Part shown: positions 1-64,000 of the stretch, piece after piece | How positions within the stretch are numbered: the stretch's first letter is position 1 | Layout: each line of letters begins with the position of its first letter | Assembly (NCBI GenBank): GCA_001657325.1 | Contig: LWRO01000017.1 | Span: forward strand, 62,001 to 126,000 | Direction: 5' to 3' | Length of the DNA: 64,000 nucleotides | From: Geitlerinema sp. BBD 1991-9 | GTDB lineage: Bacteria; Cyanobacteriota; Cyanobacteriia; Cyanobacteriales; Geitlerinemataceae | Position numbers and translations under genes: made by a program | Notes under the pieces: generated by a model | Told to the model about the DNA's origin: nothing | What the model saw: the letters and a program-made list of their open reading frames with translations, nothing else | Databases searched by the model: none

Positions 1-1533
1 AATTTCTACTTTGCGCTGTCGCCGCATAATTTCCCAACTGAATTCGTTGAGTTTCAGGACGGGATAGCCATCCGTGGTTTCGTTCACAAATCCCCGCTGT
101 TTGAGCGAACGAGCCAATAGCTTCCAATCGTCCGCCGTGCGATCTTTTCCAATTCCGTAAGTCGAGAGTTTGTTGTGGCCGTATTTCTCGATCTTCGGCT
201 TGCGCGAACCCCGCAACACGTCGATGATGTGGTTGGTGCCAAAGCGTTCCTGACATCGAGCCACACAAGACAGGAATTTCATCGCTTCGATCGTCCAGTC
301 TTCAACCGGTTTGGGATGGCGACAGTTATCGCACTGCTCGCACTTGTGGGGAAGTATTTCGCCGAAATAACGCAGTTGAATGGCTTTCCGGCATTCCGTA
401 CTGTCGGCGTAGTCGATGACTTGACGCAGTTGTTGCTTGGCGATGCGCTGTTCTTGAGGGTCGGGTTTCCGATCGATAATCCACTCGACCTTACTCACGT
501 CGCCGTAACTGAAAAAGAGGATACAGCGAGAGGGTTCGCCGTCGCGTCCGGCGCGTCCCGTTTCTTGGTAGTAACTTTCGAGGGTTTTGGGAAGGTTGTA
601 GTGGATGACAAAGCGAACGTCGGGTTTGTCGATTCCCATTCCAAAGGCGATCGTGGCGACGATGACCTGTACGTCGTCGCGAATGAAGCGGGTTTGATGG
701 TTGGCCCGATCGAGATCGTCCATTCCCGCGTGGTAGGGAAGCGCTAAAATCCCGTCGTTTTGGAGTCGATCGGCCAGTTCGTCCACTTGGCGGCGACTGA
801 GACAGTAGATAATTCCCGAACCGCCTTGTCGGACGATTTGAAGCACTTCAGCATAGGTGCTGCGGGTTTTGGGGCGAACTTCGTAATAGAGGTTGGGACG
901 GTGGAAACTGGCGACGTGGACGTGGGGACTGCGGAGTGCGAGTTGTTGGAGGATGTCTTGACGGACGCGATCGGTGGCGGTAGCGGTTAACGCCATGACG
1001 GGAACGTCGGGATAGCGTTGGCGGAGGATGGAAAGTTGGCGGTATTCCGGACGGAAATCGTGGCCCCATTCGGAGACGCAGTGCGCTTCGTCGATGGCGA
1101 ATCCGCCGAGGCCAACGCTCGCTCGAGTGAGATCGAGGAACTGTAGAAAATTTTCGCTGACGAGGCGTTCGGGTGCGACGTAGAGCAGTTTCACGCGGCC
1201 GTCGAGAACGGCACGAGACCGCTCGCGGACTTCGTGGCCGCTCACGGTGCTGTTGAGGAAAGTCGCACCGATCCCGTTGTTTTGCAAGGCTTCCACTTGG
1301 TCTTGCATGAGAGCGATCAGGGGCGAAACGACCACCGTTACCCCAGAACGCAGAAGTGCGGGAAGTTGAAAACAGAGGGATTTTCCGCCTCCTGTGGGCA
1401 TGACGACGAGCAGATCGCGATTTTGAAGGGCGGTTTCGATAATCTGCTGCTGGCCGGGACGAAATCGATCGTAACCGAAGTATTGCTTGAGGGCGTTTTC
1501 GAGGGATGCCGGACGTGCGATCGGTGCGGACAT
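1..1533 (-). CDS. recQ: ATP-dependent DNA helicase RecQ (C-terminus beyond window)
   Basis: This is a superfamily 2 3'-5' DNA helicase that unwinds recombination and stalled-fork intermediates in the cytoplasm. The ATG at 1533 opens a frame that stays open to base 1, giving 511 residues. Visible features, in order, are motif 0 ([10 protein letters not shown], about residues 19-28), Walker A (MPTGGGKS, 45-52), the DEAH box in [18 protein letters not shown], motif III (ALTATAT), and motif VI ([12 protein letters not shown]). The RecQ zinc-binding region follows, with cysteines in CRKAI and in KCEQCDNC. After it comes a winged-helix-like segment up to the window edge. The missing part would hold the end of that domain and any HRDC domain. 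The gene lies 58 bp downstream of the fasciclin gene on the same strand, so the two could be co-transcribed. Family assignment is firm; whether an HRDC domain is present cannot be seen. Confidence 0.95.
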
Positions 1534-1591
1534 GAAACTCTGAAACGGGCGGACACCCCTTCTATATTAAGGGAACTCGCGGTCTTTCACT

Positions 1592-1993
1592 TTAACCCAT
1601 TAAAAGAACGTTGTCGATAACGTGAACGATGCCGTTTTGTGCTTCGATATCAGCTCGAACAACGGTGGCATTTTTGACCTCAAACTCGTCGGAACAGTCG
1701 ATCGAAATGGGGGAGCCTTCTACAGAAGTCAGCGTGGAAATATTTTCGAGATCGGCACGGGTGTACTTTCCAGAAACGACGTGATATTTGAGAATTCGTG
1801 CGAGTTGTGGGGGATTTTGTAAAAGAGTCGTTGCCGTTCCGGGGGGGAGTTTCGAGAACGCTTCATCTGTGGGTGCGAATACCGTGAAGGGCCCCGGACT
1901 TTTGAGGGTTTCGACGAGGTCGGCCGCTTTCACGGCAGCAACCAGCGTTTCAAACAAACCGGCTTCTACTGCAATATCGATAATATCTGCCAT
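1592..1993 (-). CDS. single-domain fasciclin (FAS1) protein
   Basis: The 133-residue protein is one FAS1 domain with nothing added. The H1 signature [15 protein letters not shown] (about 37-51) and the H2-like [12 protein letters not shown] (about 120-131) are both present. There is no signal peptide or membrane segment: it starts [12 protein letters not shown] directly at the domain, as in many cyanobacterial FAS1 proteins. FAS1 domains usually mediate adhesion. The role of the unexported cyanobacterial versions is not established, so no specific function is assigned. It precedes recQ by 58 bp on the same strand and is divergent from the antiporter gene. Confidence 0.9.
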
Positions 1994-2161
1994 GTCGATT
2001 TCGTTTTTTTTCTAAAAAAATTTTATAGTATCTTAAAAGAAAAGTAACAAATTGTCTTGCGATTTTAAGATTCAAAGGGCAAAAAACTGAACGAAGTGAG
2101 TTTTCCTACGGGAAAGGCCGCGATCGTCAGAACTCGCTCTTTTTACACACGGTCGAAACGA

Positions 2162-4222
2162 ATGGAACAACTGCAACAACTGTTACCAGATACGCCACTC
2201 GTTCCGTTTACGATTCTGCTGTTGGTGGTTCTCACTGTGCCGCCAATGTTCGAGCGGCTACGCCTGCCGGGACTGGTGGGACTGATTGTAGCAGGCGTTC
2301 TACTCGGAACGGATGGCTTGGGACTGCTCGATCCCGAAGCCGACTACATGAAACTGTTTACAGATGTCGGCAAAATCTATTTGATGTTTGTAGCTGGATT
2401 GGAAATCGATCTGGCGGAGTTTCGTAAGAAAAAAGATCGATCGATCGGATTTGGCATCGCCACGTTTTCGCTGCCTCTCGTGATGGGGACAGTACTGGGA
2501 CTTCTGTTTGGTTTCGGTCTCAATACCTCGATTCTCATCGGTTCCTTGATGGCCTCCCATACGCTTCTCGGCTATCCCATCATCACGCGGTTGGGCGTTG
2601 CTGGAAACGAAGTGGTTACCGTTACGATCGGGGCGACGATTTTCACCGATATCGCAGCTTTGATGGTGTTGGCCATCTGCGTCTCGATTCACCAAGGCGA
2701 CTTTTCAGTGGCGAGTTTGGTCATGCAACTCACGGCGCTCGGACTCTATACCGCAGCAGTTTTGTTCGGTTTAGACCGGGCTGGGAAATCGTACTTCCGC
2801 CGCACGGGGGACGAGGAAAGCAATCAATTTTTGTTCGTATTGCTGGCAGTGTTCCTCGCCTCGGTCGGGGCCCAAGTTATCAACGTCGATAAGATCGTCG
2901 GTGCGTTTTTGGCGGGCTTGGCGGTTAACGATGTCGTCGGACGGGGTCCGCTGGAAGACAAGGTGGAATTCGTCGGGAGTACGCTGTTTATCCCGTTTTT
3001 TTTCGTGGGAATGGGATTGTTGCTCGACGTGTCGGCGTTTTTGGAGAGCTTTACCGCGAATTTCGGCTTGATGGTGAGTATTGTCGGGACGCTGCTGGTG
3101 AGCAAGTTTCTGGCGGCACTGTTCGTTAAACCGCTCTACAGCTACAACTGGAACGACACGATGACGATGTGGTCGCTGTCTATCCCCCAGGTGGCGGCCA
3201 CGTTGGCAGCCGCTCTGGCGGGAAAGCAAGCGGGGTTGATTCCAGAGTCGGTGTTTAACAGTGTCGTGGTGTTGATGCTCGTCACGTCGGTCGTGGGTCC
3301 GGTGGTCACGTCTCAGTTTGCGCGGAAGTTACCGCTGTCCGTGGCGACGTTGGACGCTCCGGAACCGGAAACCCCCAAGCTGATTCCGTTTTTCCAGTCA
3401 GAAAAGCCGTTTACGGTATTGGCTCCCGTGTCGAATCCACTGACCGAGCGATATTTGATCGAAATGGCGGCGATTTTAGCCAGACAGCGATCGGGGTCGA
3501 TCGTTCCGCTTTCGGTCGTCACGGCACACGCTTACATGGACGAACCGGAGTTAGACGTGGCGATTCAGCGCAGCGAACGTCTCCTCCAACGGGCGATCGA
3601 GGTCAGTCAAGAGTTTGAGGTGGAGGCTTCCCCGCGCATCCGCATCGATAGCGACGTGGCACACGGGATCAGTCGCACGGCTCGCGAACAGAATGCGAGC
3701 GCGATCGTGATGGGATGGAACGAAAACCTCAGCATTCGATCGAGGCTGTTTGGGAATGTTATCGACGGCGTGTTTTGGTCGTCTCACTGTCCGGTGGGGG
3801 TGATGAGATTGCTCGACGATCCGTTACAGATCCATCGAATTTTGGTGCCGGTGAAAAGTCTCGCACCGCAGGTGGTGGAAGCAATGCGGTTCGCGCAGTT
3901 GTTTGCAGAGTCGATCGAGGCGGAGTTGACGTTGCTGCACGTGTGCGATCGACAGACGACTCCGGGACAGATCGAGGCGTTCGAGTCTTCCTTGTGGAAA
4001 GTGTTTTCGCAAACGCCAACCAAGGTGGAGGCGGAAATGAAAACCATTGTTGACGACGATGTGGCACAGGCGATTTTAGTGGCGGCTCGATCGACGGACA
4101 TGGTGGTGTTGTGTTCTCGCCGTCGTCGTACAGCGGGGGGTTTGGCGGTGAGTGACGTAGCCGCACAAATCGTCGGACAACTGACCTGTTCGATGGTGCT
4201 GTTTGGAGAGCCACACTGGTAG
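2162..4222 (+). CDS. CPA2-family cation/proton antiporter with C-terminal universal-stress-protein domains
   Basis: The predicted 686-residue protein has an N-terminal membrane domain (about residues 15-400, roughly 12 hydrophobic helices) of the Na+(K+)/H+ exchanger type. It contains the early motif LRLPGLVGLIVAGVLLG and an intramembrane GAFLAGLAVN segment typical of CPA2 proteins. The remainder, about 415-686, looks like two tandem cytosolic UspA-like domains (FTVLAPVSNPLTERYLIE; HRILVPVKSLAPQVVEAM), which may bind nucleotide and gate transport. A GTG start at 2096 would add 22 residues, but the ATG at 2162 places the first helix at the usual distance and is preferred. The ion (Na+ or K+) cannot be deduced. 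It stands alone, divergent from the fasciclin gene. Confidence 0.9.
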   Translation: MEQLQQLLPDTPLVPFTILLLVVLTVPPMFERLRLPGLVGLIVAGVLLGTDGLGLLDPEADYMKLFTDVGKIYLMFVAGLEIDLAEFRKKKDRSIGFGIATFSLPLVMGTVLGLLFGFGLNTSILIGSLMASHTLLGYPIITRLGVAGNEVVTVTIGATIFTDIAALMVLAICVSIHQGDFSVASLVMQLTALGLYTAAVLFGLDRAGKSYFRRTGDEESNQFLFVLLAVFLASVGAQVINVDKIVGAFLAGLAVNDVVGRGPLEDKVEFVGSTLFIPFFFVGMGLLLDVSAFLESFTANFGLMVSIVGTLLVSKFLAALFVKPLYSYNWNDTMTMWSLSIPQVAATLAAALAGKQAGLIPESVFNSVVVLMLVTSVVGPVVTSQFARKLPLSVATLDAPEPETPKLIPFFQSEKPFTVLAPVSNPLTERYLIEMAAILARQRSGSIVPLSVVTAHAYMDEPELDVAIQRSERLLQRAIEVSQEFEVEASPRIRIDSDVAHGISRTAREQNASAIVMGWNENLSIRSRLFGNVIDGVFWSSHCPVGVMRLLDDPLQIHRILVPVKSLAPQVVEAMRFAQLFAESIEAELTLLHVCDRQTTPGQIEAFESSLWKVFSQTPTKVEAEMKTIVDDDVAQAILVAARSTDMVVLCSRRRRTAGGLAVSDVAAQIVGQLTCSMVLFGEPHW

Positions 4223-4226
4223 GAGG

Positions 4227-4280
4227 GCAGTGAACAGTGAGCAGTGAGCAGTGAGCAGTGAGCAGTGAGCAGTGAGCAGT
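4227..4280 (+). repeat. heptanucleotide tandem repeat (GCAGTGA)n
   Basis: Nearly eight consecutive copies of a 7-bp unit (GCAGTGA, with one GAACAGT-type variant near the start) begin 5 bp after the antiporter stop codon. Cyanobacteria are known to carry short tandemly repeated heptamers (STRR sequences) outside genes, and this fits that class. It is too short-period and lacks spacers, so it is not a CRISPR array. Copy number is likely to vary between strains. Confidence 0.9.
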
Positions 4281-4563
4281 CGCCAGTTGCCAGCTCGGCG
4301 AGCAGCTTAACGCGCTCTTAATGAAAATAACTTGCATTAATTAGCGAGATCTTCTAGACTAATCGTTAATGACTCCCGTTCTGGGAGACGTGTCTCAGAT
4401 GGATGACAGGTGTTATTCGATCGCCCAGAAGCCTATTTTTCTCGGGTGTTCTGCTGTTAACACCGAATCGTCCCATCAAGTCATCGACCGATTCTATTGA
4501 GATTTCATACCAATAGATTAACGTCGATATTCCTACGGTCTTTTATCGAGAAAAATAGAACTT
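4281..4563. other. intergenic region upstream of bfd; one candidate Fur box
   Basis: No gene is supported here. At 4320-4338 there is a 9-1-9 imperfect inverted repeat (AATGAAAAT A ACTTGCATT, 7 of 9 positions paired) in AT-rich DNA. It resembles a ferric-uptake-regulator site and lies about 225 bp upstream of the iron-related bfd gene. This is a weak, position-driven inference. A short CTCCC/GGGAG hairpin lies near 4366-4382. Confidence 0.3.
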
Positions 4564-4752
4564 ATGTACGTCTGTATTTGTAACCCCATTACGGATTCTC
4601 AAGTGCGTCAAGCCATCTCTGAAGGGTGTCAGTCACTCTGCGATCTGCGCGAAACCCTAGGTTTGGCGAAAGTTTGTGGCCGTTGTGAGGAGCATGTGTG
4701 CGATCTACTTCAGAACACAGAAGATCGAGTCCGCGAAGCTAAATGTGCTTAG
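4564..4752 (+). CDS. bfd: bacterioferritin-associated ferredoxin-like [2Fe-2S] protein
   Basis: This 62-residue protein has the four-cysteine pattern of the BFD-like [2Fe-2S] fold: CIC at residues 4-6 and KVCGRCEEHV near 38-47, with a further cysteine in the tail. Bfd proteins pass electrons to bacterioferritin to release stored iron. The same fold is also used in nitrite-reductase and NifU-type proteins, so the partner is inferred. The inference is supported by a bacterioferritin gene 1 kb downstream on the same strand. The gap is too large for an obvious operon. The ATG start gives a standard-length family member. Confidence 0.85.
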   Translation: MYVCICNPITDSQVRQAISEGCQSLCDLRETLGLAKVCGRCEEHVCDLLQNTEDRVREAKCA

Positions 4753-4943
4753 GGCGTGAAGCGGGATGTGAAACGAAGCATCGATCTCAAATGTCGGTTT
4801 CTTCAAGATCGGCTTTACGGGCTGGAAGCCCGCGCGACGAACGGTTCGGTTGTGATTTTCAAAATCCCGATCTCGAAGGCGGAGTCGATCGACAGTGAGA
4901 TCGTTGACGGAAGAAGACATCGATCGAGTGGGGATGTCTCGAA

Positions 4944-5159
4944 CTAATCGATTTTCCGAATCACGGGATATCCGTCAGAATTGTTACCCGTCCTGACAAA
5001 AGACATCAAGCTTCGATACATATCGATTGTCGAGGGTTTGGGTGCAATCTCCGTCGGATTCGCGACACGGTAAGTCAGTCCCTTAAACTGAGCGACACGA
5101 TAAGTGTTGTGAGTTGCGTGGGGTCTGTCTGGAGGTTTAGGGTCGAACGGGTCGTACAT
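4944..5159 (-). CDS. possible small hypothetical protein
   Basis: A 71-codon frame starts at an ATG and encodes a compositionally plausible but unrecognised protein (MYDPFDPKPPDRPHATHN...GYPVIRKID). No signal peptide or membrane segment is visible. Its support is only that it is the best open frame in a 1 kb gap between bfd and the bacterioferritin gene. No strong ribosome-binding site is visible (only a weak GAAGAG some 10 bases upstream). It could be non-coding. Confidence 0.3.
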   Translation of the reverse strand: MYDPFDPKPPDRPHATHNTYRVAQFKGLTYRVANPTEIAPKPSTIDMYRSLMSFVRTGNNSDGYPVIRKID

Positions 5160-5375
5160 CGTTAGCTCTTCGCTTGTCTGTTAAATTTAGAATAGCGAGG
5201 TATGAGAGAGATTTCCGCGATCGCTGTCTCCCCGCCTCATAGCGATCGATCCACGTTTTCAGTGATTCGATTGAAACGCGCTACACGATCGAAATCACGC
5301 TACCCCCACGAACTCGAGTAGGCGGATCTTCTTCGAGATCGAGCCGAGGGAATTGGCGTTTGACAGAGAAGATTC

Positions 5376-5403
5376 CGTGTAGTGGTCGATCGACCACTAC
5401 ACG
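5376..5403. repeat. perfect 28-bp palindrome
   Basis: The two 14-base arms (left arm CGTGTAGTGGTCGA) are exact reverse complements with no loop, centred on a CGATCG-type core. It lies 349 bp before the bacterioferritin start. It could be a dimeric-regulator site, a cruciform or a dispersed repeat. Nothing nearby decides between these. Confidence 0.9.
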
Positions 5404-5712
5404 AAACTGGGTTTATGTCACACTGGGAGGTACACACGACGACCCAGCTCGTTCGATCCCTCAATCGGTATTATTTGATACTCAAAGATCTCTAAAACTT
5501 ACCGTTTCCAAATCACCATTTCAGCTTCGAGCGACTCACGTGACGAACGAAGTAACAAGCGATTCGGGCGTTCTCTGACAGAGAGCGCCCGGGGTTGCAT
5601 CAGTTCTTTTATCTAAGGACACTTGTTGTCCCTAAAGTCATTCGATCGTCGAACGAAAATCAAATTTTACTGATTTTTTATATTTTTCAAATGCCATCGA
5701 TCTGCTAAGGTA

Positions 5713-5718
5713 TATAAT
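5713..5718 (+). promoter_or_regulatory. probable -10 element (TATAAT) of the bacterioferritin gene
   Basis: The hexamer matches the sigma-70 -10 consensus exactly and is followed after about 20 bases by a strong GGAGG ribosome-binding site and the TTG start at 5752. No -35 consensus is found at 16-18 bp. Confidence 0.5.
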
Positions 5719-5751
5719 CAGAAAACTTGATATTTTAATGGAGGTGTACCG

Positions 5752-6216
5752 TTGCAAGGCGATCCCCAAGTTATTCAACATCTCAACAAAGTCCTGACCA
5801 ACGAGTTAACAGCAATTAACCAGTACTTCCTTCACGCCCGAATGTACAAAAATTGGGGACTCAACACACTGGGAGACCACGAATATCACGAGTCGATCGA
5901 TGAGATGAAACACGCCGATGCAGTCATCGAGCGTATTTTATTATTGGAAGGGCTGCCCAATCTTCAGGATTTGCACAAACTCAAAATCGGACAAGACGTT
6001 CCAGAATGTCTGGCTTGCGATCTCGATTTAGAGCGTTCTGCACAGGCAATCTTGAAAGAAGGTATTGCATACTGCGAATCGGTCAACGATTTCGTATCGA
6101 GATCGGTTCTTCGCAATATCTTAGACGATACAGAAGAACACATTGACTTTCTCGAAACTCAATTAGAACTCGTCGAGAAGGTTGGCGTACAAAACTATCT
6201 TCAATCGCAAATGTAA
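5752..6216 (+). CDS. bfr: bacterioferritin, BfrB-like (heme ligand kept, one ferroxidase ligand replaced)
   Basis: The 154-residue protein aligns along its length with bacterioferritin, which stores iron in a 24-mer shell. The start is TTG, chosen because a GGAGG ribosome-binding site lies 7 bases upstream and the N-terminus ([15 protein letters not shown]) matches the family start. Ferroxidase-site residues E18, E51, H54, E94 and H130 and the heme ligand M52 are present. The position equal to E127 of E. coli Bfr is threonine (DDTEEH). Cyanobacteria such as Synechocystis are known to use two bacterioferritins, one carrying the di-iron ligands and one the heme ligand. This protein fits the latter kind and may need a BfrA partner that is not in this window. 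Bfd (4564) is the likely reductase partner. Confidence 0.93.
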
Positions 6217-6250
6217 TCCGCTAATCGGCGCAATTGCCGATCGAACTGAC

Positions 6251-6811
6251 ATGGAAATTCGGAAGTCAGAATTGCGTCGATCGCTGTTAAAAACTCGCCA
6301 GTCGTTGTCCGATCGAGAGTGGCGCGATCTCAACAATCGATTGTGCGTTCAGCTGGCTTCTCATCCCAACTTCGTTTCCGCCAAAACGGTGTTGGGATAT
6401 TTTAGCTTTCGTCGAGAGCCGGATTTAACGCCGTTAGTGTCCGACGATCGAACCTGGGGATTTCCACGTTGTGTTGAAAAATCCCTGGCTTGGCATCGTT
6501 GGCAGCCGGGGGAACTCCTAGTCGAAGGAGCGTTTGGTATTCGCGAACCCCATCCAGAAACAGTATCGATCGATCCAGAAACGGTGGATTTAATGCTCGT
6601 TCCAGCCGTGGCTTGCGATCGACGGGGCTATCGGTTGGGATATGGGGGCGGATTTTACGATCGACTGCTGAGTCATCCCGCTTGGCAGCGGGTTCCGACG
6701 CTCGGCATTGTCTTCGGGTTTGCCTGTTTGCCCGAATTGCCGATCGACGGGTGGGATCGGCGTTTGGCGGGCGTGTGTACGGAGTCGCAGGTGTGGCAAG
6801 TTGCGGGTTGA
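6251..6811 (+). CDS. 5-formyltetrahydrofolate cyclo-ligase
   Basis: This enzyme converts 5-formyl-THF plus ATP to 5,10-methenyl-THF in folate one-carbon metabolism. The 186-residue protein starts MEIRKSELRRSLL, has the folate-binding WGFPR-type segment in the middle, and carries the hallmark GYGGGFYDR near residues 134-142. An upstream extension of this frame overlaps the end of bfr, so the ATG at 6251, 34 bp after bfr, is preferred. Length and motifs are standard. It may be co-transcribed with bfr. Confidence 0.93.
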   Translation: MEIRKSELRRSLLKTRQSLSDREWRDLNNRLCVQLASHPNFVSAKTVLGYFSFRREPDLTPLVSDDRTWGFPRCVEKSLAWHRWQPGELLVEGAFGIREPHPETVSIDPETVDLMLVPAVACDRRGYRLGYGGGFYDRLLSHPAWQRVPTLGIVFGFACLPELPIDGWDRRLAGVCTESQVWQVAG

Positions 6812-6843
6812 GCGGAAATTTTCAAAAAATTTCTCGAACACCC

Positions 6844-6873
6844 TTGCACTTTTTAAAAATCCTGTGCTACGAT
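6844..6873 (+). promoter_or_regulatory. promoter of tRNA-Val (TTGCAC - 18 bp - extended TACGAT)
   Basis: A -35-like TTGCAC at 6844-6849 and a TACGAT -10 at 6868-6873, preceded by TGC (extended -10), place the start site near 6880, a few bases before the mature tRNA. Confidence 0.65.
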
Positions 6874-6884
6874 TAGAAACCGTC

Positions 6885-6958
6885 GGACGCATAGCTCAGT
6901 TGGTTAGAGCACCACGTTGACATCGTGGGGGTCACTGGTTCGAGTCCAGTTGTGTCCA
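6885..6958 (+). tRNA. tRNA-Val (anticodon GAC)
   Basis: The 74-base sequence folds into a full cloverleaf. It has a 7-bp acceptor (GGACGCA with TGTGTCC, one G-U), a D-arm GCTC/GAGC, an anticodon stem CCACG/CGTGG with loop TTGACAT, and a T-arm ACTGG/CCAGT with loop TTCGAGT. The anticodon GAC reads valine codons GUC and GUU. CCA is not encoded. A promoter precedes it and an intrinsic terminator follows. Confidence 0.97.
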
Positions 6959-6976
6959 CTTTTCACTCACCGTGTT

Positions 6977-7008
6977 AACCCCTGGCTTTCTACCGAGCCG
7001 GGGGTTTT
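6977..7008 (+). terminator. intrinsic terminator after tRNA-Val
   Basis: An 11-bp stem (AACCCCTGGCT / AGCCGGGGGTT, one G-T pair) with an 8-base loop ends in a TTTT run, 18 bp after the tRNA. Confidence 0.85.
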
Positions 7009-7113
7009 CGCATATGGACAACCCAACCCGAACGTCCTCCAACCTTCGATCGAATCGCGCTCGCCTCCAGCCGATTTAGCCCCCTGCCGATGTCTCGAGG
7101 GGCAGCTGAAACA

Positions 7114-9606
7114 TTATTGCTGAAATTTCGCCGCTATCCGCACCACTTCCAAGACAACGGGAAGCCCCGATTCTTCAGAAATCGTATCGGGCGCAGTCAA
7201 ACAGGGAAACACGCGAAGGGGGCGGTCGCATTCGCCAAACACGCGATTGGCGGCGGCTGTGGTGGTGGTATCGAGGGTGACGAGGGGAAGCCGGGCTAAA
7301 CTGCGATGTCGGACGAACTGTTCGAGATACTGAATGGAATCGTCGAGGGGGCCCGTTCGATCGAGTAAGACCACATCCGGTTTCCACACCTTTGCCAATA
7401 TATCCGCCTGTTCGAGGTCGTCCACTTCAACCACTCGACAGTGATGTTGGTGAAACAATCGATCGAGATCTCCCGACAGCGACGGTCGATCGGTGTCGCC
7501 GAGATTCAACCACAACACCGTCAACGGCGGTTCGGCGTTCGAGGTCGCCAACAATCGATCGAGGGTCTGCGTTAGGACCGTTCGATCGACGGGCAAACCC
7601 ATCCAAGCTTCCACCGTTTTCGGGAGCGTGGGGCGCGTGTCCGTGTCGGAAATTAAAATAACCGGTAAATCGCGGGTGTTAGCATCGGCTTTTAATAGCG
7701 TCAGCACGTCCCATCCCGAGAGAATCGGCAACATGGGATTGAGAAAAATGGCGTGAGGTTGCAGTTGTCGCGCCTTGGCGAGGGCTTCCGGGCCAGAGCG
7801 AGCTAACAAGACGCGATAGTTGTCATCGCGCAGGACAGAAATCAGGGTTTCTACCCGTTCCGAATCGCCATCAACCACCAAAATAAAGCGAAGGTTGCGA
7901 CGTTCGGCCGTCAGCGGGTTCGACGGTCGAGCATCCCGATCTCGGGCGGGCAACAGCAGCGTAAACTGACTCCCGTAGCGTTCTTTTGAGGTAAAGTCGA
8001 TTTCGCCCCCGTGCAATCGTGCCAACCGTTGGGCTAACACCAATCCCAAACCCGTCGGATCGGCATTTTCGAGGGTCAACGCTTCGACGACTCGCTGATA
8101 ACTTTGAAAGACGAACGGCTGTACGTCCGCTCGAATACCGATGCCTGTGTCTTTTACGACGAACGCAATCCAGCCGTTCCAGCGTTCGACGCGCAACTCG
8201 ATTTCCCCGTCAGTCGGGGTGCGCTGCACAGCATTCAGCAGCAATGCCGTCAAAATTTGCCCCAAACGAGATCGATCGGCGACAACCGTTTCGGCTTCGG
8301 GGGCAACGTGAAGGGAAAAGGGAGGCAGTATAGAGCAATCGAACGGTTTTGACGATTCGAGATCGCACAGTTGTAGGACTTGTTGGTAGGCGATCTGGCC
8401 GCACTCGCGAACGTCCACCCGCTGACGGTTGAGGGTGAGTTCTCCTTTTTCGAGCTGGGTCAAGTCGCACAGTTGGTTCACGACGGTCATCATCTCGCGA
8501 CTGCTGCGGTAGATGAGGCGGGCGTACTTGGCCTGTCGCTCGTTGAGCGTTCCCAAGTTTGGGTTTCGTAGGAGGTTTGACAGGCCGAGTAAGGCCGTCA
8601 GCGGCGTTTTGAGTTCGTGGCTGACACAGGTGAGCAGTTCGGTTTTGAGTCGATCGAGGTGAACGAGATCGGCGTTTTTGGCGGTCAGTTCTCGGGCGTG
8701 CTGGCTCGTGTCGGTCACATCGCGAGCGCAGATCAACCAAAGCGCATCCGGTTCGTCGGGTGGCGAGGGGACTTGATTGCAGCTCGGAATCGCAACCCCA
8801 GCAGCTGTGGAAAGGGGGAGGGAGGCGGATAACGTGGCGAGCGCAATCTGAGATTTCGGTTGAGCGGGGGCAACCGCCAGATCGCTCAGCGAGACTCGTA
8901 TCAACTGCCAAAGTTGGCGGTCTCCAGTTTTCGTGCGGCCCGAACAGATATAGGTATCGCGATCTCGAAGCAGTGTATTGAAAACGTCTGGGGAGCAGGT
9001 TTCTGCTGTCTCGTCTCGATCGTTGAGGGACTCCCAGCAGTGATGCCAAGTGCGATTTTGCGATAAAACTTCACCGGATGCGGTTTGTAATTGGCAGGGA
9101 AAAGGTAATCGATCGAGCAGGCGAGCGATAAAATTGACTGGCGAATATTCGGGGGGCAATCGCTCGAGTGGCAGTGAGTTGTCTAGACTGTCAAAACACG
9201 CGAGAGCTGCAACAGAGAGTCGGGGTCGATCGAGCAGTCCGAGAACGATTCCTTCGCTATCGACGACGATTGCCTCGACACTCGATCGATACCAGTCTGG
9301 TGCGACGGCAACCAGTCGATCGAGACCTCGATCGACTGGGATGACGGGAACGGATTCAACCGCCGTTTCAACAAATTCTGACAAAGGGCGATCCCACGCT
9401 TGCGCCTGTTTGAGGACAGACAGCAAGCGCTTGGCTGTTACGAGACCTAACACCTGCCGTTCGCGCTGCTTCCAAGGAGAATGGTCGCGAACGACAACGG
9501 CGAGATCGGCATCGACCAGCGATTCAGCCACGGTCGCAACCCGAGCGGATTCGGGATAGACAGGAACCGGGCGGATAAACTCCCTCAGATTGGGGTAGCA
9601 CACCAT
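7114..9606 (-). CDS. CBS-domain sensor histidine kinase with one degenerate and one apparently intact receiver, divergent from kaiABC
   Basis: The 830-residue protein has two CBS-like repeats at 10-135, then a PAS-like region (about 155-305). A HisKA dimerisation domain with the phosphoacceptor H330 (CVSHELKTPLT) follows. The HATPase domain has an N-box N458, G1 DTGIG at 486-490 and GLGLVLAQRLA at 519-529. A receiver domain lies at about 573-686 and a second at about 694-825. In the first receiver the phosphoacceptor position is Asn623 (HAIFLNPMLP), so it should not be phosphorylated conventionally. The second has D749 (PDVVLLDRTG). No membrane segment is visible, so it is probably cytosolic; CBS pairs commonly bind adenine nucleotides. 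It is head-to-head with kaiA (225 bp between starts). The kinase plus pseudo-receiver layout recalls the clock kinase CikA, but CikA has a GAF rather than CBS input, so it is not named cikA. Confidence 0.88.
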   Translation of the reverse strand: MVCYPNLREFIRPVPVYPESARVATVAESLVDADLAVVVRDHSPWKQRERQVLGLVTAKRLLSVLKQAQAWDRPLSEFVETAVESVPVIPVDRGLDRLVAVAPDWYRSSVEAIVVDSEGIVLGLLDRPRLSVAALACFDSLDNSLPLERLPPEYSPVNFIARLLDRLPFPCQLQTASGEVLSQNRTWHHCWESLNDRDETAETCSPDVFNTLLRDRDTYICSGRTKTGDRQLWQLIRVSLSDLAVAPAQPKSQIALATLSASLPLSTAAGVAIPSCNQVPSPPDEPDALWLICARDVTDTSQHARELTAKNADLVHLDRLKTELLTCVSHELKTPLTALLGLSNLLRNPNLGTLNERQAKYARLIYRSSREMMTVVNQLCDLTQLEKGELTLNRQRVDVRECGQIAYQQVLQLCDLESSKPFDCSILPPFSLHVAPEAETVVADRSRLGQILTALLLNAVQRTPTDGEIELRVERWNGWIAFVVKDTGIGIRADVQPFVFQSYQRVVEALTLENADPTGLGLVLAQRLARLHGGEIDFTSKERYGSQFTLLLPARDRDARPSNPLTAERRNLRFILVVDGDSERVETLISVLRDDNYRVLLARSGPEALAKARQLQPHAIFLNPMLPILSGWDVLTLLKADANTRDLPVILISDTDTRPTLPKTVEAWMGLPVDRTVLTQTLDRLLATSNAEPPLTVLWLNLGDTDRPSLSGDLDRLFHQHHCRVVEVDDLEQADILAKVWKPDVVLLDRTGPLDDSIQYLEQFVRHRSLARLPLVTLDTTTTAAANRVFGECDRPLRVFPCLTAPDTISEESGLPVVLEVVRIAAKFQQ

Positions 9607-9831
9607 GGTTTTGCGTGTTTGGGCGTTCCGTCAGTCGATCTCACGAGCAGTCATCAAGACCCTCAGATCCGTATTGTTGCTACTTACTCCTTTATTATGT
9701 GCCTGGAATTGACAGTCGTTCCAGGTTATTATTGCAATTAGTTACAATAACCTTAAATAAAAGTTAAGTTTTCTGTCAAAAAATCAAGTGCCTCTCTCGT
9801 TTGACTGTCTTCATTCTCCCATTGTGATTCA

Positions 9832-10692
9832 GTGCTACTTCAACTGTCTATCTGTACCTTCGTGACGACAGCGACTCTGATCGAGACGCTTCAATCGCAT
9901 TTCGATCGCGACCGCTATCTCGTCACCTATTGTTCGACGGCGAAGGAATTCCTGGCCTATATCGAACAGCACAAACAGCACCTCGACTGTCTCGTACTCG
10001 AAGAGAACAGTCAATTCGGCGATCTCGCACACCAACTCCATCAAAGCAAGGCACTCCTTCCCGCCGTCCTACTCTTGCCATCCGGAACGAGTTGTGATGT
10101 TGATGGCGGATGCGAGATCGCGTATCACGATGCTGAAGTGTACCTCAGCGTCGATCGAATCGCCCAATTGCTCGAGGCGATCGACCGTGCAATCGATCGA
10201 TTTCTTCAGTTGCCCCCTCCAGAACGCTCGATCGATACCCGTCCGTCCGAATCGACTTCTCCCGTCAGCGCTGAAACATTTCTCATGGAGCAGCAACAAC
10301 GACTTGCGGACAAATTGAGGGAACGATTGGGATACTTAGGCGTGTATTATAAACGGAACCCCCAACGCTTTCTGCGGAACTTACCGCGTGAGGAGCGGCA
10401 GAAGCTTATCCAGCAAATTCAACATCTCTATCACGACATCGTTCTGAATTATTTTTTTCAAAATGCTAGTCTAAATCAACAGATTGACGAGTTCGTAAAC
10501 TTAGCCTTTTTTGCTGATATTTCAGTGACTTATATTGTTGAAATTCATATGGAGTTAATGGATGAGTTTTCCAACCAGTTAAAATTAGAAGGACGTAGTG
10601 AAGAAATTTTACTCGATTATCGCTTAACTTTGATCGATGTTATCGCTCACCTTTGCGAGATGTACCGTCGATCGATCCCTCGCGACTCCTAA
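9832..10692 (+). CDS. kaiA: circadian clock protein KaiA
   Basis: KaiA stimulates KaiC autophosphorylation. The 286-residue length is that of full KaiA (284 in Synechococcus elongatus). An N-terminal pseudo-receiver-like domain (1-135) is followed by a linker and the helical C-terminal domain. The C-terminus is nearly invariant: ERLGYLGVYYKR, then FVNLAFFADISVTYIVEIHM, and LIDVIAHLCEMYRRSIPRDS at the end. The start codon is GTG, and no strong ribosome-binding site is seen. The 5' region contains an AGGTTATT/AATAACCT stem-loop (9723-9753) between kaiA and the divergent kinase. kaiB follows after 71 bp and has its own promoter. Confidence 0.98.
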   Translation: MLLQLSICTFVTTATLIETLQSHFDRDRYLVTYCSTAKEFLAYIEQHKQHLDCLVLEENSQFGDLAHQLHQSKALLPAVLLLPSGTSCDVDGGCEIAYHDAEVYLSVDRIAQLLEAIDRAIDRFLQLPPPERSIDTRPSESTSPVSAETFLMEQQQRLADKLRERLGYLGVYYKRNPQRFLRNLPREERQKLIQQIQHLYHDIVLNYFFQNASLNQQIDEFVNLAFFADISVTYIVEIHMELMDEFSNQLKLEGRSEEILLDYRLTLIDVIAHLCEMYRRSIPRDS

Positions 10693-10720
10693 ACCGCGCG
10701 TTTGTATCGCCCTTGCACGT

Positions 10721-10749
10721 TTGACAAACCCCTCGACTTTAACTATCAT
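10721..10749 (+). promoter_or_regulatory. kaiBC promoter (TTGACA - 17 bp - TATCAT)
   Basis: A perfect -35 (10721-10726) and a 5-of-6 -10 element (10744-10749) with exact 17-bp spacing lie in the kaiA-kaiB gap. They predict a start near 10756, so the kaiB leader would be only about 8 bases. In S. elongatus kaiBC is also transcribed from a promoter in this gap, separately from kaiA. Confidence 0.8.
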
Positions 10750-10763
10750 AAACGATTGCGCTT

Positions 10764-11078
10764 ATGACTCCTCCCAAGAAAACTTACGTTCTCAAACTCT
10801 ATGTGGCGGGGAACACGGCCAACTCTGTTCGGGCGCTCAAGACACTCAACAACCTCCTCGAACAGGAGTTTCAGGGCGTTTACGCCTTGAAAGTCATTGA
10901 TGTCCTCAAAAATCCGCAACTGGCTGAAGAAGATAAAATTCTTGCCACACCAACCCTTGCTAAAATTTTACCACCCCCCGTGCGTAAAATCATCGGCGAC
11001 CTGTCCGATCGCGAAAAAGTTTTAATCGGATTGGACTTACTTTACGAAGAACTGTACGATCGAGAGTCGGACGTATAA
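10764..11078 (+). CDS. kaiB: circadian clock protein KaiB
   Basis: The 104-residue protein is the fold-switching clock component that binds phosphorylated KaiC and sequesters KaiA. The thioredoxin-like sequence is typical: [19 protein letters not shown], then the conserved [23 protein letters not shown] split over residues 43-65, and an acidic C-terminus ([11 protein letters not shown]). It has the expected length. It is followed by kaiC after 45 bp in one transcription unit driven from 10721-10749. Confidence 0.98.
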
Positions 11079-11123
11079 AACCCTATTTGCCCCTTTAAGA
11101 TCTAAGCCGGTTTGATAAAAAAA

Positions 11124-12686
11124 ATGGAAAGTCAATCCGATCGGGAGAACCCACAGAAAATCCAAGGCGTCCAGAAAATCCGAACCATGATCGAGGGGTT
11201 CGACGATATCAGTCATGGCGGACTTCCAGCCGGGCGAACCACTCTTGTCAGCGGCACGTCGGGAACTGGCAAAACCCTTTGCGCCATTCAATTTCTCTAC
11301 AACGGCATCACTTACTTCAACGAACCGGGTGTCTTCGTCACCTTTGAAGAGTCCCCTACCGACTTAATCAAAAACGCCCAAAGTTTTGGATGGGACTTAC
11401 AAGGACTCGTCGACGAAGGCAAACTGTTCATTCTCGATGCTTCTCCCGATCCCGAAGGTCAAGACGTCGTGGGTAACTTCGACCTGTCGGCATTAATCGA
11501 GCGCATTCAATACGGCATTCGCAAGTATAAAGCCAAGCGTGTCTCGATCGACTCCGTCACCGCTGTCTTCCAACAATACGATGCAGCACCGGTCATTCGC
11601 CGAGAGATTTTCCGACTCGTGGCGCGGTTGAAGCAATTAGGGGCAACCACCGTCATGACCACCGAGCGCATCGAAGAATACGGGCCGGTAGCGCGTTTCG
11701 GGGTTGAAGAATTCGTTTCCGACAATGTGGTCATCGTCCGCAACGTTCTCGAAGGCGAACGGCGAAGACGCACCATCGAAATCCTCAAACTGCGCGGGAC
11801 GACACACATGAAGGGAGAATATCCCTTCACGATGACCAACAACGGCATCAACATCTTCCCCCTAGGGGCGATGCGCCTCACTCAACGTTCCTCCAACGTG
11901 CGCGTCTCCTCCGGTGTGGCCACCCTCGACGAAATGTGTGGCGGGGGTTTTTTCAAGGACTCCATCATCCTCGCAACAGGTGCGACGGGAACCGGAAAAA
12001 CCCTATTGGTGAGCAAATTCACCCAAGAAGGCTGTCTCAAAGGCGAACGGGCCATCCTCTTCGCTTACGAAGAATCTCGCGCCCAGCTGCTTCGCAACGC
12101 CTATTCCTGGGGCATCGACTTCGAGGAAATGGAGCGGCGCGGTTTGCTGAAAATCCTGTGCGCCTATCCCGAATCAGCCGGACTCGAAGATCACCTACAA
12201 ATCATCAAAACCGAGATCGTCAACTTCAAACCCTCTCGGATTGCTATCGACTCCCTTTCTGCCTTGGCGCGAGGCGTGAGTAACAACGCATTTCGCCAGT
12301 TCGTCATCGGTGTGACGGGTTACGCCAAACAGGAAGAAATCACCGGATTTTTTACCAACACCACCGACCAATTTATGGGGTCGCACTCGATCACCGATTC
12401 CCACATTTCCACGATTACCGACACGATTATCATGTTGCAGTACGTGGAAATTCGCGGGCAAATGTCGCGGGCGATCAACGTGTTCAAAATGCGAGGATCG
12501 TGGCACGATACGGGAATTCGCGAGTACACGATTAGCGCCAACGGGCCCGAAATCAAAGATTCGTTCCGCAACTACGAAGGCATTATCAGCGGATCGCCGT
12601 CACGGGTGTCTGTGGATGAAAAATCCGAACTGTCGCGGATCGTGCGGGGCGTTCAAGGAACTCAAAAAGACGACGAGCGGCGCTAA
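11124..12686 (+). CDS. kaiC: circadian clock ATPase/kinase KaiC
   Basis: KaiC is a double-domain RecA-like hexameric ATPase whose phosphorylation cycle is the clock. With the ATG at 11124 it has 520 residues (519 in S. elongatus); a TTG at 11112 would add four. CI has Walker A GTSGTGKT (44-51) and the catalytic pair E75/E76. CII has Walker A GATGTGKT (286-293) and E316/E317. The phosphorylation sites equal to S431/T432 are S429/T430 in DSHISTITDT. The A-loop and tail (EKSELSRIVRGVQ) are present for KaiA binding. All known functional residues appear intact, so a working oscillator is expected. Confidence 0.98.
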   Translation: MESQSDRENPQKIQGVQKIRTMIEGFDDISHGGLPAGRTTLVSGTSGTGKTLCAIQFLYNGITYFNEPGVFVTFEESPTDLIKNAQSFGWDLQGLVDEGKLFILDASPDPEGQDVVGNFDLSALIERIQYGIRKYKAKRVSIDSVTAVFQQYDAAPVIRREIFRLVARLKQLGATTVMTTERIEEYGPVARFGVEEFVSDNVVIVRNVLEGERRRRTIEILKLRGTTHMKGEYPFTMTNNGINIFPLGAMRLTQRSSNVRVSSGVATLDEMCGGGFFKDSIILATGATGTGKTLLVSKFTQEGCLKGERAILFAYEESRAQLLRNAYSWGIDFEEMERRGLLKILCAYPESAGLEDHLQIIKTEIVNFKPSRIAIDSLSALARGVSNNAFRQFVIGVTGYAKQEEITGFFTNTTDQFMGSHSITDSHISTITDTIIMLQYVEIRGQMSRAINVFKMRGSWHDTGIREYTISANGPEIKDSFRNYEGIISGSPSRVSVDEKSELSRIVRGVQGTQKDDERR

Positions 12687-12797
12687 GGGTTCTCCGGAGT
12701 GGGTTGGGAAAGTTAGAAAACTGTCCCCAAGCGATCGAACGCTTGCCAATCTGTCGAATACGGTGGTCAGCAGTTTCCCCTAACCCCTGTGACCGCT

Positions 12798-14216
12798 ATG
12801 ACTCGATCGAGTTTTCTGCCTCTTCTCGCAATCCTTCTCGTCGGGTCTCTCGCCGCTGCCCCCAATCCGTCCGTCTCTCGTCGAAGCGAGGCGGCGGCAG
12901 CTGTTCCCGTCATCGACGCCCGGCCTCCCGACGAGGGAACCCGCGTCGAAGCCGTGGCATTCACCTCAGACGGTTCGCGGCTGATGACGAGAGCGGATAA
13001 CGGTTTCGTTCAACTGTGGAACCCCTTCGATCGAGAGGGAAACAGCTTTGAGTTTTCCGTCGAAGCCACCCAAGTCAGCCCTGACGGCCAGTCCTTCGCC
13101 CGGTTAATTCCTGCCGAAGACGGACGGCTGAGAGTACAGGTACTCGATGGAGCGGGACAGGTTCGATCCCAGTTTCTCACTGCATTTGAAGCCGGATTAG
13201 ACACGTATCAATTGGGGTTTTCTCCAGATGGAGAAACACTGTTGTTATTGAGTCTCAATCGCGGCGAGATGCAAGCTTGGAACCGTCAGGGGGTTCCGGT
13301 GGCGACCCTCCAACATCCCGGCGGAGTCAATGCCCTCGTTTGGAGTCCCGATAGCCAGTCGATCGTCACTGAGGGGTTAAACGACAACCTCGTTCGCATT
13401 CACAGTCTCGCCGATGGCTCGATCGAGCAGTTCGTTCGCGCAAGTGGGGCGGAACGCGATCGAACTGATGGGAGTCTCGCATCCCTCGTCTTTTCCCCGG
13501 ACGGCCAGAGATTTGTCACCACAGAAGCCGATGGTATCTTGTGGCTGAGAGATCGATCCGGCAACCGCCTGAATCGACTGACCGATCGATCTCGCGCAAC
13601 CTCGTTGTGGGACGTACAGTTCAGTCCCAACGGCGATCGCATCCTCGCGGTCGGTCAACCCCACACTACCGTCGTGTTGTGGGACGCAGACGGACATCCC
13701 ATCGCCCAACTCGAACCGGATGCTTCGGGGATTGCGAGTGCTACCTTCAGTCCGGACGGAACGAAAATCGCGACGGTTACCGAAGGACTCGATCGCGTGC
13801 GAGTTTGGGATCTCGACGGTAACAACATCGCTGTCTTACCGGGAACGGGGTTTCACTGGAGTCCTGACGGGCAGTTTTTACTGACCTCAACTCAAACGGG
13901 GAGTCTGTCCCTGTGGAACGCCAAAACTCAAGAAACTCCGACGAGTTGGCGCGGTCATCGCGATGTCGTAGCCGTCGGTCAGTTTAGTCCCGACGGTCAG
14001 TCGATCGCCACCGTCAGCCGTGATGGAATTGCCCGTTTGTGGGATCTCGAAGGACGCGCCCTCGACCACTGGCAACTACCTCGCGATCCGTCGTCAGATG
14101 GCGGGCTTCCATTCCCAGATCGGTTCGTCGATATTGCATTTGACCCTCAAGGTCGTCAACTCGCCGTCAGTGAAGCGGACGGAACCATTTGGTTGTTAGC
14201 CATCAACCCTCGTTAA
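12798..14216 (+). CDS. exported WD40-repeat beta-propeller protein
   Basis: The 472-residue protein begins with a clear signal peptide (MTRSSFLPLLAILLVGSLAAA, cleavage around residue 22). The rest consists of WD40-type repeats, marked by FSPDG or SPDSQSI turns and ending in LW or VWDLDG strands, enough for about seven to eight blades. GTG at 12789 would add three residues; the ATG is preferred. Such propellers are scaffolds; no catalytic domain is present and the partner is unknown. It begins 111 bp after kaiC on the same strand, so read-through is possible, but there is no evidence for a clock role. Confidence 0.85.
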   Translation: MTRSSFLPLLAILLVGSLAAAPNPSVSRRSEAAAAVPVIDARPPDEGTRVEAVAFTSDGSRLMTRADNGFVQLWNPFDREGNSFEFSVEATQVSPDGQSFARLIPAEDGRLRVQVLDGAGQVRSQFLTAFEAGLDTYQLGFSPDGETLLLLSLNRGEMQAWNRQGVPVATLQHPGGVNALVWSPDSQSIVTEGLNDNLVRIHSLADGSIEQFVRASGAERDRTDGSLASLVFSPDGQRFVTTEADGILWLRDRSGNRLNRLTDRSRATSLWDVQFSPNGDRILAVGQPHTTVVLWDADGHPIAQLEPDASGIASATFSPDGTKIATVTEGLDRVRVWDLDGNNIAVLPGTGFHWSPDGQFLLTSTQTGSLSLWNAKTQETPTSWRGHRDVVAVGQFSPDGQSIATVSRDGIARLWDLEGRALDHWQLPRDPSSDGGLPFPDRFVDIAFDPQGRQLAVSEADGTIWLLAINPR

Positions 14217-14274
14217 CCGTAAGGGCGAGATTACCCTGACCCTCCCCTCATCGATTCTTGTCCCCCATCGTAAC

Positions 14275-14310
14275 GGCGTTGTCTGCAACAGTGACGTTGT
14301 CTGCAACGCC
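14275..14310. repeat. stem-loop with internal direct repeats between convergent genes
   Basis: GGCGTTG and CAACGCC pair at the ends, and two copies of GTTGTCTGCAAC, each itself a small hairpin, lie inside. It sits 58 bp after the WD40 stop codon and may terminate or stabilise that transcript. No T-run follows. Confidence 0.6.
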
Positions 14311-14333
14311 GCCACATTTCAAACGGCTCGCTG

Positions 14334-14364
14334 AAAAAAGGCGCTCTTCCCAATGGAGAACGCC
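14334..14364 (-). terminator. intrinsic terminator of the DUF3747 gene
   Basis: Read on the minus strand, GGCGTTCT pairs with AGAGCGCC (7 of 8 pairs) around a 9-base loop and is followed by six T residues, 54 bp after the stop codon. Confidence 0.8.
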
Positions 14365-14417
14365 AACCGTGCGTAATTCACCTGTGGAGACGCATCAAAG
14401 CGTGCAGTCTGAAGTGC

Positions 14418-15416
14418 TTAACGGAGCATCGTCGTTAGAAACTCATCTGCACCCACCGTTCGCTCTTGCAAGTCCATCAATTCCGCAAACGCCGTCCGTT
14501 GCTCGAGAGATAGCACTTCGCGGATTTCCATGATGCTATCGAAGCGCAGATCGGAAATATCCTCGCGGAGGTTTTCGACGACTTTGCGCTGGCGTCGAAC
14601 TTGACGGTTCGACGCATTGCCGAGGGTTCGTTCTTGCAGTTCGCGGCGAGCGGTTTCGAGTTGACCTTGCAGGCGACCGTTTTCAGCTAAATAGCGCTGG
14701 CGAATTGTCGCAATTTCTTGCGCTTGCGCGTCCGTCAGTTCGATCTCGTCGCGCCAATCGCGATCTTCCGTCGGTTGCGTGGGAATTTCTCGATCGTCCG
14801 AACTCGGCGCGGTCGGATTCGTGGCGACTGGGGTCGATCGATCGGCTAACTGACTCAGTGTCAAATCGTTCGTTAAGTAAACGTGACCCAACGTGCGACC
14901 TTGATAAGTCCGTTTCGTAAAGCGCCAACCGGGATGGAGGTCGAGGCGCACGAAATCGTTCGTGTATTGCGTCCGTCCGAGTTCGAGAGTGGGCTGATTG
15001 GGACGGAACGGAACGCCCAGCAACGCGATATCGTTTCCTCGCCGTACCACGCGCAAGCTGTATTGAATGCCTAAGTCTTGTCCGGCTGCACGAATCGAGA
15101 AGCCATTGCTATCCGTTGCGCGTCCGCAAACGCCGGTAAAGTCGAAGTCAAGTAATAAGGGATCGACAACGGTAGGAGTGGCGCCACTTTCAGCCCAGCA
15201 CGGACGAGAACTCGAAACCTGTTCGAGAATGAGGAGTTGGTGGCGGCCAGTTTCGCCAACGGGAGCCGCTACGGCAACAAAGTTTTGTTGGCGGACTTCT
15301 CGTTGACCGAACTGAGCCGCTTCGACAGGTTGGGGTGCGAATGTGGTTCCGACGCTGAGGGTCGAGAGAGCGAGGGTGGAAAGTGCTGCAATACGAAGGG
15401 GAAAAGAAGCGTTCAT
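14418..15416 (-). CDS. exported DUF3747 protein with a C-terminal Spy/LTxxQ-like helical domain
   Basis: The 332-residue protein (ATG at 15416; an earlier in-frame start would bury the signal peptide) has a signal sequence ending near VEAAQFG. It is followed by the cyanobacterial DUF3747 domain (about 33-190), with conserved stretches such as GRHQLLILEQVSSSRPCW, VDPLLLDFDFTGVCGR, and PGWRFTKRTYQGRTLGHVY. After a Pro/Asp-rich linker comes a charged helical region (about 240-325). It begins ELTDAQAQEIATIRQRY and contains LSLEQRTAFAELM, resembling Spy/CpxP or heavy-metal-resistance LTxxQ proteins. DUF3747 function is unknown. The tail suggests a periplasmic chaperone or stress role, which is inference. 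Confidence 0.85.
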   Translation of the reverse strand: MNASFPLRIAALSTLALSTLSVGTTFAPQPVEAAQFGQREVRQQNFVAVAAPVGETGRHQLLILEQVSSSRPCWAESGATPTVVDPLLLDFDFTGVCGRATDSNGFSIRAAGQDLGIQYSLRVVRRGNDIALLGVPFRPNQPTLELGRTQYTNDFVRLDLHPGWRFTKRTYQGRTLGHVYLTNDLTLSQLADRSTPVATNPTAPSSDDREIPTQPTEDRDWRDEIELTDAQAQEIATIRQRYLAENGRLQGQLETARRELQERTLGNASNRQVRRQRKVVENLREDISDLRFDSIMEIREVLSLEQRTAFAELMDLQERTVGADEFLTTMLR

Positions 15417-15627
15417 GACCTGTGTTCCTGAGTCAGCAATGAAAGGTTGTTCTCTGATGCTTCCATTGTGTCGATCGCTGACTGGCTCTAGGTTTGAATC
15501 GGTTCTACTTGTCCAACTGTCCACTTGTGAATGTGACAGTTGTGGCGGGTGGGGATTTTAGAGAACGATGTTTTTTACAAGACTGGATTGGTGTTTAGGG
15601 GGGAAGATAACCGAAAGCTGACAGTCC

Positions 15628-15675
15628 TAAAAACCATCGATCGATCCCTGTTTTAAACCGTTTCGATCGATGGTT
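15628..15675 (-). terminator. intrinsic terminator of nadK
   Basis: A perfect 12-bp stem (AACCATCGATCG / CGATCGATGGTT) with a 20-base loop is followed, on the minus strand, by a TTTTTA run. It lies 100 bp after the nadK stop. The rest of the 358-bp gap 15417-15774 shows no gene. Confidence 0.75.
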
Positions 15676-15774
15676 GCGACATCCTTCTATCAAGCAAACC
15701 TACAGAAAAACGATAAAAACAGCACGTCTAGCATTTTTATCGCCCAATGCAACCGACTCAGCACTCGAAACAGC

Positions 15775-16695
15775 TTAGTTGCGAGAATCGTTACTGTAGT
15801 GAATGCGAGCGCCGGCCCAAAGTAACTTTTCCCGTAGCGTTTTAAAATAAGAATAATCTTCGCGCAAAATCACGAATTGTGCTTGACAGTCAGCCATCCG
15901 CACGTCAACCCGCTGTCCCGGCCAGATCGCTGTGGCGAGAACGCCATCCATCCAAAGCTTCGTGTTTAAATCGCGATCTTTGAGGGGCCAAATACTGACA
16001 ACCGCGCCCGGATGGAGAACGAGCGGACGACTCGACAGGCTGAGGGGACAGATTGGCGTTACCGCAATCGCGTTCATCCCAGGATGGATAATCGGGCCGT
16101 TGGCGGAGAGGGTATAACAGGTCGAACCGGTCGGTGTGGCGACTAAAATGCCATCTCCCTGGTATTGATCGATAATTTCGCCGTCAATTTCCATTTCCAA
16201 CACAGAGGTTAACATTCGATCGATCGCTGCCGGTTTGATACACATTTCGTTGAGTGCCAGATAACGAATGCTGGCGGGTTCGGTGTTCGATCGATTGCCC
16301 TCGAACAGTGCTGCTTGTAACATCATCCGCCGTTGTAAAGCAAAGCGATCTTCAAGCAAACGATCCCAAACTTGCTCCGTCTCCTTAAAAATCTCGAACG
16401 GTTCCGTGAGAAACCCTAAATGTCCTCCCACGTTCACCGCCAAAATGGGAATCCCTTCTGGAGAAAGGTGTCGAGCGGCGGTCAGTGCCGTTCCATCACC
16501 ACCGAGGACGACTGCTAGATCGATTTTCTGGGTTGAAGAAGCCAAAAACACTGGATAGGGATTGTCCTTCGGACCGCTCGGCCCGAGTAAAACATGACAG
16601 CCTCGGTGTTCGAGCTGCCTCGCACAGTCTTCTGCCCAACGTTTACCTGTCGGATCTCCAGCTTTGTGGGCAATAATAACTTGTTTGAGCTGCAC
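15775..16695 (-). CDS. nadK: NAD kinase
   Basis: This enzyme phosphorylates NAD+ (or NADH) to NADP using ATP or polyphosphate. The 306-residue protein has the diagnostic GGDGT motif (65-69, VVLGGDGTALTAAR). It also has NVGGHLGFLTE (88-98) and the glycine-rich GDGILVATPTGSTCYTLSANGP region. Length is normal. Cyanobacteria often carry two NAD kinases; which one this is cannot be told. It is divergent from the small membrane protein gene at 16866. Confidence 0.96.
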   Translation of the reverse strand: MQLKQVIIAHKAGDPTGKRWAEDCARQLEHRGCHVLLGPSGPKDNPYPVFLASSTQKIDLAVVLGGDGTALTAARHLSPEGIPILAVNVGGHLGFLTEPFEIFKETEQVWDRLLEDRFALQRRMMLQAALFEGNRSNTEPASIRYLALNEMCIKPAAIDRMLTSVLEMEIDGEIIDQYQGDGILVATPTGSTCYTLSANGPIIHPGMNAIAVTPICPLSLSSRPLVLHPGAVVSIWPLKDRDLNTKLWMDGVLATAIWPGQRVDVRMADCQAQFVILREDYSYFKTLREKLLWAGARIHYSNDSRN

Positions 16696-16865
16696 TGCTA
16701 AAAGTGGTGAAACATCCCGGCGTTTCTCATTATCGCCATCTCGTCCGAGCCGCGCAATTCCCAGAGAGGGGATAAGGAGACGACCGGATGATGTGATGAT
16801 AAGATCGCCTCACGCGATCGCGACCTCTTCATCTCCTCACCTCCCCAACTCCTCTCCCCCGAACT

Positions 16866-17321
16866 ATGCGTCCCGTTTACTTACTCGCAGGGATTAAAAC
16901 TCGTCCTTGGCTGTCGTTGTTACTGTTTCTGGCCACCTACGCTAATCTCGGCTGGGTCTTGTCGGACTCCGAAGCTTCCAAATGGGCGTGGATATTGGGG
17001 GTTGGGATAACGATTGTCTTCGCTGAAGCACTCGCATCGCCCTGGTCTTTGCTGCGGAACGTGGCGGTGCGCTGGTTGAAATCGGATATTCGCGGGTTTA
17101 TTACTGCATTAGTGGCGGCATTTTTTGGGGTACTGTTCCTCACCTGGCTGCACGTCTCCTCTCATTTAATTTTGTTGGCAGCAGCGGGCTTGCTCGTGCG
17201 TCTCGACGTGCAAATTGCTGGCTTGAGCGATTTACAGGCGTTTATCTTGTTACTGGCCGCGTCGATGACTGGCTTGGGGGTCGGATGGTTAGCACATACA
17301 ACGCTTCAAGGAGCTGCGTAA
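16866..17321 (+). CDS. uncharacterised small integral membrane protein
   Basis: A 151-residue protein with about four hydrophobic helices (roughly 14-32, 40-58, 78-105, 121-143) and positive segments (VRWLKSDIRG) between helices two and three. I do not recognise a named family with confidence. The ATG start follows an AT-poor gap of 170 bp from the divergent nadK. Composition and hydrophobic pattern support a real gene. Function unknown. Confidence 0.7.
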   Translation: MRPVYLLAGIKTRPWLSLLLFLATYANLGWVLSDSEASKWAWILGVGITIVFAEALASPWSLLRNVAVRWLKSDIRGFITALVAAFFGVLFLTWLHVSSHLILLAAAGLLVRLDVQIAGLSDLQAFILLLAASMTGLGVGWLAHTTLQGAA

Positions 17322-17332
17322 ACCGGCCCCTA

Positions 17333-17378
17333 AAACAAAAAGCAGCCCGACCGCGGACTGCTAGTGTGTGTGTGTGTG
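17333..17378. repeat. hairpin next to a (GT)n microsatellite
   Basis: AGCAG/CTGCT and CCG/CGG arms form a hairpin at 17341-17362 with an A-rich flank, so it resembles an intrinsic terminator only when read on the minus strand. It is followed at 17364-17378 by seven and a half GT dinucleotides, an unusual microsatellite for this sequence. Confidence 0.6.
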
Positions 17379-17474
17379 AGGAGTTGACAGGTGAGCTTAT
17401 CGTAACGGGTTTATCTCGGCAGCGATCGGCCGTTACGATTTTTGAAACGCCCTCTTGAGACAAGATGAAGCCCC

Positions 17475-17801
17475 ATGCGTGAAGAACCTCAAAAGCTCGT
17501 CCGCGATCGAATCCCCGAAATTATCCGCAAGGCTGGAAAAGCCTGTGCAGTGGAGCGCTTAGACGATGTGGACTACCGCAGAGCGTTGAGAGAGAAGCTG
17601 ATTGAAGAAGCCCGAGAAGTCGCTGAGGCCAAGAACGAAGCTGAGTTGGTCGCGGAACTGGCGGATTTATCGGAAGTCATAGATACGTTAATGGAGACTT
17701 ACGGGATCGATCGATCGATCGTCTTTGCCAAACAGGAACAGCGCTCCCTCGATCGAGGGAGGTTTCGCCAGCGGCTGAAGCTACTTTGGATAGAATCATG
17801 A
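17475..17801 (+). CDS. MazG-like nucleotide pyrophosphohydrolase
   Basis: The 108-residue all-helical protein starts with the typical KLVRDRIPEII (7-17). It holds the metal-binding pattern of the MazG/HisE superfamily: E44, E45 and E48 in EEAREV, then E61 and D64 in ELADLSEVID. Such proteins hydrolyse nucleoside triphosphates to monophosphates and pyrophosphate, often in pool sanitation. It is not a HisE ortholog by context. The substrate is unknown. It is convergent with the large exoprotein gene. Confidence 0.85.
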   Translation: MREEPQKLVRDRIPEIIRKAGKACAVERLDDVDYRRALREKLIEEAREVAEAKNEAELVAELADLSEVIDTLMETYGIDRSIVFAKQEQRSLDRGRFRQRLKLLWIES

Positions 17802-17932
17802 GATTCTGAATGAAGTCTACGATTGTCACGTCGGTCTCCACAACCCGAACGTTTGGGGACATGGGGCTGGGTGGCATTTTCGATCGGTCTTGTGGAGTTG
17901 TCGTTCGGCGATTGCGAAGCCAATCGGACGGT

Positions 17933-20900
17933 TCAATTCGGCGTACAGCCGGATGGAGACAGTTCTCCAATTTGTCTCGATCGAATGTCTGCATTAGCAC
18001 TCAACACGATATTTCCTTCCGAATCGACGTGCCAACTATCGGCTTCGACCAGGGATTCAGTGCTGAGATTGGGTAATGAAACGGATGAGTTTTCATCCGT
18101 TTCAGCATTATCGAAACTGGGAGAGCGCCAATCTATCCAAGTCGCTTCACCTGGAATGATGTCTTCGGGGTTGGGGGGTAAGCCACCTCGTCCCGTAATG
18201 TAAAACTCGTTATCTCGTCCAGTCGAACAGGGATCGGTACTGAGAATTCTCGCAACATCTACAGGAGTCTCAGAGAGATCGACGAGTCCGGAAGTCGTCT
18301 CGATATCCGGGGTGTTGAGTTCCACGATTCCGCTAAAAGCCGGGCCGAGTGCTGACGTAGCGGTGATATCGCTTTCGGAGGTTTGGCGATTCCGAAATTG
18401 AGTGCCGAAAATGCCTTGAGCGTTAACGGTCACTCGTCCCCCTTCAGCGTTTTGAGCGTTGGCGGTAATGTCGCTGTTTTCAAGGGCCGCGAGAACGTCG
18501 GTATCGATCGTGATATTACCACCGGGAAACTCACTTTCTGAGTTCGTCACAATCTCGCTGCCACGACGCAAGATCAGACGGCTGGTGTCGAATGTAATGT
18601 TCCCTCGATCTCCGACAAAGGTTACAGCTTGTAGGTTAGCTCGATTGTCGAGGAGAACGGAATCCGCTTCGATCGCTAGGTTTCCAGCAGCACCCTCTCC
18701 GATCGTATTGAGAGATATGAGGGAATCTCGTACTGTTAAACGGGGAGTTGCGAGACGAATGATTCCGCCATCTCCAAACCCACTTGCAATGTCGTCCGAA
18801 AAGATGGCTACTCGAGCTTGAGCAATCAGTTCGTTCGTATTTTCCTCAGAAAGACCGTCTGTGTCTAATATGCTTGCAGAAATAAAGTCGAAAAGTGTTT
18901 GACGCAGCTCCTGTAGATTTCCCGCTAATTCTTCAGACGTTGTCTCACCAAAAGCAATTTCAGGAAACTCATCGGAAAGTACACCGGCTGCCAATAGAGA
19001 ATCGTTGTCGATGTCGATCGATTCAGACGCTCGGAGCGTTAGATTTCCGGCATTGCCTTCTCCGAACGTACTGGTTCTCACGGAAGCATTATCGAGCGTC
19101 AAACGAGCGGTGTCTACGGTCAAATTTCCGCCCTCTCCCGTCGAGAGAAATGAGGTTTCGCTCGACAAGCTACTATCACCTACAATATCGACTGAATCGG
19201 TTGCGCGAATCGTCAAGTTCCCGGCATTGCCTTCTCCTGCAGTGAAGGTCGATAAAGACGATCCATCTCGAACGGTCAGGTTAACTGTTTCGATCTCCAA
19301 GTTTCCACCTTCTCCAGTCGATAGAAAAAAGGTGTCACTCGACAGGCTACTATTACCGATAACTTCGACTGAATCGGTGGCTCGAATGGTTAAATTGCCG
19401 GCATTTCCTTCTCCTAACGTTGAGGTCAAAATCAGCGATCCATCTCGTACCGAAAGCCGAGCTGTTTCTAGCCGTAAGTTTCCGCTTTGACCGGTCGAGA
19501 GTAAAGAGGCTCCACTCGATAAATTACTGTTACTGACTTCGATTGAATTCGTCGATCGAATGGTCAAATTTCCGGCATTGCCTCGCCCCGCCGTCGAGGT
19601 CGATAAGAACGATCGATCTCGAATATTGAATCGAGATGTTTCGACGATCAGATCGCCAGCATGACCTGTCGAATTGATGCCAGTTACGTCGCTAGATATA
19701 ATACTTTCTTGACTGATATCTATAGATTCAGATGCTCGAACGATCAGGTTTCCTGCATTGCCTCGACCGGAAGTACTTCCATCCAAAAAAGCATTATTAC
19801 GAAGACTGATTGAATCAGTCGCTCGGATTACTAAATTACCCGAATCTCCATTTCCAGCATTTCCGATTGATAGAAAAGAGTTATCCGCAACGGTTAAACG
19901 ATTGGTGTCTACTGTCAAATCTCCGCCATTTCCCACGGCTTCAGTTCCTAAGACAGCTGACAAAAAACTACGATCGATAATGCTGGCGGATTCGGTTGCC
20001 CGAACCGTCAAATTTCCTCCGTTACCTTCACCTCGTATATCTGCACGCAAAGACGATTCATCGCGAACTATCAATCGTGCAGTTTCGACTGTGAAATCTC
20101 CGCCATTTCCGATTGCACCCGTATTAATAGAATTTGACAAACGACTGTTGCCACGAATATCGATCGATTCATTAGCTCGAATCGTTAAATTCCCAGCATT
20201 GCCTCGATTGAAGTTATCTGCAAATACGGACGATCGATCGATGGTTAATCGAGACGTTTCGAGAGTTAAATCTCCCCCGTCTCCAATAGCATTAGTACCG
20301 ATTGCACTCGACACAATGCTATGGCTAAGAATATCGATCGACTCTGCGGCTTGAAGGGTTAAATTTCCGGCGTTACCTCGATTGAAGGTATTGGTAAGCA
20401 ACTGTGAATTGTTCCGGATGTCGATTGACTCTGAGGCTCGAATCGTTAAATTCCCAGCATTGCCCTGTCCAGAGGTTCCAGTCGCTACGAATGCGCCATC
20501 GCGAACGCTGAAGCGAGCCGTATTAATTGTTAAGTTGCCACCATTTCCGACGACTTCGTCACCCACAGTATTGAGTAAACTACTCCTCAAGTTTCCATTG
20601 GCTGACCTTCCGACGACTTCGACAAATTCTGAAGCGTTCACCTCTAAATTGCCCGAGTTTCCTCGTCCGAAGGTTCCAGCCGCTACGAATGCGCCATCGC
20701 GAACGCTGAAGCGAGCCGTATTAATTGTTAAGTTGCCACCCTTACCAATCGCGTTATTATCCACACTATTCAGCAAAATACTGCCGAAGGTTTCGTCTGT
20801 TGACGTTCCAATTACTTCGACTAATTCTGTCGCATTAACCTCCACGTCTCCAGCATTTCCCCGTCCGAGGGTAATCGATAACACTTGCGCTCCGTCGAGA

Positions 20901-22114
20901 AGGCTGAAGTTTGTCGTATCGATCGAAAAATTTCCCGCATTTCCCGTACTCCAGGCATTGGTTTGCAAGCGATTGGTTTCTCCACTCACGTGTACGCTTT
21001 CTAAGGCACGAATCGTTAAGTCTCCGCCGGTTCCACTGCCTAAAGACGTTGTGGACATTCCTAAAGCTTCATTCAAGGTCAATTGTCTGGCATTAATATT
21101 AATGCCAATGCCATCTCGATCGCCTAACGTATCGGCAAAAATCAAAGAGCTGTCACTTAAAGTCACGCGGTCTCCGCGCACGCGAATCTCACCTCCTCTT
21201 TCTCCGCTGGCCATAACTAGCGCTCGATCGAGGAAATTAATATCTCTAAAAATATCTCCAAAACTTTCGATCTCTGGATAGTTCAGTTGCCATCCGATGG
21301 CAAGGGGTTCGAGTTCCACTCGCACGTTTTCGCCGACACTTCCCAACTCGATACGTCCCGATGGAGTCTTAACAACACCACCTTCTAGTGTCAGATTTCC
21401 GCCGACAAGCGCCAGCGTTTCGCCTTCATTGACGCGCAAGCCAACTGCACTGTTCAAAAACTCCGTTTGAGTGCTGATTTCTCGATCGATTTCCTCTTCT
21501 AGCGATTCTCCTTCCACCGTAGGCGGCAAATTACTTCCCGCACCTCGCACGACAATTTCACCGGGATTGTTGCCAAACTGTACTCCAAGCGGTACGTTGA
21601 CGCTCAACAACGGTGCAGCTTCGGGATTGCTGGCACTGAATTCTAAGCCGTTTTCAAAGACGAGCCGATCGGCGGTACTGGCGAAAAACGAGCCGTTGAG
21701 ATCTAATCTGGCATTTTCTCCAAAAATAATGCCGTTGGGATTGAGTAGAAATAGATTAGCATCGCCTAAAACACCTAGGGTTCCAAAAATGTTAGACGGG
21801 TTGTTTCCCGTCACGCGAGTCAGAATATTTTCGATGAGGTTCGGGTTGCTGAAATCGACACGGCGACCTTCTCCGATGTTGAAATCTTCAAAACTGTGAA
21901 AGAGATTTTCGCCGCGGATTGCACCGCCATCGATTCGATCGACGCCTTCACTAACCGGTGTAACGATCGAAGATTCTATCCCTAATGTATTGTCAGGAAC
22001 AATTTGGGCGATCGCACTTTCTCCTAAACTCCACCCTGTGAAAGTAACGGTTAGAACAAGCAAAAGTTGAGGGTTAGTTTTGAAGGCAAAACATTGACGA
22101 AATGTATTTGGCAT
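17933..22114 (-). CDS. two-partner-secretion exoprotein, filamentous-haemagglutinin type, repeat-rich
   Basis: The 1393-residue protein starts at an ATG at 22114. Its signal peptide (QLLLVLTVTFTGWSLGESAIA, cleaved before QIVPD) is followed by a TPS secretion domain, about residues 40-155, carrying GVDRIDGGAIRGENLFHSF and the hallmark NPNGIIFGENA. The rest is a beta-helix predicted from many imperfect repeats of the type GRGNAGNLTIRASESIDI and GNGGDLTVETARLTVRDGS. Export by a TpsB/FhaC-type outer-membrane pore is expected, but no such gene is in this window. A likely surface or released adhesin. The C-terminus (IGELSPSGCTPN) has no cell-wall signal. The antisense strand is open over long stretches only because of the repeats. 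Confidence 0.93.
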   Translation of the reverse strand: MPNTFRQCFAFKTNPQLLLVLTVTFTGWSLGESAIAQIVPDNTLGIESSIVTPVSEGVDRIDGGAIRGENLFHSFEDFNIGEGRRVDFSNPNLIENILTRVTGNNPSNIFGTLGVLGDANLFLLNPNGIIFGENARLDLNGSFFASTADRLVFENGLEFSASNPEAAPLLSVNVPLGVQFGNNPGEIVVRGAGSNLPPTVEGESLEEEIDREISTQTEFLNSAVGLRVNEGETLALVGGNLTLEGGVVKTPSGRIELGSVGENVRVELEPLAIGWQLNYPEIESFGDIFRDINFLDRALVMASGERGGEIRVRGDRVTLSDSSLIFADTLGDRDGIGININARQLTLNEALGMSTTSLGSGTGGDLTIRALESVHVSGETNRLQTNAWSTGNAGNFSIDTTNFSLLDGAQVLSITLGRGNAGDVEVNATELVEVIGTSTDETFGSILLNSVDNNAIGKGGNLTINTARFSVRDGAFVAAGTFGRGNSGNLEVNASEFVEVVGRSANGNLRSSLLNTVGDEVVGNGGNLTINTARFSVRDGAFVATGTSGQGNAGNLTIRASESIDIRNNSQLLTNTFNRGNAGNLTLQAAESIDILSHSIVSSAIGTNAIGDGGDLTLETSRLTIDRSSVFADNFNRGNAGNLTIRANESIDIRGNSRLSNSINTGAIGNGGDFTVETARLIVRDESSLRADIRGEGNGGNLTVRATESASIIDRSFLSAVLGTEAVGNGGDLTVDTNRLTVADNSFLSIGNAGNGDSGNLVIRATDSISLRNNAFLDGSTSGRGNAGNLIVRASESIDISQESIISSDVTGINSTGHAGDLIVETSRFNIRDRSFLSTSTAGRGNAGNLTIRSTNSIEVSNSNLSSGASLLSTGQSGNLRLETARLSVRDGSLILTSTLGEGNAGNLTIRATDSVEVIGNSSLSSDTFFLSTGEGGNLEIETVNLTVRDGSSLSTFTAGEGNAGNLTIRATDSVDIVGDSSLSSETSFLSTGEGGNLTVDTARLTLDNASVRTSTFGEGNAGNLTLRASESIDIDNDSLLAAGVLSDEFPEIAFGETTSEELAGNLQELRQTLFDFISASILDTDGLSEENTNELIAQARVAIFSDDIASGFGDGGIIRLATPRLTVRDSLISLNTIGEGAAGNLAIEADSVLLDNRANLQAVTFVGDRGNITFDTSRLILRRGSEIVTNSESEFPGGNITIDTDVLAALENSDITANAQNAEGGRVTVNAQGIFGTQFRNRQTSESDITATSALGPAFSGIVELNTPDIETTSGLVDLSETPVDVARILSTDPCSTGRDNEFYITGRGGLPPNPEDIIPGEATWIDWRSPSFDNAETDENSSVSLPNLSTESLVEADSWHVDSEGNIVLSANADIRSRQIGELSPSGCTPN
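20473..20740 (-). repeat. near-identical 70-bp direct repeats inside the exoprotein gene
   Basis: Bases 20473-20542 and 20671-20740 are the same apart from one substitution, 198 bp (66 codons) apart. The neighbouring repeats in the gene have diverged far more. This points to a recent internal duplication or gene conversion that keeps the protein frame. Confidence 0.9.
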
Positions 22115-22385
22115 GATAAAAAGCCCGATCGATTTCTTGAACTTTGCCTTTTTGCCTATGATATTCTGTCTTTCACTGGGTCGCACAGCCTGCCGGTAAC
22201 TGTTACCCCGATGAACTTGTAGGATTCCGAACTTAACGTATTGTCAGGGGCGATCTCGGCACTCGATCGAGCGTTTGGACGAAAGAGGTTTAATGCTTTC
22301 GGAACCGCCTGCTAGGGTCGATCTCCAGCAGTTAGACAAACTTCACGCGAGTCGATCGAGCGCCATTTTTAGACTCGTTCTTGCA

Positions 22386-22973
22386 CTATGTTTGGGCGGT
22401 TAAAGCCGCAATTAAAGTCGCTGCGACTTGTTTGGCTTGTAAGGCGGCCTCCGCATCCCGTTGCATCATAGCGACAACAACTGCTCCTTCGATTAAAATG
22501 ATAAACTGCCGAGTTACAACGTCTGGATTGGGCAGGTTCGCCGCGTTCGCTAGGCTGAGGATGTAGTCAAAAATTGCCTGCTGGTGGTCTAGGGATACTT
22601 GATAGCCGGGATGTTTCGGATCGACTAACTCAACGGTCGAGTTGATAAAGGCACAGCCTCGAAAGTCCGGTTGCTCGAACCATTCTTGCAACGCATCGAA
22701 AATCGCAAGTAGTCGATCGATCGGTTCTGTTGCCAAGGACTCTACCTTGCTCTGAAACCAGGTGCGCCAACTCTCATCTCGCTCCTGAAGCCAAGCGGCA
22801 ATGAGATAGTCCTTGGATTTGAAGTGATTGTACAGCGACATTTTGGCAACGCCCGATTCGGCAATGATGCGATCGATGCCGACGTTTTGCACGCCTTCTT
22901 TATAAAACAGGTCTGATGCAGCTGCCAGAATTCGATCGCGAGCTGAAGGACGTGAGGATTTGGTGTGCGTCAT
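22386..22973 (-). CDS. TetR/AcrR-family transcriptional repressor
   Basis: The 195-residue protein has an N-terminal TetR helix-turn-helix (about 12-58): RDRILAAASDLFYKEGVQNV, then SGVAKMSLYNHFKSKD. The C-terminal ligand domain is of the type that often controls glutathione-transferase or oxidoreductase genes. It is divergent from the GST operon. One operator-like repeat lies 9 bp before its start codon and two more lie at the GST promoter. Repression of itself and of the divergent genes, relieved by an electrophile or related ligand, is inferred. Confidence 0.92.
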   Translation of the reverse strand: MTHTKSSRPSARDRILAAASDLFYKEGVQNVGIDRIIAESGVAKMSLYNHFKSKDYLIAAWLQERDESWRTWFQSKVESLATEPIDRLLAIFDALQEWFEQPDFRGCAFINSTVELVDPKHPGYQVSLDHQQAIFDYILSLANAANLPNPDVVTRQFIILIEGAVVVAMMQRDAEAALQAKQVAATLIAALTAQT

Positions 22974-22981
22974 AGAGGATA

Positions 22982-23005
22982 TTATGTAGACAAGTCTGTC
23001 TGTAT
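22982..23005 (-). promoter_or_regulatory. operator-like site 1 at the TetR start
   Basis: Read on the minus strand this contains AGACTTGTCTACATAA, matching site 2 (AGACCTGTCTACATAA) at all but one base, with an extra duplicated AGAC before it. It overlaps the likely -10 (CATAAT) of the regulator gene, consistent with autorepression. Confidence 0.65.
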
Positions 23006-23091
23006 CGTATCTTGTTCCCCCTGAGATGTCGCGCGAGCTACATTTCGAGCGCCCGACGACGAACCACTATCCAAAAAATTTACGATTGCTC

Positions 23092-23144
23092 TTGACAATA
23101 TACAGACCTGTCTACATAATTTAAATATACAGACTGTTCTACAC
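23092..23144 (+). promoter_or_regulatory. GST operon promoter with two embedded operator-like sites
   Basis: A perfect -35 TTGACA (23092-23097), a 17-bp spacer and CATAAT (23115-23120) form a strong promoter. Site 2 (23100-23117, ATACAGACCTGTCTACAT) fills the spacer and -10. Site 3 (23127-23144, ATACAGACTGTTCTACAC) covers the start-site region. A bound TetR dimer would block polymerase. The leader from about 23127 to the first GST start is about 270 bases. It contains a 70-codon frame (23189-23401) not regarded as a gene. Confidence 0.75.
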
Positions 23145-23397
23145 AAAAAAAGGCTTTAAGGATACCAAAGCCAAGAACGGTCAGCGTTTTGGAGAGCCGA
23201 TCGATGCTGTCAGTTTCCCCGCCTCCACCGCCTTATCCCTGTGAAGGGCTGTACGATCTCACCCTTCACTTTGGCGGCGAACAGGAAAGCCTTCCCCAGG
23301 ACTGCCTTCGATTTCAACGTGCGAGTTTTGCCAAAGTCCTTACTTTTGGCGCGTTACCTTCGAGTCAACCTGTCCCTCACCAAAACCGATACCCCCA

Positions 23398-24060
23398 ATG
23401 ACTAGCACCTCCATCGATCTCTATACCTTCACGACCCCGAACGGTCGTAAACCCGCGATTTTGCTAGAAGAACTGGAACTGCCCTATACCATCCACAAAA
23501 TCGACATTGGCAAAGGCGAGCAGTTTTCCCCCGAATTTGTTGCCATTAACCCCAACAGTAAAATTCCAGCGATTCGCGATCTCGAGACCGACATTACCGT
23601 CTTTGAATCGGGTGCAATTCTTATTTACCTAGCAGAAAAAGCTGGTAAGTTCCTGCCAACGGATGCTGCCCAGCGAGCCAGCGTTATCGAATGGCTGATG
23701 TTCCAAATGGCCAGCGTCGGCCCGATGTTCGGCCAGTTCGGTCACTTCCGCAACGCGGCCCCCGAGAAACTGCCTTATGCCATTTCTCGTTACCAGAACG
23801 AAACCCTGCGTCTTTTGGGCGTTCTCGATCGTCAATTAGCGAATACTCCCTACCTCGCTGGGGACTATTCCATTGCAGACATCGCGACCTATCCCTGGGC
23901 GATCGCCACAACAACACCTTACTTGGGTTTGTCGTTAGATGAATTTACCCACGTGCAGCGCTGGATTGAAAACCTACAGGAACGTCCGGCGGTGCAAACG
24001 GGCATGGCGATTTTGACCCCTGCATTTAACAGCCAGTATGGCGCAGTCGCTCAGGACTGA
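23398..24060 (+). CDS. glutathione S-transferase, YfcG/Nu-class-like disulfide reductase
   Basis: The 220-residue protein closely resembles E. coli YfcG, a GSH-dependent disulfide-bond oxidoreductase. Shared features are the active-site T-P-N (13-15, where Nu-class enzymes use Thr and Asn rather than Tyr or Ser), LLEELELPYTIHKIDIGKGEQ, NPNSKIPAI, FESGAILIYLAEK, and in the helical domain GPMFGQFGHFRNAAPEKLPY and YSIADIATYPW. It is the first gene after the TetR-controlled promoter and is followed by a second GST after 193 bp. A role in thiol homeostasis or xenobiotic defence is likely. Confidence 0.92.
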   Translation: MTSTSIDLYTFTTPNGRKPAILLEELELPYTIHKIDIGKGEQFSPEFVAINPNSKIPAIRDLETDITVFESGAILIYLAEKAGKFLPTDAAQRASVIEWLMFQMASVGPMFGQFGHFRNAAPEKLPYAISRYQNETLRLLGVLDRQLANTPYLAGDYSIADIATYPWAIATTTPYLGLSLDEFTHVQRWIENLQERPAVQTGMAILTPAFNSQYGAVAQD

Positions 24061-24253
24061 ACGCCGACGCTCGACTTCCTGCACGATCCGCAGGCCTGCA
24101 CGCTTTCAAGTTTTACGTATTCGTTCCTCTTCGGAATCGCAATTCAGCCGGTTTCCGAAAACGCGATCGATCTCCGGCTCGATCGAAGCACTCAGGCAGA
24201 TCGTAACAGTATGCACCCGTCGAACCCCATTTCTTATTTTTGGAGATATATCC

Positions 24254-24874
24254 ATGATTACGCTCTACGGTCACGAACTCTCCGGTAACACCTACAAAGT
24301 GCGGCTTTTTCTAGAGTTGCTGAAGCTCGACTACGAATACAAACAGGTCGATCTCATGAAAGGGGAACACAAGCAGCCCCCCTACCTGGCGATTAATCCC
24401 TTCGGTCAAGTGCCGACTCTGGTCGATGGAGAGCGAATCCTGCAAGACGCACAAGCCATTCTGGTCTACCTCGCACGGCAGTACGGGGGAGACACCTGGC
24501 TACCCACCGACGCCATTTCCCTAAGTCGGGTTGCCCGCTGGCTTTCCACCACCGCTGGAGAAGTCCGTCAGGGGCCTGAGAACGCTCGTCTCTATCACTT
24601 GTTTGGAGCCAAAGCCATCAATATCGAGCGAGCGACGGAGAAAGCTCACCTGATTTTGAAACAGTTAAACGAGCATCTCAGCGATCGCGCCTGGCTCGAA
24701 TTCGAGCGTCCCACCATCGCCGATCTGGCAGTATTTCCCTACGTTGCCCTAGCTCCTGACGGTGGTATTGCGCTAGATAACTATCCCAACGTGCGGGCCT
24801 GGATCGATCGCATCAAGCACTTAAACGGCTTTATCGGTATGCGTAGCATCGAAGTCCATATGGCGACGGTGTAG
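24254..24874 (+). CDS. glutathione S-transferase family protein (second copy)
   Basis: The 206-residue protein has a thioredoxin-like N-domain (MITLYGHELSGNTYKVRLFL, then NPFGQVPTLVDGERILQDAQAILVYLARQYG) and a GST helical domain (ERPTIADLAVFPYVALAPDGG). Serine 10 in ELSGN is the probable catalytic residue. An upstream in-frame extension to 24038 overlaps the first GST and is rejected because this ATG begins the fold exactly and is preceded by GGAGA. It is not a recent duplicate of the first GST; the sequences are clearly different subfamilies. Confidence 0.9.
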   Translation: MITLYGHELSGNTYKVRLFLELLKLDYEYKQVDLMKGEHKQPPYLAINPFGQVPTLVDGERILQDAQAILVYLARQYGGDTWLPTDAISLSRVARWLSTTAGEVRQGPENARLYHLFGAKAINIERATEKAHLILKQLNEHLSDRAWLEFERPTIADLAVFPYVALAPDGGIALDNYPNVRAWIDRIKHLNGFIGMRSIEVHMATV

Positions 24875-24968
24875 TTTGTCCACCCGAACCCGGTTTTTCA
24901 AACAAACCGGGTCGATCGACTCATTCGCAAACTTGATATCCGCAAACTTAAGATAAAGGCAACGAGCC

Positions 24969-25946
24969 ATGTCACAGGAAAAACTTCAAGGCTGGACTCA
25001 AGACGTGTCTCCCTTCCATCCAGGCGAACGAGAAATTCAAACTCATCTGGGTATCCGCGACAAAACGGAAAATATCGGTCGCCGATTCATTCGCACGTTC
25101 ATGCCCGAACAGCATCGAGCGTTTTACGCAAAACTGCCGTTTGTCATGCTGGGTAGTCTGGACGATCGAGGTCGTCCCTGGGCTTCGATCGTGACTGGAA
25201 AACCGGGATTCATCGCCTCTTCCGACGACGTGACACTCGACATCACAACGCGCCCACTACCTGGCGACCCCCTCAACGACACCCTTCGAGAAAATGCCGA
25301 CATTGGTTTGCTAGGCATCGAACTCGAGACGCGCCGCCGCAATCGCGTCAACGGTAGCATTAAAGCGATTTCAAAAGATGGATTTACCGTCGCCGTTACT
25401 CAATCTTTTGGGAACTGTCCCCAATATATTCAAAAACGTCAGTTGTACCGGTTGCCAGAACGACTCAATGCCACGTCCCAAGACGCTCAGCATTCGACTC
25501 AACTGACGCAACCGATGCGAGATCTCATCGCGAATGCCGATACTCTATTTATTGCGACTAGCTACGTCGATCGCGACACTTCTGCTAACCAAGGTGTCGA
25601 TGTTTCTCACCGGGGGGGAAAGCCGGGATTTGTCCGTGTGGAAGACGATCGAACCTTTACCTTTCCCAATTTTTCAGGGAATAACTTCTACAACACGCTC
25701 GGCAATCTCCTACTGAACGATCGAGCGGGCATTCTCTTTATCGATTTTGACACCGGACATCTCTTGTCTCTCACCGGCCGTGCTGAGATCGTCTGGGATG
25801 GCGAAGACGTGGAAGCTTTCCAAGGTGCCGAACAACTCGTGCGCGTCACGATCGAGAAAATTGTCTATCGATCGGAAGCATTGCCGTTCCGTTGGGCGTT
25901 TCAGGAATATTCCCCGTCGCTAGAGTTTACCGGCCGCTGGAGCTGA
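24969..25946 (+). CDS. FMN-binding split-barrel (pyridoxamine-phosphate-oxidase-like) protein
   Basis: The 325-residue protein has the split-barrel core seen in flavin oxidoreductases linked to detoxification: FYAKLPFVMLGSLDDRGRPW with AGILFIDFDTGHLLSLTGRAEI. Some relatives carry a C-terminal [2Fe-2S] ferredoxin domain; this one ends in GRWS without it. It is the third gene of the TetR-controlled group, 94 bp after the second GST. A reductive role on organic electrophiles or quinones is inferred. The substrate is unknown. Confidence 0.85.
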   Translation: MSQEKLQGWTQDVSPFHPGEREIQTHLGIRDKTENIGRRFIRTFMPEQHRAFYAKLPFVMLGSLDDRGRPWASIVTGKPGFIASSDDVTLDITTRPLPGDPLNDTLRENADIGLLGIELETRRRNRVNGSIKAISKDGFTVAVTQSFGNCPQYIQKRQLYRLPERLNATSQDAQHSTQLTQPMRDLIANADTLFIATSYVDRDTSANQGVDVSHRGGKPGFVRVEDDRTFTFPNFSGNNFYNTLGNLLLNDRAGILFIDFDTGHLLSLTGRAEIVWDGEDVEAFQGAEQLVRVTIEKIVYRSEALPFRWAFQEYSPSLEFTGRWS

Positions 25947-26800
25947 CTGTTATACCATTTCTCGATAATCCTGCTAGAGATTCTCGGCTGAACTGGGGCG
26001 AACACCGTTCGCCCCTACAGACATCTATGGCATGAATTTTTTAAAAATGGTATTACAGATTCCCGTCGTGTCTCGATCGACCGGGTACTTTGAGACCACA
26101 TCGACTCGCGACATACATCGGCTAACTCACCCCTGGCAGAAGCTCAACAGACTCTGCACCTCTGCACTTATCCCAGATTTTCCCCGTAACAACGCTACTG
26201 CGGCCGCAGTCTCGCTTCTATTGTGTAATGAGATCTATCCTCACCGCTTGCACGACAGATTGCGGGCAGGGCTTGTTTTGGTCATCCACTGTAGCAGCCA
26301 GCCAGGTACAAAAGTCAGCAAGGCTTTAACGTCTGCAAAGACTTTGAGAGCGTACAACCCAGCGTATACTCGATCTCACCCCTTAAAATTGGGATGCTTC
26401 GAGTCTGGGTATTCGATCGACGTTCTTATCTTGCAAAATCCGGTTAAAACATTCTTTTATACTTTTTCTAAATTTCCTGAAATATAATTTTTTGCGATTA
26501 ATTTAAACAGGTTTATGGTAAGTGGATATTGCATCTTCGGTATCTAGTCGATACAGCTGACTGTCGCACGAACGGCCCTGTCGTTTGCTCCCATTATTTC
26601 GATCGATCTCGCTCTACCTCAAGCAGAATTCGAGTTGCTCGAGTGGAAATCGGGGTGTGTCATCGAGTTCCGTCTATACCCCATCTAGAACTCATTCAGA
26701 TCGATCTGCTATAATTGCTATTTATTATTAATTAAAGTCAGGTGCCAAAAGCCCCACAAAACCCAGAAAAAACAACAAATTAGCTTGTTGCTTCAATGCT
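25947..26800. other. 854-bp intergenic region with a dispersed palindrome
   Basis: A hairpin at 25995-26015 (GGGGCGAAC / GTTCGCCCC, 3-base loop) matches the larger palindrome at 40593-40632 and may end the GST transcript. A 151-codon frame at 26032-26487 shows no family features or ribosome-binding site and is not called. The last 300 bases are AT-rich and probably hold the promoter of the next gene. No RNA gene was recognised. Confidence 0.6.
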
Positions 26801-28936
26801 ATGACCCAGAAATTACGGCTCAATCTATTGAGAAATATTTTCAATAGTATGCGCTCGAAGCCTCAGTGGGGGCGATGTGTTCCCCTAGCGATCGTGTTGG
26901 TGGGTGGTTTGGTATCGTCCTTTACCGGTGCGTCGTTCGTGCGTCGATGGGAACGAGAGCGAACCCGAGAGCTGTTCGAGCGACAAGCGGACAACCTAGC
27001 GTTTGCCTTTCAACAACAGGTCGATCGATCGACGCAACTCGTCAACGCACTCCACGCTTTTTCCTCCATCTCCATCGATCTCGCGCCCGAGCTGTTTGCC
27101 AAATTCTCTCAAAGCCTGCTGGTCGGATCTCCGAGTACTTTTCACCTCGGATTGGCACAGTGGCGCTCCAACGACGAAACAATACGCTCGTGTTTTGCAG
27201 AAGACACCTCGAAGTCCGGGCGAGACGGACAGATGGAGATTGTCACCATCGAACCCCCTCAAACGCCGAGTTCGTGGATCGGTTGCGATCTCGCCCCATT
27301 ACTTCGCCAGCCGATATCGAGCCTCCCCGAACGGATGTCGATCGAGCCATCTGTCCGGTTTCCCGATGGCGAGTTAGGCTTTCTCATCAACCAACCCATT
27401 GACGATCGAAACCCCACAAGAGGCTTGGTTTTCGGCATCTACCGACTGTCAGACTTTTTCCAAGCCACGCTCGCCAGCCTCAACCTTCGCGATCTCGACC
27501 TTTACCTATACGACTTATCCGTCGATCGACTCGACTCCCAACTGAGGAAGCCCAGTCTCGATCCGAAATATCGCTTCCTCATGGGATACACCGCAAAGCA
27601 ACGTCAGCGCTTCGATCGAATCTCCGATCCGCCTCGATCGAGAAAACCTCTAGAATCCTACTGGAATCGGCGACGCCTCCCACAACCCGACGACGATCGT
27701 TATCCTCTTCCCAAACAATGTCCGTACAGTTCCGATTGGACGATCTGTCTGCGGACTGTGAACGTCGCCGATCGAGAATGGACGCTACTCGTCATCCCTC
27801 GATCGCCCTGGTGGAACGTTCCCTGGGTTTCAATGGCGACCCTGGCGATCGGCAGTTTGGGAACCAGCGTGTTAGTCGTATACCTCTGGATGTCTCTGCG
27901 CCGCGTATCGCAAACAGAAGCCCTCGCCCGCGACTTACGGAAAGCCAACACCGCCTATCGCGTCTCAGAAGCCCGAACTTGCGATCGAGCGAAGCGACTC
28001 GAACAGACCCTACGCGAACTGCACCACACCCAGGCGCAACTGATTCAAAGCGAAAAAATGTCCAGCCTGGGGCAGATGGTCGCGGGAATGGCGCACGAAA
28101 TTAACAATCCCGTCAACTTCATCTACGGAAATCTCGTCTATCTCAAAGACTATTCAAACACTCTGCTATCGCTGATTCGAGCGTACCAACATCACGTTCC
28201 CGATCCACCCGCCGAAATCGAGGAACTGGCAGAAGACGCTGAATTAACATTTGTCGTTGAAGACCTTCCCAAAGTCATCGATTCCATGAAAATGGGAACC
28301 GAGCGTATTCGGGATATTATTCAATCGCTGCGAACCTTCTCCCGTTTCGACGAAGCCGAACTCAAAGCCGTGGATTTACACGAAGGCATCGACAGCACGC
28401 TATCGATCTTACAACACCGCCTCAAGCCCAACGGCGAACGACCTCAAATCCAAGTCATCCAAAACTACGGCGATCTCCCCCTCATCGAATGTCACGCCAG
28501 TCAACTCAACCAAGTCTTTATGAACCTGCTGTCGAACGCCATCGATGCACTCGACGACATCGATCGAATTCGCACCCCCGAGGAACGGCGCACCAAGCCA
28601 CCGACGATCGAGATATCCACAGAACTCACGGCTTCCAATCTCGCAATCGTTCGCATCGCCGATAACGGTTGTGGCATCCCCGAATCGGCCAAACCCAAAC
28701 TGTTCGATCCTTTCTTTACGACTAAACCTGTCGGACAGGGAACTGGTTTAGGACTGGCGATTAGCTATCAAATTGTAGAAAGAAACCATCGAGGAACACT
28801 ATCCTATCAAAGTCAAATCGGAAGTGGTACCGAATTTCAAGTGAATATTCCAATCGGACCCCTTTCCCGATCCAATATCGAAACAGACAAATCAGACCTC
28901 GAAAAAGTTCGATTGTTATCCGACACGATATCTTAA
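26801..28936 (+). CDS. membrane sensor histidine kinase with CHASE domain
   Basis: The 711-residue protein has TM1 (about 27-46), then a long extracytoplasmic CHASE domain (about 50-335; NLAFAFQQQVDRSTQLVNAL, GLAQW, GLVFGIYRLSDFF). TM2 lies at about 343-365. A coiled-coil linker (370-420) and a cyanobacterial-type kinase core follow. The phosphoacceptor is H432 in GMAHEINNPVNFIYGNL. HATPase motifs are NLLSNAIDAL, DNGCGIP and GTGLGLAISYQIVERN. It should sense a small extracellular ligand. No response regulator is adjacent, so its partner is elsewhere. Confidence 0.92.
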   Translation: MTQKLRLNLLRNIFNSMRSKPQWGRCVPLAIVLVGGLVSSFTGASFVRRWERERTRELFERQADNLAFAFQQQVDRSTQLVNALHAFSSISIDLAPELFAKFSQSLLVGSPSTFHLGLAQWRSNDETIRSCFAEDTSKSGRDGQMEIVTIEPPQTPSSWIGCDLAPLLRQPISSLPERMSIEPSVRFPDGELGFLINQPIDDRNPTRGLVFGIYRLSDFFQATLASLNLRDLDLYLYDLSVDRLDSQLRKPSLDPKYRFLMGYTAKQRQRFDRISDPPRSRKPLESYWNRRRLPQPDDDRYPLPKQCPYSSDWTICLRTVNVADREWTLLVIPRSPWWNVPWVSMATLAIGSLGTSVLVVYLWMSLRRVSQTEALARDLRKANTAYRVSEARTCDRAKRLEQTLRELHHTQAQLIQSEKMSSLGQMVAGMAHEINNPVNFIYGNLVYLKDYSNTLLSLIRAYQHHVPDPPAEIEELAEDAELTFVVEDLPKVIDSMKMGTERIRDIIQSLRTFSRFDEAELKAVDLHEGIDSTLSILQHRLKPNGERPQIQVIQNYGDLPLIECHASQLNQVFMNLLSNAIDALDDIDRIRTPEERRTKPPTIEISTELTASNLAIVRIADNGCGIPESAKPKLFDPFFTTKPVGQGTGLGLAISYQIVERNHRGTLSYQSQIGSGTEFQVNIPIGPLSRSNIETDKSDLEKVRLLSDTIS

Positions 28937-28967
28937 GCTCGCGTTTGAGATGCCGTTGCGACCCAGC

Positions 28968-28998
28968 AAAAACCCCAGTTCCCCTCAGGAAACTGGGG
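28968..28998 (-). terminator. intrinsic terminator of ndhB (between convergent genes)
   Basis: On the minus strand CCCCAGTT and AACTGGGG pair around a 10-base loop and are followed by TTTTT, 32 bp after the ndhB stop. It may also stop the convergent kinase transcript. Confidence 0.8.
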
Positions 28999-29029
28999 CT
29001 GTCTTATCGAACACGAGATTTGAGGGAAA

Positions 29030-30598
29030 CTACGGCGCTTCCGAGGGAGCCGATTCCACCAGTACCGAAACCACCGCCGGCGACGGCGACATCGACGATT
29101 GCAAAACTGGGGATTGCGTGACCGCCTCGTTCGCCAAAGTCAATAGCGGATTCGCCAAAATTCCCGCCACTGACGTGACCAACACCGACAAGACCAAACC
29201 CACCTGGAGCGGGCGCATTCCCGGCAAGTTCCAGCGAATTTCCGGGTAGTTCTTCACCGCCTCAGACATTTCGTGGGGTTCCTTGACCACCATCATCTTG
29301 ACCACGCGGATGTAGTAGTAAATCGATACCACGCTCGTGACCAAGCCCAGTAACACTAAGAGATAGAGTCCAGCTTGCCAACCCGCCCAGAACAGATAGA
29401 TTTTACCGAAGAATCCCGCCATGGGGGGAATACCGCCTAGCGACAGCAGACAAATACTCAACCCCAAAGTCAGGAGGGGATCTTTCTGATACAGTCCAGC
29501 ATATTCGCTGATTCGATCGGTTCCCGTGCGCAGAGAGAAAAGAATCACGCACGCAAAGCCGCCCAGGTTCATAAACAAGTACACCAGCAGATAGAACACC
29601 ATGCTGGCATAACCGTCATCCGTTCCTGCAAGCAAACCGATCAGGACGAAACCGGCTTGAGCGATCGAAGAATAAGCGAGCATCCGTTTCATGCTCGTCT
29701 GCGTCAAGGCCACCACGTTTCCCAGCACCATACTCAAAATAGCCAGTGCCGTAAACACGAAATGCCATTGATCCGTCAGAGACGAGAACGCCGTCACGAG
29801 CAGGCGAATCGCGAGGGCGAAACCGGCTGCTTTCGACCCCACAGACAGAAACGCCACCACAGGAGTCGGCGATCCTTCATACACGTCCGGCGTCCACTGA
29901 TGGAAGGGAACAGCCGAGATTTTAAACGCAATTCCAGTGACCGTGAAGACCAGCGCGATGGCCATCCCGATGGCTTGGCTGCCGTCAGCTTGAGCGATAG
30001 CAGCAGCAATTTTATCCAGTTGGGTTTCGCCCCCCGAGAGTCCGTAGAGCAGCGAGACTCCGTAGAGAAACACCGCCGAACTGGACGCACCAATGAGCAA
30101 ATATTTCAATGCCGCCTCGTTAGAACGGCTATCCCGCTTCATGTACCCCGTCAGAAGGTACGAGGAAATACTGAGGGTTTCCAAAGCAACGAAAATCGTC
30201 ACCAACTCGTTCGCGCCGGACAGAAACATCCCGCCCAAGGTCGCGGTCATCATGATACTCAGAAATTCAGCCAGAGACGTCCCGCTCTGTTCGACGTAGC
30301 GGACAGACATCAAAATCGTCACGGCTGTGGAGAGCGCGATAATGCCGCGAAATACCAAGCTGAGGGGATCGCTGTTAAACGCGCCGAGGAACCCCAAGGT
30401 GTTGAGGTTGTTCCACTGGTACGCCAAAGCGACGACCGCAGCCAGTAATCCCGCGATCGTCAGGTAGGGCGTCCAACGAGTAGACTTCCGGCCGACGATC
30501 AAATCTCCGATAATCGCTATCAGGAGTGTGGCGAGAACGATGCCCTCCGGCAAAATCGTCTCAGCATTAAGCTGAGTGGCTAGGTTGGCAACATCCAT
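29030..30598 (-). CDS. ndhB: NAD(P)H-quinone oxidoreductase subunit 2 (NdhB)
   Basis: The 522-residue protein is a proton-pumping antiporter-like subunit of cyanobacterial NDH-1, acting in respiration and cyclic electron flow in the thylakoid membrane. About 14 hydrophobic helices are visible. Conserved segments include [59 protein letters not shown] and [13 protein letters not shown]. The start [20 protein letters not shown] fits the family. It is a single-gene unit here, as is common in cyanobacteria. Confidence 0.97.
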
Positions 30599-30694
30599 AG
30601 GCGTTTAGCTTAAACTTTAAAATCCGTTACAACTATTAGGATTTTAACGGGTGGCCTGTCCCTTTCAAAAATCGATCGTGTTAGAGATCGAGCT

Positions 30695-31873
30695 GTGTTA
30701 CAAAATCTGTCCGTTCGTTCGCGAAGCGGTGCGGAGCATTATCGATCGAGACGTTTGTCTGCAACATCAATGAAAGACTATTTTCACGAACGACCGGGGA
30801 GCGTCCCCGGCACGTTAATCTTCGATGAAAACACTTCACCCGCACAGTTAGCACTCTTCGACTGGGACGGGATGGAAACCCAAACGTTTGAAGATATCGA
30901 GCCAGAGGCCTGTACGCCTTATCTCGAGAGCGATTCGGTGTCGTGGATAGACGTGCGCGGTTTGGGCGACGGTCAGTTTTGGCAGCAGATGGGGAAGGTG
31001 TTCGATTTACACCCGCTACTGCTCGAGGATTTGGTCAACACGCCACAACGCCCCAAAGTCGAAGAATACGACGATCGATTGGTGATTATTTCCCGTTTGG
31101 TCGTGCCTCGGGACAACAAACCGGGTTTCGACAGCCAACAAATTGGTTTCGTCCTGACCGCAAACTACTTGTTAACGGTTCGAGAACGGCTCGATCTCGA
31201 TCTCCGCGATAGCTTTGAACCCGTGCGCGAACGCCTCCGCGCGAACAAACTCGGACGTTGCAGCGTCGATTACCTCGCCTACACGCTTATCGATGCTGCC
31301 ATTGATGGCTTTTTCCCCGTTTTAGAACAGTATGGCGAACGCCTTGCCCACCTTGAGGAAGAAGTGGTTGCCGAACCGACACCGCACACCCTCCAGAAAA
31401 TCTACCAGCTCCGGCGAGAATTGCTCGAACTGCGTCGTGCCATCTGGCCGCAACGCAGCGTCGTCAATTTACTCAGTCGTACTGGAAACGACCCGATCGT
31501 CAGTACGGACGTTCGGCTTTATCTGCGCCACTGTTACGACCACGTCTTACAAGTGTTGGAAATGGTGGAGACTTATCGAGAACTCGCTTCGGGATTGATG
31601 GACGTGTATCTATCTGCCGTAAGCAACAAAACCAACGAGGTGATGAAAGTCCTCACCGTCATTTCGACGATTTTCATTCCTCTAACCTTCCTCGTCGGCG
31701 TGTACGGCATGAACTTCAATCCCGAAAGTTCGCCGTGGAATATGCCGGAGTTAAATTGGTACTGGGGTTATCCGGTCTTTTGGGCGGTTACGTTAGTGAT
31801 AGCGATGGGGTCGGCGATCTTTTTCTGGCGGCGGGGTTGGTTTGAAACCACCTCGGGGTTTGAGGAAGATTAA
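30695..31873 (+). CDS. corA: CorA-type Mg2+/Co2+ transporter
   Basis: The protein (392 residues from the GTG at 30695, 367 from the ATG at 30770) has the long cytosolic N-domain and the two C-terminal helices of CorA. The signature YGMNF closes TM1 and is followed by a PVFWAVTLVIAMGSAIFFWRR helix. The longer start is kept because relatives have residues before the conserved YFHERPGSVPGTL. A weak GAG lies upstream of GTG, whereas nothing precedes the ATG. It is divergent from ndhB by 96 bp. Confidence 0.93.
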   Translation: MLQNLSVRSRSGAEHYRSRRLSATSMKDYFHERPGSVPGTLIFDENTSPAQLALFDWDGMETQTFEDIEPEACTPYLESDSVSWIDVRGLGDGQFWQQMGKVFDLHPLLLEDLVNTPQRPKVEEYDDRLVIISRLVVPRDNKPGFDSQQIGFVLTANYLLTVRERLDLDLRDSFEPVRERLRANKLGRCSVDYLAYTLIDAAIDGFFPVLEQYGERLAHLEEEVVAEPTPHTLQKIYQLRRELLELRRAIWPQRSVVNLLSRTGNDPIVSTDVRLYLRHCYDHVLQVLEMVETYRELASGLMDVYLSAVSNKTNEVMKVLTVISTIFIPLTFLVGVYGMNFNPESSPWNMPELNWYWGYPVFWAVTLVIAMGSAIFFWRRGWFETTSGFEED

Positions 31874-32057
31874 ACACCAACTGAAGAAACCCTGGGAATC
31901 GAACCCATCGATCTCCTTAAAATAGAACAGGTAATCAGTCCCCTATCGTTTTTGTCCCGATCGCAGGATAATCGAACGGGATACGCCCATTACAGGTGAC
32001 TCGCGAATTTTTCGTGTCTGTTCCCGAAGCTTTTTCTGCTATTCGATCGACTCTCTA

Positions 32058-33563
32058 ATGGACTGGACGACCCCGCTCAAAGTACAACAAGCTGATTTTC
32101 AGCAGAGACTGCGTTTCGCCTCCGACACGAGCGATCTGTCGCTGCTCTTACGCAGCGCTCGACCGGGATTACACGGTGAGGTTGTCGAAATTATGGGCGA
32201 TCGACTCTCACAACTGCGGGCGCAGTGTCGCCGCTTCATTCTGCGCTCCGATCCGTCGATCCCCGTGCGAGACTTGCTGCGACGCTATTTAAAAGAACAA
32301 CTCGCTCGCACGGCTGTGGCCACAGTTCTCGATGCGACGGTCGTTCCCATCGAGTTCGACCCCGCTGCAGAAACGCCCGAACCGGCGTTTCACTCGGCCG
32401 AGCGTCCCCAGGTTCGCATTGCGGTGGAAGTGACCGTCGGCGATCGGATGCCGACGCTGTCCGCATCTCCCCATTTACCGGAGTGTGACCTGATCGTTTG
32501 GGTCTGGATTCGCGAACCCATTGATGAAACCTGTCCGTCTTATCGTCCGGTTCTGGCGGGTTTTCTCCCGATCGATCGAATGCCAGCAACACCCTCGATC
32601 GAGTGGGACGAATTATTCTATATCGGCGGTCTGCGGGCATATTTAGAAAGCTTTCGAGTTTCTGCACCCACGGTTTCCTCCAAATGGCTGCGTCCGGTGA
32701 CGGGTAGCTCGAATTTTGCCTATCCTTTAGCGGTCAGTGCCGACGGAACGCGGGTGGTCAGCGGCAGTTACGACGGAAAATTGAAGGTGTGGCAGTTGAG
32801 CGAGTCGGAACTCAGCGGCCTTCTCGCGGGACATCCTTGGTCTTTTGCGCCGACACCGACGGGAACGTCCGGACAGTCGCTTTCCATGCGATCGACGGAT
32901 AAAACCCTACAACTTTTGCAGTCTGGAAACGCGAAACTCGCTCGGACTCTCGACGGTCATCCCAGTGGGATTACAGCCGTGGCGCTCAGTCCCAACGGCG
33001 TCGATCTCGTCAGCGGTGGATGTGACGGAACCGTTAAAATTTGGGATTTGACCCGCAGTGAGTTGCGTTATGAGTTGAAGGTGCATCGCAGTGCCGTTCG
33101 CGCCATTGCTGTTTCCGCAGACGGTCGGAGCTTTGCCAGTGGGGGTCTCGATCGATCGATCGAGGTGAGATCGACGGACAGCGGCGAGGTCGTTCTGGCG
33201 TTGGCATCGAGTGGAGATTCGATCGCAGCTGTTGCCCTTTCTTCCGATGGAACGGTTCTCGCCTGCGGCTCCCAGTCTGGGAACATCGAAGTCTGGAATG
33301 TCCCTCGGGGTGAAAAACTTTACGATTTCGAGGGTCATGCGGGGACGGTTCGATCGATGGTCATTGGTGAAGACGGGCGATTGTTAGCCAGCGGGAGTAC
33401 GGAACGCACGCTCAAACTGTGGGACATACAAACGGGTCAGCTACAGCAAGTTCTCACGGGATATACCGATCCCCTCGTCGCCGTTGCGCCCAACGCGAAA
33501 GGAACTTGGCTCGAGTTGAGCTTATTTCAACAGCGTAGCGACGATTGGCAATTGGAACCTTAA
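32058..33563 (+). CDS. cytosolic WD40-repeat protein with an uncharacterised N-terminal domain
   Basis: In this 501-residue protein, residues about 1-215 form a domain I do not recognise (DLIVWVWIREPID, VLAGFLPIDRMP, WDELFYIGGLRAYLESF). Residues about 225-500 are six to seven WD40 blades with regular turns such as ALSPNGVDLVSGGCDGTVKI and LASGSTERTLKLWDIQTGQL. No signal peptide or membrane helix is seen. Blade two (TPTGTSGQSLSMRSTDKTL) is degenerate. It probably acts as a scaffold. The final strands (LELSLFQQRSDDWQLEP) match the usual ending of cyanobacterial WD40 proteins. Confidence 0.83.
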   Translation: MDWTTPLKVQQADFQQRLRFASDTSDLSLLLRSARPGLHGEVVEIMGDRLSQLRAQCRRFILRSDPSIPVRDLLRRYLKEQLARTAVATVLDATVVPIEFDPAAETPEPAFHSAERPQVRIAVEVTVGDRMPTLSASPHLPECDLIVWVWIREPIDETCPSYRPVLAGFLPIDRMPATPSIEWDELFYIGGLRAYLESFRVSAPTVSSKWLRPVTGSSNFAYPLAVSADGTRVVSGSYDGKLKVWQLSESELSGLLAGHPWSFAPTPTGTSGQSLSMRSTDKTLQLLQSGNAKLARTLDGHPSGITAVALSPNGVDLVSGGCDGTVKIWDLTRSELRYELKVHRSAVRAIAVSADGRSFASGGLDRSIEVRSTDSGEVVLALASSGDSIAAVALSSDGTVLACGSQSGNIEVWNVPRGEKLYDFEGHAGTVRSMVIGEDGRLLASGSTERTLKLWDIQTGQLQQVLTGYTDPLVAVAPNAKGTWLELSLFQQRSDDWQLEP

Positions 33564-33637
33564 CTGAAGCGTGTCGCACGGGGATGTTGTCTGTGTTTAA
33601 AACGCTCGAATTGAAATCGATGAATGCGAGAACGACC

Positions 33638-33958
33638 ATGACCGAAAACGCTTCTACTCGATCGCGCTCTGAAGGAACTGGAAAATCCAGAGTTCGCGTT
33701 TTCATCTCGGGTACGGTGCAAGGGGTGGGTTTTCGCTATTCGACTCAGATTCAAGCGGAACGTTTGAGTTTGTCGGGTTGGGTTCGCAACCGCCGAGACG
33801 GCCGCGTTGAAGCCGTATTTGAAGGCGATCGATCGGCGGTCGAATCTGCTCTCGCCTGGTGTCGCCGAGGCCCCGTCTCCGCTGTCGTCACTGACTTATC
33901 GAGCGAGTGGGAAACGCCGGAAGGGCTGGTGAGCTTTGAATTACGACCGACGGTTTGA
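33638..33958 (+). CDS. acyP: acylphosphatase
   Basis: This small enzyme hydrolyses acyl phosphates. The 106-residue form has the complete signature: VRVFISGTVQGVGFRYST with catalytic R33, and GWVRNRRDGRVEAVFEG with catalytic N51. Several in-frame starts exist (33545, 33584, 33620). The ATG at 33638 is chosen because a GAGA lies at the right distance and the extra residues are not family-like. It follows the WD40 gene by 74 bp, so co-transcription is possible. Confidence 0.92.
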   Translation: MTENASTRSRSEGTGKSRVRVFISGTVQGVGFRYSTQIQAERLSLSGWVRNRRDGRVEAVFEGDRSAVESALAWCRRGPVSAVVTDLSSEWETPEGLVSFELRPTV

Positions 33959-34112
33959 GGCAATGACTGAATTTGCATATTCTTGAAAAAATGTCAACCC
34001 GAGAATGTGCGACTTCTCAATCCTCTATTACGCTAGAGATAGAAGAGAGGTTGACGTTTTAAGATGAACGCGACGGCCTCTCAATGCCCATCTTCCTAGT
34101 TCCTGTGCGCCT

Positions 34113-35369
34113 ATGGCCTCGATCGCCCGCAAAAACCTACTCGAAGATATTCCCCGGTTTCTGGTTGCCCAAGCTGGGATTATGTTTGCCGTCACGCTTG
34201 TGACCGTTCAAACCGGACTTTTTCGGGGATTTCTCAAATCGACAGCACTCGTTCTCGACAAATCGAAGGCCGACATCTGGGTGTCGTCAGAAGAGATGGT
34301 TTACTTCGAGCTGACACCACCGTTGCCCCTGGAACTGTTGTTTCTGGCGCGACAAGTGGATGGTGTCGATCTGGCCGAACCGCTGTTGTTGCCCTCGGGT
34401 CAGTGGCACGAACCCGGTGGCAACATCGCCCCCTTGCGACTGATCGGTTTCGATCCGGGCGGCGAACTGTTTGCCCCCTGGAACGTTTTGGAAGGGAGTA
34501 CGAGCGAGTTACAGAAACCCTATACGATTATCGTCGATCGATCGCAACTCGATGCCCTCAACCTCGACAGCGTGGGCCAAAGTGGTGAGATTAACTCGCT
34601 TCCAGCCCGCGTTGTCGGTATCACCGAAGGTACGCAGTCGATCGCCTCGAGCGTGTTCGTTTTTACCTCCTTGGAAACTGCAAACACCTACGCGACCACG
34701 AGAATCAGCACCTCAGTCGATTGCACGGTGCGACCGGGGGGCGACGTACAATGTACGAACGTTTATCGTAAAAAAAACAATACGTCAACGGAGGAAAATT
34801 CACCTCCGCCGCCGCCCCGTCCCCTAACGAGATCGGATACGATGACACATATCCTGATCCGCGCCCAGGCCGATCGAGATTTGCAAAAACTCAAACAAAA
34901 TCTCGAAAACGCCCTTCCGGGAACAGTGGCTTACACGCGAGAAGAAATCGCCCAACGCACGCGCGATTACTGGCAAAAACGCACGGGAATCGGCTTTGTG
35001 TTAGGGTTCGGAGCGGGATTGGGGGTGGTCGTCGGCATTGCGATCGTCGGTCAGATCCTCTACTCGTCGGTTTCCGATCACCTGAAAGAGTTTGGCACTC
35101 TCAAAGCCATGGGCGCATCCGATTGGACACTCTACCGCGTAATCATTGAGCAGGCACTTTGGATGGCGGTACTGGGATACGTACCGGGACTCGTTCTCTG
35201 TCTCGGACTGTCGAAATGGGCAGCATCTGCGATGGGAATCGTGATTTTGATTACCCCAACCACTGCTGCAGGAGTTCTCGGACTCACAGTCACCATGTGT
35301 GTGGGGTCTGGTTTCTTCGCCATCCAAAAAGTCACGCGAGTCGATCCAGCGATTGTTTTCAAAGCATAA
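34113..35369 (+). CDS. ABC exporter permease, DevC-like (FtsX/MacB fold)
   Basis: The 418-residue protein has one N-terminal helix (about 17-40) and a periplasmic domain (45-290, starting KSKADIWVSSEEM). Three C-terminal helices follow (about 295-325, 345-368, 380-405), with FGTLKAMGASDWTLYRVIIEQ before the third TM. This is the DevC group of permeases, which in heterocyst formers export glycolipids with DevB and DevA. The periplasmic domain has an unusual Pro/Asn/Ser-rich insert near 225-245. The ATPase gene follows after 192 bp. No DevB-like membrane-fusion gene is adjacent. Substrate unknown. Confidence 0.9.
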   Translation: MASIARKNLLEDIPRFLVAQAGIMFAVTLVTVQTGLFRGFLKSTALVLDKSKADIWVSSEEMVYFELTPPLPLELLFLARQVDGVDLAEPLLLPSGQWHEPGGNIAPLRLIGFDPGGELFAPWNVLEGSTSELQKPYTIIVDRSQLDALNLDSVGQSGEINSLPARVVGITEGTQSIASSVFVFTSLETANTYATTRISTSVDCTVRPGGDVQCTNVYRKKNNTSTEENSPPPPPRPLTRSDTMTHILIRAQADRDLQKLKQNLENALPGTVAYTREEIAQRTRDYWQKRTGIGFVLGFGAGLGVVVGIAIVGQILYSSVSDHLKEFGTLKAMGASDWTLYRVIIEQALWMAVLGYVPGLVLCLGLSKWAASAMGIVILITPTTAAGVLGLTVTMCVGSGFFAIQKVTRVDPAIVFKA

Positions 35370-35561
35370 CCGTCATGGTGCGGGTTTTGAGGCAGTTTGC
35401 TTGAAATTCCCCAGGGAATCGTTAAAGATGGAGCTATCTTCTCCGTTGCCCCTCACACGCCTTTTCGATTGAACTCGGTGCTATTGCAACAAGAGATCGA
35501 TCGTTCGCTAAAGCTTCGCGAGCTAAATCCTCCGATACGATCGTGCTAGAGACTTGAATCA

Positions 35562-36347
35562 ATGATTGTTTCTCCACTCAAATTTCCGGTGTCTACTGAG
35601 AGTCCGATTCCGGCAACTTCTGCAACGGTAACGCGAGACATCCGTCGCGCGGCAATCTCCGCGCAGGGAGTTGAAATGTCGTTTCAAACGGGCGACAAGA
35701 CCTATACCGTTTTAAAGGGCATCGATCTGGAGATCGAGCGCGGTCAGGTGCAATTGCTGATGGGACCGTCAGGGTCGGGTAAAACAACCTTGCTCTCGAT
35801 TTTGGCGGGATTGCTCACACCGACATCTGGCCGCGTTCATCTCCTAGGTGAAGAACTCGGCCGGATGTCCCGCAAAGCCCTAGCGCGGTTCCGGCTCGAT
35901 CGAATTGGCTTCATTTTCCAAGGATTCAATTTATTTCCGTCCCTTACAGCATCCGAAAACGTGGAAGTCGCCCTCAATCTCAAGGGGATTCGCGGCCGAA
36001 CTGCTCGCAATGCTGCACGGGAGATGCTGGAGCAAGTGGGACTTGGAGACAAGGCTAAACAATATCCTCGCGATCTTTCGGGCGGACAAAAGCAACGGGT
36101 GGCGATCGCTCGTGCCTTGGTCAGTCATCCCGAAATCGTCATGGCTGACGAACCCACGGCGGCCCTCGATTCGCAAAGCGGCCACGAAGTCACGGCACTG
36201 TTACGTCGCTTGGCGAAAGAGGAAGGGGTGACCGTGTTGATGGTCACACACGATCCCCGAATTATCGATATTGCCGATCGCATTACCTATCTCGAAGACG
36301 GCCAGATTAAAGTTCCCGAGGCCAATCGATTTAGCCGTACCTTGTAG
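35562..36347 (+). CDS. ABC exporter ATPase, DevA/LolD-like
   Basis: The 261-residue ATPase has Walker A GPSGSGKT (68-75), Q-loop FIFQGFNLFPSLTA (117-130), signature LSGGQKQR (172-179) and Walker B EIVMADEPTAALDSQ with E197. An H-loop MVTHDPRI follows. An N-terminal extension of about 30 residues precedes the ATPase core. It should energise the DevC-like permease directly upstream. The pair belongs to the MacB/LolCDE type exporters, so it may transport a lipid, peptide or metabolite. Confidence 0.93.
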   Translation: MIVSPLKFPVSTESPIPATSATVTRDIRRAAISAQGVEMSFQTGDKTYTVLKGIDLEIERGQVQLLMGPSGSGKTTLLSILAGLLTPTSGRVHLLGEELGRMSRKALARFRLDRIGFIFQGFNLFPSLTASENVEVALNLKGIRGRTARNAAREMLEQVGLGDKAKQYPRDLSGGQKQRVAIARALVSHPEIVMADEPTAALDSQSGHEVTALLRRLAKEEGVTVLMVTHDPRIIDIADRITYLEDGQIKVPEANRFSRTL

Positions 36348-36457
36348 GGGATTTTGGGAGGGAGGATAGGGTGACGATCGAGTGAGGGAAAACCTGAAGC
36401 GTTTTGCAGTCGCCCCCCTCCGACAGCATCCTAACTAACATCGCATCAAAAAAATAC

Positions 36458-36511
36458 AAAAACACCGCGATCGAGGCCTTGAGACTATCTAGACTCGATC
36501 GCGGTGTTTTT
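36458..36511. terminator. bidirectional intrinsic terminator between the ABC exporter and rpsU
   Basis: A perfect 18-bp stem (left arm AAAAACACCGCGATCGAG) with an 18-base loop ends in T-runs on both strands, between convergent genes. Confidence 0.92.
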
Positions 36512-36547
36512 ATAAATTGATAATTTTGGGGAGGACTCTAGAAGGAT

Positions 36548-36724
36548 TTAACGAAACCGCTTTTTGCGACGAGCGATCGCTTTACGTTTCTTTTTCTCGA
36601 TCGGCGTCTCAAAGTGGCGACGACGCTTGATATCAGCAAAAATGCCAGCTTTTGAAACTTGACGTTTAAACCGACGCAGTGCAGATTCAATTTCTTCGTT
36701 TTCACCCACAAGCACTTGGGTCAT
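36548..36724 (-). CDS. rpsU: 30S ribosomal protein S21
   Basis: A 58-residue basic protein, [19 protein letters not shown] at the start and ending RRKKRFR, is clearly S21, which helps mRNA binding on the 30S subunit. FKRQVSKAG and a stretch of lysines and arginines are typical. The ATG at 36724 is preceded by AGGAGG, an almost perfect ribosome-binding site. It is short and easily missed by gene finders. Convergent with the ABC ATPase gene. Confidence 0.96.
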
Positions 36725-36818
36725 TCGATCGCCTCCTGTACGTTTCTCGTTGACTTAAAGAAGATACAAGTTGTTTCTGTCTATTATAATGTCACACCGC
36801 GATCGCTGAAAGCCTCGA

Positions 36819-38279
36819 CTAGCCGAAGACACAACCGGAACGAGGGGGTAATTCGAACGTTAGCATTTGTCCTTCAACGCGAAGGGTTTTTGTAATGCGA
36901 TCGCTACCGTATTGCAACTGAATCGATCGAGCGTTGGGGGTGATGGTCTCGAGGGTCACAATCTCAGTTTCAGTTCCTGCATTGATCGCAACAATGACTT
37001 CTCGTTCGTCGAGTTTGCGTGAGAATACGTACACTAGATCTCGCGCCAATAAGACTTCGTAATGTCCCGTTCGTAACGCTGAATATCGATGCCGCAATGC
37101 GATCGATTGGTAGTACGTTTCTAAAATTTCGTGATTCCAAACCTCGGGTTGGGGAAAACTTCGACGACAGTCGGGATCGTTCCCGCCAGCCAAGCCGACT
37201 TCGTCGCCGTAGTACACGCAAGGCGCACCGGGAAAGGTCATTTTTAGCAAGACGGCGAGTTTCATGCTGTCGAGATCGTCGCTGACGAGCGTTAAAACTC
37301 GCGGCGTGTCGTGACTGCCGAGTAAATTAAGTTGGGTTAGCTGAATTTCCCACGGATATAATGCGATGAGATCTTGGATGCGTCGAGCGTATCCCGCTGC
37401 GTCGAGGGCAGGATATGGATCGTATTCATGGGGTTCGGCGAGTTCGCGAATCACTCGATCTCCGGCGACAAATGCAAGCGTCGGTGCCGTAAATAAATAG
37501 TTCATCACGCCGTCGAATTGTTTTCCATCGAGCCACTTTTGGGAATCTCGCCACACTTCCCCAACAATGTAAGCTTCGGGATTAATCGCTTTGACTCGCT
37601 CGCGAAATTCTTCCCAAAACCCTGGCACATCGATTTCAAAGGGAACGTCTAAACGCCAACCGTCGATCCCCTGCTCGATCCAGTATTCGCCGACTTGCAT
37701 GATGTACTCGCGCACGTCTGGATTTTCGTGGTCGAATTCGGGAAGGGCACGATTTCCCACCCAACCATCGTAATTGGCGGGTTTGTCGCCGTCGTAAGCG
37801 GAAAGCGGCCAGTTTTGGATTTTGAACCAGTTCAACCAGGGAGAATGCGGTCCGTGTTCGAGAATGTCGTTGAAAAAGTAGAATCCCCGACTGGCATGAT
37901 TGAAAACCCCGTCGAGGACGATTTTAATATTGCGTTGGCGAGCGGCTTTGAGGAGTGCGTCGAGAGCTTCGTTACCGCCCAAAATGGGATCGATTCGATA
38001 GTAGTCGTGGGTGTGGTAGCGGTGGTTGCTGGCAGATTGGAAAATCGGAGTGAAGTAGAGGGCGGTAATGCCTAAGTTTTGAAGGTAGTCGAGTCGATCG
38101 ATAACCCCCCAGAGGTTACCGCCTTTGTATCCTTGGATGGTGGGCGGATCGTCCCAAGGCTCGAACGGGAGGGAAGCGGTGGATAGCTTCGATCGATCGT
38201 CGTTGCTTCGGGCAAAGCGATCGGGGAAAATCTGGTAGAACACGGCGTGCTTGACCCAGTCGGGGGTGTTGACTTGCAT
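36819..38279 (-). CDS. alpha-amylase family GH13 glycosidase
   Basis: The 486-residue protein has the GH13 TIM barrel and catalytic triad: nucleophile D211 (GWRLDV), acid/base E241 (IVGEVW) and transition-state D324 (LGSHDTPR). Other conserved regions are VFYQIFPDRFARS at the N-terminus and LDGVFNHASRG at 122-132. It resembles neopullulanase/cyclomaltodextrinase-type (GH13_20) enzymes but without an N-terminal carbohydrate-binding domain. It has no signal peptide, so it probably acts on internal glycogen or maltodextrins. Its start codon overlaps that proposed for the gene on the other strand. Confidence 0.93.
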   Translation of the reverse strand: MQVNTPDWVKHAVFYQIFPDRFARSNDDRSKLSTASLPFEPWDDPPTIQGYKGGNLWGVIDRLDYLQNLGITALYFTPIFQSASNHRYHTHDYYRIDPILGGNEALDALLKAARQRNIKIVLDGVFNHASRGFYFFNDILEHGPHSPWLNWFKIQNWPLSAYDGDKPANYDGWVGNRALPEFDHENPDVREYIMQVGEYWIEQGIDGWRLDVPFEIDVPGFWEEFRERVKAINPEAYIVGEVWRDSQKWLDGKQFDGVMNYLFTAPTLAFVAGDRVIRELAEPHEYDPYPALDAAGYARRIQDLIALYPWEIQLTQLNLLGSHDTPRVLTLVSDDLDSMKLAVLLKMTFPGAPCVYYGDEVGLAGGNDPDCRRSFPQPEVWNHEILETYYQSIALRHRYSALRTGHYEVLLARDLVYVFSRKLDEREVIVAINAGTETEIVTLETITPNARSIQLQYGSDRITKTLRVEGQMLTFELPPRSGCVFG

Positions 38280-40491
38280 GACTCTCTTTTTCGATCTGCT
38301 ACGGGTATCTTACCGGGTCGCTTTTTTGAAAATTCACGGGAAAGGGATTTGGGCGATCGTCATCCTCGCGCTTTGGGTGAGCCTGGGATTTTCCGACGTG
38401 GCACTTGGGGAGTCGATCGATCGGGCGATGTTAACGGAACGGGTTTTTCAAGATCGACTGAACGCTCCCGTTTTGCGCGATGGCGTGCAAACGGTCGATT
38501 TGACGAATTTGACGATCGATCTGCGTTCGGACAATACCGCTTTTCGAGATCGATTTTATCCAGTTCTACAACGGAAGCTTAATGAAACAAATCCTCCCCT
38601 GGCACTGGATTTGAGCGGTTCGATCGTGCGCGGAAACTTGGATTTCGGACGCTTGGGTTTGAACGTTCCGCTGTACGGTTCTGCCCTGTCGCCGCTGCTC
38701 TCGGTGGAGGAGCGACAACAACTCGAGCGCGATCGCCGTCGGTTATCTCAGTTGCGTCAATTATCTCGATCGAGTTTGTTGGAATTCGGTTCGCAAAACG
38801 AGGAAGACTTTCAGGTGATGGTCTTTCGAGGACGCTTAAAATTTGTGGAGACTCGGTTTCTCGATATCGTTGATTTTACTAATACGTTTTTTCTCGATCG
38901 AGTTGATGGGATCGGAGCGGTATTTGCAAAGGCGCTTCGAGGGGCAGATGCAAGGTTTAGTCAAACTGTTCGCTTGACCAACGCGCGATTTTCTGGAGAG
39001 GCTATCTTTCAGAACGATATTTTCTTTGAAGACCTTGAATTAAATGGCGCTCGCTTTGAAGAACAAGTAAGATTTAGGGGTTCAACCTTTAAAAATAAGG
39101 TGATTTTCCACGGCTCTGTGTTTAACAACATAGCAAATTTTGAGAACGTCAGTTTCTTGAAAGTTTCTGACTTTTCTCAAACCAACTGGCAAGATCGATC
39201 TTGGTTTTCTAAAGCGCATTTTAGTGACGATCTTATATTAACAAATTCTAGTTTTATGGAAGCTGTGAATTTCCGGGAATCGCAGCTCGATCGATCCGTG
39301 AATCTCCGGAGTTCGAGCATTTCAGGTTTGATGGATTTTAGCGATACGCAGTTTTCTGAGAACGCACATCTGAACGTCTCAAATTTAACGTTTGATTCGG
39401 AAAAAGCAATGTTGTCGGGAAACCCCGGACAAATCGGTCGTGTCATTTCAATTCCCACACTACAAGGCAATGAGAATCTATTAAAAAATTTAATCCGAAA
39501 CTTTCGCAAACTCGAACAAATTGAAGATGTAAACTTAGTTGATTGTAAGCGAGCCTCCTTAAAGCAAAAAGATTTAATAAAACAACTCTTTTTGATAAAT
39601 ATTAATACAGCATCTTTCATGAGATTACAAAAAATTGGCTTGTCAGACACGCAAATTGAAGAAATTTTCGATCGGCGACAAATCAAGCCTTTTACTAATC
39701 TCAGTGAAATCCTCATTTTAGAGAAGTTTAATTTGACAACCTACGTCAAAGTTCGAGATCGAATCGTTGCCAGTCCTCCACTTTCTTTGATTAAACGATT
39801 CCAACGAACGATCGAATTCTTAAGTATCAGTATTTTATTGCTCCTCAGTCAAAACGGAACGAGTTTTGAATTAGTCTTTGGAATAGGTGTTTTCTCGATC
39901 GCGTATTTTGGCGTACTATTTTGGGGGATCGATCGATTTCGCCGACAACTTCCAGCGCCTATCGTTCCAAAATCAGAGGAAACTGTTTGGATGCTGAGTA
40001 GTTTTAGCCTTTTAATAGGTTTGGGCTTAAGTGAAATTTTCCACTGTTCACCCCAGCCTTTGCTGACGTTAATTTGTTTGAGTGTTGCACTCATTCCCGT
40101 TCCCGCATGGTTATTATTTTTAATTTATAAAAACAGACACGATCTCGATTTAATTAATGTTTCATATTTTGTCGAAGACGGTTCTATGCGTCAATTAAGA
40201 CTGACAATCGGGCGACTCCCTGTTATACCCAGATGTACCCTGTTTCGAGATCGATATGAGCCGATTTTATTTGATAGACGCTGGAATTGGTTGAATTATT
40301 ACGATTTAAGCTCTAACAATTTATTTAAATTTTGCTTTAACGACATTCGACTTCGAGATCGAGAAATTCCAGGTTCGATTTCTGCACTTGTGTGGTATCA
40401 ATGGGGACTCGGTTTGTTTTATGTAGCACTTCTTCTCTGGACGCTTTCTCGCACGATCCCCGGATTGAATTTATTTTTATATTTAAAGTGA
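38278..40491 (+). CDS. exported pentapeptide-like beta-helix protein with a helix-hairpin-helix segment and C-terminal membrane helices
   Basis: The 737-residue protein starts with a hydrophobic signal or anchor (about 24-44, ALG cleavage site). Residues about 180-370 are degenerate pentapeptide-like repeats (VDFTNTFFLDRV, ADARFSQTVRLTNARFSGEA, ARFEEQVRFRGSTF). Residues about 436-496 resemble a ComEA-type double HhH (ININTASFMRLQKIGLSD, then IEEIFDRRQIKPFTNLSEIL). Four hydrophobic helices follow (about 512-530, 533-550, 570-590, 596-618), with one more at the end. The proposed ATG overlaps the start codon of the divergent amylase; a TTG at 38326 would also leave a good signal peptide. AT content rises in the repeat part. 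I do not know a described family with this order. Confidence 0.78.
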   Translation: MTLFFDLLRVSYRVAFLKIHGKGIWAIVILALWVSLGFSDVALGESIDRAMLTERVFQDRLNAPVLRDGVQTVDLTNLTIDLRSDNTAFRDRFYPVLQRKLNETNPPLALDLSGSIVRGNLDFGRLGLNVPLYGSALSPLLSVEERQQLERDRRRLSQLRQLSRSSLLEFGSQNEEDFQVMVFRGRLKFVETRFLDIVDFTNTFFLDRVDGIGAVFAKALRGADARFSQTVRLTNARFSGEAIFQNDIFFEDLELNGARFEEQVRFRGSTFKNKVIFHGSVFNNIANFENVSFLKVSDFSQTNWQDRSWFSKAHFSDDLILTNSSFMEAVNFRESQLDRSVNLRSSSISGLMDFSDTQFSENAHLNVSNLTFDSEKAMLSGNPGQIGRVISIPTLQGNENLLKNLIRNFRKLEQIEDVNLVDCKRASLKQKDLIKQLFLININTASFMRLQKIGLSDTQIEEIFDRRQIKPFTNLSEILILEKFNLTTYVKVRDRIVASPPLSLIKRFQRTIEFLSISILLLLSQNGTSFELVFGIGVFSIAYFGVLFWGIDRFRRQLPAPIVPKSEETVWMLSSFSLLIGLGLSEIFHCSPQPLLTLICLSVALIPVPAWLLFLIYKNRHDLDLINVSYFVEDGSMRQLRLTIGRLPVIPRCTLFRDRYEPILFDRRWNWLNYYDLSSNNLFKFCFNDIRLRDREIPGSISALVWYQWGLGLFYVALLLWTLSRTIPGLNLFLYLK

Positions 40492-40592
40492 TACAAATTA
40501 AGATCGAAGCCTCCTCACCTTGGCTGAAAATTGTAAATTTTGGATCTGTTGGACTTAGGGTAATAAGCAGGGTTTATGAGACTCCAAAACCA

Positions 40593-40632
40593 TTGTTGTA
40601 GGAGCGAACAGCCGTTCGCCCCTACAACAATA
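40593..40632. repeat. 40-bp near-perfect palindrome, dispersed repeat
   Basis: Eighteen-base arms (left ATTGTTGTAGGAGCGAAC) pair at 17 of 18 positions around a 4-base AGCC loop, about 100 bp after the HhH gene. The inner part matches the hairpin at 25995-26015. Such GTAGGGGCGAAC-type palindromes are common in cyanobacterial intergenic DNA. Confidence 0.85.
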
Positions 40633-40703
40633 TTGATGTCGTAAGCAACCCAATTACACCGCAATTCCAAGAGAACCTAAATTTTTTAATCGTAAATTGT
40701 ATA

Positions 40704-42125
40704 CTAATTGCATTGCTGCTCTCGATTTTGAATGCGCTGTTCGATTTTAGCTGGGAGTCCTAAAATTGCTGTACTGTAAAGTCGATCGAACTCTCGCCGA
40801 AAATGAGCAGAAACAGTTGGATTTTGTATAACAATGGAGGTTTCGTCGTTTTGCGTGTTGGCAACGTTCGACCAGTTATGCGATCCCGTAATCACAATTC
40901 GATCGTCAACCAATCCAAATTTATGATGTAATAAATCGCCGGGTGGAAGTTCGGGAATTCCTACGGTTGAAAGGGGTTGAGTCCAGGGTTGGTTGTTCGC
41001 TTCGTAACGGCATTTTTTATCGAATAATGCAACGCCTAACATATCTAATGCTTCTGAATAGTTACGATATGCAAAACCCGGATCGATAAGCGCCCGAACG
41101 GTGACATCTTGTTGGTGACGTTCGGCAATCGTATTGACGATCGACTGTTCGGAAAAGACAAATAATGCCAGATCGATCGAAACAGTAGCTCGCTCGAGTA
41201 CCTGAGCGATAAAACCGTTGGTACTCGCTTCCCATGGAAGCGTTTCTGACGTCGGTGAAAACTTCACCGAAACGAGACTCTTACCCACTACCACATTTTC
41301 AACTGGACGCGGTGGCTTCTTCAAACCAAATAAACTATTCGGCTTTCCACTCGGGCCGTCACCCCACATTAACTCGAACTCTCGCATAAAAATTGCTGCC
41401 AGTTCGTGACTTTCAATGCGTAACAAATGATTGGCATTGCCTCGACTGTCTGGCTCGTCGAGATCGCCGTGAATTCCTGAAAGTGTGAAGTTTGCCGAAC
41501 CGACAATCGAGATTTTTTCATCGACGATTGCGAATTTGTGGTGCATCAACCCACTGCCTCGGGAACCGTCAGCGGTATCGTCGATAACGGGAATTCCTGC
41601 ATTTCTGAGAATAACAAGTGCGTCGTTGTCGCGAATTTCTTCGGAACTGAGTTTTCCATCGCTGTTTTCGTCGATGAGGCGAATTCCTTCGTCGTAACGC
41701 GATTTTTCTCGCGGCTGAAACTGGCGTACTTCTGACGCTGTGTAATCGCTCCACGGACGACTGTATTTATTTTCGAGAATTAAGCGCACTTTGACTCCCG
41801 CATGGTGGCGTTCGGCGAGCGTCTGAGCGATTTGAGGAAGCCGCAATTCTTGAACGGCGATGTCAATCCGAGTTTGCGCCTGTTGGAGTGTTTCGACGAG
41901 AACTCGTTCGAGATCGTCACCGTCTCGTTGAATTTCTCGATAGGGTTCGACGTATTCGGTTGCAGGATTTTGGTTGAAATAGACTTGAATTTGAGGATCT
42001 TGAGAAAGGGGTTGAGGGCGACGATCGAGGACTGTTTGAAAGAATCCCCCAATTCGAGCGCACCCGATTAAGGTTAAACCGAGTAACCCAGCTAAACTGG
42101 TAATTTTCAGCGAACGATGCATCAC
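40704..42125 (-). CDS. phospholipase-D-like lipoprotein with an EF-hand loop
   Basis: The 473-residue protein has a lipoprotein signal (lipobox LIGC, lipidated Cys22). Two HKD motifs follow: H195-x-K197-x4-D202 in MHHKFAIVDEK with SIVGSANF, and a second near 400 in LHHKFGLVDDR with VITGSHNW. It is therefore a complete PLD-fold nuclease or phospholipase tethered to a membrane. A canonical calcium-binding EF-hand loop, DENSDGKLSSEE (152-163), is inserted before the first HKD motif. The substrate (DNA or lipid) cannot be told. The rest of the fold looks normal. Confidence 0.92.
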   Translation of the reverse strand: MMHRSLKITSLAGLLGLTLIGCARIGGFFQTVLDRRPQPLSQDPQIQVYFNQNPATEYVEPYREIQRDGDDLERVLVETLQQAQTRIDIAVQELRLPQIAQTLAERHHAGVKVRLILENKYSRPWSDYTASEVRQFQPREKSRYDEGIRLIDENSDGKLSSEEIRDNDALVILRNAGIPVIDDTADGSRGSGLMHHKFAIVDEKISIVGSANFTLSGIHGDLDEPDSRGNANHLLRIESHELAAIFMREFELMWGDGPSGKPNSLFGLKKPPRPVENVVVGKSLVSVKFSPTSETLPWEASTNGFIAQVLERATVSIDLALFVFSEQSIVNTIAERHQQDVTVRALIDPGFAYRNYSEALDMLGVALFDKKCRYEANNQPWTQPLSTVGIPELPPGDLLHHKFGLVDDRIVITGSHNWSNVANTQNDETSIVIQNPTVSAHFRREFDRLYSTAILGLPAKIEQRIQNREQQCN

Positions 42126-42156
42126 AATGTTGTGAAAATATTAATTTTCAATTTGA

Positions 42157-42708
42157 TTATAAAATTTCACCGTAAATTTGTAACAGGTGACGGATAAACG
42201 CTGCGGCAGTCGATCGCCTCGATCGCTCCTCGTTTTGCGAAACCCACCACCCTCGAGCCGTCTGGGGCGCAGCCCACAAGTCCAAATGCGCGACTGGGGG
42301 ATCGGCGTAAAATCCCTCGTCACCCGCTCCGAGAAATGTGGATTCGCGATGGGTTCGATCGTCGTGGCTGACGCGGTAAATCGGAAAATCGCCGAACAGG
42401 GGAACGCCCCAACCGTCGCACGCAACGAAAGCCGCCACGCTTCCCCCCTGTTGTCGCCACAGTCTCGCGGCACCGATCGCACCGACGACTCCGGCACTGA
42501 AGCTCAGAAAGAAGATCCGTTGCTGCCATATCGTATTCCCCCACGTCTGATGGGCGAAGTCGAGAACGTGAAGTGGGGAGTAGGGGGGATGGGTATCGAT
42601 GGGGAGTACGATGTGGCGATCGAGGGGAAGTTCGAGGGCTTGCAGGAATCGATCGCTCAAAGCTCGATCGTGACAACCCGGACAGATATAAATTGCCAAA
42701 ACGTGCAA
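42157..42708 (-). CDS. uncharacterised conserved-type protein, possible alpha/beta-hydrolase fold
   Basis: The 183-residue protein is rich in aromatic residues and has a buried strand before a small-residue turn (RIFFLSFSAGVVGAIGAARL, about 65-84) that resembles a nucleophile elbow. The classic G-x-S-x-G is not exact (S-F-S-A-G). It ends in FIRHLLQIYGEIL. No signal peptide. It lies 31 bp before the PLD gene on the same strand, with an AT-rich gap. Function unknown. The antisense frame at 42187-42789 is a shadow. Confidence 0.75.
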   Translation of the reverse strand: MHVLAIYICPGCHDRALSDRFLQALELPLDRHIVLPIDTHPPYSPLHVLDFAHQTWGNTIWQQRIFFLSFSAGVVGAIGAARLWRQQGGSVAAFVACDGWGVPLFGDFPIYRVSHDDRTHRESTFLGAGDEGFYADPPVAHLDLWAAPQTARGWWVSQNEERSRRSTAAAFIRHLLQIYGEIL

Positions 42709-42782
42709 AATTTAGGTGTGCTATGGTTTTCGATAAATCGACTGTACGACGTTCGCGAGTGTTTTTTTAGGAGGGATCGACC

Positions 42783-44009
42783 TTGGTAGTTACCAGCGAG
42801 AAGCCCCAACAACAATCTCCCCCCATCCAAGCTGATAATCGCATTGCCGTTTTGCTGATGGGTTACGGTGAAGTCGAAAGCTATGAAGACTTTGCCAATT
42901 ACAACGAACAAGCCCTTCACCTCTTAACGGCGAAGTTCGCCCCGGTTCCAGATTGGCTCTATCCACCGCTGGCGCGGTTGTTAGCAATTTTCGATCGACA
43001 CGAATGGGGACACCAGCACAATGATTTTGTGTCGCCTCACAACGCAATTTTTGAAAAGCAACGGGTCGGTATCGAACAACAGCTTCAAGCGCAATGGGGC
43101 GATCTCGTACAAGTGTTTAAAGCCTTTAACTTCTGTGCGCCCTATCTCCCCGAGCAAGTGCTGGCTGAGATTAAAGCTCAAGGATTTAACAAGCTGTTAA
43201 TCTATCCGTTACTCGTGGTCGATTCTGTGTTTACGAGTGGAATCGCGATCGAGCAGGTCAATCAGGCTTTGATGAAACTTGCAGACGAAGACCAGCACTG
43301 GGTTAAAGGACTCCAGTACATTCCTTCGTTCTACAACCGGCCTGAATATTTGGATTTGATGGCCCAGATGGTAGAGGAGAAGATCGCTGAAGAATTAGCA
43401 GCGGGATACCTCCCCTCTCAAATCGGGATCGTCTTGATGAATCACGGTTGTCCGATGAAGGCGAAAGGTTTTACATCGGGTATCGATGAAAGTCAGGCAC
43501 TTTACGAGTTAGTTCGGGAACGGTTAATGCACCGTTATCCGTTGATTTCAGTGGGCTGGCTCAACCACGACACGCCGCTAATCGAGTGGACGCAGCCGGA
43601 TGCCAAGCAAGCAGCGGAAAACTTGATTCAACTCGGCGCAAAGGCGATCGTGATGATGCCGATCGGGTTTGCAACGGAAAATCACGAAACGCTGCTCGAC
43701 GTGCATCACATCGTCCACGAGGTTCACAAGCGTCATCCCAACGTGACTTACGTGCAGATGCCTTGCGTCAACGATCGACCGGAATTTTTGTCCATGGTGG
43801 CACAGTGGGCAAAGCCTCACATTGAATCTCTGATGTCTGAGGAAGGGTTTGAGGTCAATCCCTCGCTGGGAATGGAAAAAGCGCAAAGTTTCCATTCTCA
43901 CGATGGAGATATTTTCCAACACAGTCACGGACACGGACACAGTCACGGACACGGACACGGACACAGTCACGGACACGGACACAGTCACGGACACGGACAC
44001 CATCATTAA
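42783..44009 (+). CDS. ferrochelatase/CbiX-like chelatase with a histidine-rich C-terminus
   Basis: The 408-residue protein starts at TTG, with AGGAGG 8 bases upstream. The N-terminal half begins IAVLLMGYGEVESYEDFANY. The second half carries chelatase-like motifs VLMNHGCP (a candidate catalytic His) and IGFATENHETLLDVHHIV, which recalls the Glu-containing SEHxETL region of HemH. It should belong to the class II metal-chelatase fold (heme, siroheme or cobalamin pathway). Which metal and tetrapyrrole are used is not certain. The last about 30 residues are HSHGHGHS-type repeats, a probable metal-storage tail, encoded by an 18-bp minisatellite (about 43920-44000). Confidence 0.85.
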   Translation: MVVTSEKPQQQSPPIQADNRIAVLLMGYGEVESYEDFANYNEQALHLLTAKFAPVPDWLYPPLARLLAIFDRHEWGHQHNDFVSPHNAIFEKQRVGIEQQLQAQWGDLVQVFKAFNFCAPYLPEQVLAEIKAQGFNKLLIYPLLVVDSVFTSGIAIEQVNQALMKLADEDQHWVKGLQYIPSFYNRPEYLDLMAQMVEEKIAEELAAGYLPSQIGIVLMNHGCPMKAKGFTSGIDESQALYELVRERLMHRYPLISVGWLNHDTPLIEWTQPDAKQAAENLIQLGAKAIVMMPIGFATENHETLLDVHHIVHEVHKRHPNVTYVQMPCVNDRPEFLSMVAQWAKPHIESLMSEEGFEVNPSLGMEKAQSFHSHDGDIFQHSHGHGHSHGHGHGHSHGHGHSHGHGHHH

Positions 44010-44017
44010 TCTTGTCT

Positions 44018-44048
44018 TTGGGATTGGGGCAAATTGCCCCAATCCCAA
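44018..44048. terminator. 31-bp hairpin after the chelatase gene
   Basis: A perfect 15-bp stem (TTGGGATTGGGGCAA / TTGCCCCAATCCCAA) around a single-base spacer begins 8 bp after the stop. No T-run follows, so it may stabilise the mRNA end rather than terminate. Confidence 0.55.
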
Positions 44049-44090
44049 TTCAAGGTGGCTTGGCAAGTTTTACAGCGTTTCTCAACTTGA

Positions 44091-44145
44091 TGAGGTACAG
44101 ATTCCTGGCTGAAGTCCTTATGTAGCAAGGGCCAGGTGTACCTCA
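44091..44145. repeat. nested inverted repeat, possible mobile-element remnant
   Basis: TGAGGTACA (44091-44099) and TGTACCTCA (44137-44145) pair exactly. Inside them CCTGGC and GCCAGG pair as well, forming a two-part stem with a 21-base loop. No open reading frame is near, so an origin from an insertion-sequence end or MITE is only a guess. Confidence 0.6.
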
Positions 44146-44742
44146 CTTTCCAGGGAAACGCATTTATTTTTTGTATAGAATTGGGTGTGTAGGCAATATA
44201 AATACTTGTACTCAAGGGTGTAGAAATTTGTTTTTTATATGGATTTTCAGTTTAGACAGACCAAAAAATATAATATAAATCGTAGTATTTTTTAGGTCTT
44301 GAAAATTTCAGGTGCAGCGATCCTATCGGGTCGATTTGGCTTCATATATGCTTGCAAAACACATTCAAATAACTAAAAGCCAGAAAAGTAAGTAAAATTT
44401 ACTTCGATCGATACTTTGATTGGCTAAGTTACTAAAGTTAAGTTACTCAATTTGTCGTAAAAGTTAATACCTTGAGATGGACTTGCTGTAAAAGCATTGA
44501 CTTTTTATTGAGCTATCTAGCGTTTTTACAAAATATTGCTATAAAGAAAACAAAGCAGGCAAGACAAATCTTGATGAGTTGTGTTCCGTGAAAATTCCTC
44601 TCTACTGTGTATTGTTGTGATGCCACGTGTAGAGAAGTTTAAAACTCATCGCAATCGATCGAGCTGAAGTATTCAGTCACGATCGAATTGATAACGAACG
44701 CGAAAATTACCTCAAATTTTTATAAACATCAGGAGTTGAACC
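44146..44742. other. AT-rich non-coding region before the RTX gene
   Basis: About 600 bp, distinctly richer in A and T than the surrounding genes, with no supported reading frame. It probably holds the promoter of the RTX gene and may hold a regulatory RNA, but no RNA family was recognised. AGGAG at 44731-44735 is the ribosome-binding site of the gene downstream. Confidence 0.5.
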
Positions 44743-45828
44743 ATGGCTAATCTTGTAGGAGAAGCTGTTGCCGACCTATTAGAAGGAACGCTTGACGCTG
44801 ATGTCATCGAAGCTTTGGCTGGAAACGATACCTTATATGGTTTAGATGGCAACGATTCCCTAGTCGGGAACGACGATAACGATTTGATATTTGGCGATAA
44901 CGGAGAAGATACCCTCGACGGCGGCACTGGAGAAGATACTCTTGTGGGTGGTTTGGGAAACACAGGTGCGGTTAGCGAAGCTGAGCGAGATGTCGTTCTC
45001 GGCGGACTCGGCAACGACGTAATTTTTGGAAACGAAGGTATCGATGTTATTGAAGGCGGAGCCGGCAACGACATTATTTATGGTGGGCGAGATAACGACG
45101 AGCTGATCGGTAACGATGGAAACGACCTCATTTACGGCGATTTCGGAGCCGATCGAATGACGGGAGGTGCGGGTGCAGACGTACTCCTCACGCGGTTCGT
45201 CACGATCGATACAGGCGTTGACCAAAACCAGGTCGATCGCATCCGAGATTTTGAAGACGATCGGGATATTGTGGATATCGTGGCTAACGAAGACGGTCGC
45301 TGGCGTTTTGAAGATTTCACGATTAGCCCGGGAGAAGGCGAAGAGGAAGGAAATGCCATTGTTTCCGATTCTCTCACAGGACAAACACTCCTGATTTTCG
45401 AGAATATGTCCGTCAACGAAATCAACGCGGGGGACTTCCGCTTCTTCGGAGCGGGTGACGTGCAAGTGACGTTGCGATGGAATTCGACGAACGACCTCGA
45501 TTTGCACGTGACCGATCCCGCTGGTGAGGAAATTTATTTTGCTAATCCGACAAGTGCTTCAGGTGGAGAACTCGATGTAGATGCCAATGCAGCTTGCGTT
45601 GATACGGTTTTAAACCCGGCTGAAAATATATTCTGGCCCAGTGGAGAAGCTTCAAACGGGTCTTACCTGGCAGAAGTCGAACTCTTCTCGCGCTGCGACA
45701 GTATCTCGGGGCCGATTCCATTTAGCTTAACGGTGACGACTTCGAGCGGCTTCCAATCGATCGATGGGCTTGTTGACGAGAGCAATCCCGTCGTGAGTCT
45801 GCCGTTTGAGGTTACGTCGATCGTGTAA
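44743..45828 (+). CDS. RTX calcium-binding repeat protein with a C-terminal DUF2135/YfaP-like domain
   Basis: Residues about 10-150 of this 361-residue protein are RTX nonapeptide repeats (GNDTLYGLDGND, GGAGNDIIYGGRDNDELIG), which bind Ca2+ and fold as a beta-roll outside the cell. A spacer (150-240) of the kind that follows RTX blocks comes next. The C-terminal domain (about 242-350) matches DUF2135/YfaP: VTLRWNSTNDLDLHVTDPAG, EIYFANPTSASGGELDVDAN and ENIFWPSGEASNGSYLAEVE. There is no signal peptide, so type I secretion is expected. No transporter is adjacent. The ATG follows AGGAG by 7 bases. Confidence 0.92.
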   Translation: MANLVGEAVADLLEGTLDADVIEALAGNDTLYGLDGNDSLVGNDDNDLIFGDNGEDTLDGGTGEDTLVGGLGNTGAVSEAERDVVLGGLGNDVIFGNEGIDVIEGGAGNDIIYGGRDNDELIGNDGNDLIYGDFGADRMTGGAGADVLLTRFVTIDTGVDQNQVDRIRDFEDDRDIVDIVANEDGRWRFEDFTISPGEGEEEGNAIVSDSLTGQTLLIFENMSVNEINAGDFRFFGAGDVQVTLRWNSTNDLDLHVTDPAGEEIYFANPTSASGGELDVDANAACVDTVLNPAENIFWPSGEASNGSYLAEVELFSRCDSISGPIPFSLTVTTSSGFQSIDGLVDESNPVVSLPFEVTSIV

Positions 45829-46329
45829 AGTCTCATAGAGGTGGGAGTGCGACTAGCAAACCCTTGCCCTCGTTTTCCCTCGTTGTCTCTTGAACAAGGT
45901 TACTTGAAAAGTGTTGGTCGAGGTATTGTACCCAATGCCTCGACTTTGGCTAACCCTTAAACACTAGAATCGATCTCCAAGATTCGATCGCTGCCCTTGT
46001 ATTGCTATCCTCAAGCTTTGAAATCGGCCGCGAACCACCTCCGTCCACCTCCGTCATGGCACGACCTGCTCTCGACTGCCGATAGCTTTCATCTGGTGAA
46101 TCTGCTCTTGGGTCACAAAAATCATTCCACAAGGGTCGCAACGATCGTGAACGTTCGGACTACAGTGTCTGGTTGATGTTGAGCTGTTTCAGCGCGAGAA
46201 CGTGTCATTTCGACCTGAGTTAATCCGAAGACGTTGCGAGCGATTAAGGTGAACCCAATCGGCTAGACAATTCTGAAGAATTTTTTGGCTCCCTTGATTC
46301 ACGTAGGAAGTCTTACACCCTTACCCCGA
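45829..46329. other. 501-bp intergenic region without a supported gene
   Basis: A hairpin at 45917-45944 (GTCGAGGTATTG / CAATGCCTCGAC, one G-T pair, 4-base loop) may end the RTX transcript. On the minus strand, short frames (for example MTRSRAETAQHQPDTVV and CDPCGMIFVTQEQIHQM) overlap in different phases near 46060-46250. They look like pieces of a decayed gene, but none can be named. Confidence 0.45.
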
Positions 46330-47205
46330 TTAAACTTTGAAAAAGTCAAGCAACTCCCGATTGACCGTCTGCGGCACTTCCTGCTGAATCCAGTGGCCGC
46401 ACTGGGAGATGAATTTGAGCTGGAAAGGAGCAGCAATGAGCTTTTCAAGTCCTTCCGTCAACGTTTTACTTAAAAAAGAATCGTCTTCACCCCACAGAAC
46501 GAGAGTTGGGGCGGAGATCGGTTCGGGAACGCGCAGCCAATTTTTGAGCCAGGTTTGAGGCGCGAGCAATTGGCGGTAGTATTGGAGAATCGAGGTCAAA
46601 ACGCCGGGTTTTTCGAGAGCGGCTTCATAGATTTGCATGGCTTCACGACTGAAGGCGCTTTTCCGGATTGCGCTCTCGCGAAAGATGTTTTGGACGAAGT
46701 CTTTCAAGTTATGCTGAATGACCCACTCGGGAAGACTGGGAATTTGAAAGGCGAAGACGTACCAACTGCGCCGCAGTCGATCGAGATTTCCCGTGAGTCC
46801 TCGAACAAATTGCTGAGGGTGAGGCGCGTTGAGAATCGCCAATCGATCGACGATTTCGGGAAAAGTTTGGGCGAGATTCCACGCGATCGCACCGCCCCAA
46901 TCGTGACCGACGATATGGGCGTGACGATAGCCAAGAGCAGAAACTAAACCGCGCACGTCTGCACTGAGCGTGTCTAAGTCGTAGCCGCTTCGAGGTTTGT
47001 CCGAATCGTTGTATCCGCGCAAATCGGGAACGATGACTTTGAAGTGACGGGCTAGGGCAGGAATTTGGTAGCGCCAAGAATACCAAAATTCGGGAAAGCC
47101 ATGGAGAAGAACGACCAATTGTCCTTCACCTTGGGTCACGCAGTGCAGTCGAATGCGATTGGTCTCGATGTAATGATGTTGCCAGCCGATCTCTAGGGTT
47201 GACAT
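46330..47205 (-). CDS. alpha/beta hydrolase, epoxide-hydrolase-like
   Basis: The 291-residue protein has HGFPEFWYSWRYQIP (oxyanion region, 35-49), the nucleophile elbow GHDWGG with D102 (100-105), an acid loop LWGEDDSFL and the catalytic His in QCGHWIQQE. An Asp nucleophile with this HGFPE motif is typical of soluble epoxide hydrolases and haloalkane dehalogenases, rather than esterases. No signal peptide. The real substrate is unknown. Stand-alone, 56 bp from the DUF1815 gene on the same strand. Confidence 0.92.
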   Translation of the reverse strand: MSTLEIGWQHHYIETNRIRLHCVTQGEGQLVVLLHGFPEFWYSWRYQIPALARHFKVIVPDLRGYNDSDKPRSGYDLDTLSADVRGLVSALGYRHAHIVGHDWGGAIAWNLAQTFPEIVDRLAILNAPHPQQFVRGLTGNLDRLRRSWYVFAFQIPSLPEWVIQHNLKDFVQNIFRESAIRKSAFSREAMQIYEAALEKPGVLTSILQYYRQLLAPQTWLKNWLRVPEPISAPTLVLWGEDDSFLSKTLTEGLEKLIAAPFQLKFISQCGHWIQQEVPQTVNRELLDFFKV

Positions 47206-47261
47206 TTCAAAAGCAACTCGCTCTAAGGAATCGAATCTGAGTTAGATTCACTATTTCCATT

Positions 47262-47606
47262 TTAGGCTTGTGAAACGGCTGTCGGGCGATAATCGCTCGG
47301 TGCAATTTGGTATTTCACCAGGTTGGCTAATTCTTGCAGTTGAGCGATGGCTTCAGCCCCTTCGAGTTTCATCAGTTCTCGATCGTCACGCATCTCCGTC
47401 CAAGTGATGCCGTAGTCTGAGACGAGAAAACGAATCAAATGATTGTCTCCCAAGCTCACCATGAATGAAGCACTGTTCATCTGGCTGCCACAGGTATAAC
47501 ACGAAGCGAGATAACCGCGACGCTCGAGAACGACGGCCAGCGCTTTGAGATTCATCACCAACTCTCGAACGAATTGACGATGCTGTTCGGCAAGTCGTGT
47601 AAACAC
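47262..47606 (-). CDS. DUF1815 family protein
   Basis: This 114-residue cyanobacteria-restricted protein has the strongly conserved LAEQHRQFVRELVMNLKALA, GYLASCYTCGSQMNSASFM and NHLIRFLVSDYGITWTEM segments of the family. The GTG start at 47606 is chosen over an ATG 39 bases upstream because an AGGAGG ribosome-binding site lies just before it and the family begins at VFTRLAEQ. The CxxC pair (YTCG region) might bind metal, but no function has been demonstrated. Confidence 0.9.
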   Translation of the reverse strand: MFTRLAEQHRQFVRELVMNLKALAVVLERRGYLASCYTCGSQMNSASFMVSLGDNHLIRFLVSDYGITWTEMRDDRELMKLEGAEAIAQLQELANLVKYQIAPSDYRPTAVSQA

Positions 47607-47986
47607 CTTTCTCCTCCTATCACACAGAAATACGTTAGGGAGCAACTTAATATTTATTTAACAATTTATCTCATCTCGGCCGCTCGATCGACCTGCCCTC
47701 CCAAACCACATCGTTTCATCAACGGCCGCGACTCCCGCCCAACGTTAGCTTACGGACAGGGCAAAAGGCGTATCATTGGTAACAGGTTTAGCGAGGGTTT
47801 TCCCAAAACGGGATCGGAGTGTAAGCTGCAAACCCTCTCTCTACTTAAAGTTGAGATTCGCCGAGATGGTTTGAGAGGGCGGCTTGACGCTCGATCGATC
47901 TGAGCGAGTTAGCCCCTCACAAGTCTTTCCTTTTTATTCCAGCTTAGTTATGAGTAGTCCTTAAAATTATTTAAAATTTCTATAAT
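47607..47986. other. 380-bp intergenic region; possible promoter of the DUF1815 gene
   Basis: An AT-rich tract (about 47645-47670) just upstream of the DUF1815 gene is the likely promoter. The longer plus-strand frame (47574-47903) overlaps that gene in antisense and has no family features. A small RNA is possible, but no known RNA signature is visible. Confidence 0.4.
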
Positions 47987-48199
47987 TTAATGAACCTCCC
48001 ACCACCCCAAAGACGGTCCGATAAACACGACCGTGACCCAGATAACGGCCAACAGACCGATGCCGATCCAGCTGCCTCGGGTCGTCCACTGCACGAACTG
48101 TTCGGCTTGTTTTTTGGTAATGGGAATCCAAGGTAAGATATAAGGATCTTGCCCGTATTTTTCTCCGAGTGCTGCTTTGCGACGTTTTGATTCGCCCAT
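47987..48199 (-). CDS. DUF2839 family small membrane protein
   Basis: The 70-residue protein has the conserved N-terminus MGESKRRKAALGEKYGQDP, the QAEQFVQWTTRGSW motif and one C-terminal transmembrane helix (about 44-62, IGIGLLAVIWVTVVFIGP). This matches the cyanobacterial DUF2839 family, whose function is unknown. It starts only 5 bp after the LON-domain gene, so the two are one operon. Confidence 0.93.
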   Translation of the reverse strand: MGESKRRKAALGEKYGQDPYILPWIPITKKQAEQFVQWTTRGSWIGIGLLAVIWVTVVFIGPSLGWWEVH

Positions 48200-48204
48200 A
48201 ATCC

Positions 48205-48849
48205 TTACGGGGTAAACGTATCTTTCAAGACGGTGCGAGCGGCCAGATGGTTGCGCGTTGTGGTTAAGATTTCTGCTTCTCGATCGAGACGCACCGCCGT
48301 ATCTTGCATTTCGAGAAGCGCTTGCTGCTCAGTTGCAACGCCGTAGAGATTGCCTGCCACCCAGTAAGATAACTCAGTTGGCAAGCTGGGGATATCTTCG
48401 GGCAGCTCGATTTCGCGATCCATCAGCTTTGCAGACAATCGCACGACATCCCGCAATAGCGCTTCAACTTCAGTTGCCTTTGAGCGAAGATCTCGCTCCG
48501 TGGGTTGGTCTTCAATCCATTCAACCAATCCTACGTAATAAGGTTTTTCGCGCACGTATTCGAGAACGCGAAATCGCTGTTGTCCGAGCGTCCAAATTTT
48601 CATCCGGTCGTCGGGTAGACGTTGGTGCTGTAAAACTTCGGCACAGCAGCCCACCGAAGCCGCTTGTCGGTTAACTGGGTCCCACATCAACACTCCAAAC
48701 CGTCGATCGCTGTTGAGGATCGTATTCATCATCATGCGATACCTGAATTCAAAGATATGGAGTGGGAGCGGCCTGCCAGGGAACAGTACCACCTCCGGAA
48801 GAGGAAATAAAGGAAGTTCTCGAACAGCAATAGAAGACGAGGTGGCCAT
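48205..48849 (-). CDS. LON peptidase N-terminal (substrate-binding) domain protein
   Basis: The 214-residue protein is a stand-alone LON-SB domain without ATPase or protease parts. It has the typical opening RELPLFPLPEVVLFPGRPLPLHIFEFRYR (residues about 9-37), IFEFRYRMMM and FRVLEYVREKPYYVGLV. The frame is open to 48975, but the ATG at 48849 fits the domain start and an upstream extension overlaps the rpsJ end. Proposed roles include substrate binding or a heat-stress adaptor; none is proven. It follows rpsJ after a terminator. Confidence 0.9.
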   Translation of the reverse strand: MATSSSIAVRELPLFPLPEVVLFPGRPLPLHIFEFRYRMMMNTILNSDRRFGVLMWDPVNRQAASVGCCAEVLQHQRLPDDRMKIWTLGQQRFRVLEYVREKPYYVGLVEWIEDQPTERDLRSKATEVEALLRDVVRLSAKLMDREIELPEDIPSLPTELSYWVAGNLYGVATEQQALLEMQDTAVRLDREAEILTTTRNHLAARTVLKDTFTP

Positions 48850-48911
48850 GATTCCGTCTGTCAAAATCGCACTTCTCTTTTTACTGTAACGGATTTTCTG
48901 GAAACAACGGA

Positions 48912-48952
48912 TAAAGCCGAGGGATTTTTTTAAGGTGTGCCAATCCCTCGGC
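48912..48952 (-). terminator. intrinsic terminator of the str operon
   Basis: On the minus strand GCCGAGGGATT and AATCCCTCGGC pair perfectly over 11 bp around a 15-base loop and are followed by TTTATCC. It lies 6 bp after the rpsJ stop. Confidence 0.75.
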
Positions 48953-48958
48953 CGTCCG

Positions 48959-49276
48959 TCACAGCTTGACCTCAATATCGACCCCGGCCGGTAGATCGAG
49001 TTTCATGAGAGCATCGATGGTTTTAGAAGACGGTTGGTAAATATCGATAATCCGTCGGTGGGTACGGGTTTCAAAGTGTTCGCGCGAATCTTTATCGACG
49101 TGGGGAGATCTCAGAACACAATACACGCGACGTTTGGTCGGAAGGGGAATTGGACCGATAGCTGTAGCGCTCGTTCGGTTGGCTGTATCGACGATTTTGT
49201 CGCAAGAGGTATCGAGTAAGCGTCGATCGAAAGCTTTCAGTCGAATGCGAATTTTTTGTTGCTGTAGAGTAGCCAT
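48959..49276 (-). CDS. rpsJ: 30S ribosomal protein S10
   Basis: The 105-residue protein ([52 protein letters not shown]) is S10, which takes part in 30S assembly and NusB-linked antitermination. As usual in cyanobacteria it closes the rpsL-rpsG-fusA-tuf-rpsJ cluster instead of opening the S10 operon. An imperfect linkage to tuf is marked by a 101-bp gap with a strong hairpin. Confidence 0.97.
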
Positions 49277-49332
49277 AGTCTTCAGTTTTCGAGGTTCGGA
49301 GCAGCGAAGTTACTGCAAAATACAGACAAGTG

Positions 49333-49357
49333 TTGGGGCGCACGACGTGCGCCCCAA
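49333..49357 (-). promoter_or_regulatory. hairpin between tuf and rpsJ (attenuator-like)
   Basis: A perfect 11-bp stem (TTGGGGCGCAC / GTGCGCCCCAA) with a 3-base loop sits between tuf and rpsJ. On the minus strand there is no T-run after it (ACACTTG follows), so it is more likely partial attenuation or RNA processing than full termination. Confidence 0.6.
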
Positions 49358-49377
49358 AAAGCGTTCGGTGTTTTTAG

Positions 49378-50607
49378 CTATGCAAGGATTTTAGCCACCG
49401 CACCAGCACCGACCGTGCGACCGCCTTCGCGGATAGCGAAGCGCATCCCTTGTTCGATCGCCACAGGGCAAATCAGTTCGACCGTCATTTTAATGCGGTC
49501 GCCGGGCATAACCATTTCAGCTTCACTGCCATCGTCAGCGGTGAAGTCACTAATCGTGCCGGTCACATCGGTCGTCCGCACGTAGAACTGAGGACGGTAT
49601 CCGGGGAAGAAGGGAGTGTGACGTCCACCTTCTTCTTTCGTCAGAATGTAAACCTCAGCTTCGAACTTGGTGTGGGGGTTGATCGTACCGGGTTTCGCCA
49701 GTACCATCCCACGCTCGATGTCGTCTTTTTGAATCCCACGCAGCAGAACACCGACGTTGTCGCCAGCCATCCCCTGATCGAGGGTCTTCTGGAACATTTC
49801 TACCCCGGTAACGGTAGTGCTTCGGGTGTCTTTGATTCCGACGATTTCGATGGTATCGCCTACTTTCACAATACCCCGCTCGATCCGGCCGGTAGCAACC
49901 GTACCGCGACCCGTAATCGAGAACACGTCTTCAACCGCCATCAAGAAGGGCTGATCGACTGCCCGCTCGGGAGTCGGAACGTAAGCGTCTACTTCGTCCA
50001 TCAAAGAGAGAATCTTGTCTACCCACTCGCTGTCACCCTTGGCAATGCTGGGATTACCTTTGAGGGCTTCCACGGCTTGCAAGGCCGAACCGGTCACGAT
50101 GGGAATATCGTCGCCGGGGAAATCGTATTCGCTGAGCAGTTCGCGAACTTCGAGTTCCACCAGTTCTAAGAGTTCTTCGTCGTCCACTTGGTCTTGCTTG
50201 TTCAAGAACACGACCAAGCTGGGAACACCCACCTGACGAGCTAACAGAATGTGTTCGCGGGTTTGAGGCATCGGACCGTCAGCAGCCGAGACCACCAGGA
50301 TCGCACCGTCCATCTGAGCGGCACCGGTGATCATGTTCTTCACGTAGTCGGCGTGACCGGGGCAGTCCACGTGAGCGTAGTGACGATTCTCGGTTTCGTA
50401 CTCCACGTGAGCGGTGTTGATGGTAATACCGCGTTCTTTTTCTTCAGGAGCCGCGTCGATGTCTTCGTAGTTCCGAGCTTTGGCTTTACCGCTGGCAGCA
50501 AGCGCCATCGTAATCGCAGCGGTCAGCGTGGTTTTACCGTGATCGACGTGGCCGATAGTGCCGATGTTAACGTGATCTTTGGTTCGTTCGAATTTTGCGC
50601 GTGCCAT
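49378..50607 (-). CDS. tuf: elongation factor Tu
   Basis: The 409-residue GTPase delivers aminoacyl-tRNA to the ribosome. G1 GHVDHGKT (19-26), G3 DCPGH (81-85), G4 NKQD (136-139; NKQD rather than NKCD, as in cyanobacteria and plastids) and G5 SAL are intact, as are domains 2 and 3 with [14 protein letters not shown] and [20 protein letters not shown]. It follows fusA by 24 bp. Confidence 0.98.
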
Positions 50608-50631
50608 GAATCCTGTGTTCCTTCTCCTGTG

Positions 50632-52707
50632 TTATGCGTTCCCTTTGCTTTTGGCGATGATATCTTCAGCAACGCTACGGGGGACTTCCGCGTAGTGACT
50701 GAATTCCATCGAGAAGATACCGCGACCTTGGGTTTTGGAGCGGATATCCGTGGCATAGCCGAACATTTCTGCCAGGGGTACTTTAGCGGCAACTTTCGCT
50801 ATGCCTTCTTCCGTCTCTTGACCTTCGATCTGGCCTCGACGGGAATTGAGGTCGCCAATGACGTTTCCGATGAAATCTTCGGGAACTTCGACCTCAACTT
50901 TCATCATCGGTTCTAAAAGAACCGGCGATGCTTTAGTGACGGCCTCCTTGATTGCCATCGAACCGGCAATTTTAAATGCCATTTCGTTGGAATCGACCTC
51001 GTGGTAAGACCCATCGACCAACGTGGCTTTCACGTCGATCAAGGGATAACCTGCTAGGATACCAGATTCGCAAGCTTCTTTCATCCCAGCTTCGGCCGGG
51101 CCTACGTATTCTTTCGGCACGGAACCGCCGACAATCTTAGACACGAATTCAAAACCGGAACCCGTATCGCCCGGTTCGAGTTCGATGACGACGTGGCCGT
51201 ACTGACCTTTACCACCACTTTGACGCACGAATTTGCCTTCGGCTTTGGTGGACTTGCGAATGGTTTCTCGGTAAGCCACCTGCGGCGCGCCGACTTCAGC
51301 CTCGACCTTAAATTCCCGCAGCATTCGATCGACGAGAATTTCCAAGTGCAGCTCGCCCATCCCGGCAATCACCGTTTGGTTGGTTTCAGAATCGATGCTA
51401 ACGCGGAAGGTCGGGTCTTCTTCCGACAGCGCTTGCAAAGCTTTGGAGAGTTTCTCCATGTCGGCTTTGGTTTTCGGTTCGACCGCCACGGAGATGACCG
51501 GCTCGGGGATATACAGCGATTCGAGAATAATCGGCGATTCTTCGTCGCAAATGGTATCCCCGGTTAGGGTCTCTTTCAAGCCAAGCGCTGCACCGAGATC
51601 GCCGGCCCGAAGTTCTTCAACCTCGATTCGATCGTCAGCTTTGAGGACGATCAGGCGAGAAATACGCTCTTTCTTATCTTTTGTGGCGTTGTAGACGTAG
51701 CTTCCTTTCTTCAGGATGCCGGAGTAAACGCGGACGAAGGTCAAGCGACCGTAGGGATCGGACATGACTTTGAACGCGAGGGCAGACAGAGGCGCGTCGT
51801 CGTCAGCCGGACGCGCGGCTGTTTCTCCATCGGGCAGCGTCCCCTGAATGGGAGGAACTTCAATCGGTGAGGGGAGATAATCCACGACGGCATCCAACAG
51901 TCGCTGCACGCCTCGGTTTTTGAAGGCCGAGCCGCAAAGCATGGGAACGATCGATCCATCGATCGTTCCTTTACGCAGGGCATCGCGCACGTCTTCCTCG
52001 CTCAGTTCTTCCCCTTCAAGGTAGCGCTCCATGAGATCGTCGTTGGTTTCCGCGACGGCTTCGAGGAGTTTCTCCCGATATTCGGCGGCCAGTTCTGCCA
52101 CTTCTTCGGGAATGTCAGTTACCTGAATGTCAGTACCGATGTCGTTCGTGTAGATATAGGCCTTTTGCCCGACGAGATCGACAACGCCGTGAAAGTCGCT
52201 TTCGCTGCCAATGGGGATCTGAATGGGCACGGCGTTCGTCCGCAGCCGATCTCGAAGTTGGTTGTAAACCTTATAGAAGTTCGCTCCCGTGCGATCCATC
52301 TTGTTAACGAACGCAATGCGGGGAACTTGATAGCGATCGGCTTGTCGCCACACTGTTTCAGACTGAGGCTGTACGCCACCCACCGAACAGAACACGGCGA
52401 CAACACCATCGAGAACGCGCATGGAGCGTTCGACTTCAATCGTGAAGTCCACGTGCCCTGGGGTATCGATGATGTTGATTTGATGGTCGTTCCAACTCGT
52501 GCTGATCGCAGCGGCAGTGATGGTAATGCCCCGCTCCCGCTCTTGAGCCATCCAGTCCGTTACTGCCGTCCCTTCGTGGACTTCGCCCATTTTGTGGACG
52601 ATCCCCGAATAGAACAGGATACGCTCTGTTGTCGTCGTTTTTCCTGCATCAATATGGGCTGCAATACCGATATTGCGTATTTTGTTAAGCGGGATTGTCC
52701 GTGGCAC
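50632..52707 (-). CDS. fusA: elongation factor G
   Basis: The 691-residue translocase has G1 AHIDAGKT, G2 [10 protein letters not shown]3 DTPGH and G4 NKMD in the first 150 residues, and the complete domains III-V, including [21 protein letters not shown] split over residues about 424-444. It is EF-G1 in length and operon position. It precedes tuf by 24 bp and follows rpsG by 218 bp. Confidence 0.98.
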
Positions 52708-52925
52708 AATAACCTCCCTAAGTTTTACATCTGCCGCTGTTTGAGTGTTGCTAAACGACCAACGTGATGAGGTTCGATCGGTATCCTCTCACGCACGATC
52801 TGCCGCGCCTGAATTGTAGACACAATCCACCGGACGCGGACACAACATTCCTTATTGTATCTTAATATTCTGTAGCTTCTTTAGGTTACCCGATCGAATT
52901 CTAGTGGATGCCTAGCGGGGTCAAA

Positions 52926-53396
52926 TTAATACCGATAGTGAGCAAATGCCTTGTTCGCTTCTGCCATACGGTGTGTTTCTTCCCGCTTGCGGATGGTGTT
53001 CCCCGTTTCGTTGGCAGCGTCCATCAGTTCGTTGGCCAGTTTGACGGACATGGTTTTTCCAGAGCGATTTCGGGCAGCCGAGATCAACCAACGCAGTGCT
53101 AATGCCGTTCCTCGATCGGAGCGAACTTCCATCGGGACTTGATAAGTTGCCCCACCCACACGACGGGCTTTAACTTCAACTAAAGGTGTGGCGTTACGGA
53201 TGGCCGTTTCAAACATTTCTAACGGCTCTGCTCCCGTTCGCTCTTGGAGGATTTTCATCGCATCGTACACGATACGAGAGGCAAGGGATTTTTTGCCGTG
53301 GCACATCACGCGACGCACCATCATGCTGACCAGGCGGCTGTTATAGACCGGATCGGGAGGAACCGGACGTTTTTGAACGACTCTGCGACGTGACAT
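52926..53396 (-). CDS. rpsG: 30S ribosomal protein S7
   Basis: The 156-residue protein ([47 protein letters not shown]-type tail [13 protein letters not shown]) is S7, the primary assembly protein of the 30S head. Normal length. The gap to rpsL is 86 bp. Confidence 0.98.
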
Positions 53397-53482
53397 AATT
53401 GAGAATTCGCTGTAAGTTCGACGATATCGCTAGACAACAGATAGATCGCACCGATCGAAAGTCGATCGAGTGTCAATGAAAA

Positions 53483-53857
53483 TTATTCTTTCGGGCGTTT
53501 TGCACCGTACTTGGAACGACCCTGGCGACGGTCTTTCACACCAGCGGTGTCTAAGGTGCCTCGAACGATGTGATAGCGTACACCGGGCAAGTCTTTGACC
53601 CGACCACCTCTCAGCATGACGACCGAGTGCTCTTGAAGGTTGTGTCCAATACCGGGAATATAAGCTGTGACTTCAAACCCGGATGTTAGACGCACCCGTG
53701 CCACTTTACGCAGGGCAGAGTTAGGCTTTTTAGGGGTTGTAGTGTAAACCCGCGTGCAAACCCCCCGTCTCTGGGGACAGCTTTTGAGTGCGGGAGACTT
53801 CGTTTTCTTCTTCGCTTTCTGGCGCTCGCTCCGAACGAGCTGCTGAATAGTGGGCAT
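53483..53857 (-). CDS. rpsL: 30S ribosomal protein S12
   Basis: The 124-residue protein has the S12 signatures [34 protein letters not shown] (streptomycin-region lysine in PKKPNS) and [18 protein letters not shown], and is the first gene of the str operon. Sites where resistance substitutions occur look wild type (Lys in PKKPNS and in GVKDRR). Confidence 0.98.
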
Positions 53858-53941
53858 GAGTTAAGTCCAGTAAGCTGGTGGTGCTTCGATTTTTGGAAAC
53901 TTGGAAACAGTCTTAAATCATACCAAGTGTCAAGTTCAGTG

Positions 53942-54295
53942 TCAATGTTCTTCCGGAGCAGACTGCTCGGCACGCGGAACGAAGGAATGACCGCAGCTAC
54001 AGGTGCGTTCGGCGTGGGGATTGTAGAACCGAAATCCTCCCCCCATCAAGTCTTCGGTATAGTCCACCGTTAACCCTTCAACACGAGTAAGACTTTTTTC
54101 GTCTACAACCACTGACACCCCTTCACACTCACAGACACGATCGTCAGGTTGCAGTGTCTCGTCAAATCCGAGATCGTAGTACAGTTCGGCACATCCCCCG
54201 ACTCTAGCACGCACGCGCAAACGTGCTCCCGGAGTGTCGTGCTTGGATTGAAGCCGTGCGATTTCGCGAACGGCCGTTTGGCTCAAAAAAATCAT
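53942..54295 (-). CDS. IscA/SufA-type iron-sulfur carrier protein
   Basis: The 117-residue protein has the HesB/IscA fold with all three cluster cysteines: C35 in RVGGCAELYYDL, and C99 and C101 in TCSCGHSF. GGGFRFYNPHAERTCSCG is typical. It carries or transfers Fe-S clusters. It lies before rpsL on the same strand with an 84-bp gap, which contains no obvious stop signal, so partial co-transcription with the str operon is possible. It is divergent from hetR. Confidence 0.93.
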   Translation of the reverse strand: MIFLSQTAVREIARLQSKHDTPGARLRVRARVGGCAELYYDLGFDETLQPDDRVCECEGVSVVVDEKSLTRVEGLTVDYTEDLMGGGFRFYNPHAERTCSCGHSFVPRAEQSAPEEH

Positions 54296-54355
54296 AAAAC
54301 AGACTCGAAACAGGTTGAACTCAGTTGGCCAACGGTCTCGATCGGCTACTATTGA

Positions 54356-55480
<1,125 letters not shown>

Positions 55481-55744
55481 TTCGATCGAACGTTACTAGA
55501 GGTGTTGAGCTGCCTCCGATCTCGCTTTCGATCGATAAATTTCTAACGGCATGAGACAGGCGCATGAGCCAATCGTGCGCCCGTTTTTTCGGCGAGACTG
55601 TTGCAACACTACCGAGTCGCGAAAAAAATTGCGGCTCCGACGATCGAGCCGAGCAATGCTAACGGAACCCACAAGTTTGGTATATCAGCCCAGGTCATCG
55701 AATCGAGTACGATAAAGGACAAATCAAACGGGATCGCACGACCC

Positions 55745-58261
55745 ATGATAGCGTCCGAACGAGTCACCTGGCTGAAAACGAACACGCGGTTGAGCGAACT
55801 GTCCGATGTCACCCTCGCGGAGTTCGCCGCAACGATCGAGGTGCGAACGGTTGCCGCCAACACCCGCCTCTCGAATACTGACGCACTTCCCGACGGAATT
55901 TATATCATCTACGAAGGTCGAGTGTACTGCGATCGACCCACGGCAAAATTTTGTTCGACGCCCGGCGCGATCCTCTATTTACAAGACGTTTTACTCGATC
56001 GACCGGTTTCAGGAGTCCTCACAACCCTCACGGATACTCAACTGTGGTGGATTTCCCGCCAACGCTTTCGAGAACTGCTCGAACGCCATCCCGAACTCGC
56101 TCAAATCCTGTCTCGTCAACTCGCGGCCGCCCTCGATCGGGTTTCGACCGAACTCGCCTACGAACGCGAGCGCCAAGCGGCCCTTCGTCCCTATCTCGTT
56201 CCCCGCATCCGACGCGGCATCATTGGAAACAGTCGTTACGCCGTTCGCCTTCGATCGCAAATCGAACAAGCGGCCCGAGATCGCCAGTCCGTTCTGATTT
56301 TCGGCGAACCTGGACTGGAAAAAGATAACGTTGCTGCTCTCGTACACTACAGTTCCCGCTGGCGGCGCGAACCGATGGTAAAACTGACGAGCAGTCTCCT
56401 CCAAACAAGCGGTGTGGATTTGTTTGGTCGATCGAACGGCAAGCCCGGTATCCTTGAATGGGTGGGAACCGGAACCGTCGTTCTCAACAACGTTCAAGAC
56501 TTACCTGACGAACTGAGACCTAAAATTTCCCGTCTCCTCGAAACCCGAACTTATATACCCGTCAACCGTAACGGCGATCCCCCTCTAGAACCCCGTTTTT
56601 GCGATGCCCGCGTCGTCCTCATTTCTGAGCGCGTCTTACCGGAACTCGAACCGTTCGTCGCACATACCATCAAGGTTCCTCCCCTGCGCGTTCGCAAAGC
56701 TGACATTAAAGCTAAAGTCGATTACTATCTCCGGTTGTGCTGTCAAGCTCGAGGACTTCCCAAACCGACCGTCACCCCCGAAGCTATCCGTCGCTTGCAA
56801 AGTTACGACTTTCCGAACAACTTGCGCGAGTTGGACAGTCTCGTCAAACGAGCTGTCACGCAAGCTTCAGGCGCATCCGAACTGACGGAAGAGTTGTTTT
56901 GGTCGAAAGACAACAAAAAAACGAAGTTTCGCTTCAACTTGTTCAAGGCCTATCCGCAATTGCGGCAGTTTCTCCGCAGCAATTTTTGGCCAGACGGTTT
57001 AAACTACGGCGTGACCTCTTGGGTTTTTGCCCTCGTGGTGATTGTGTTGTTTGTCGGGCCGCAAACTCGAGATCGAAACTTCGCACTCAATCTATTCTGG
57101 GCTTGGTGGTGGCCGCTCGTACTCGTTGGCTTTCCCTTTGTTGGACGATTGTGGTGTTCGGTCTGTCCGTTTATGATTTACGGCGAAATCGCGCAAAAAC
57201 TGTCGCTAAAACTGTTTCCTCGATCGCTCAAACGCTGGCCGCGCGAAACGGCCGAACAGTGGGGTGGTTGGTTTCTGTTTGGCTTGTTTGCACTGATTTT
57301 TCTCTGGGAAGAACTTTGGAAGTTAGAAAATACAGCCTATTTATCGAGCTGTTTGCTACTGCTGATTACAGCAGGGGCAATTATTTTTTCGTTAATTTTC
57401 GAGCGACGGTTTTGGTGTCGCTATCTCTGTCCGATTGGTGGAATGAACGGCTTGTTCGCCAAGCTATCGATGACCGAATTGCGGGCACAGACGGGAATTT
57501 GCTCGGCAGAGTGTACGACTTATCAGTGTTATAAAGGCGGGCCGGAAAAGGGAGAGGGACAGGAAACTGATGGCTGCCCACTCTACTCGCATCCCGCACA
57601 ATTACAGGACAATCGAGATTGCGTCTTGTGCATGACTTGTTTGAAAGCTTGTCCTCATCGTTCGGTAGAGTTTAACTGGCGGCTACCGGGTATCGAGCTG
57701 TGGACGACGCACGTTCCTCGAAGTTATGAAGTGGCGTTGTTGTTTCTCCTCCTCAGCGGCGTATTTCTCCATCGCTTGCCAGAACTTCAGGAGACGTTGC
57801 AGTGGTCTTTCGATCTCGATCGATTTTTACCGCACTTGGAATTGTCGCTTTTGGTGTTATTAGCTCCGGTTCTCGTACCGGTTTTCGGCTATTTAACGAT
57901 TTACGGGATTCATCGAGTTTGGAAAACGCCAAAGCCTCGATCGTTTGTCGAGTTATCGTATGGTTATCTTCCGCTTGTTTTGGGTGGTAATCTCGCTCAT
58001 TATTTAACATTGGGTTTGGGTGAAGCCGGGCAAATTCTCCCGACGATATGGGAAACTTTTGGCTCGAGTGGTGCGAATTTGCCGATTTGGGCTGCCAATT
58101 CTGCGGTTATCGCATTTTTACAAGGAACGACGCTGATTCTAGCGACAATTGTGTCGATTGTCTTAACTCAGAAAATTGCCAAACAGCCGTTTTGGACGTT
58201 ACTTCCCCAGCATCTGACTTCACTCTCGATCTCCTTTGCGTTTTGGACGATCGTTCTCTAA
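55745..58261 (+). CDS. fusion of cyclic-nucleotide-binding domain, degenerate sigma-54-type AAA+ domain and NapH/NosR-like membrane polyferredoxin
   Basis: With the ATG at 55745 the protein has 838 residues (a TTG at 55601 would add 48). Residues about 15-105 form a CNB-like domain. Residues about 157-377 are an AAA+ domain of sigma-54-activator type, in which Walker A reads GEPGLEKDN (187-195) and Walker B VVLNNVQ (245-251), so the catalytic residues are lost, and no GAFTGA loop is seen. The C-terminal half has about eight to ten membrane helices and cysteine motifs: CSVCPF (471-476), CRYLCPIGG (558-566), and the 4Fe-4S ferredoxin-like CVLCMTCLKACP (626-637), plus CSAEC. It is therefore a membrane iron-sulfur electron-transfer protein with a non-catalytic regulatory N-half. 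It starts 264 bp after hetR. Function unknown. Confidence 0.87.
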   Translation: MIASERVTWLKTNTRLSELSDVTLAEFAATIEVRTVAANTRLSNTDALPDGIYIIYEGRVYCDRPTAKFCSTPGAILYLQDVLLDRPVSGVLTTLTDTQLWWISRQRFRELLERHPELAQILSRQLAAALDRVSTELAYERERQAALRPYLVPRIRRGIIGNSRYAVRLRSQIEQAARDRQSVLIFGEPGLEKDNVAALVHYSSRWRREPMVKLTSSLLQTSGVDLFGRSNGKPGILEWVGTGTVVLNNVQDLPDELRPKISRLLETRTYIPVNRNGDPPLEPRFCDARVVLISERVLPELEPFVAHTIKVPPLRVRKADIKAKVDYYLRLCCQARGLPKPTVTPEAIRRLQSYDFPNNLRELDSLVKRAVTQASGASELTEELFWSKDNKKTKFRFNLFKAYPQLRQFLRSNFWPDGLNYGVTSWVFALVVIVLFVGPQTRDRNFALNLFWAWWWPLVLVGFPFVGRLWCSVCPFMIYGEIAQKLSLKLFPRSLKRWPRETAEQWGGWFLFGLFALIFLWEELWKLENTAYLSSCLLLLITAGAIIFSLIFERRFWCRYLCPIGGMNGLFAKLSMTELRAQTGICSAECTTYQCYKGGPEKGEGQETDGCPLYSHPAQLQDNRDCVLCMTCLKACPHRSVEFNWRLPGIELWTTHVPRSYEVALLFLLLSGVFLHRLPELQETLQWSFDLDRFLPHLELSLLVLLAPVLVPVFGYLTIYGIHRVWKTPKPRSFVELSYGYLPLVLGGNLAHYLTLGLGEAGQILPTIWETFGSSGANLPIWAANSAVIAFLQGTTLILATIVSIVLTQKIAKQPFWTLLPQHLTSLSISFAFWTIVL

Positions 58262-58711
58262 AAAACCGATACAAAAACTTACGTTTTTTGGGAAATCTTT
58301 ACGGCTCGAGAACTTGACAAATCAACGAGGAAGTGTGTCTCAATACAGCACCTGAATTGAAACTGGATTGTATCGAACGCTGATTCAATCATGAATGAGT
58401 AGACTTTAGTTAGATCGTTATCGAGATCGATCGACGTGTTAAAAGATCGTGAAAAGCCTAACAAACACCCGACAATATCTGTAAACTTTTAGCTGTTATG
58501 TTAGATTCGTTCGATCGATCCTCAATCGATCGAGGTGCTGCCAAATCACAGGGTTTAAAAGAAGGGTCGAGCGCTTTTGGGTAAATTGGCACTGCAATCG
58601 AGGATAAAGAAGCGCCACTCGCAACAACCAATCGATCCCACTGGAATAAGGAACTGCCAATTGGAGCAACCCAACCAACGAGATCGATCGATTTGGAACC
58701 GTCAGCCAATT
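58262..58711. other. 450-bp intergenic region
   Basis: No gene is supported. An 83-codon frame on the minus strand (58458-58709) is compositionally protein-like but has no family features or ribosome-binding site. It lies just downstream of the sigma factor gene. Several CGATCG-rich short palindromes are present, but no clear terminator. Confidence 0.45.
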
Positions 58712-60013
58712 CTATCGGATATATTCTTTCAGAATGCTGTTGCGGTTGGGGTGGCGTAGTTTGCGAAGTGCTTTGGCTTCGATTTGGCGAATCCTCTCCC
58801 GAGTTACGTTGAAGATTTGACCGATTTCCTCGAGCGTTTTCATGCGTCCGTCGTCCAAACCGTAACGCAAGCGCAGAACATCTCGTTCGCGGGGGCTGAG
58901 GGTATCGAGGACGCTTTCTAGGTCTTCCCGCAACAAACTCTTCGACACCTGATCTTCTGGTGTTTCACCGTCCGACTCAATAAAGTCGCCCAGACGGGAA
59001 TCTTCTTCCTTCCCAATCGGCGTTTCCAAAGAAATGGGAAGCTGAGCTGATTTCGCGATAAACCGAAGCTTCTCGATGGTCATTTCCATACGAGTTGCAA
59101 TTTCTTCTTCCGTCGGCTTCCGCCCCATTTCCTGAGATAGCAGCTTGGTCGTTTTCTTAATCCGAGAAATCGTTTCGTACAAGTGAACCGGCAAGCGAAT
59201 TGTCCGAGACTGGTCGGCAATCGCGCGAGTAATAGCTTGTCGAATCCACCAAGTTGCGTAGGTGGAAAACTTGTACCCTTTTTCGTGATCGAATTTTTCC
59301 GCTGCGCGAATCAATCCCAAGCTGCCTTCTTGAATCAAATCTTGGAAAGACAGACCGCGATTCATGTATTTTTTCGCGATCGACACGACGAGCCTCAGGT
59401 TCGACTGAACCATTTTGTCTTTTGCCCGACGGTTTTTGTACAGACGAGAGCGGAACGATAAGTAAAATTTGCGGCCTTGTGCTGCCCAGGCTTTGGCAAT
59501 TTCCGCATCTTTGAGGGATTCTCGAACGGCCGGCCAGACATATTTCTCCGTGTCGGGCTTGTGCCCCTTCTCTTGTGTTAGTTTCTCTCGAATCGGATCG
59601 GCAATCCAAGCGAGTTTTGCCCACTCCTCTTGAGAGAGCGAACGACCGTTTTCCTCTTCAAACTGACCCTGTAAAGCTTCCAAATAGAGCAAGTCTTCAA
59701 TCAGACGAGCCAATTCGATTTCCTCATCTGCCCGTAATAGGCGAATCCGACCGATTTCTTGAAGATACAGACGGATTGAGTCTTCCGTATAGTGTTTCTT
59801 TTTAGCCTGAGTTTTACGCTTCGATCGCGCTTTTCCAGGCTTTACCTCCGGTTCCTCTCCTTCTGCTTCGAGGTAATCCTCTGCTTCGGGGGTGTCGAGT
59901 GCCTCATCGGGGCGAATATCGTCTTGCATGAGCAAATCGATTTCGTTTTCCGGTTGGCCGACACTGGTTAGTGCGTTTTGCTCGATAGCGAGTACGTTAT
60001 TAGCCTGGGTCAT
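58712..60013 (-). CDS. sigA: principal RNA polymerase sigma factor SigA/RpoD
   Basis: The 433-residue group 1 sigma factor has the acidic N-terminus of cyanobacterial SigA. Region 1.2 is [15 protein letters not shown]. Region 2 reads [34 protein letters not shown], and [13 protein letters not shown] (the -10 recognition helix). Region 3 is [13 protein letters not shown]. Region 4.2 is [20 protein letters not shown] with ALRKLRH. It should be the housekeeping sigma, matching the sigma-70-type promoters seen here. The 5' region carries an alternative-hairpin element (60106-60145). Confidence 0.97.
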
Positions 60014-60105
60014 GCCGCGTTCCTCATGTTCGATGTAATTCGACTAATGCAATTAGATTGCGTTATTTTAAGTAATTTCACGCGATCTCGGGTGACATCT
60101 ACGAG

Positions 60106-60145
60106 GTTGAGTGAAAAGCTTACCTAGCTTAACTCAACTTTTCAC
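60106..60145. promoter_or_regulatory. overlapping alternative hairpins upstream of sigA
   Basis: GTTGAGT (60106-60112) pairs with ACTCAAC (60132-60138), supported by an inner AAGCT/AGCTT. An alternative stem GTGAAAAG (60111-60118) pairs with CTTTTCAC (60138-60145). The two cannot form together. It lies about 95 bp before the sigA start and 290 bp after the deacetylase stop. The rest of the 421-bp gap 60014-60434 shows no gene. A switch role is speculative. Confidence 0.5.
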
Positions 60146-60434
60146 AACTGCGATCGAGTCGGAAACTTGCGATCGAAATTGCAACTGCTTGGAAGCACCT
60201 CGAGAGCGGATAACACTAAGCGGGGAAAATGCCTCTCCGATTGTAGCCGTTTTTGCTAAAAACGCACGTTCGAGCATAGATCTCACTTTCCCTGATGGTG
60301 AACGATCGAGTCGAGTAAAGCTCGAGATCGCAAAGCGCTCGAACCTTAAAATTTTGAAATGTGTACGAGATCGCAACTTTGTAAAACGCACTCGATCGTC
60401 GCGCTTAAGTGTAAGTTAACGCAACTTTCTGGGT

Positions 60435-61133
60435 CTAGCCACTAATTTGGCATAGATTAAGTTGCCATAGCTCGTCGATATTAACAAATCGATACTTTTG
60501 TTGTTGTAGGCGCTCGACAATCTCCTGCGTATGGATGGCGACCTCTGCACCTCCCAACTGACCGTCGTGTAAAACGACTAACGAGCCAGGTTTGACCTGG
60601 CGCATTACACGATCGACGACGATAGAAATCCCCGGACAGACCCAATCTTCCGGTACGACACTCCACATCACGGGACGATAACCCCACTGGTGAAGCCATT
60701 GCAGGGTTTGTGGCGTAAACAAGCCGTTTGGCGGTCGCACGTCGCGAACCCGTTCTCGCACCCAGGTTAGGGGTAAATCGCAAGCCCGAGCGATCGAAAC
60801 TTGCGTGCTTTCTAAACTAGTTTTCAGTTCTTTGGCAGTTAACTGCGGAAAGGAACGATGGGTATCGCCATGCAAAGCGATCCAATGGCCCCGGTTGAAA
60901 ACAGCTTTAGCGACTTCCGGATATCGACGCACGCAACTGCCTAACCAAAAGAAACTCGCAACAATCCCAAATTCATCTAAAACATCGAGTAACTGTAGCG
61001 TGTACTCGGGATGGGGCCCGTCGTCAAACGTTAAGGCAACGATCGCTTCCGACGTGTGTGCCGACCACAGGCAATGGGGAAACGTCAGTTGAAGAATTCG
61101 ATAGAGCCAGGGATATAGAAATGCAAATTGCAT
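60435..61133 (-). CDS. polysaccharide deacetylase family (NodB-homology) protein
   Basis: The 232-residue protein has the NodB motifs: MT1 TFDDGP with metal Asp38 (35-40), MT2 HGDTH with H88 and H92, MT3 RPPNG (about 133-137), and LVVLHDG near the C-terminus. It should remove acetyl groups from a polysaccharide or peptidoglycan. A hydrophobic N-terminus (FAFLYPWLYRILQLTFP) may be a membrane anchor. The substrate is unknown. It is divergent from the prenyltransferase gene. Confidence 0.92.
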   Translation of the reverse strand: MQFAFLYPWLYRILQLTFPHCLWSAHTSEAIVALTFDDGPHPEYTLQLLDVLDEFGIVASFFWLGSCVRRYPEVAKAVFNRGHWIALHGDTHRSFPQLTAKELKTSLESTQVSIARACDLPLTWVRERVRDVRPPNGLFTPQTLQWLHQWGYRPVMWSVVPEDWVCPGISIVVDRVMRQVKPGSLVVLHDGQLGGAEVAIHTQEIVERLQQQKYRFVNIDELWQLNLCQISG

Positions 61134-61324
61134 CGAGTCTTATATATGGATGACAAAACTGAACTCTGAGGATTTTTTACAAAAATTCAAGTAACGAGAT
61201 TGAGATTCGATCGCCCGCCTACAAGCCAAAGATGCGGCAGGGGACGTTCAATTCTGTTATTTTAAGTGCCGTGGGCGAGAATGCCCCGTTTTATACTCTG
61301 TTCCTCCGCGATCGCGTTTTGGCT

Positions 61325-62203
61325 ATGCTGACACAACCGCAATCAGAACCGACTTGGCAAACGATCGTTCGCTTACTGCGGTGGGACAAACCCGCCGGAC
61401 GTTTAATTTTGATGGTTCCAGCGCTATGGGCGCTGTTTTTAGCGGCACGGGGAACGCCACCGCTAGGACTCGTCGGGGTCATCGTTTTGGGAACCCTGGC
61501 GACCAGTGCAGCGGGATGTGTCGCGAACGATTTATGGGATCGCGATATCGACCCGCAAGTCGAACGCACGAAAACTCGCCCCCTGGCGGCTCGGTCTCTC
61601 TCCGTCAAAACAGGAATTGTCGTGGGAATTGTTGCCTTGGCCTGTGCGGCGGGGTTAGCGTTGTATCTCAATCCGTTTACCTTCGCTTTGTGTGTCGCAG
61701 CGGTTCCCGTGATTTTGTTATATCCAGCAGCGAAGCGAGTATTTCCGATCCCTCAGTTAGTCCTTTCGATCGCCTGGGGATTTGCGGTGTTGATTAGCTG
61801 GAGTGCTGTCACGGGAACGCTAGAAACGCCGACGGGGTGGCTGTGGGGGGCAACAGTTCTGTGGACGTTAGGCTTCGATACAATTTACGCCATGTCCGAT
61901 CGAGAAGACGATCGACGAATTGGCATTAACTCGAGCGCCTTATTTTTCGGACAGTACGTCGTGGGTTCGATCGCAGTCTTTTTCGCTGGAACCGTTGCGT
62001 GTTTAGTCGGTGTTGGCGTGACAATGAGCTTGGGTTGGAGTTTTTGGGGAGCGTCGATCGCGGCCTCAGCCGGTTGGACGTGGCAAATCTTGCGGTTGCG
62101 GCACGACGATCTACCCCGTCCCGCTTATGGAGAACTGTTCGGACAGAACGTTTGGATTGGCTTCGTGCTGTTGTTGGGGATGATTGTGGGATGTTGGGTT
62201 TGA
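61325..62203 (+). CDS. 4-hydroxybenzoate polyprenyltransferase-like (UbiA family)
   Basis: The 292-residue membrane protein has about eight to nine helices and both UbiA aspartate motifs: NDLWDRDID (first NDxxDxxxD) and SDREDDRRIGINS. In cyanobacteria a close relative attaches a polyprenyl chain to 4-hydroxybenzoate for plastoquinone synthesis, which is the likely job here; a related quinone or tocopherol step is possible. An upstream frame to 61232 is not part of the family. The ATG at 61325 starts MLTQPQSEPTWQTIVRLL, just before WDKPAG, which fits. Confidence 0.9.
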   Translation: MLTQPQSEPTWQTIVRLLRWDKPAGRLILMVPALWALFLAARGTPPLGLVGVIVLGTLATSAAGCVANDLWDRDIDPQVERTKTRPLAARSLSVKTGIVVGIVALACAAGLALYLNPFTFALCVAAVPVILLYPAAKRVFPIPQLVLSIAWGFAVLISWSAVTGTLETPTGWLWGATVLWTLGFDTIYAMSDREDDRRIGINSSALFFGQYVVGSIAVFFAGTVACLVGVGVTMSLGWSFWGASIAASAGWTWQILRLRHDDLPRPAYGELFGQNVWIGFVLLLGMIVGCWV

Positions 62204-62671
62204 ATTATCGATCGATATTGTTACCGCCCATCTCTACCTAACTCTGGGACACATAGCAGTCCTCCCAAAACACTGACCAATTACAGAGCGCGCGAGAACA
62301 CTGCTTGCGGTGTTCTCAGGTGAATTTTGAACCCGATTTATAAATTTATTAAACACTTTCAAGAAATTGAGTAATATATATAAAAGAGGGCTTTAAAGCA
62401 ATAAAGTCCGAGTTGGAATTGCAAGTATTCATCAATTTCTCAGAAAGATTCTCCCTTGTTTTTTATTTTTTACGCTAGCAAGTCTCAATGTTTTGCAGGT
62501 TAAAAAATCTCAAAACTACCATATATCAATAGTTTTGGTAGTAGATTTTGCTTTTCGAGCGTAAAAACTTGCTATACATTGTTTTTCTTCTCGGACTTTT
62601 TATTAAAGATAGTGTCTCGTAAAGCGCTCAATCAGTATATTGCTCAACAATACGCAGGAGCATTCGGGTGT
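62204..62671. other. AT-rich intergenic region with a hairpin
   Basis: GAGAACAC (62294-62301) pairs with GTGTTCTC (62310-62317), extended by three further pairs, around 90 bp after the prenyltransferase. It may terminate that transcript, although no T-run follows. From about 62330 the sequence is A/T-rich and resembles the region before the other RTX gene, probably a promoter. A TTG frame from 62579 would add 31 residues to the RTX protein. Confidence 0.5.
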
Positions 62672-63109
62672 ATGGTTGCCCAAGATAAATTCTTAAGCAA
62701 TTCTAATGCGTTTTCAGGTAATTATTTAGACGGTTCCCTTTATGAAGACACAATTGTGACTTTGACTGGGGACGATCTCGTACGCGGCCTAGATGGAGAC
62801 GATCGAATTGAGGGCGAGGCAGGACACGATTACTTAAACGGTAACCAAGGCAAAGACACGGTTATAGGAGGTGACGGGGACGATTGGCTACAAGGGGGCA
62901 AACAGGACGATGAAGTCTTTGGAGATGAAGGTAACGATATTCTGTTTGGCGACTTGGGAAGCGATCTTCTCGACGGCGGCGCGGGGAACGATATGCTGGT
63001 CGGTGGTAACGGCAGACTCTTGCCTATCGGTGCTGTAGAAGAGCGCGATTTTCTCCGTGGTGGGGACGGTGATGATGCACTCCAGGGAAATGAGGGTGAG
63101 ACACCTTAA
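62672..63109 (+). pseudogene. RTX calcium-binding adhesin, 5' part before an apparent frameshift
   Basis: The frame, started at the ATG at 62672 (AGGAG at 62656-62660), encodes RTX nonapeptide repeats such as GGDGDDWLQGGKQDDEVFGDEG and GNDILFGDLGSDLLDGGAGND. It ends with GNEGETP and a stop at 63107-63109. The same repeat pattern continues directly in the next frame, so a single base seems to be missing around 63098-63102 (expected reading GEDTL, seen GETP-stop). A sequencing error, a true null allele and programmed frameshifting are all possible. No homopolymer lies at the point. Confidence 0.8.
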
Positions 63110-64000
63110 AGGGTGGTCGCGGCCGAGACACGATTCAGAGTGGTAAAGATGACGATATCCTTGACGGCGGGAGTGGTAACGATCTCCTCTTCGGTGATTT
63201 TGGAGCTGATACGTTAAGAGGCGGTGAAGGTTCAGACGTTTTTAGCTTCGGTCGTCGATCGAGCGTGTCAGGTTTTTTGTCTACAGGCGGCCCGACCCTA
63301 CAAGATGCGGATGTCATTCTCGACTTCGCAAGTGATGGCGACATCCTCGAGACCATCGGGGGACTGACGATCGATCGTTTAAATATTTTCCAGGGCAGTG
63401 GTGATTTTGCAGGAGATACGATTTTACAAGACAAGGACACTGGAGAATTTCTGGTGATTTTGCTAGGGATCGATCGAAATGAAATCAGCGCTGACGACAA
63501 TACACATCTAATACGTGTTGTTCCCGAACCCAGTTTTGCTCCATCGCCATCTCCAGTCCCATCTTCTCCATCTCCCGTTTCAACACCGACCAACGTTCCA
63601 CCAATAGCCAACGACGATGTCAGCAATACACTAGCCAATACTGCTGTCACGTTGAATTTGACTGCGAACGATACAGACAGCGATGGAGCGATTGTCCCCA
63701 GTACAGCGATCGTTTTGTCCGAACCGATCGGCGGTAGCCTACTAAATAACGGTGACGGTCGCGTAACCTATACACCCAACCTTCATTTCACGGGAACGGA
63801 TACGTTTACCTACACCGTGAACGATAACGACGGAGCAACTTCTAATACTGCCACTATTCGCATTACCGTAGCTTTACCTCCCACCCCGCCTTCTACACCA
63901 ACCCCCGTTCCCACTCCTCCGCCAACGCCTACACCTATACCCACGAACGTTCCACCGATCGCTAACAACGACACAGCTAGTACACCACTTGGCAACACAG
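63100..64000 (+). pseudogene. RTX/cadherin-like adhesin, continuation in another frame (runs off the right edge)
   Basis: This frame has no start codon of its own and is joined to the upstream repeats by the missing base. It encodes more RTX repeats (GGRGRDTIQSGKDDDILDGG, GNDLLFGDFGADTLRGG) and a spacer (about 63225-63510). A Pro/Ser-rich linker follows (about 63520-63595). A cadherin-like/tandem-95 domain comes next (PPIANDDVSNTLANTAVT, TYTPNLHFTGTDTFTYTVND), then a second proline-rich linker, and the start of another such domain (PPIANNDTASTPLGNT). This is the layout of large calcium-dependent surface adhesins exported by type I secretion. The full length is unknown. Confidence 0.82.

What the first reader, a model, noticed from the sequence alone, without database searches (positions are those of the whole stretch)
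55745..58261. Cyclic-nucleotide domain fused to a dead sigma-54-type AAA+ domain and a membrane polyferredoxin, next to hetR
Sequence shows a CNB-like domain, an AAA+ domain whose Walker A (GEPGLEKDN) and Walker B (LNNVQ) have lost the residues for ATP hydrolysis and which lacks the GAFTGA sigma-54 loop, and a NapH/NosR-like half with three cysteine clusters and many helices. Established knowledge: cyanobacteria lack sigma-54, so an activator role is unlikely. Inference: the protein may be a redox or cyclic-nucleotide-gated electron-transfer unit in which the AAA part is a fixed scaffold. Its position 264 bp after hetR suggests, but does not prove, a link with filament development or nitrogen status.
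Basis: partly seen in the sequence, partly recalled or inferred. Interest (0 to 1): 0.75.

Follow-up and report, generated by a model that had tools for sequence, protein, structure and literature searches.

The report
Cyanobacterial pseudo-AAA membrane iron–sulfur protein
This gene really does encode one continuous cyanobacterial membrane protein that joins a nucleotide-sensor-like domain and a hydrolysis-dead ATPase domain to an electron-carrying iron–sulfur module; it belongs to a widespread family with no described function that I could find, its neighbour hetR looks like a local coincidence, and a sister version sits beside sulfur-metabolism genes.

Summary
The ORF at 55745-58261 (838 aa) is real, uninterrupted and conserved. 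About 60 of 100 genomes sampled from the same order encode the full CNB–AAA–polyferredoxin protein; 173 of 242 class genomes carry the family. It is not an assembly artefact. Two clades exist. Clade A (this gene) has an altered Walker A that keeps its lysine (GEPGLEKDN) and a Walker B changed to NN. Clade B (~40% identity) has a canonical GxGKT Walker A but no catalytic Glu. No member aligned has GAFTGA, and sigma-54 is absent. The C-terminal 440 residues are full-length relatives of standalone membrane polyferredoxins (NapH/FtrD kind), with 12 conserved cysteines on the predicted cytoplasmic side. The hetR adjacency is confined to the gene's own family, and a terminator-like hairpin follows hetR, so a developmental role is unsupported. 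Clade B adjoins cysteine synthase in 22 of 32 distinct loci (clade A 2 of 80), in some with PsbA/PetC paralogs and rhodanese, suggesting a sulfide/redox role. Best reading: a cytoplasmic, non-hydrolysing AAA/CNB module controlling membrane electron transfer. Function remains inferred.

The parts
55745..58261 (+). CDS, 838 aa CNB - pseudo-AAA+ - membrane polyferredoxin (clade A member)
55844..56089 (+). CNB (cNMP_binding-like) domain, residues 34-115, degenerate phosphate-binding cassette
56219..56914 (+). sigma-54-activator-type AAA+ domain and lid, residues 159-390
56303..56329 (+). altered Walker A GEPGLEKDN (residues 187-195)
56477..56497 (+). Walker B position VVLNNVQ (245-251), acidic residues replaced by Asn248/Asn249
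56939..58258 (+). membrane polyferredoxin half, residues 399-838, about 9 predicted TM helices
57155..57166 (+). CxxC (Cys471, Cys474) after the second TM helix
57416..57430 (+). CxxxC (Cys558, Cys562) after the fourth TM helix
57500..57652 (+). ferredoxin-like loop with Cys586/590/595/611 and Cys626/629/632/636, enough for two [4Fe-4S] clusters
55559..55581 (+). terminator-like hairpin with T run after hetR, separating it from this gene
54572..55480 (+). hetR, neighbour only, not judged part of the system

Best explanation
The protein is a membrane electron-transfer device of the NapH/FtrD kind. Its polyferredoxin half carries two [4Fe-4S] clusters plus two cysteine pairs at the cytoplasmic face and passes electrons between a cytoplasmic or quinone pool and a partner in or across the membrane (inferred from homology and cysteine conservation). 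Its N-terminal CNB and AAA+ domains, also cytoplasmic, do not hydrolyse ATP (inferred from lost residues). They most likely act as an assembly or gating module, possibly binding nucleotide without turning it over, that sets oligomeric state or access to the redox half (inferred). Clade A is the common cyanobacterial version. Clade B is an accessory version that works with cysteine synthase under sulfide or redox stress (inferred from gene neighbourhood).
For: Residues 399-838 are full-length relatives of a standalone Deinococcus polyferredoxin (hhalign 100%, 405 columns) and of an FTR1-linked, FtrD-type protein of Azospirillum (99.1%, 364 columns), and match E. coli NapH over the motif core (96.3%). 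Twelve cysteines are invariant in 16 clade A proteins and 11 are invariant across 72 diverse members, including a 25%-identical standalone one. Loop charges fit an N-in topology with all clusters cytoplasmic. Walker B is NN in nearly all of 116 clade A-like sequences and GEPGL[E/G]KDN is nearly invariant; in Cyanobiaceae-like relatives, whose CNB is gone and AAA eroded, GEPGLEKDN is still exact. Clade B: cysK in 23 of 33 loci (22 of 32 distinct) against 2 of 80 for clade A, with PsbA, PetC, rhodanese and DsrE nearby in some, including two annotated plasmids.
Against: No partner redox protein is conserved beside clade A. No solved structure of the membrane half was matched, so the fold has no outside support. 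Electron transfer, cluster content, nucleotide binding and oligomerisation are all untested. The clade B context is gene order only; 10 loci lack cysK within the stretch read, and no full sulfide:quinone reductase was shown beside it.
Confidence: 0.5

Rival explanations
1. A membrane-tethered redox sensor: the Fe-S half reads the redox state and the CNB/AAA part signals it to cytoplasmic partners, so electron flow is the input, not the job.
For: CNB and bEBP-type AAA domains are normally regulatory, and the strongest AAA relative by profile is VpsR, a regulator that also lacks GAFTGA (PMC3162934). Clade B lies in stress-like gene islands.
Against: No DNA-binding domain: only some 30 residues lie between the AAA lid and the first TM helix, and no HTH was found. 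The CNB is missing in several members while the redox half is kept.
Confidence: 0.3
2. A metal-handling reductase: like FtrD beside FTR1 iron permeases, it supplies or removes electrons for iron or copper at the periplasmic side.
For: FTR1-linked relative in Azospirillum; the Deinococcus standalone relative is beside a His-rich protein, with a heavy-metal P-type ATPase about 9 kb away.
Against: No metal transport gene is conserved beside clade A or B in the loci examined. The metal ties are those of relatives at 25-30% identity.
Confidence: 0.12
3. A hetR-linked component of filament development or nitrogen status.
For: hetR is 264 bp upstream on the same strand, and stays there in six further genomes of the same family.
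Against: Adjacency is absent from all other loci with upstream DNA (3 of 71 named loci have it, all of that family); a terminator-like hairpin follows hetR here; the protein is common in unicellular species without this arrangement.
Confidence: 0.03

Closest known systems
NapH/MauN family membrane ferredoxins (TIGR02163)
   Same: Paired CxxC(P) and CxxxCP motifs after TM helices, cysteines for two [4Fe-4S] clusters, cytoplasmic face
   Different: Scores 56-58 bits against a cut-off of 213; extra C-terminal TM helices; N-terminal CNB and AAA domains; no nap genes seen beside it
FtrD-type polyferredoxins of FTR1 iron uptake systems
   Same: Alignment over most of the membrane half (364 columns, 25% identity)
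   Different: No FTR1 permease found nearby; no CNB/AAA part in the FtrD-type protein
VpsR and other bEBP-like proteins without GAFTGA
   Same: bEBP-type AAA+ core with the GAFTGA loop lost; not a sigma-54 activator
   Different: VpsR is a soluble regulator (own knowledge: with receiver and DNA-binding domains); here the AAA core is joined to a CNB and a membrane Fe-S half, and Walker B has lost both acidic residues

Membership tests
sigma-54 activators (bEBPs) | GAFTGA loop | tested here: not met
   absent in all aligned members of both clades
sigma-54 activators (bEBPs) | Walker B acidic residues for hydrolysis | tested here: not met
   N248/N249 here; clade B lacks the Glu too
sigma-54 activators (bEBPs) | sigma-54 present in the genome | tested here: not met
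   PF04552 over cut-off in 0 of 60 genomes, own included; four control genomes ring
sigma-54 activators (bEBPs) | AAA+ core of the bEBP type | tested here: met
   PF00158 E 6.5e-12; best PDB sequence and fold matches are bEBPs
cyclic-nucleotide-binding proteins | CNB domain | tested here: met
   profile matches to PKG/PKA/CRP and over cut-off in relatives; single-sequence Pfam score of this protein is below cut-off
cyclic-nucleotide-binding proteins | phosphate-binding cassette Glu and Arg | tested here: inconclusive
   not seen in this protein by eye in the alignment; some orthologs keep an Arg; no binding test
NapH family (TIGR02163) | score over the curated cut-off | tested here: not met
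   57.6 against 213 bits
membrane polyferredoxin superfamily (Fer4_5) | Fer4_5 domain and paired CxxC(P)/CxxxCP motifs | tested here: met
   PF12801 over cut-off; motifs invariant
membrane polyferredoxin superfamily (Fer4_5) | bound [4Fe-4S] clusters and electron transfer | not testable with these tools
   needs purified protein
membrane polyferredoxin superfamily (Fer4_5) | fold match to a solved structure | tested here: inconclusive
   no credible PDB match for a confident model

The most novel reading that the evidence does not exclude
Cyanobacteria, which lack sigma-54, turned a bEBP-type AAA+ domain into a non-hydrolysing cytoplasmic gate on a membrane electron-transfer protein, with one branch for general redox balance and a second, cysK-linked branch for sulfide exposure.
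Probability: 0.3. Interest if true: 0.75.

Novelty: new variant of a known kind. Interest (0 to 1): 0.5.

Why it matters
A protein found in most cyanobacteria sampled, and annotated in places as a nitrogen regulator, is more likely a membrane redox unit with a retired AAA+ engine. If so, such annotations mislead, a new control point of cyanobacterial electron flow becomes testable, and the cysK-linked branch offers a handle on how some cyanobacteria live with sulfide.

Tried and rejected
Assembly artefact or two-gene fusion: rejected. hetR operon: rejected as a general feature. Conserved partner for clade A: none found among 81 loci; only lineage-level neighbours, such as an LtrA-like gene (recognised by eye) in 22. 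PDB fold searches of the membrane half listed no NapH/NosR-like or other credible match. Literature: searches for the domain combination returned nothing relevant, and two papers on sulfidic cyanobacteria do not mention it in the terms searched. Synechocystis slr1529 ('ntrX'; down to 0.29 under copper in PMC4182526; knock-out described in PMC5318462) may be a member judging by its annotation name, but I could not verify its sequence and lay no weight on it. The tree could not place the two long-branched outgroup rows firmly, so the root between clades A and B is open.

Full report
Observation. The ORF is continuous from 55745 to 58261 and gives 838 aa. The own genome has one copy. Homolog starts align with the ATG at 55745; the ORF tool's TTG start at 55601 is not supported.

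Is it an artefact? No. In 100 genomes of the same order, 84 have a hit, and my count of the table gives about 60 with an intact clade A CNB-AAA-Fe-S protein. In 242 genomes of the class, 173 carry the family at E <= 1e-60. The named collection gave at least 518 loci.

Two clades. Scores against the clade B profile fall into two sets (about 1390-1565 bits and about 700-815 bits for full-length copies), and clade B is one supported group in a tree of the membrane half (100/100). Some genomes have both clades and others only one: several genomes have B without A. Clade A Walker A is GEPGLEKDN in 96 of 116 distinct sequences at 42% identity or more, and a near variant in the rest; the lysine is always kept. 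Walker B is NN in nearly all of them. Clade B has GxGKTF in every member read, and the Walker B catalytic position is mostly Asn, sometimes Gln or another non-acidic residue. No member shows GAFTGA. Hydrolysis is therefore unlikely in either clade (inference).

The Walker A motif outlives its surroundings. In Cyanobiaceae-like genomes (family f34) the CNB is absent and the AAA domain is reduced, yet GEPGLEKDN is exact in all seven genomes seen. Other members lack the CNB (L020/L130, L041, L048, L049, L190), and two have a second AAA copy (L184, L185). The altered Walker A thus seems to be kept for something other than catalysis (inference).

The membrane half. It aligns over most of its length with a standalone Deinococcus protein and an FTR1-linked Azospirillum protein, and with NapH over its core. 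Twelve cysteines are invariant in clade A; 11 hold across 72 members. The AlphaFold model of this half is good apart from the ferredoxin loop (mean pLDDT 85.4, pTM 0.86). The full-length model is weaker (pTM 0.45); its AAA part matches bEBP structures. Basic residues lie mostly in the loops that would be inside if the N-terminus is cytoplasmic.

hetR. It lies upstream in this genome, in L002-L005 and in L051, L053 and L054 (L005 and L053 are the same record), all of one family, and in no other locus examined, including a further family member with upstream DNA (L055). Of 80 named loci, 71 have 1.5 kb or more upstream and 3 have hetR. A hairpin with a T run at 55559-55581 follows hetR here (-23 kcal/mol for the stretch, z -2.9). 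One relative shows a similar hairpin and the others do not by the same simple scan. A shared operon is not supported.

Clade B context. Cysteine synthase lies downstream on the same strand in 23 of 33 loci (median centre distance 1.8 kb; 22 of 32 once the duplicate L176/L132 is dropped), against 2 of 80 clade A loci anywhere in stretches of like or greater length. PsbA, PetC, rhodanese, DsrE, DUF3365, DUF4079 and a 2-nitropropane dioxygenase-like gene recur in subsets; annotated cases are plasmids of Aulosira laxa and Pseudanabaena galeata. A published genome study ties special psbA variants and ArsR genes to sulfide:quinone reductase loci in cyanobacteria (PMC5061849). This fits a sulfide role but does not prove one.

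Sigma-54. PF04552 was not found over its cut-off in 60 genomes while four control genomes rang. This agrees with a survey that found sigma-54 and its activators absent from 29 cyanobacteria and named VpsR, DhaR and YplP as relatives without GAFTGA (PMC3162934).

Mechanism. Shown: domain order, conservation, loss of catalytic residues, cysteine conservation, clade B-cysK proximity. Inferred: topology, electron transfer, the gating or assembly role of the N-terminal part, the sulfide link. I put 0.5 on a redox device with a non-hydrolysing regulatory module and 0.3 on a pure redox sensor. Which electron donor and acceptor it uses is open.

Verdict. The most useful new facts are the cyanobacteria-wide spread, the two clades with different Walker A states, and the cysK neighbourhood of clade B.

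Noticed in passing
window 53942-54295 (-): A-type Fe-S carrier-like (IscA/HesB-like by eye) ORF divergent from hetR, between it and the rpsL/rpsG/fusA/tufA genes.
   Followed up: no
window 55559-55581 (+): Strong terminator-like hairpin right after hetR.
   Followed up: yes
L184:2143-5502 (+), L185: Natural variant with two AAA copies (CNB-AAA-AAA-polyferredoxin, about 1120 aa).
   Followed up: partly
L044 3198-5758 (+); G028:C175:20085-21722: Family members split over two frames or with an in-frame TGA, apparent pseudogenes or assembly errors.
   Followed up: no
L133:9027-11308 (+): Deinococcus ficus standalone polyferredoxin directly after a gene for a His-rich protein.
   Followed up: partly
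L045:3655-5073 (-): Distant standalone polyferredoxin in a cyanobacterium, about 25-28% identical to the membrane half, without CNB or AAA.
   Followed up: partly
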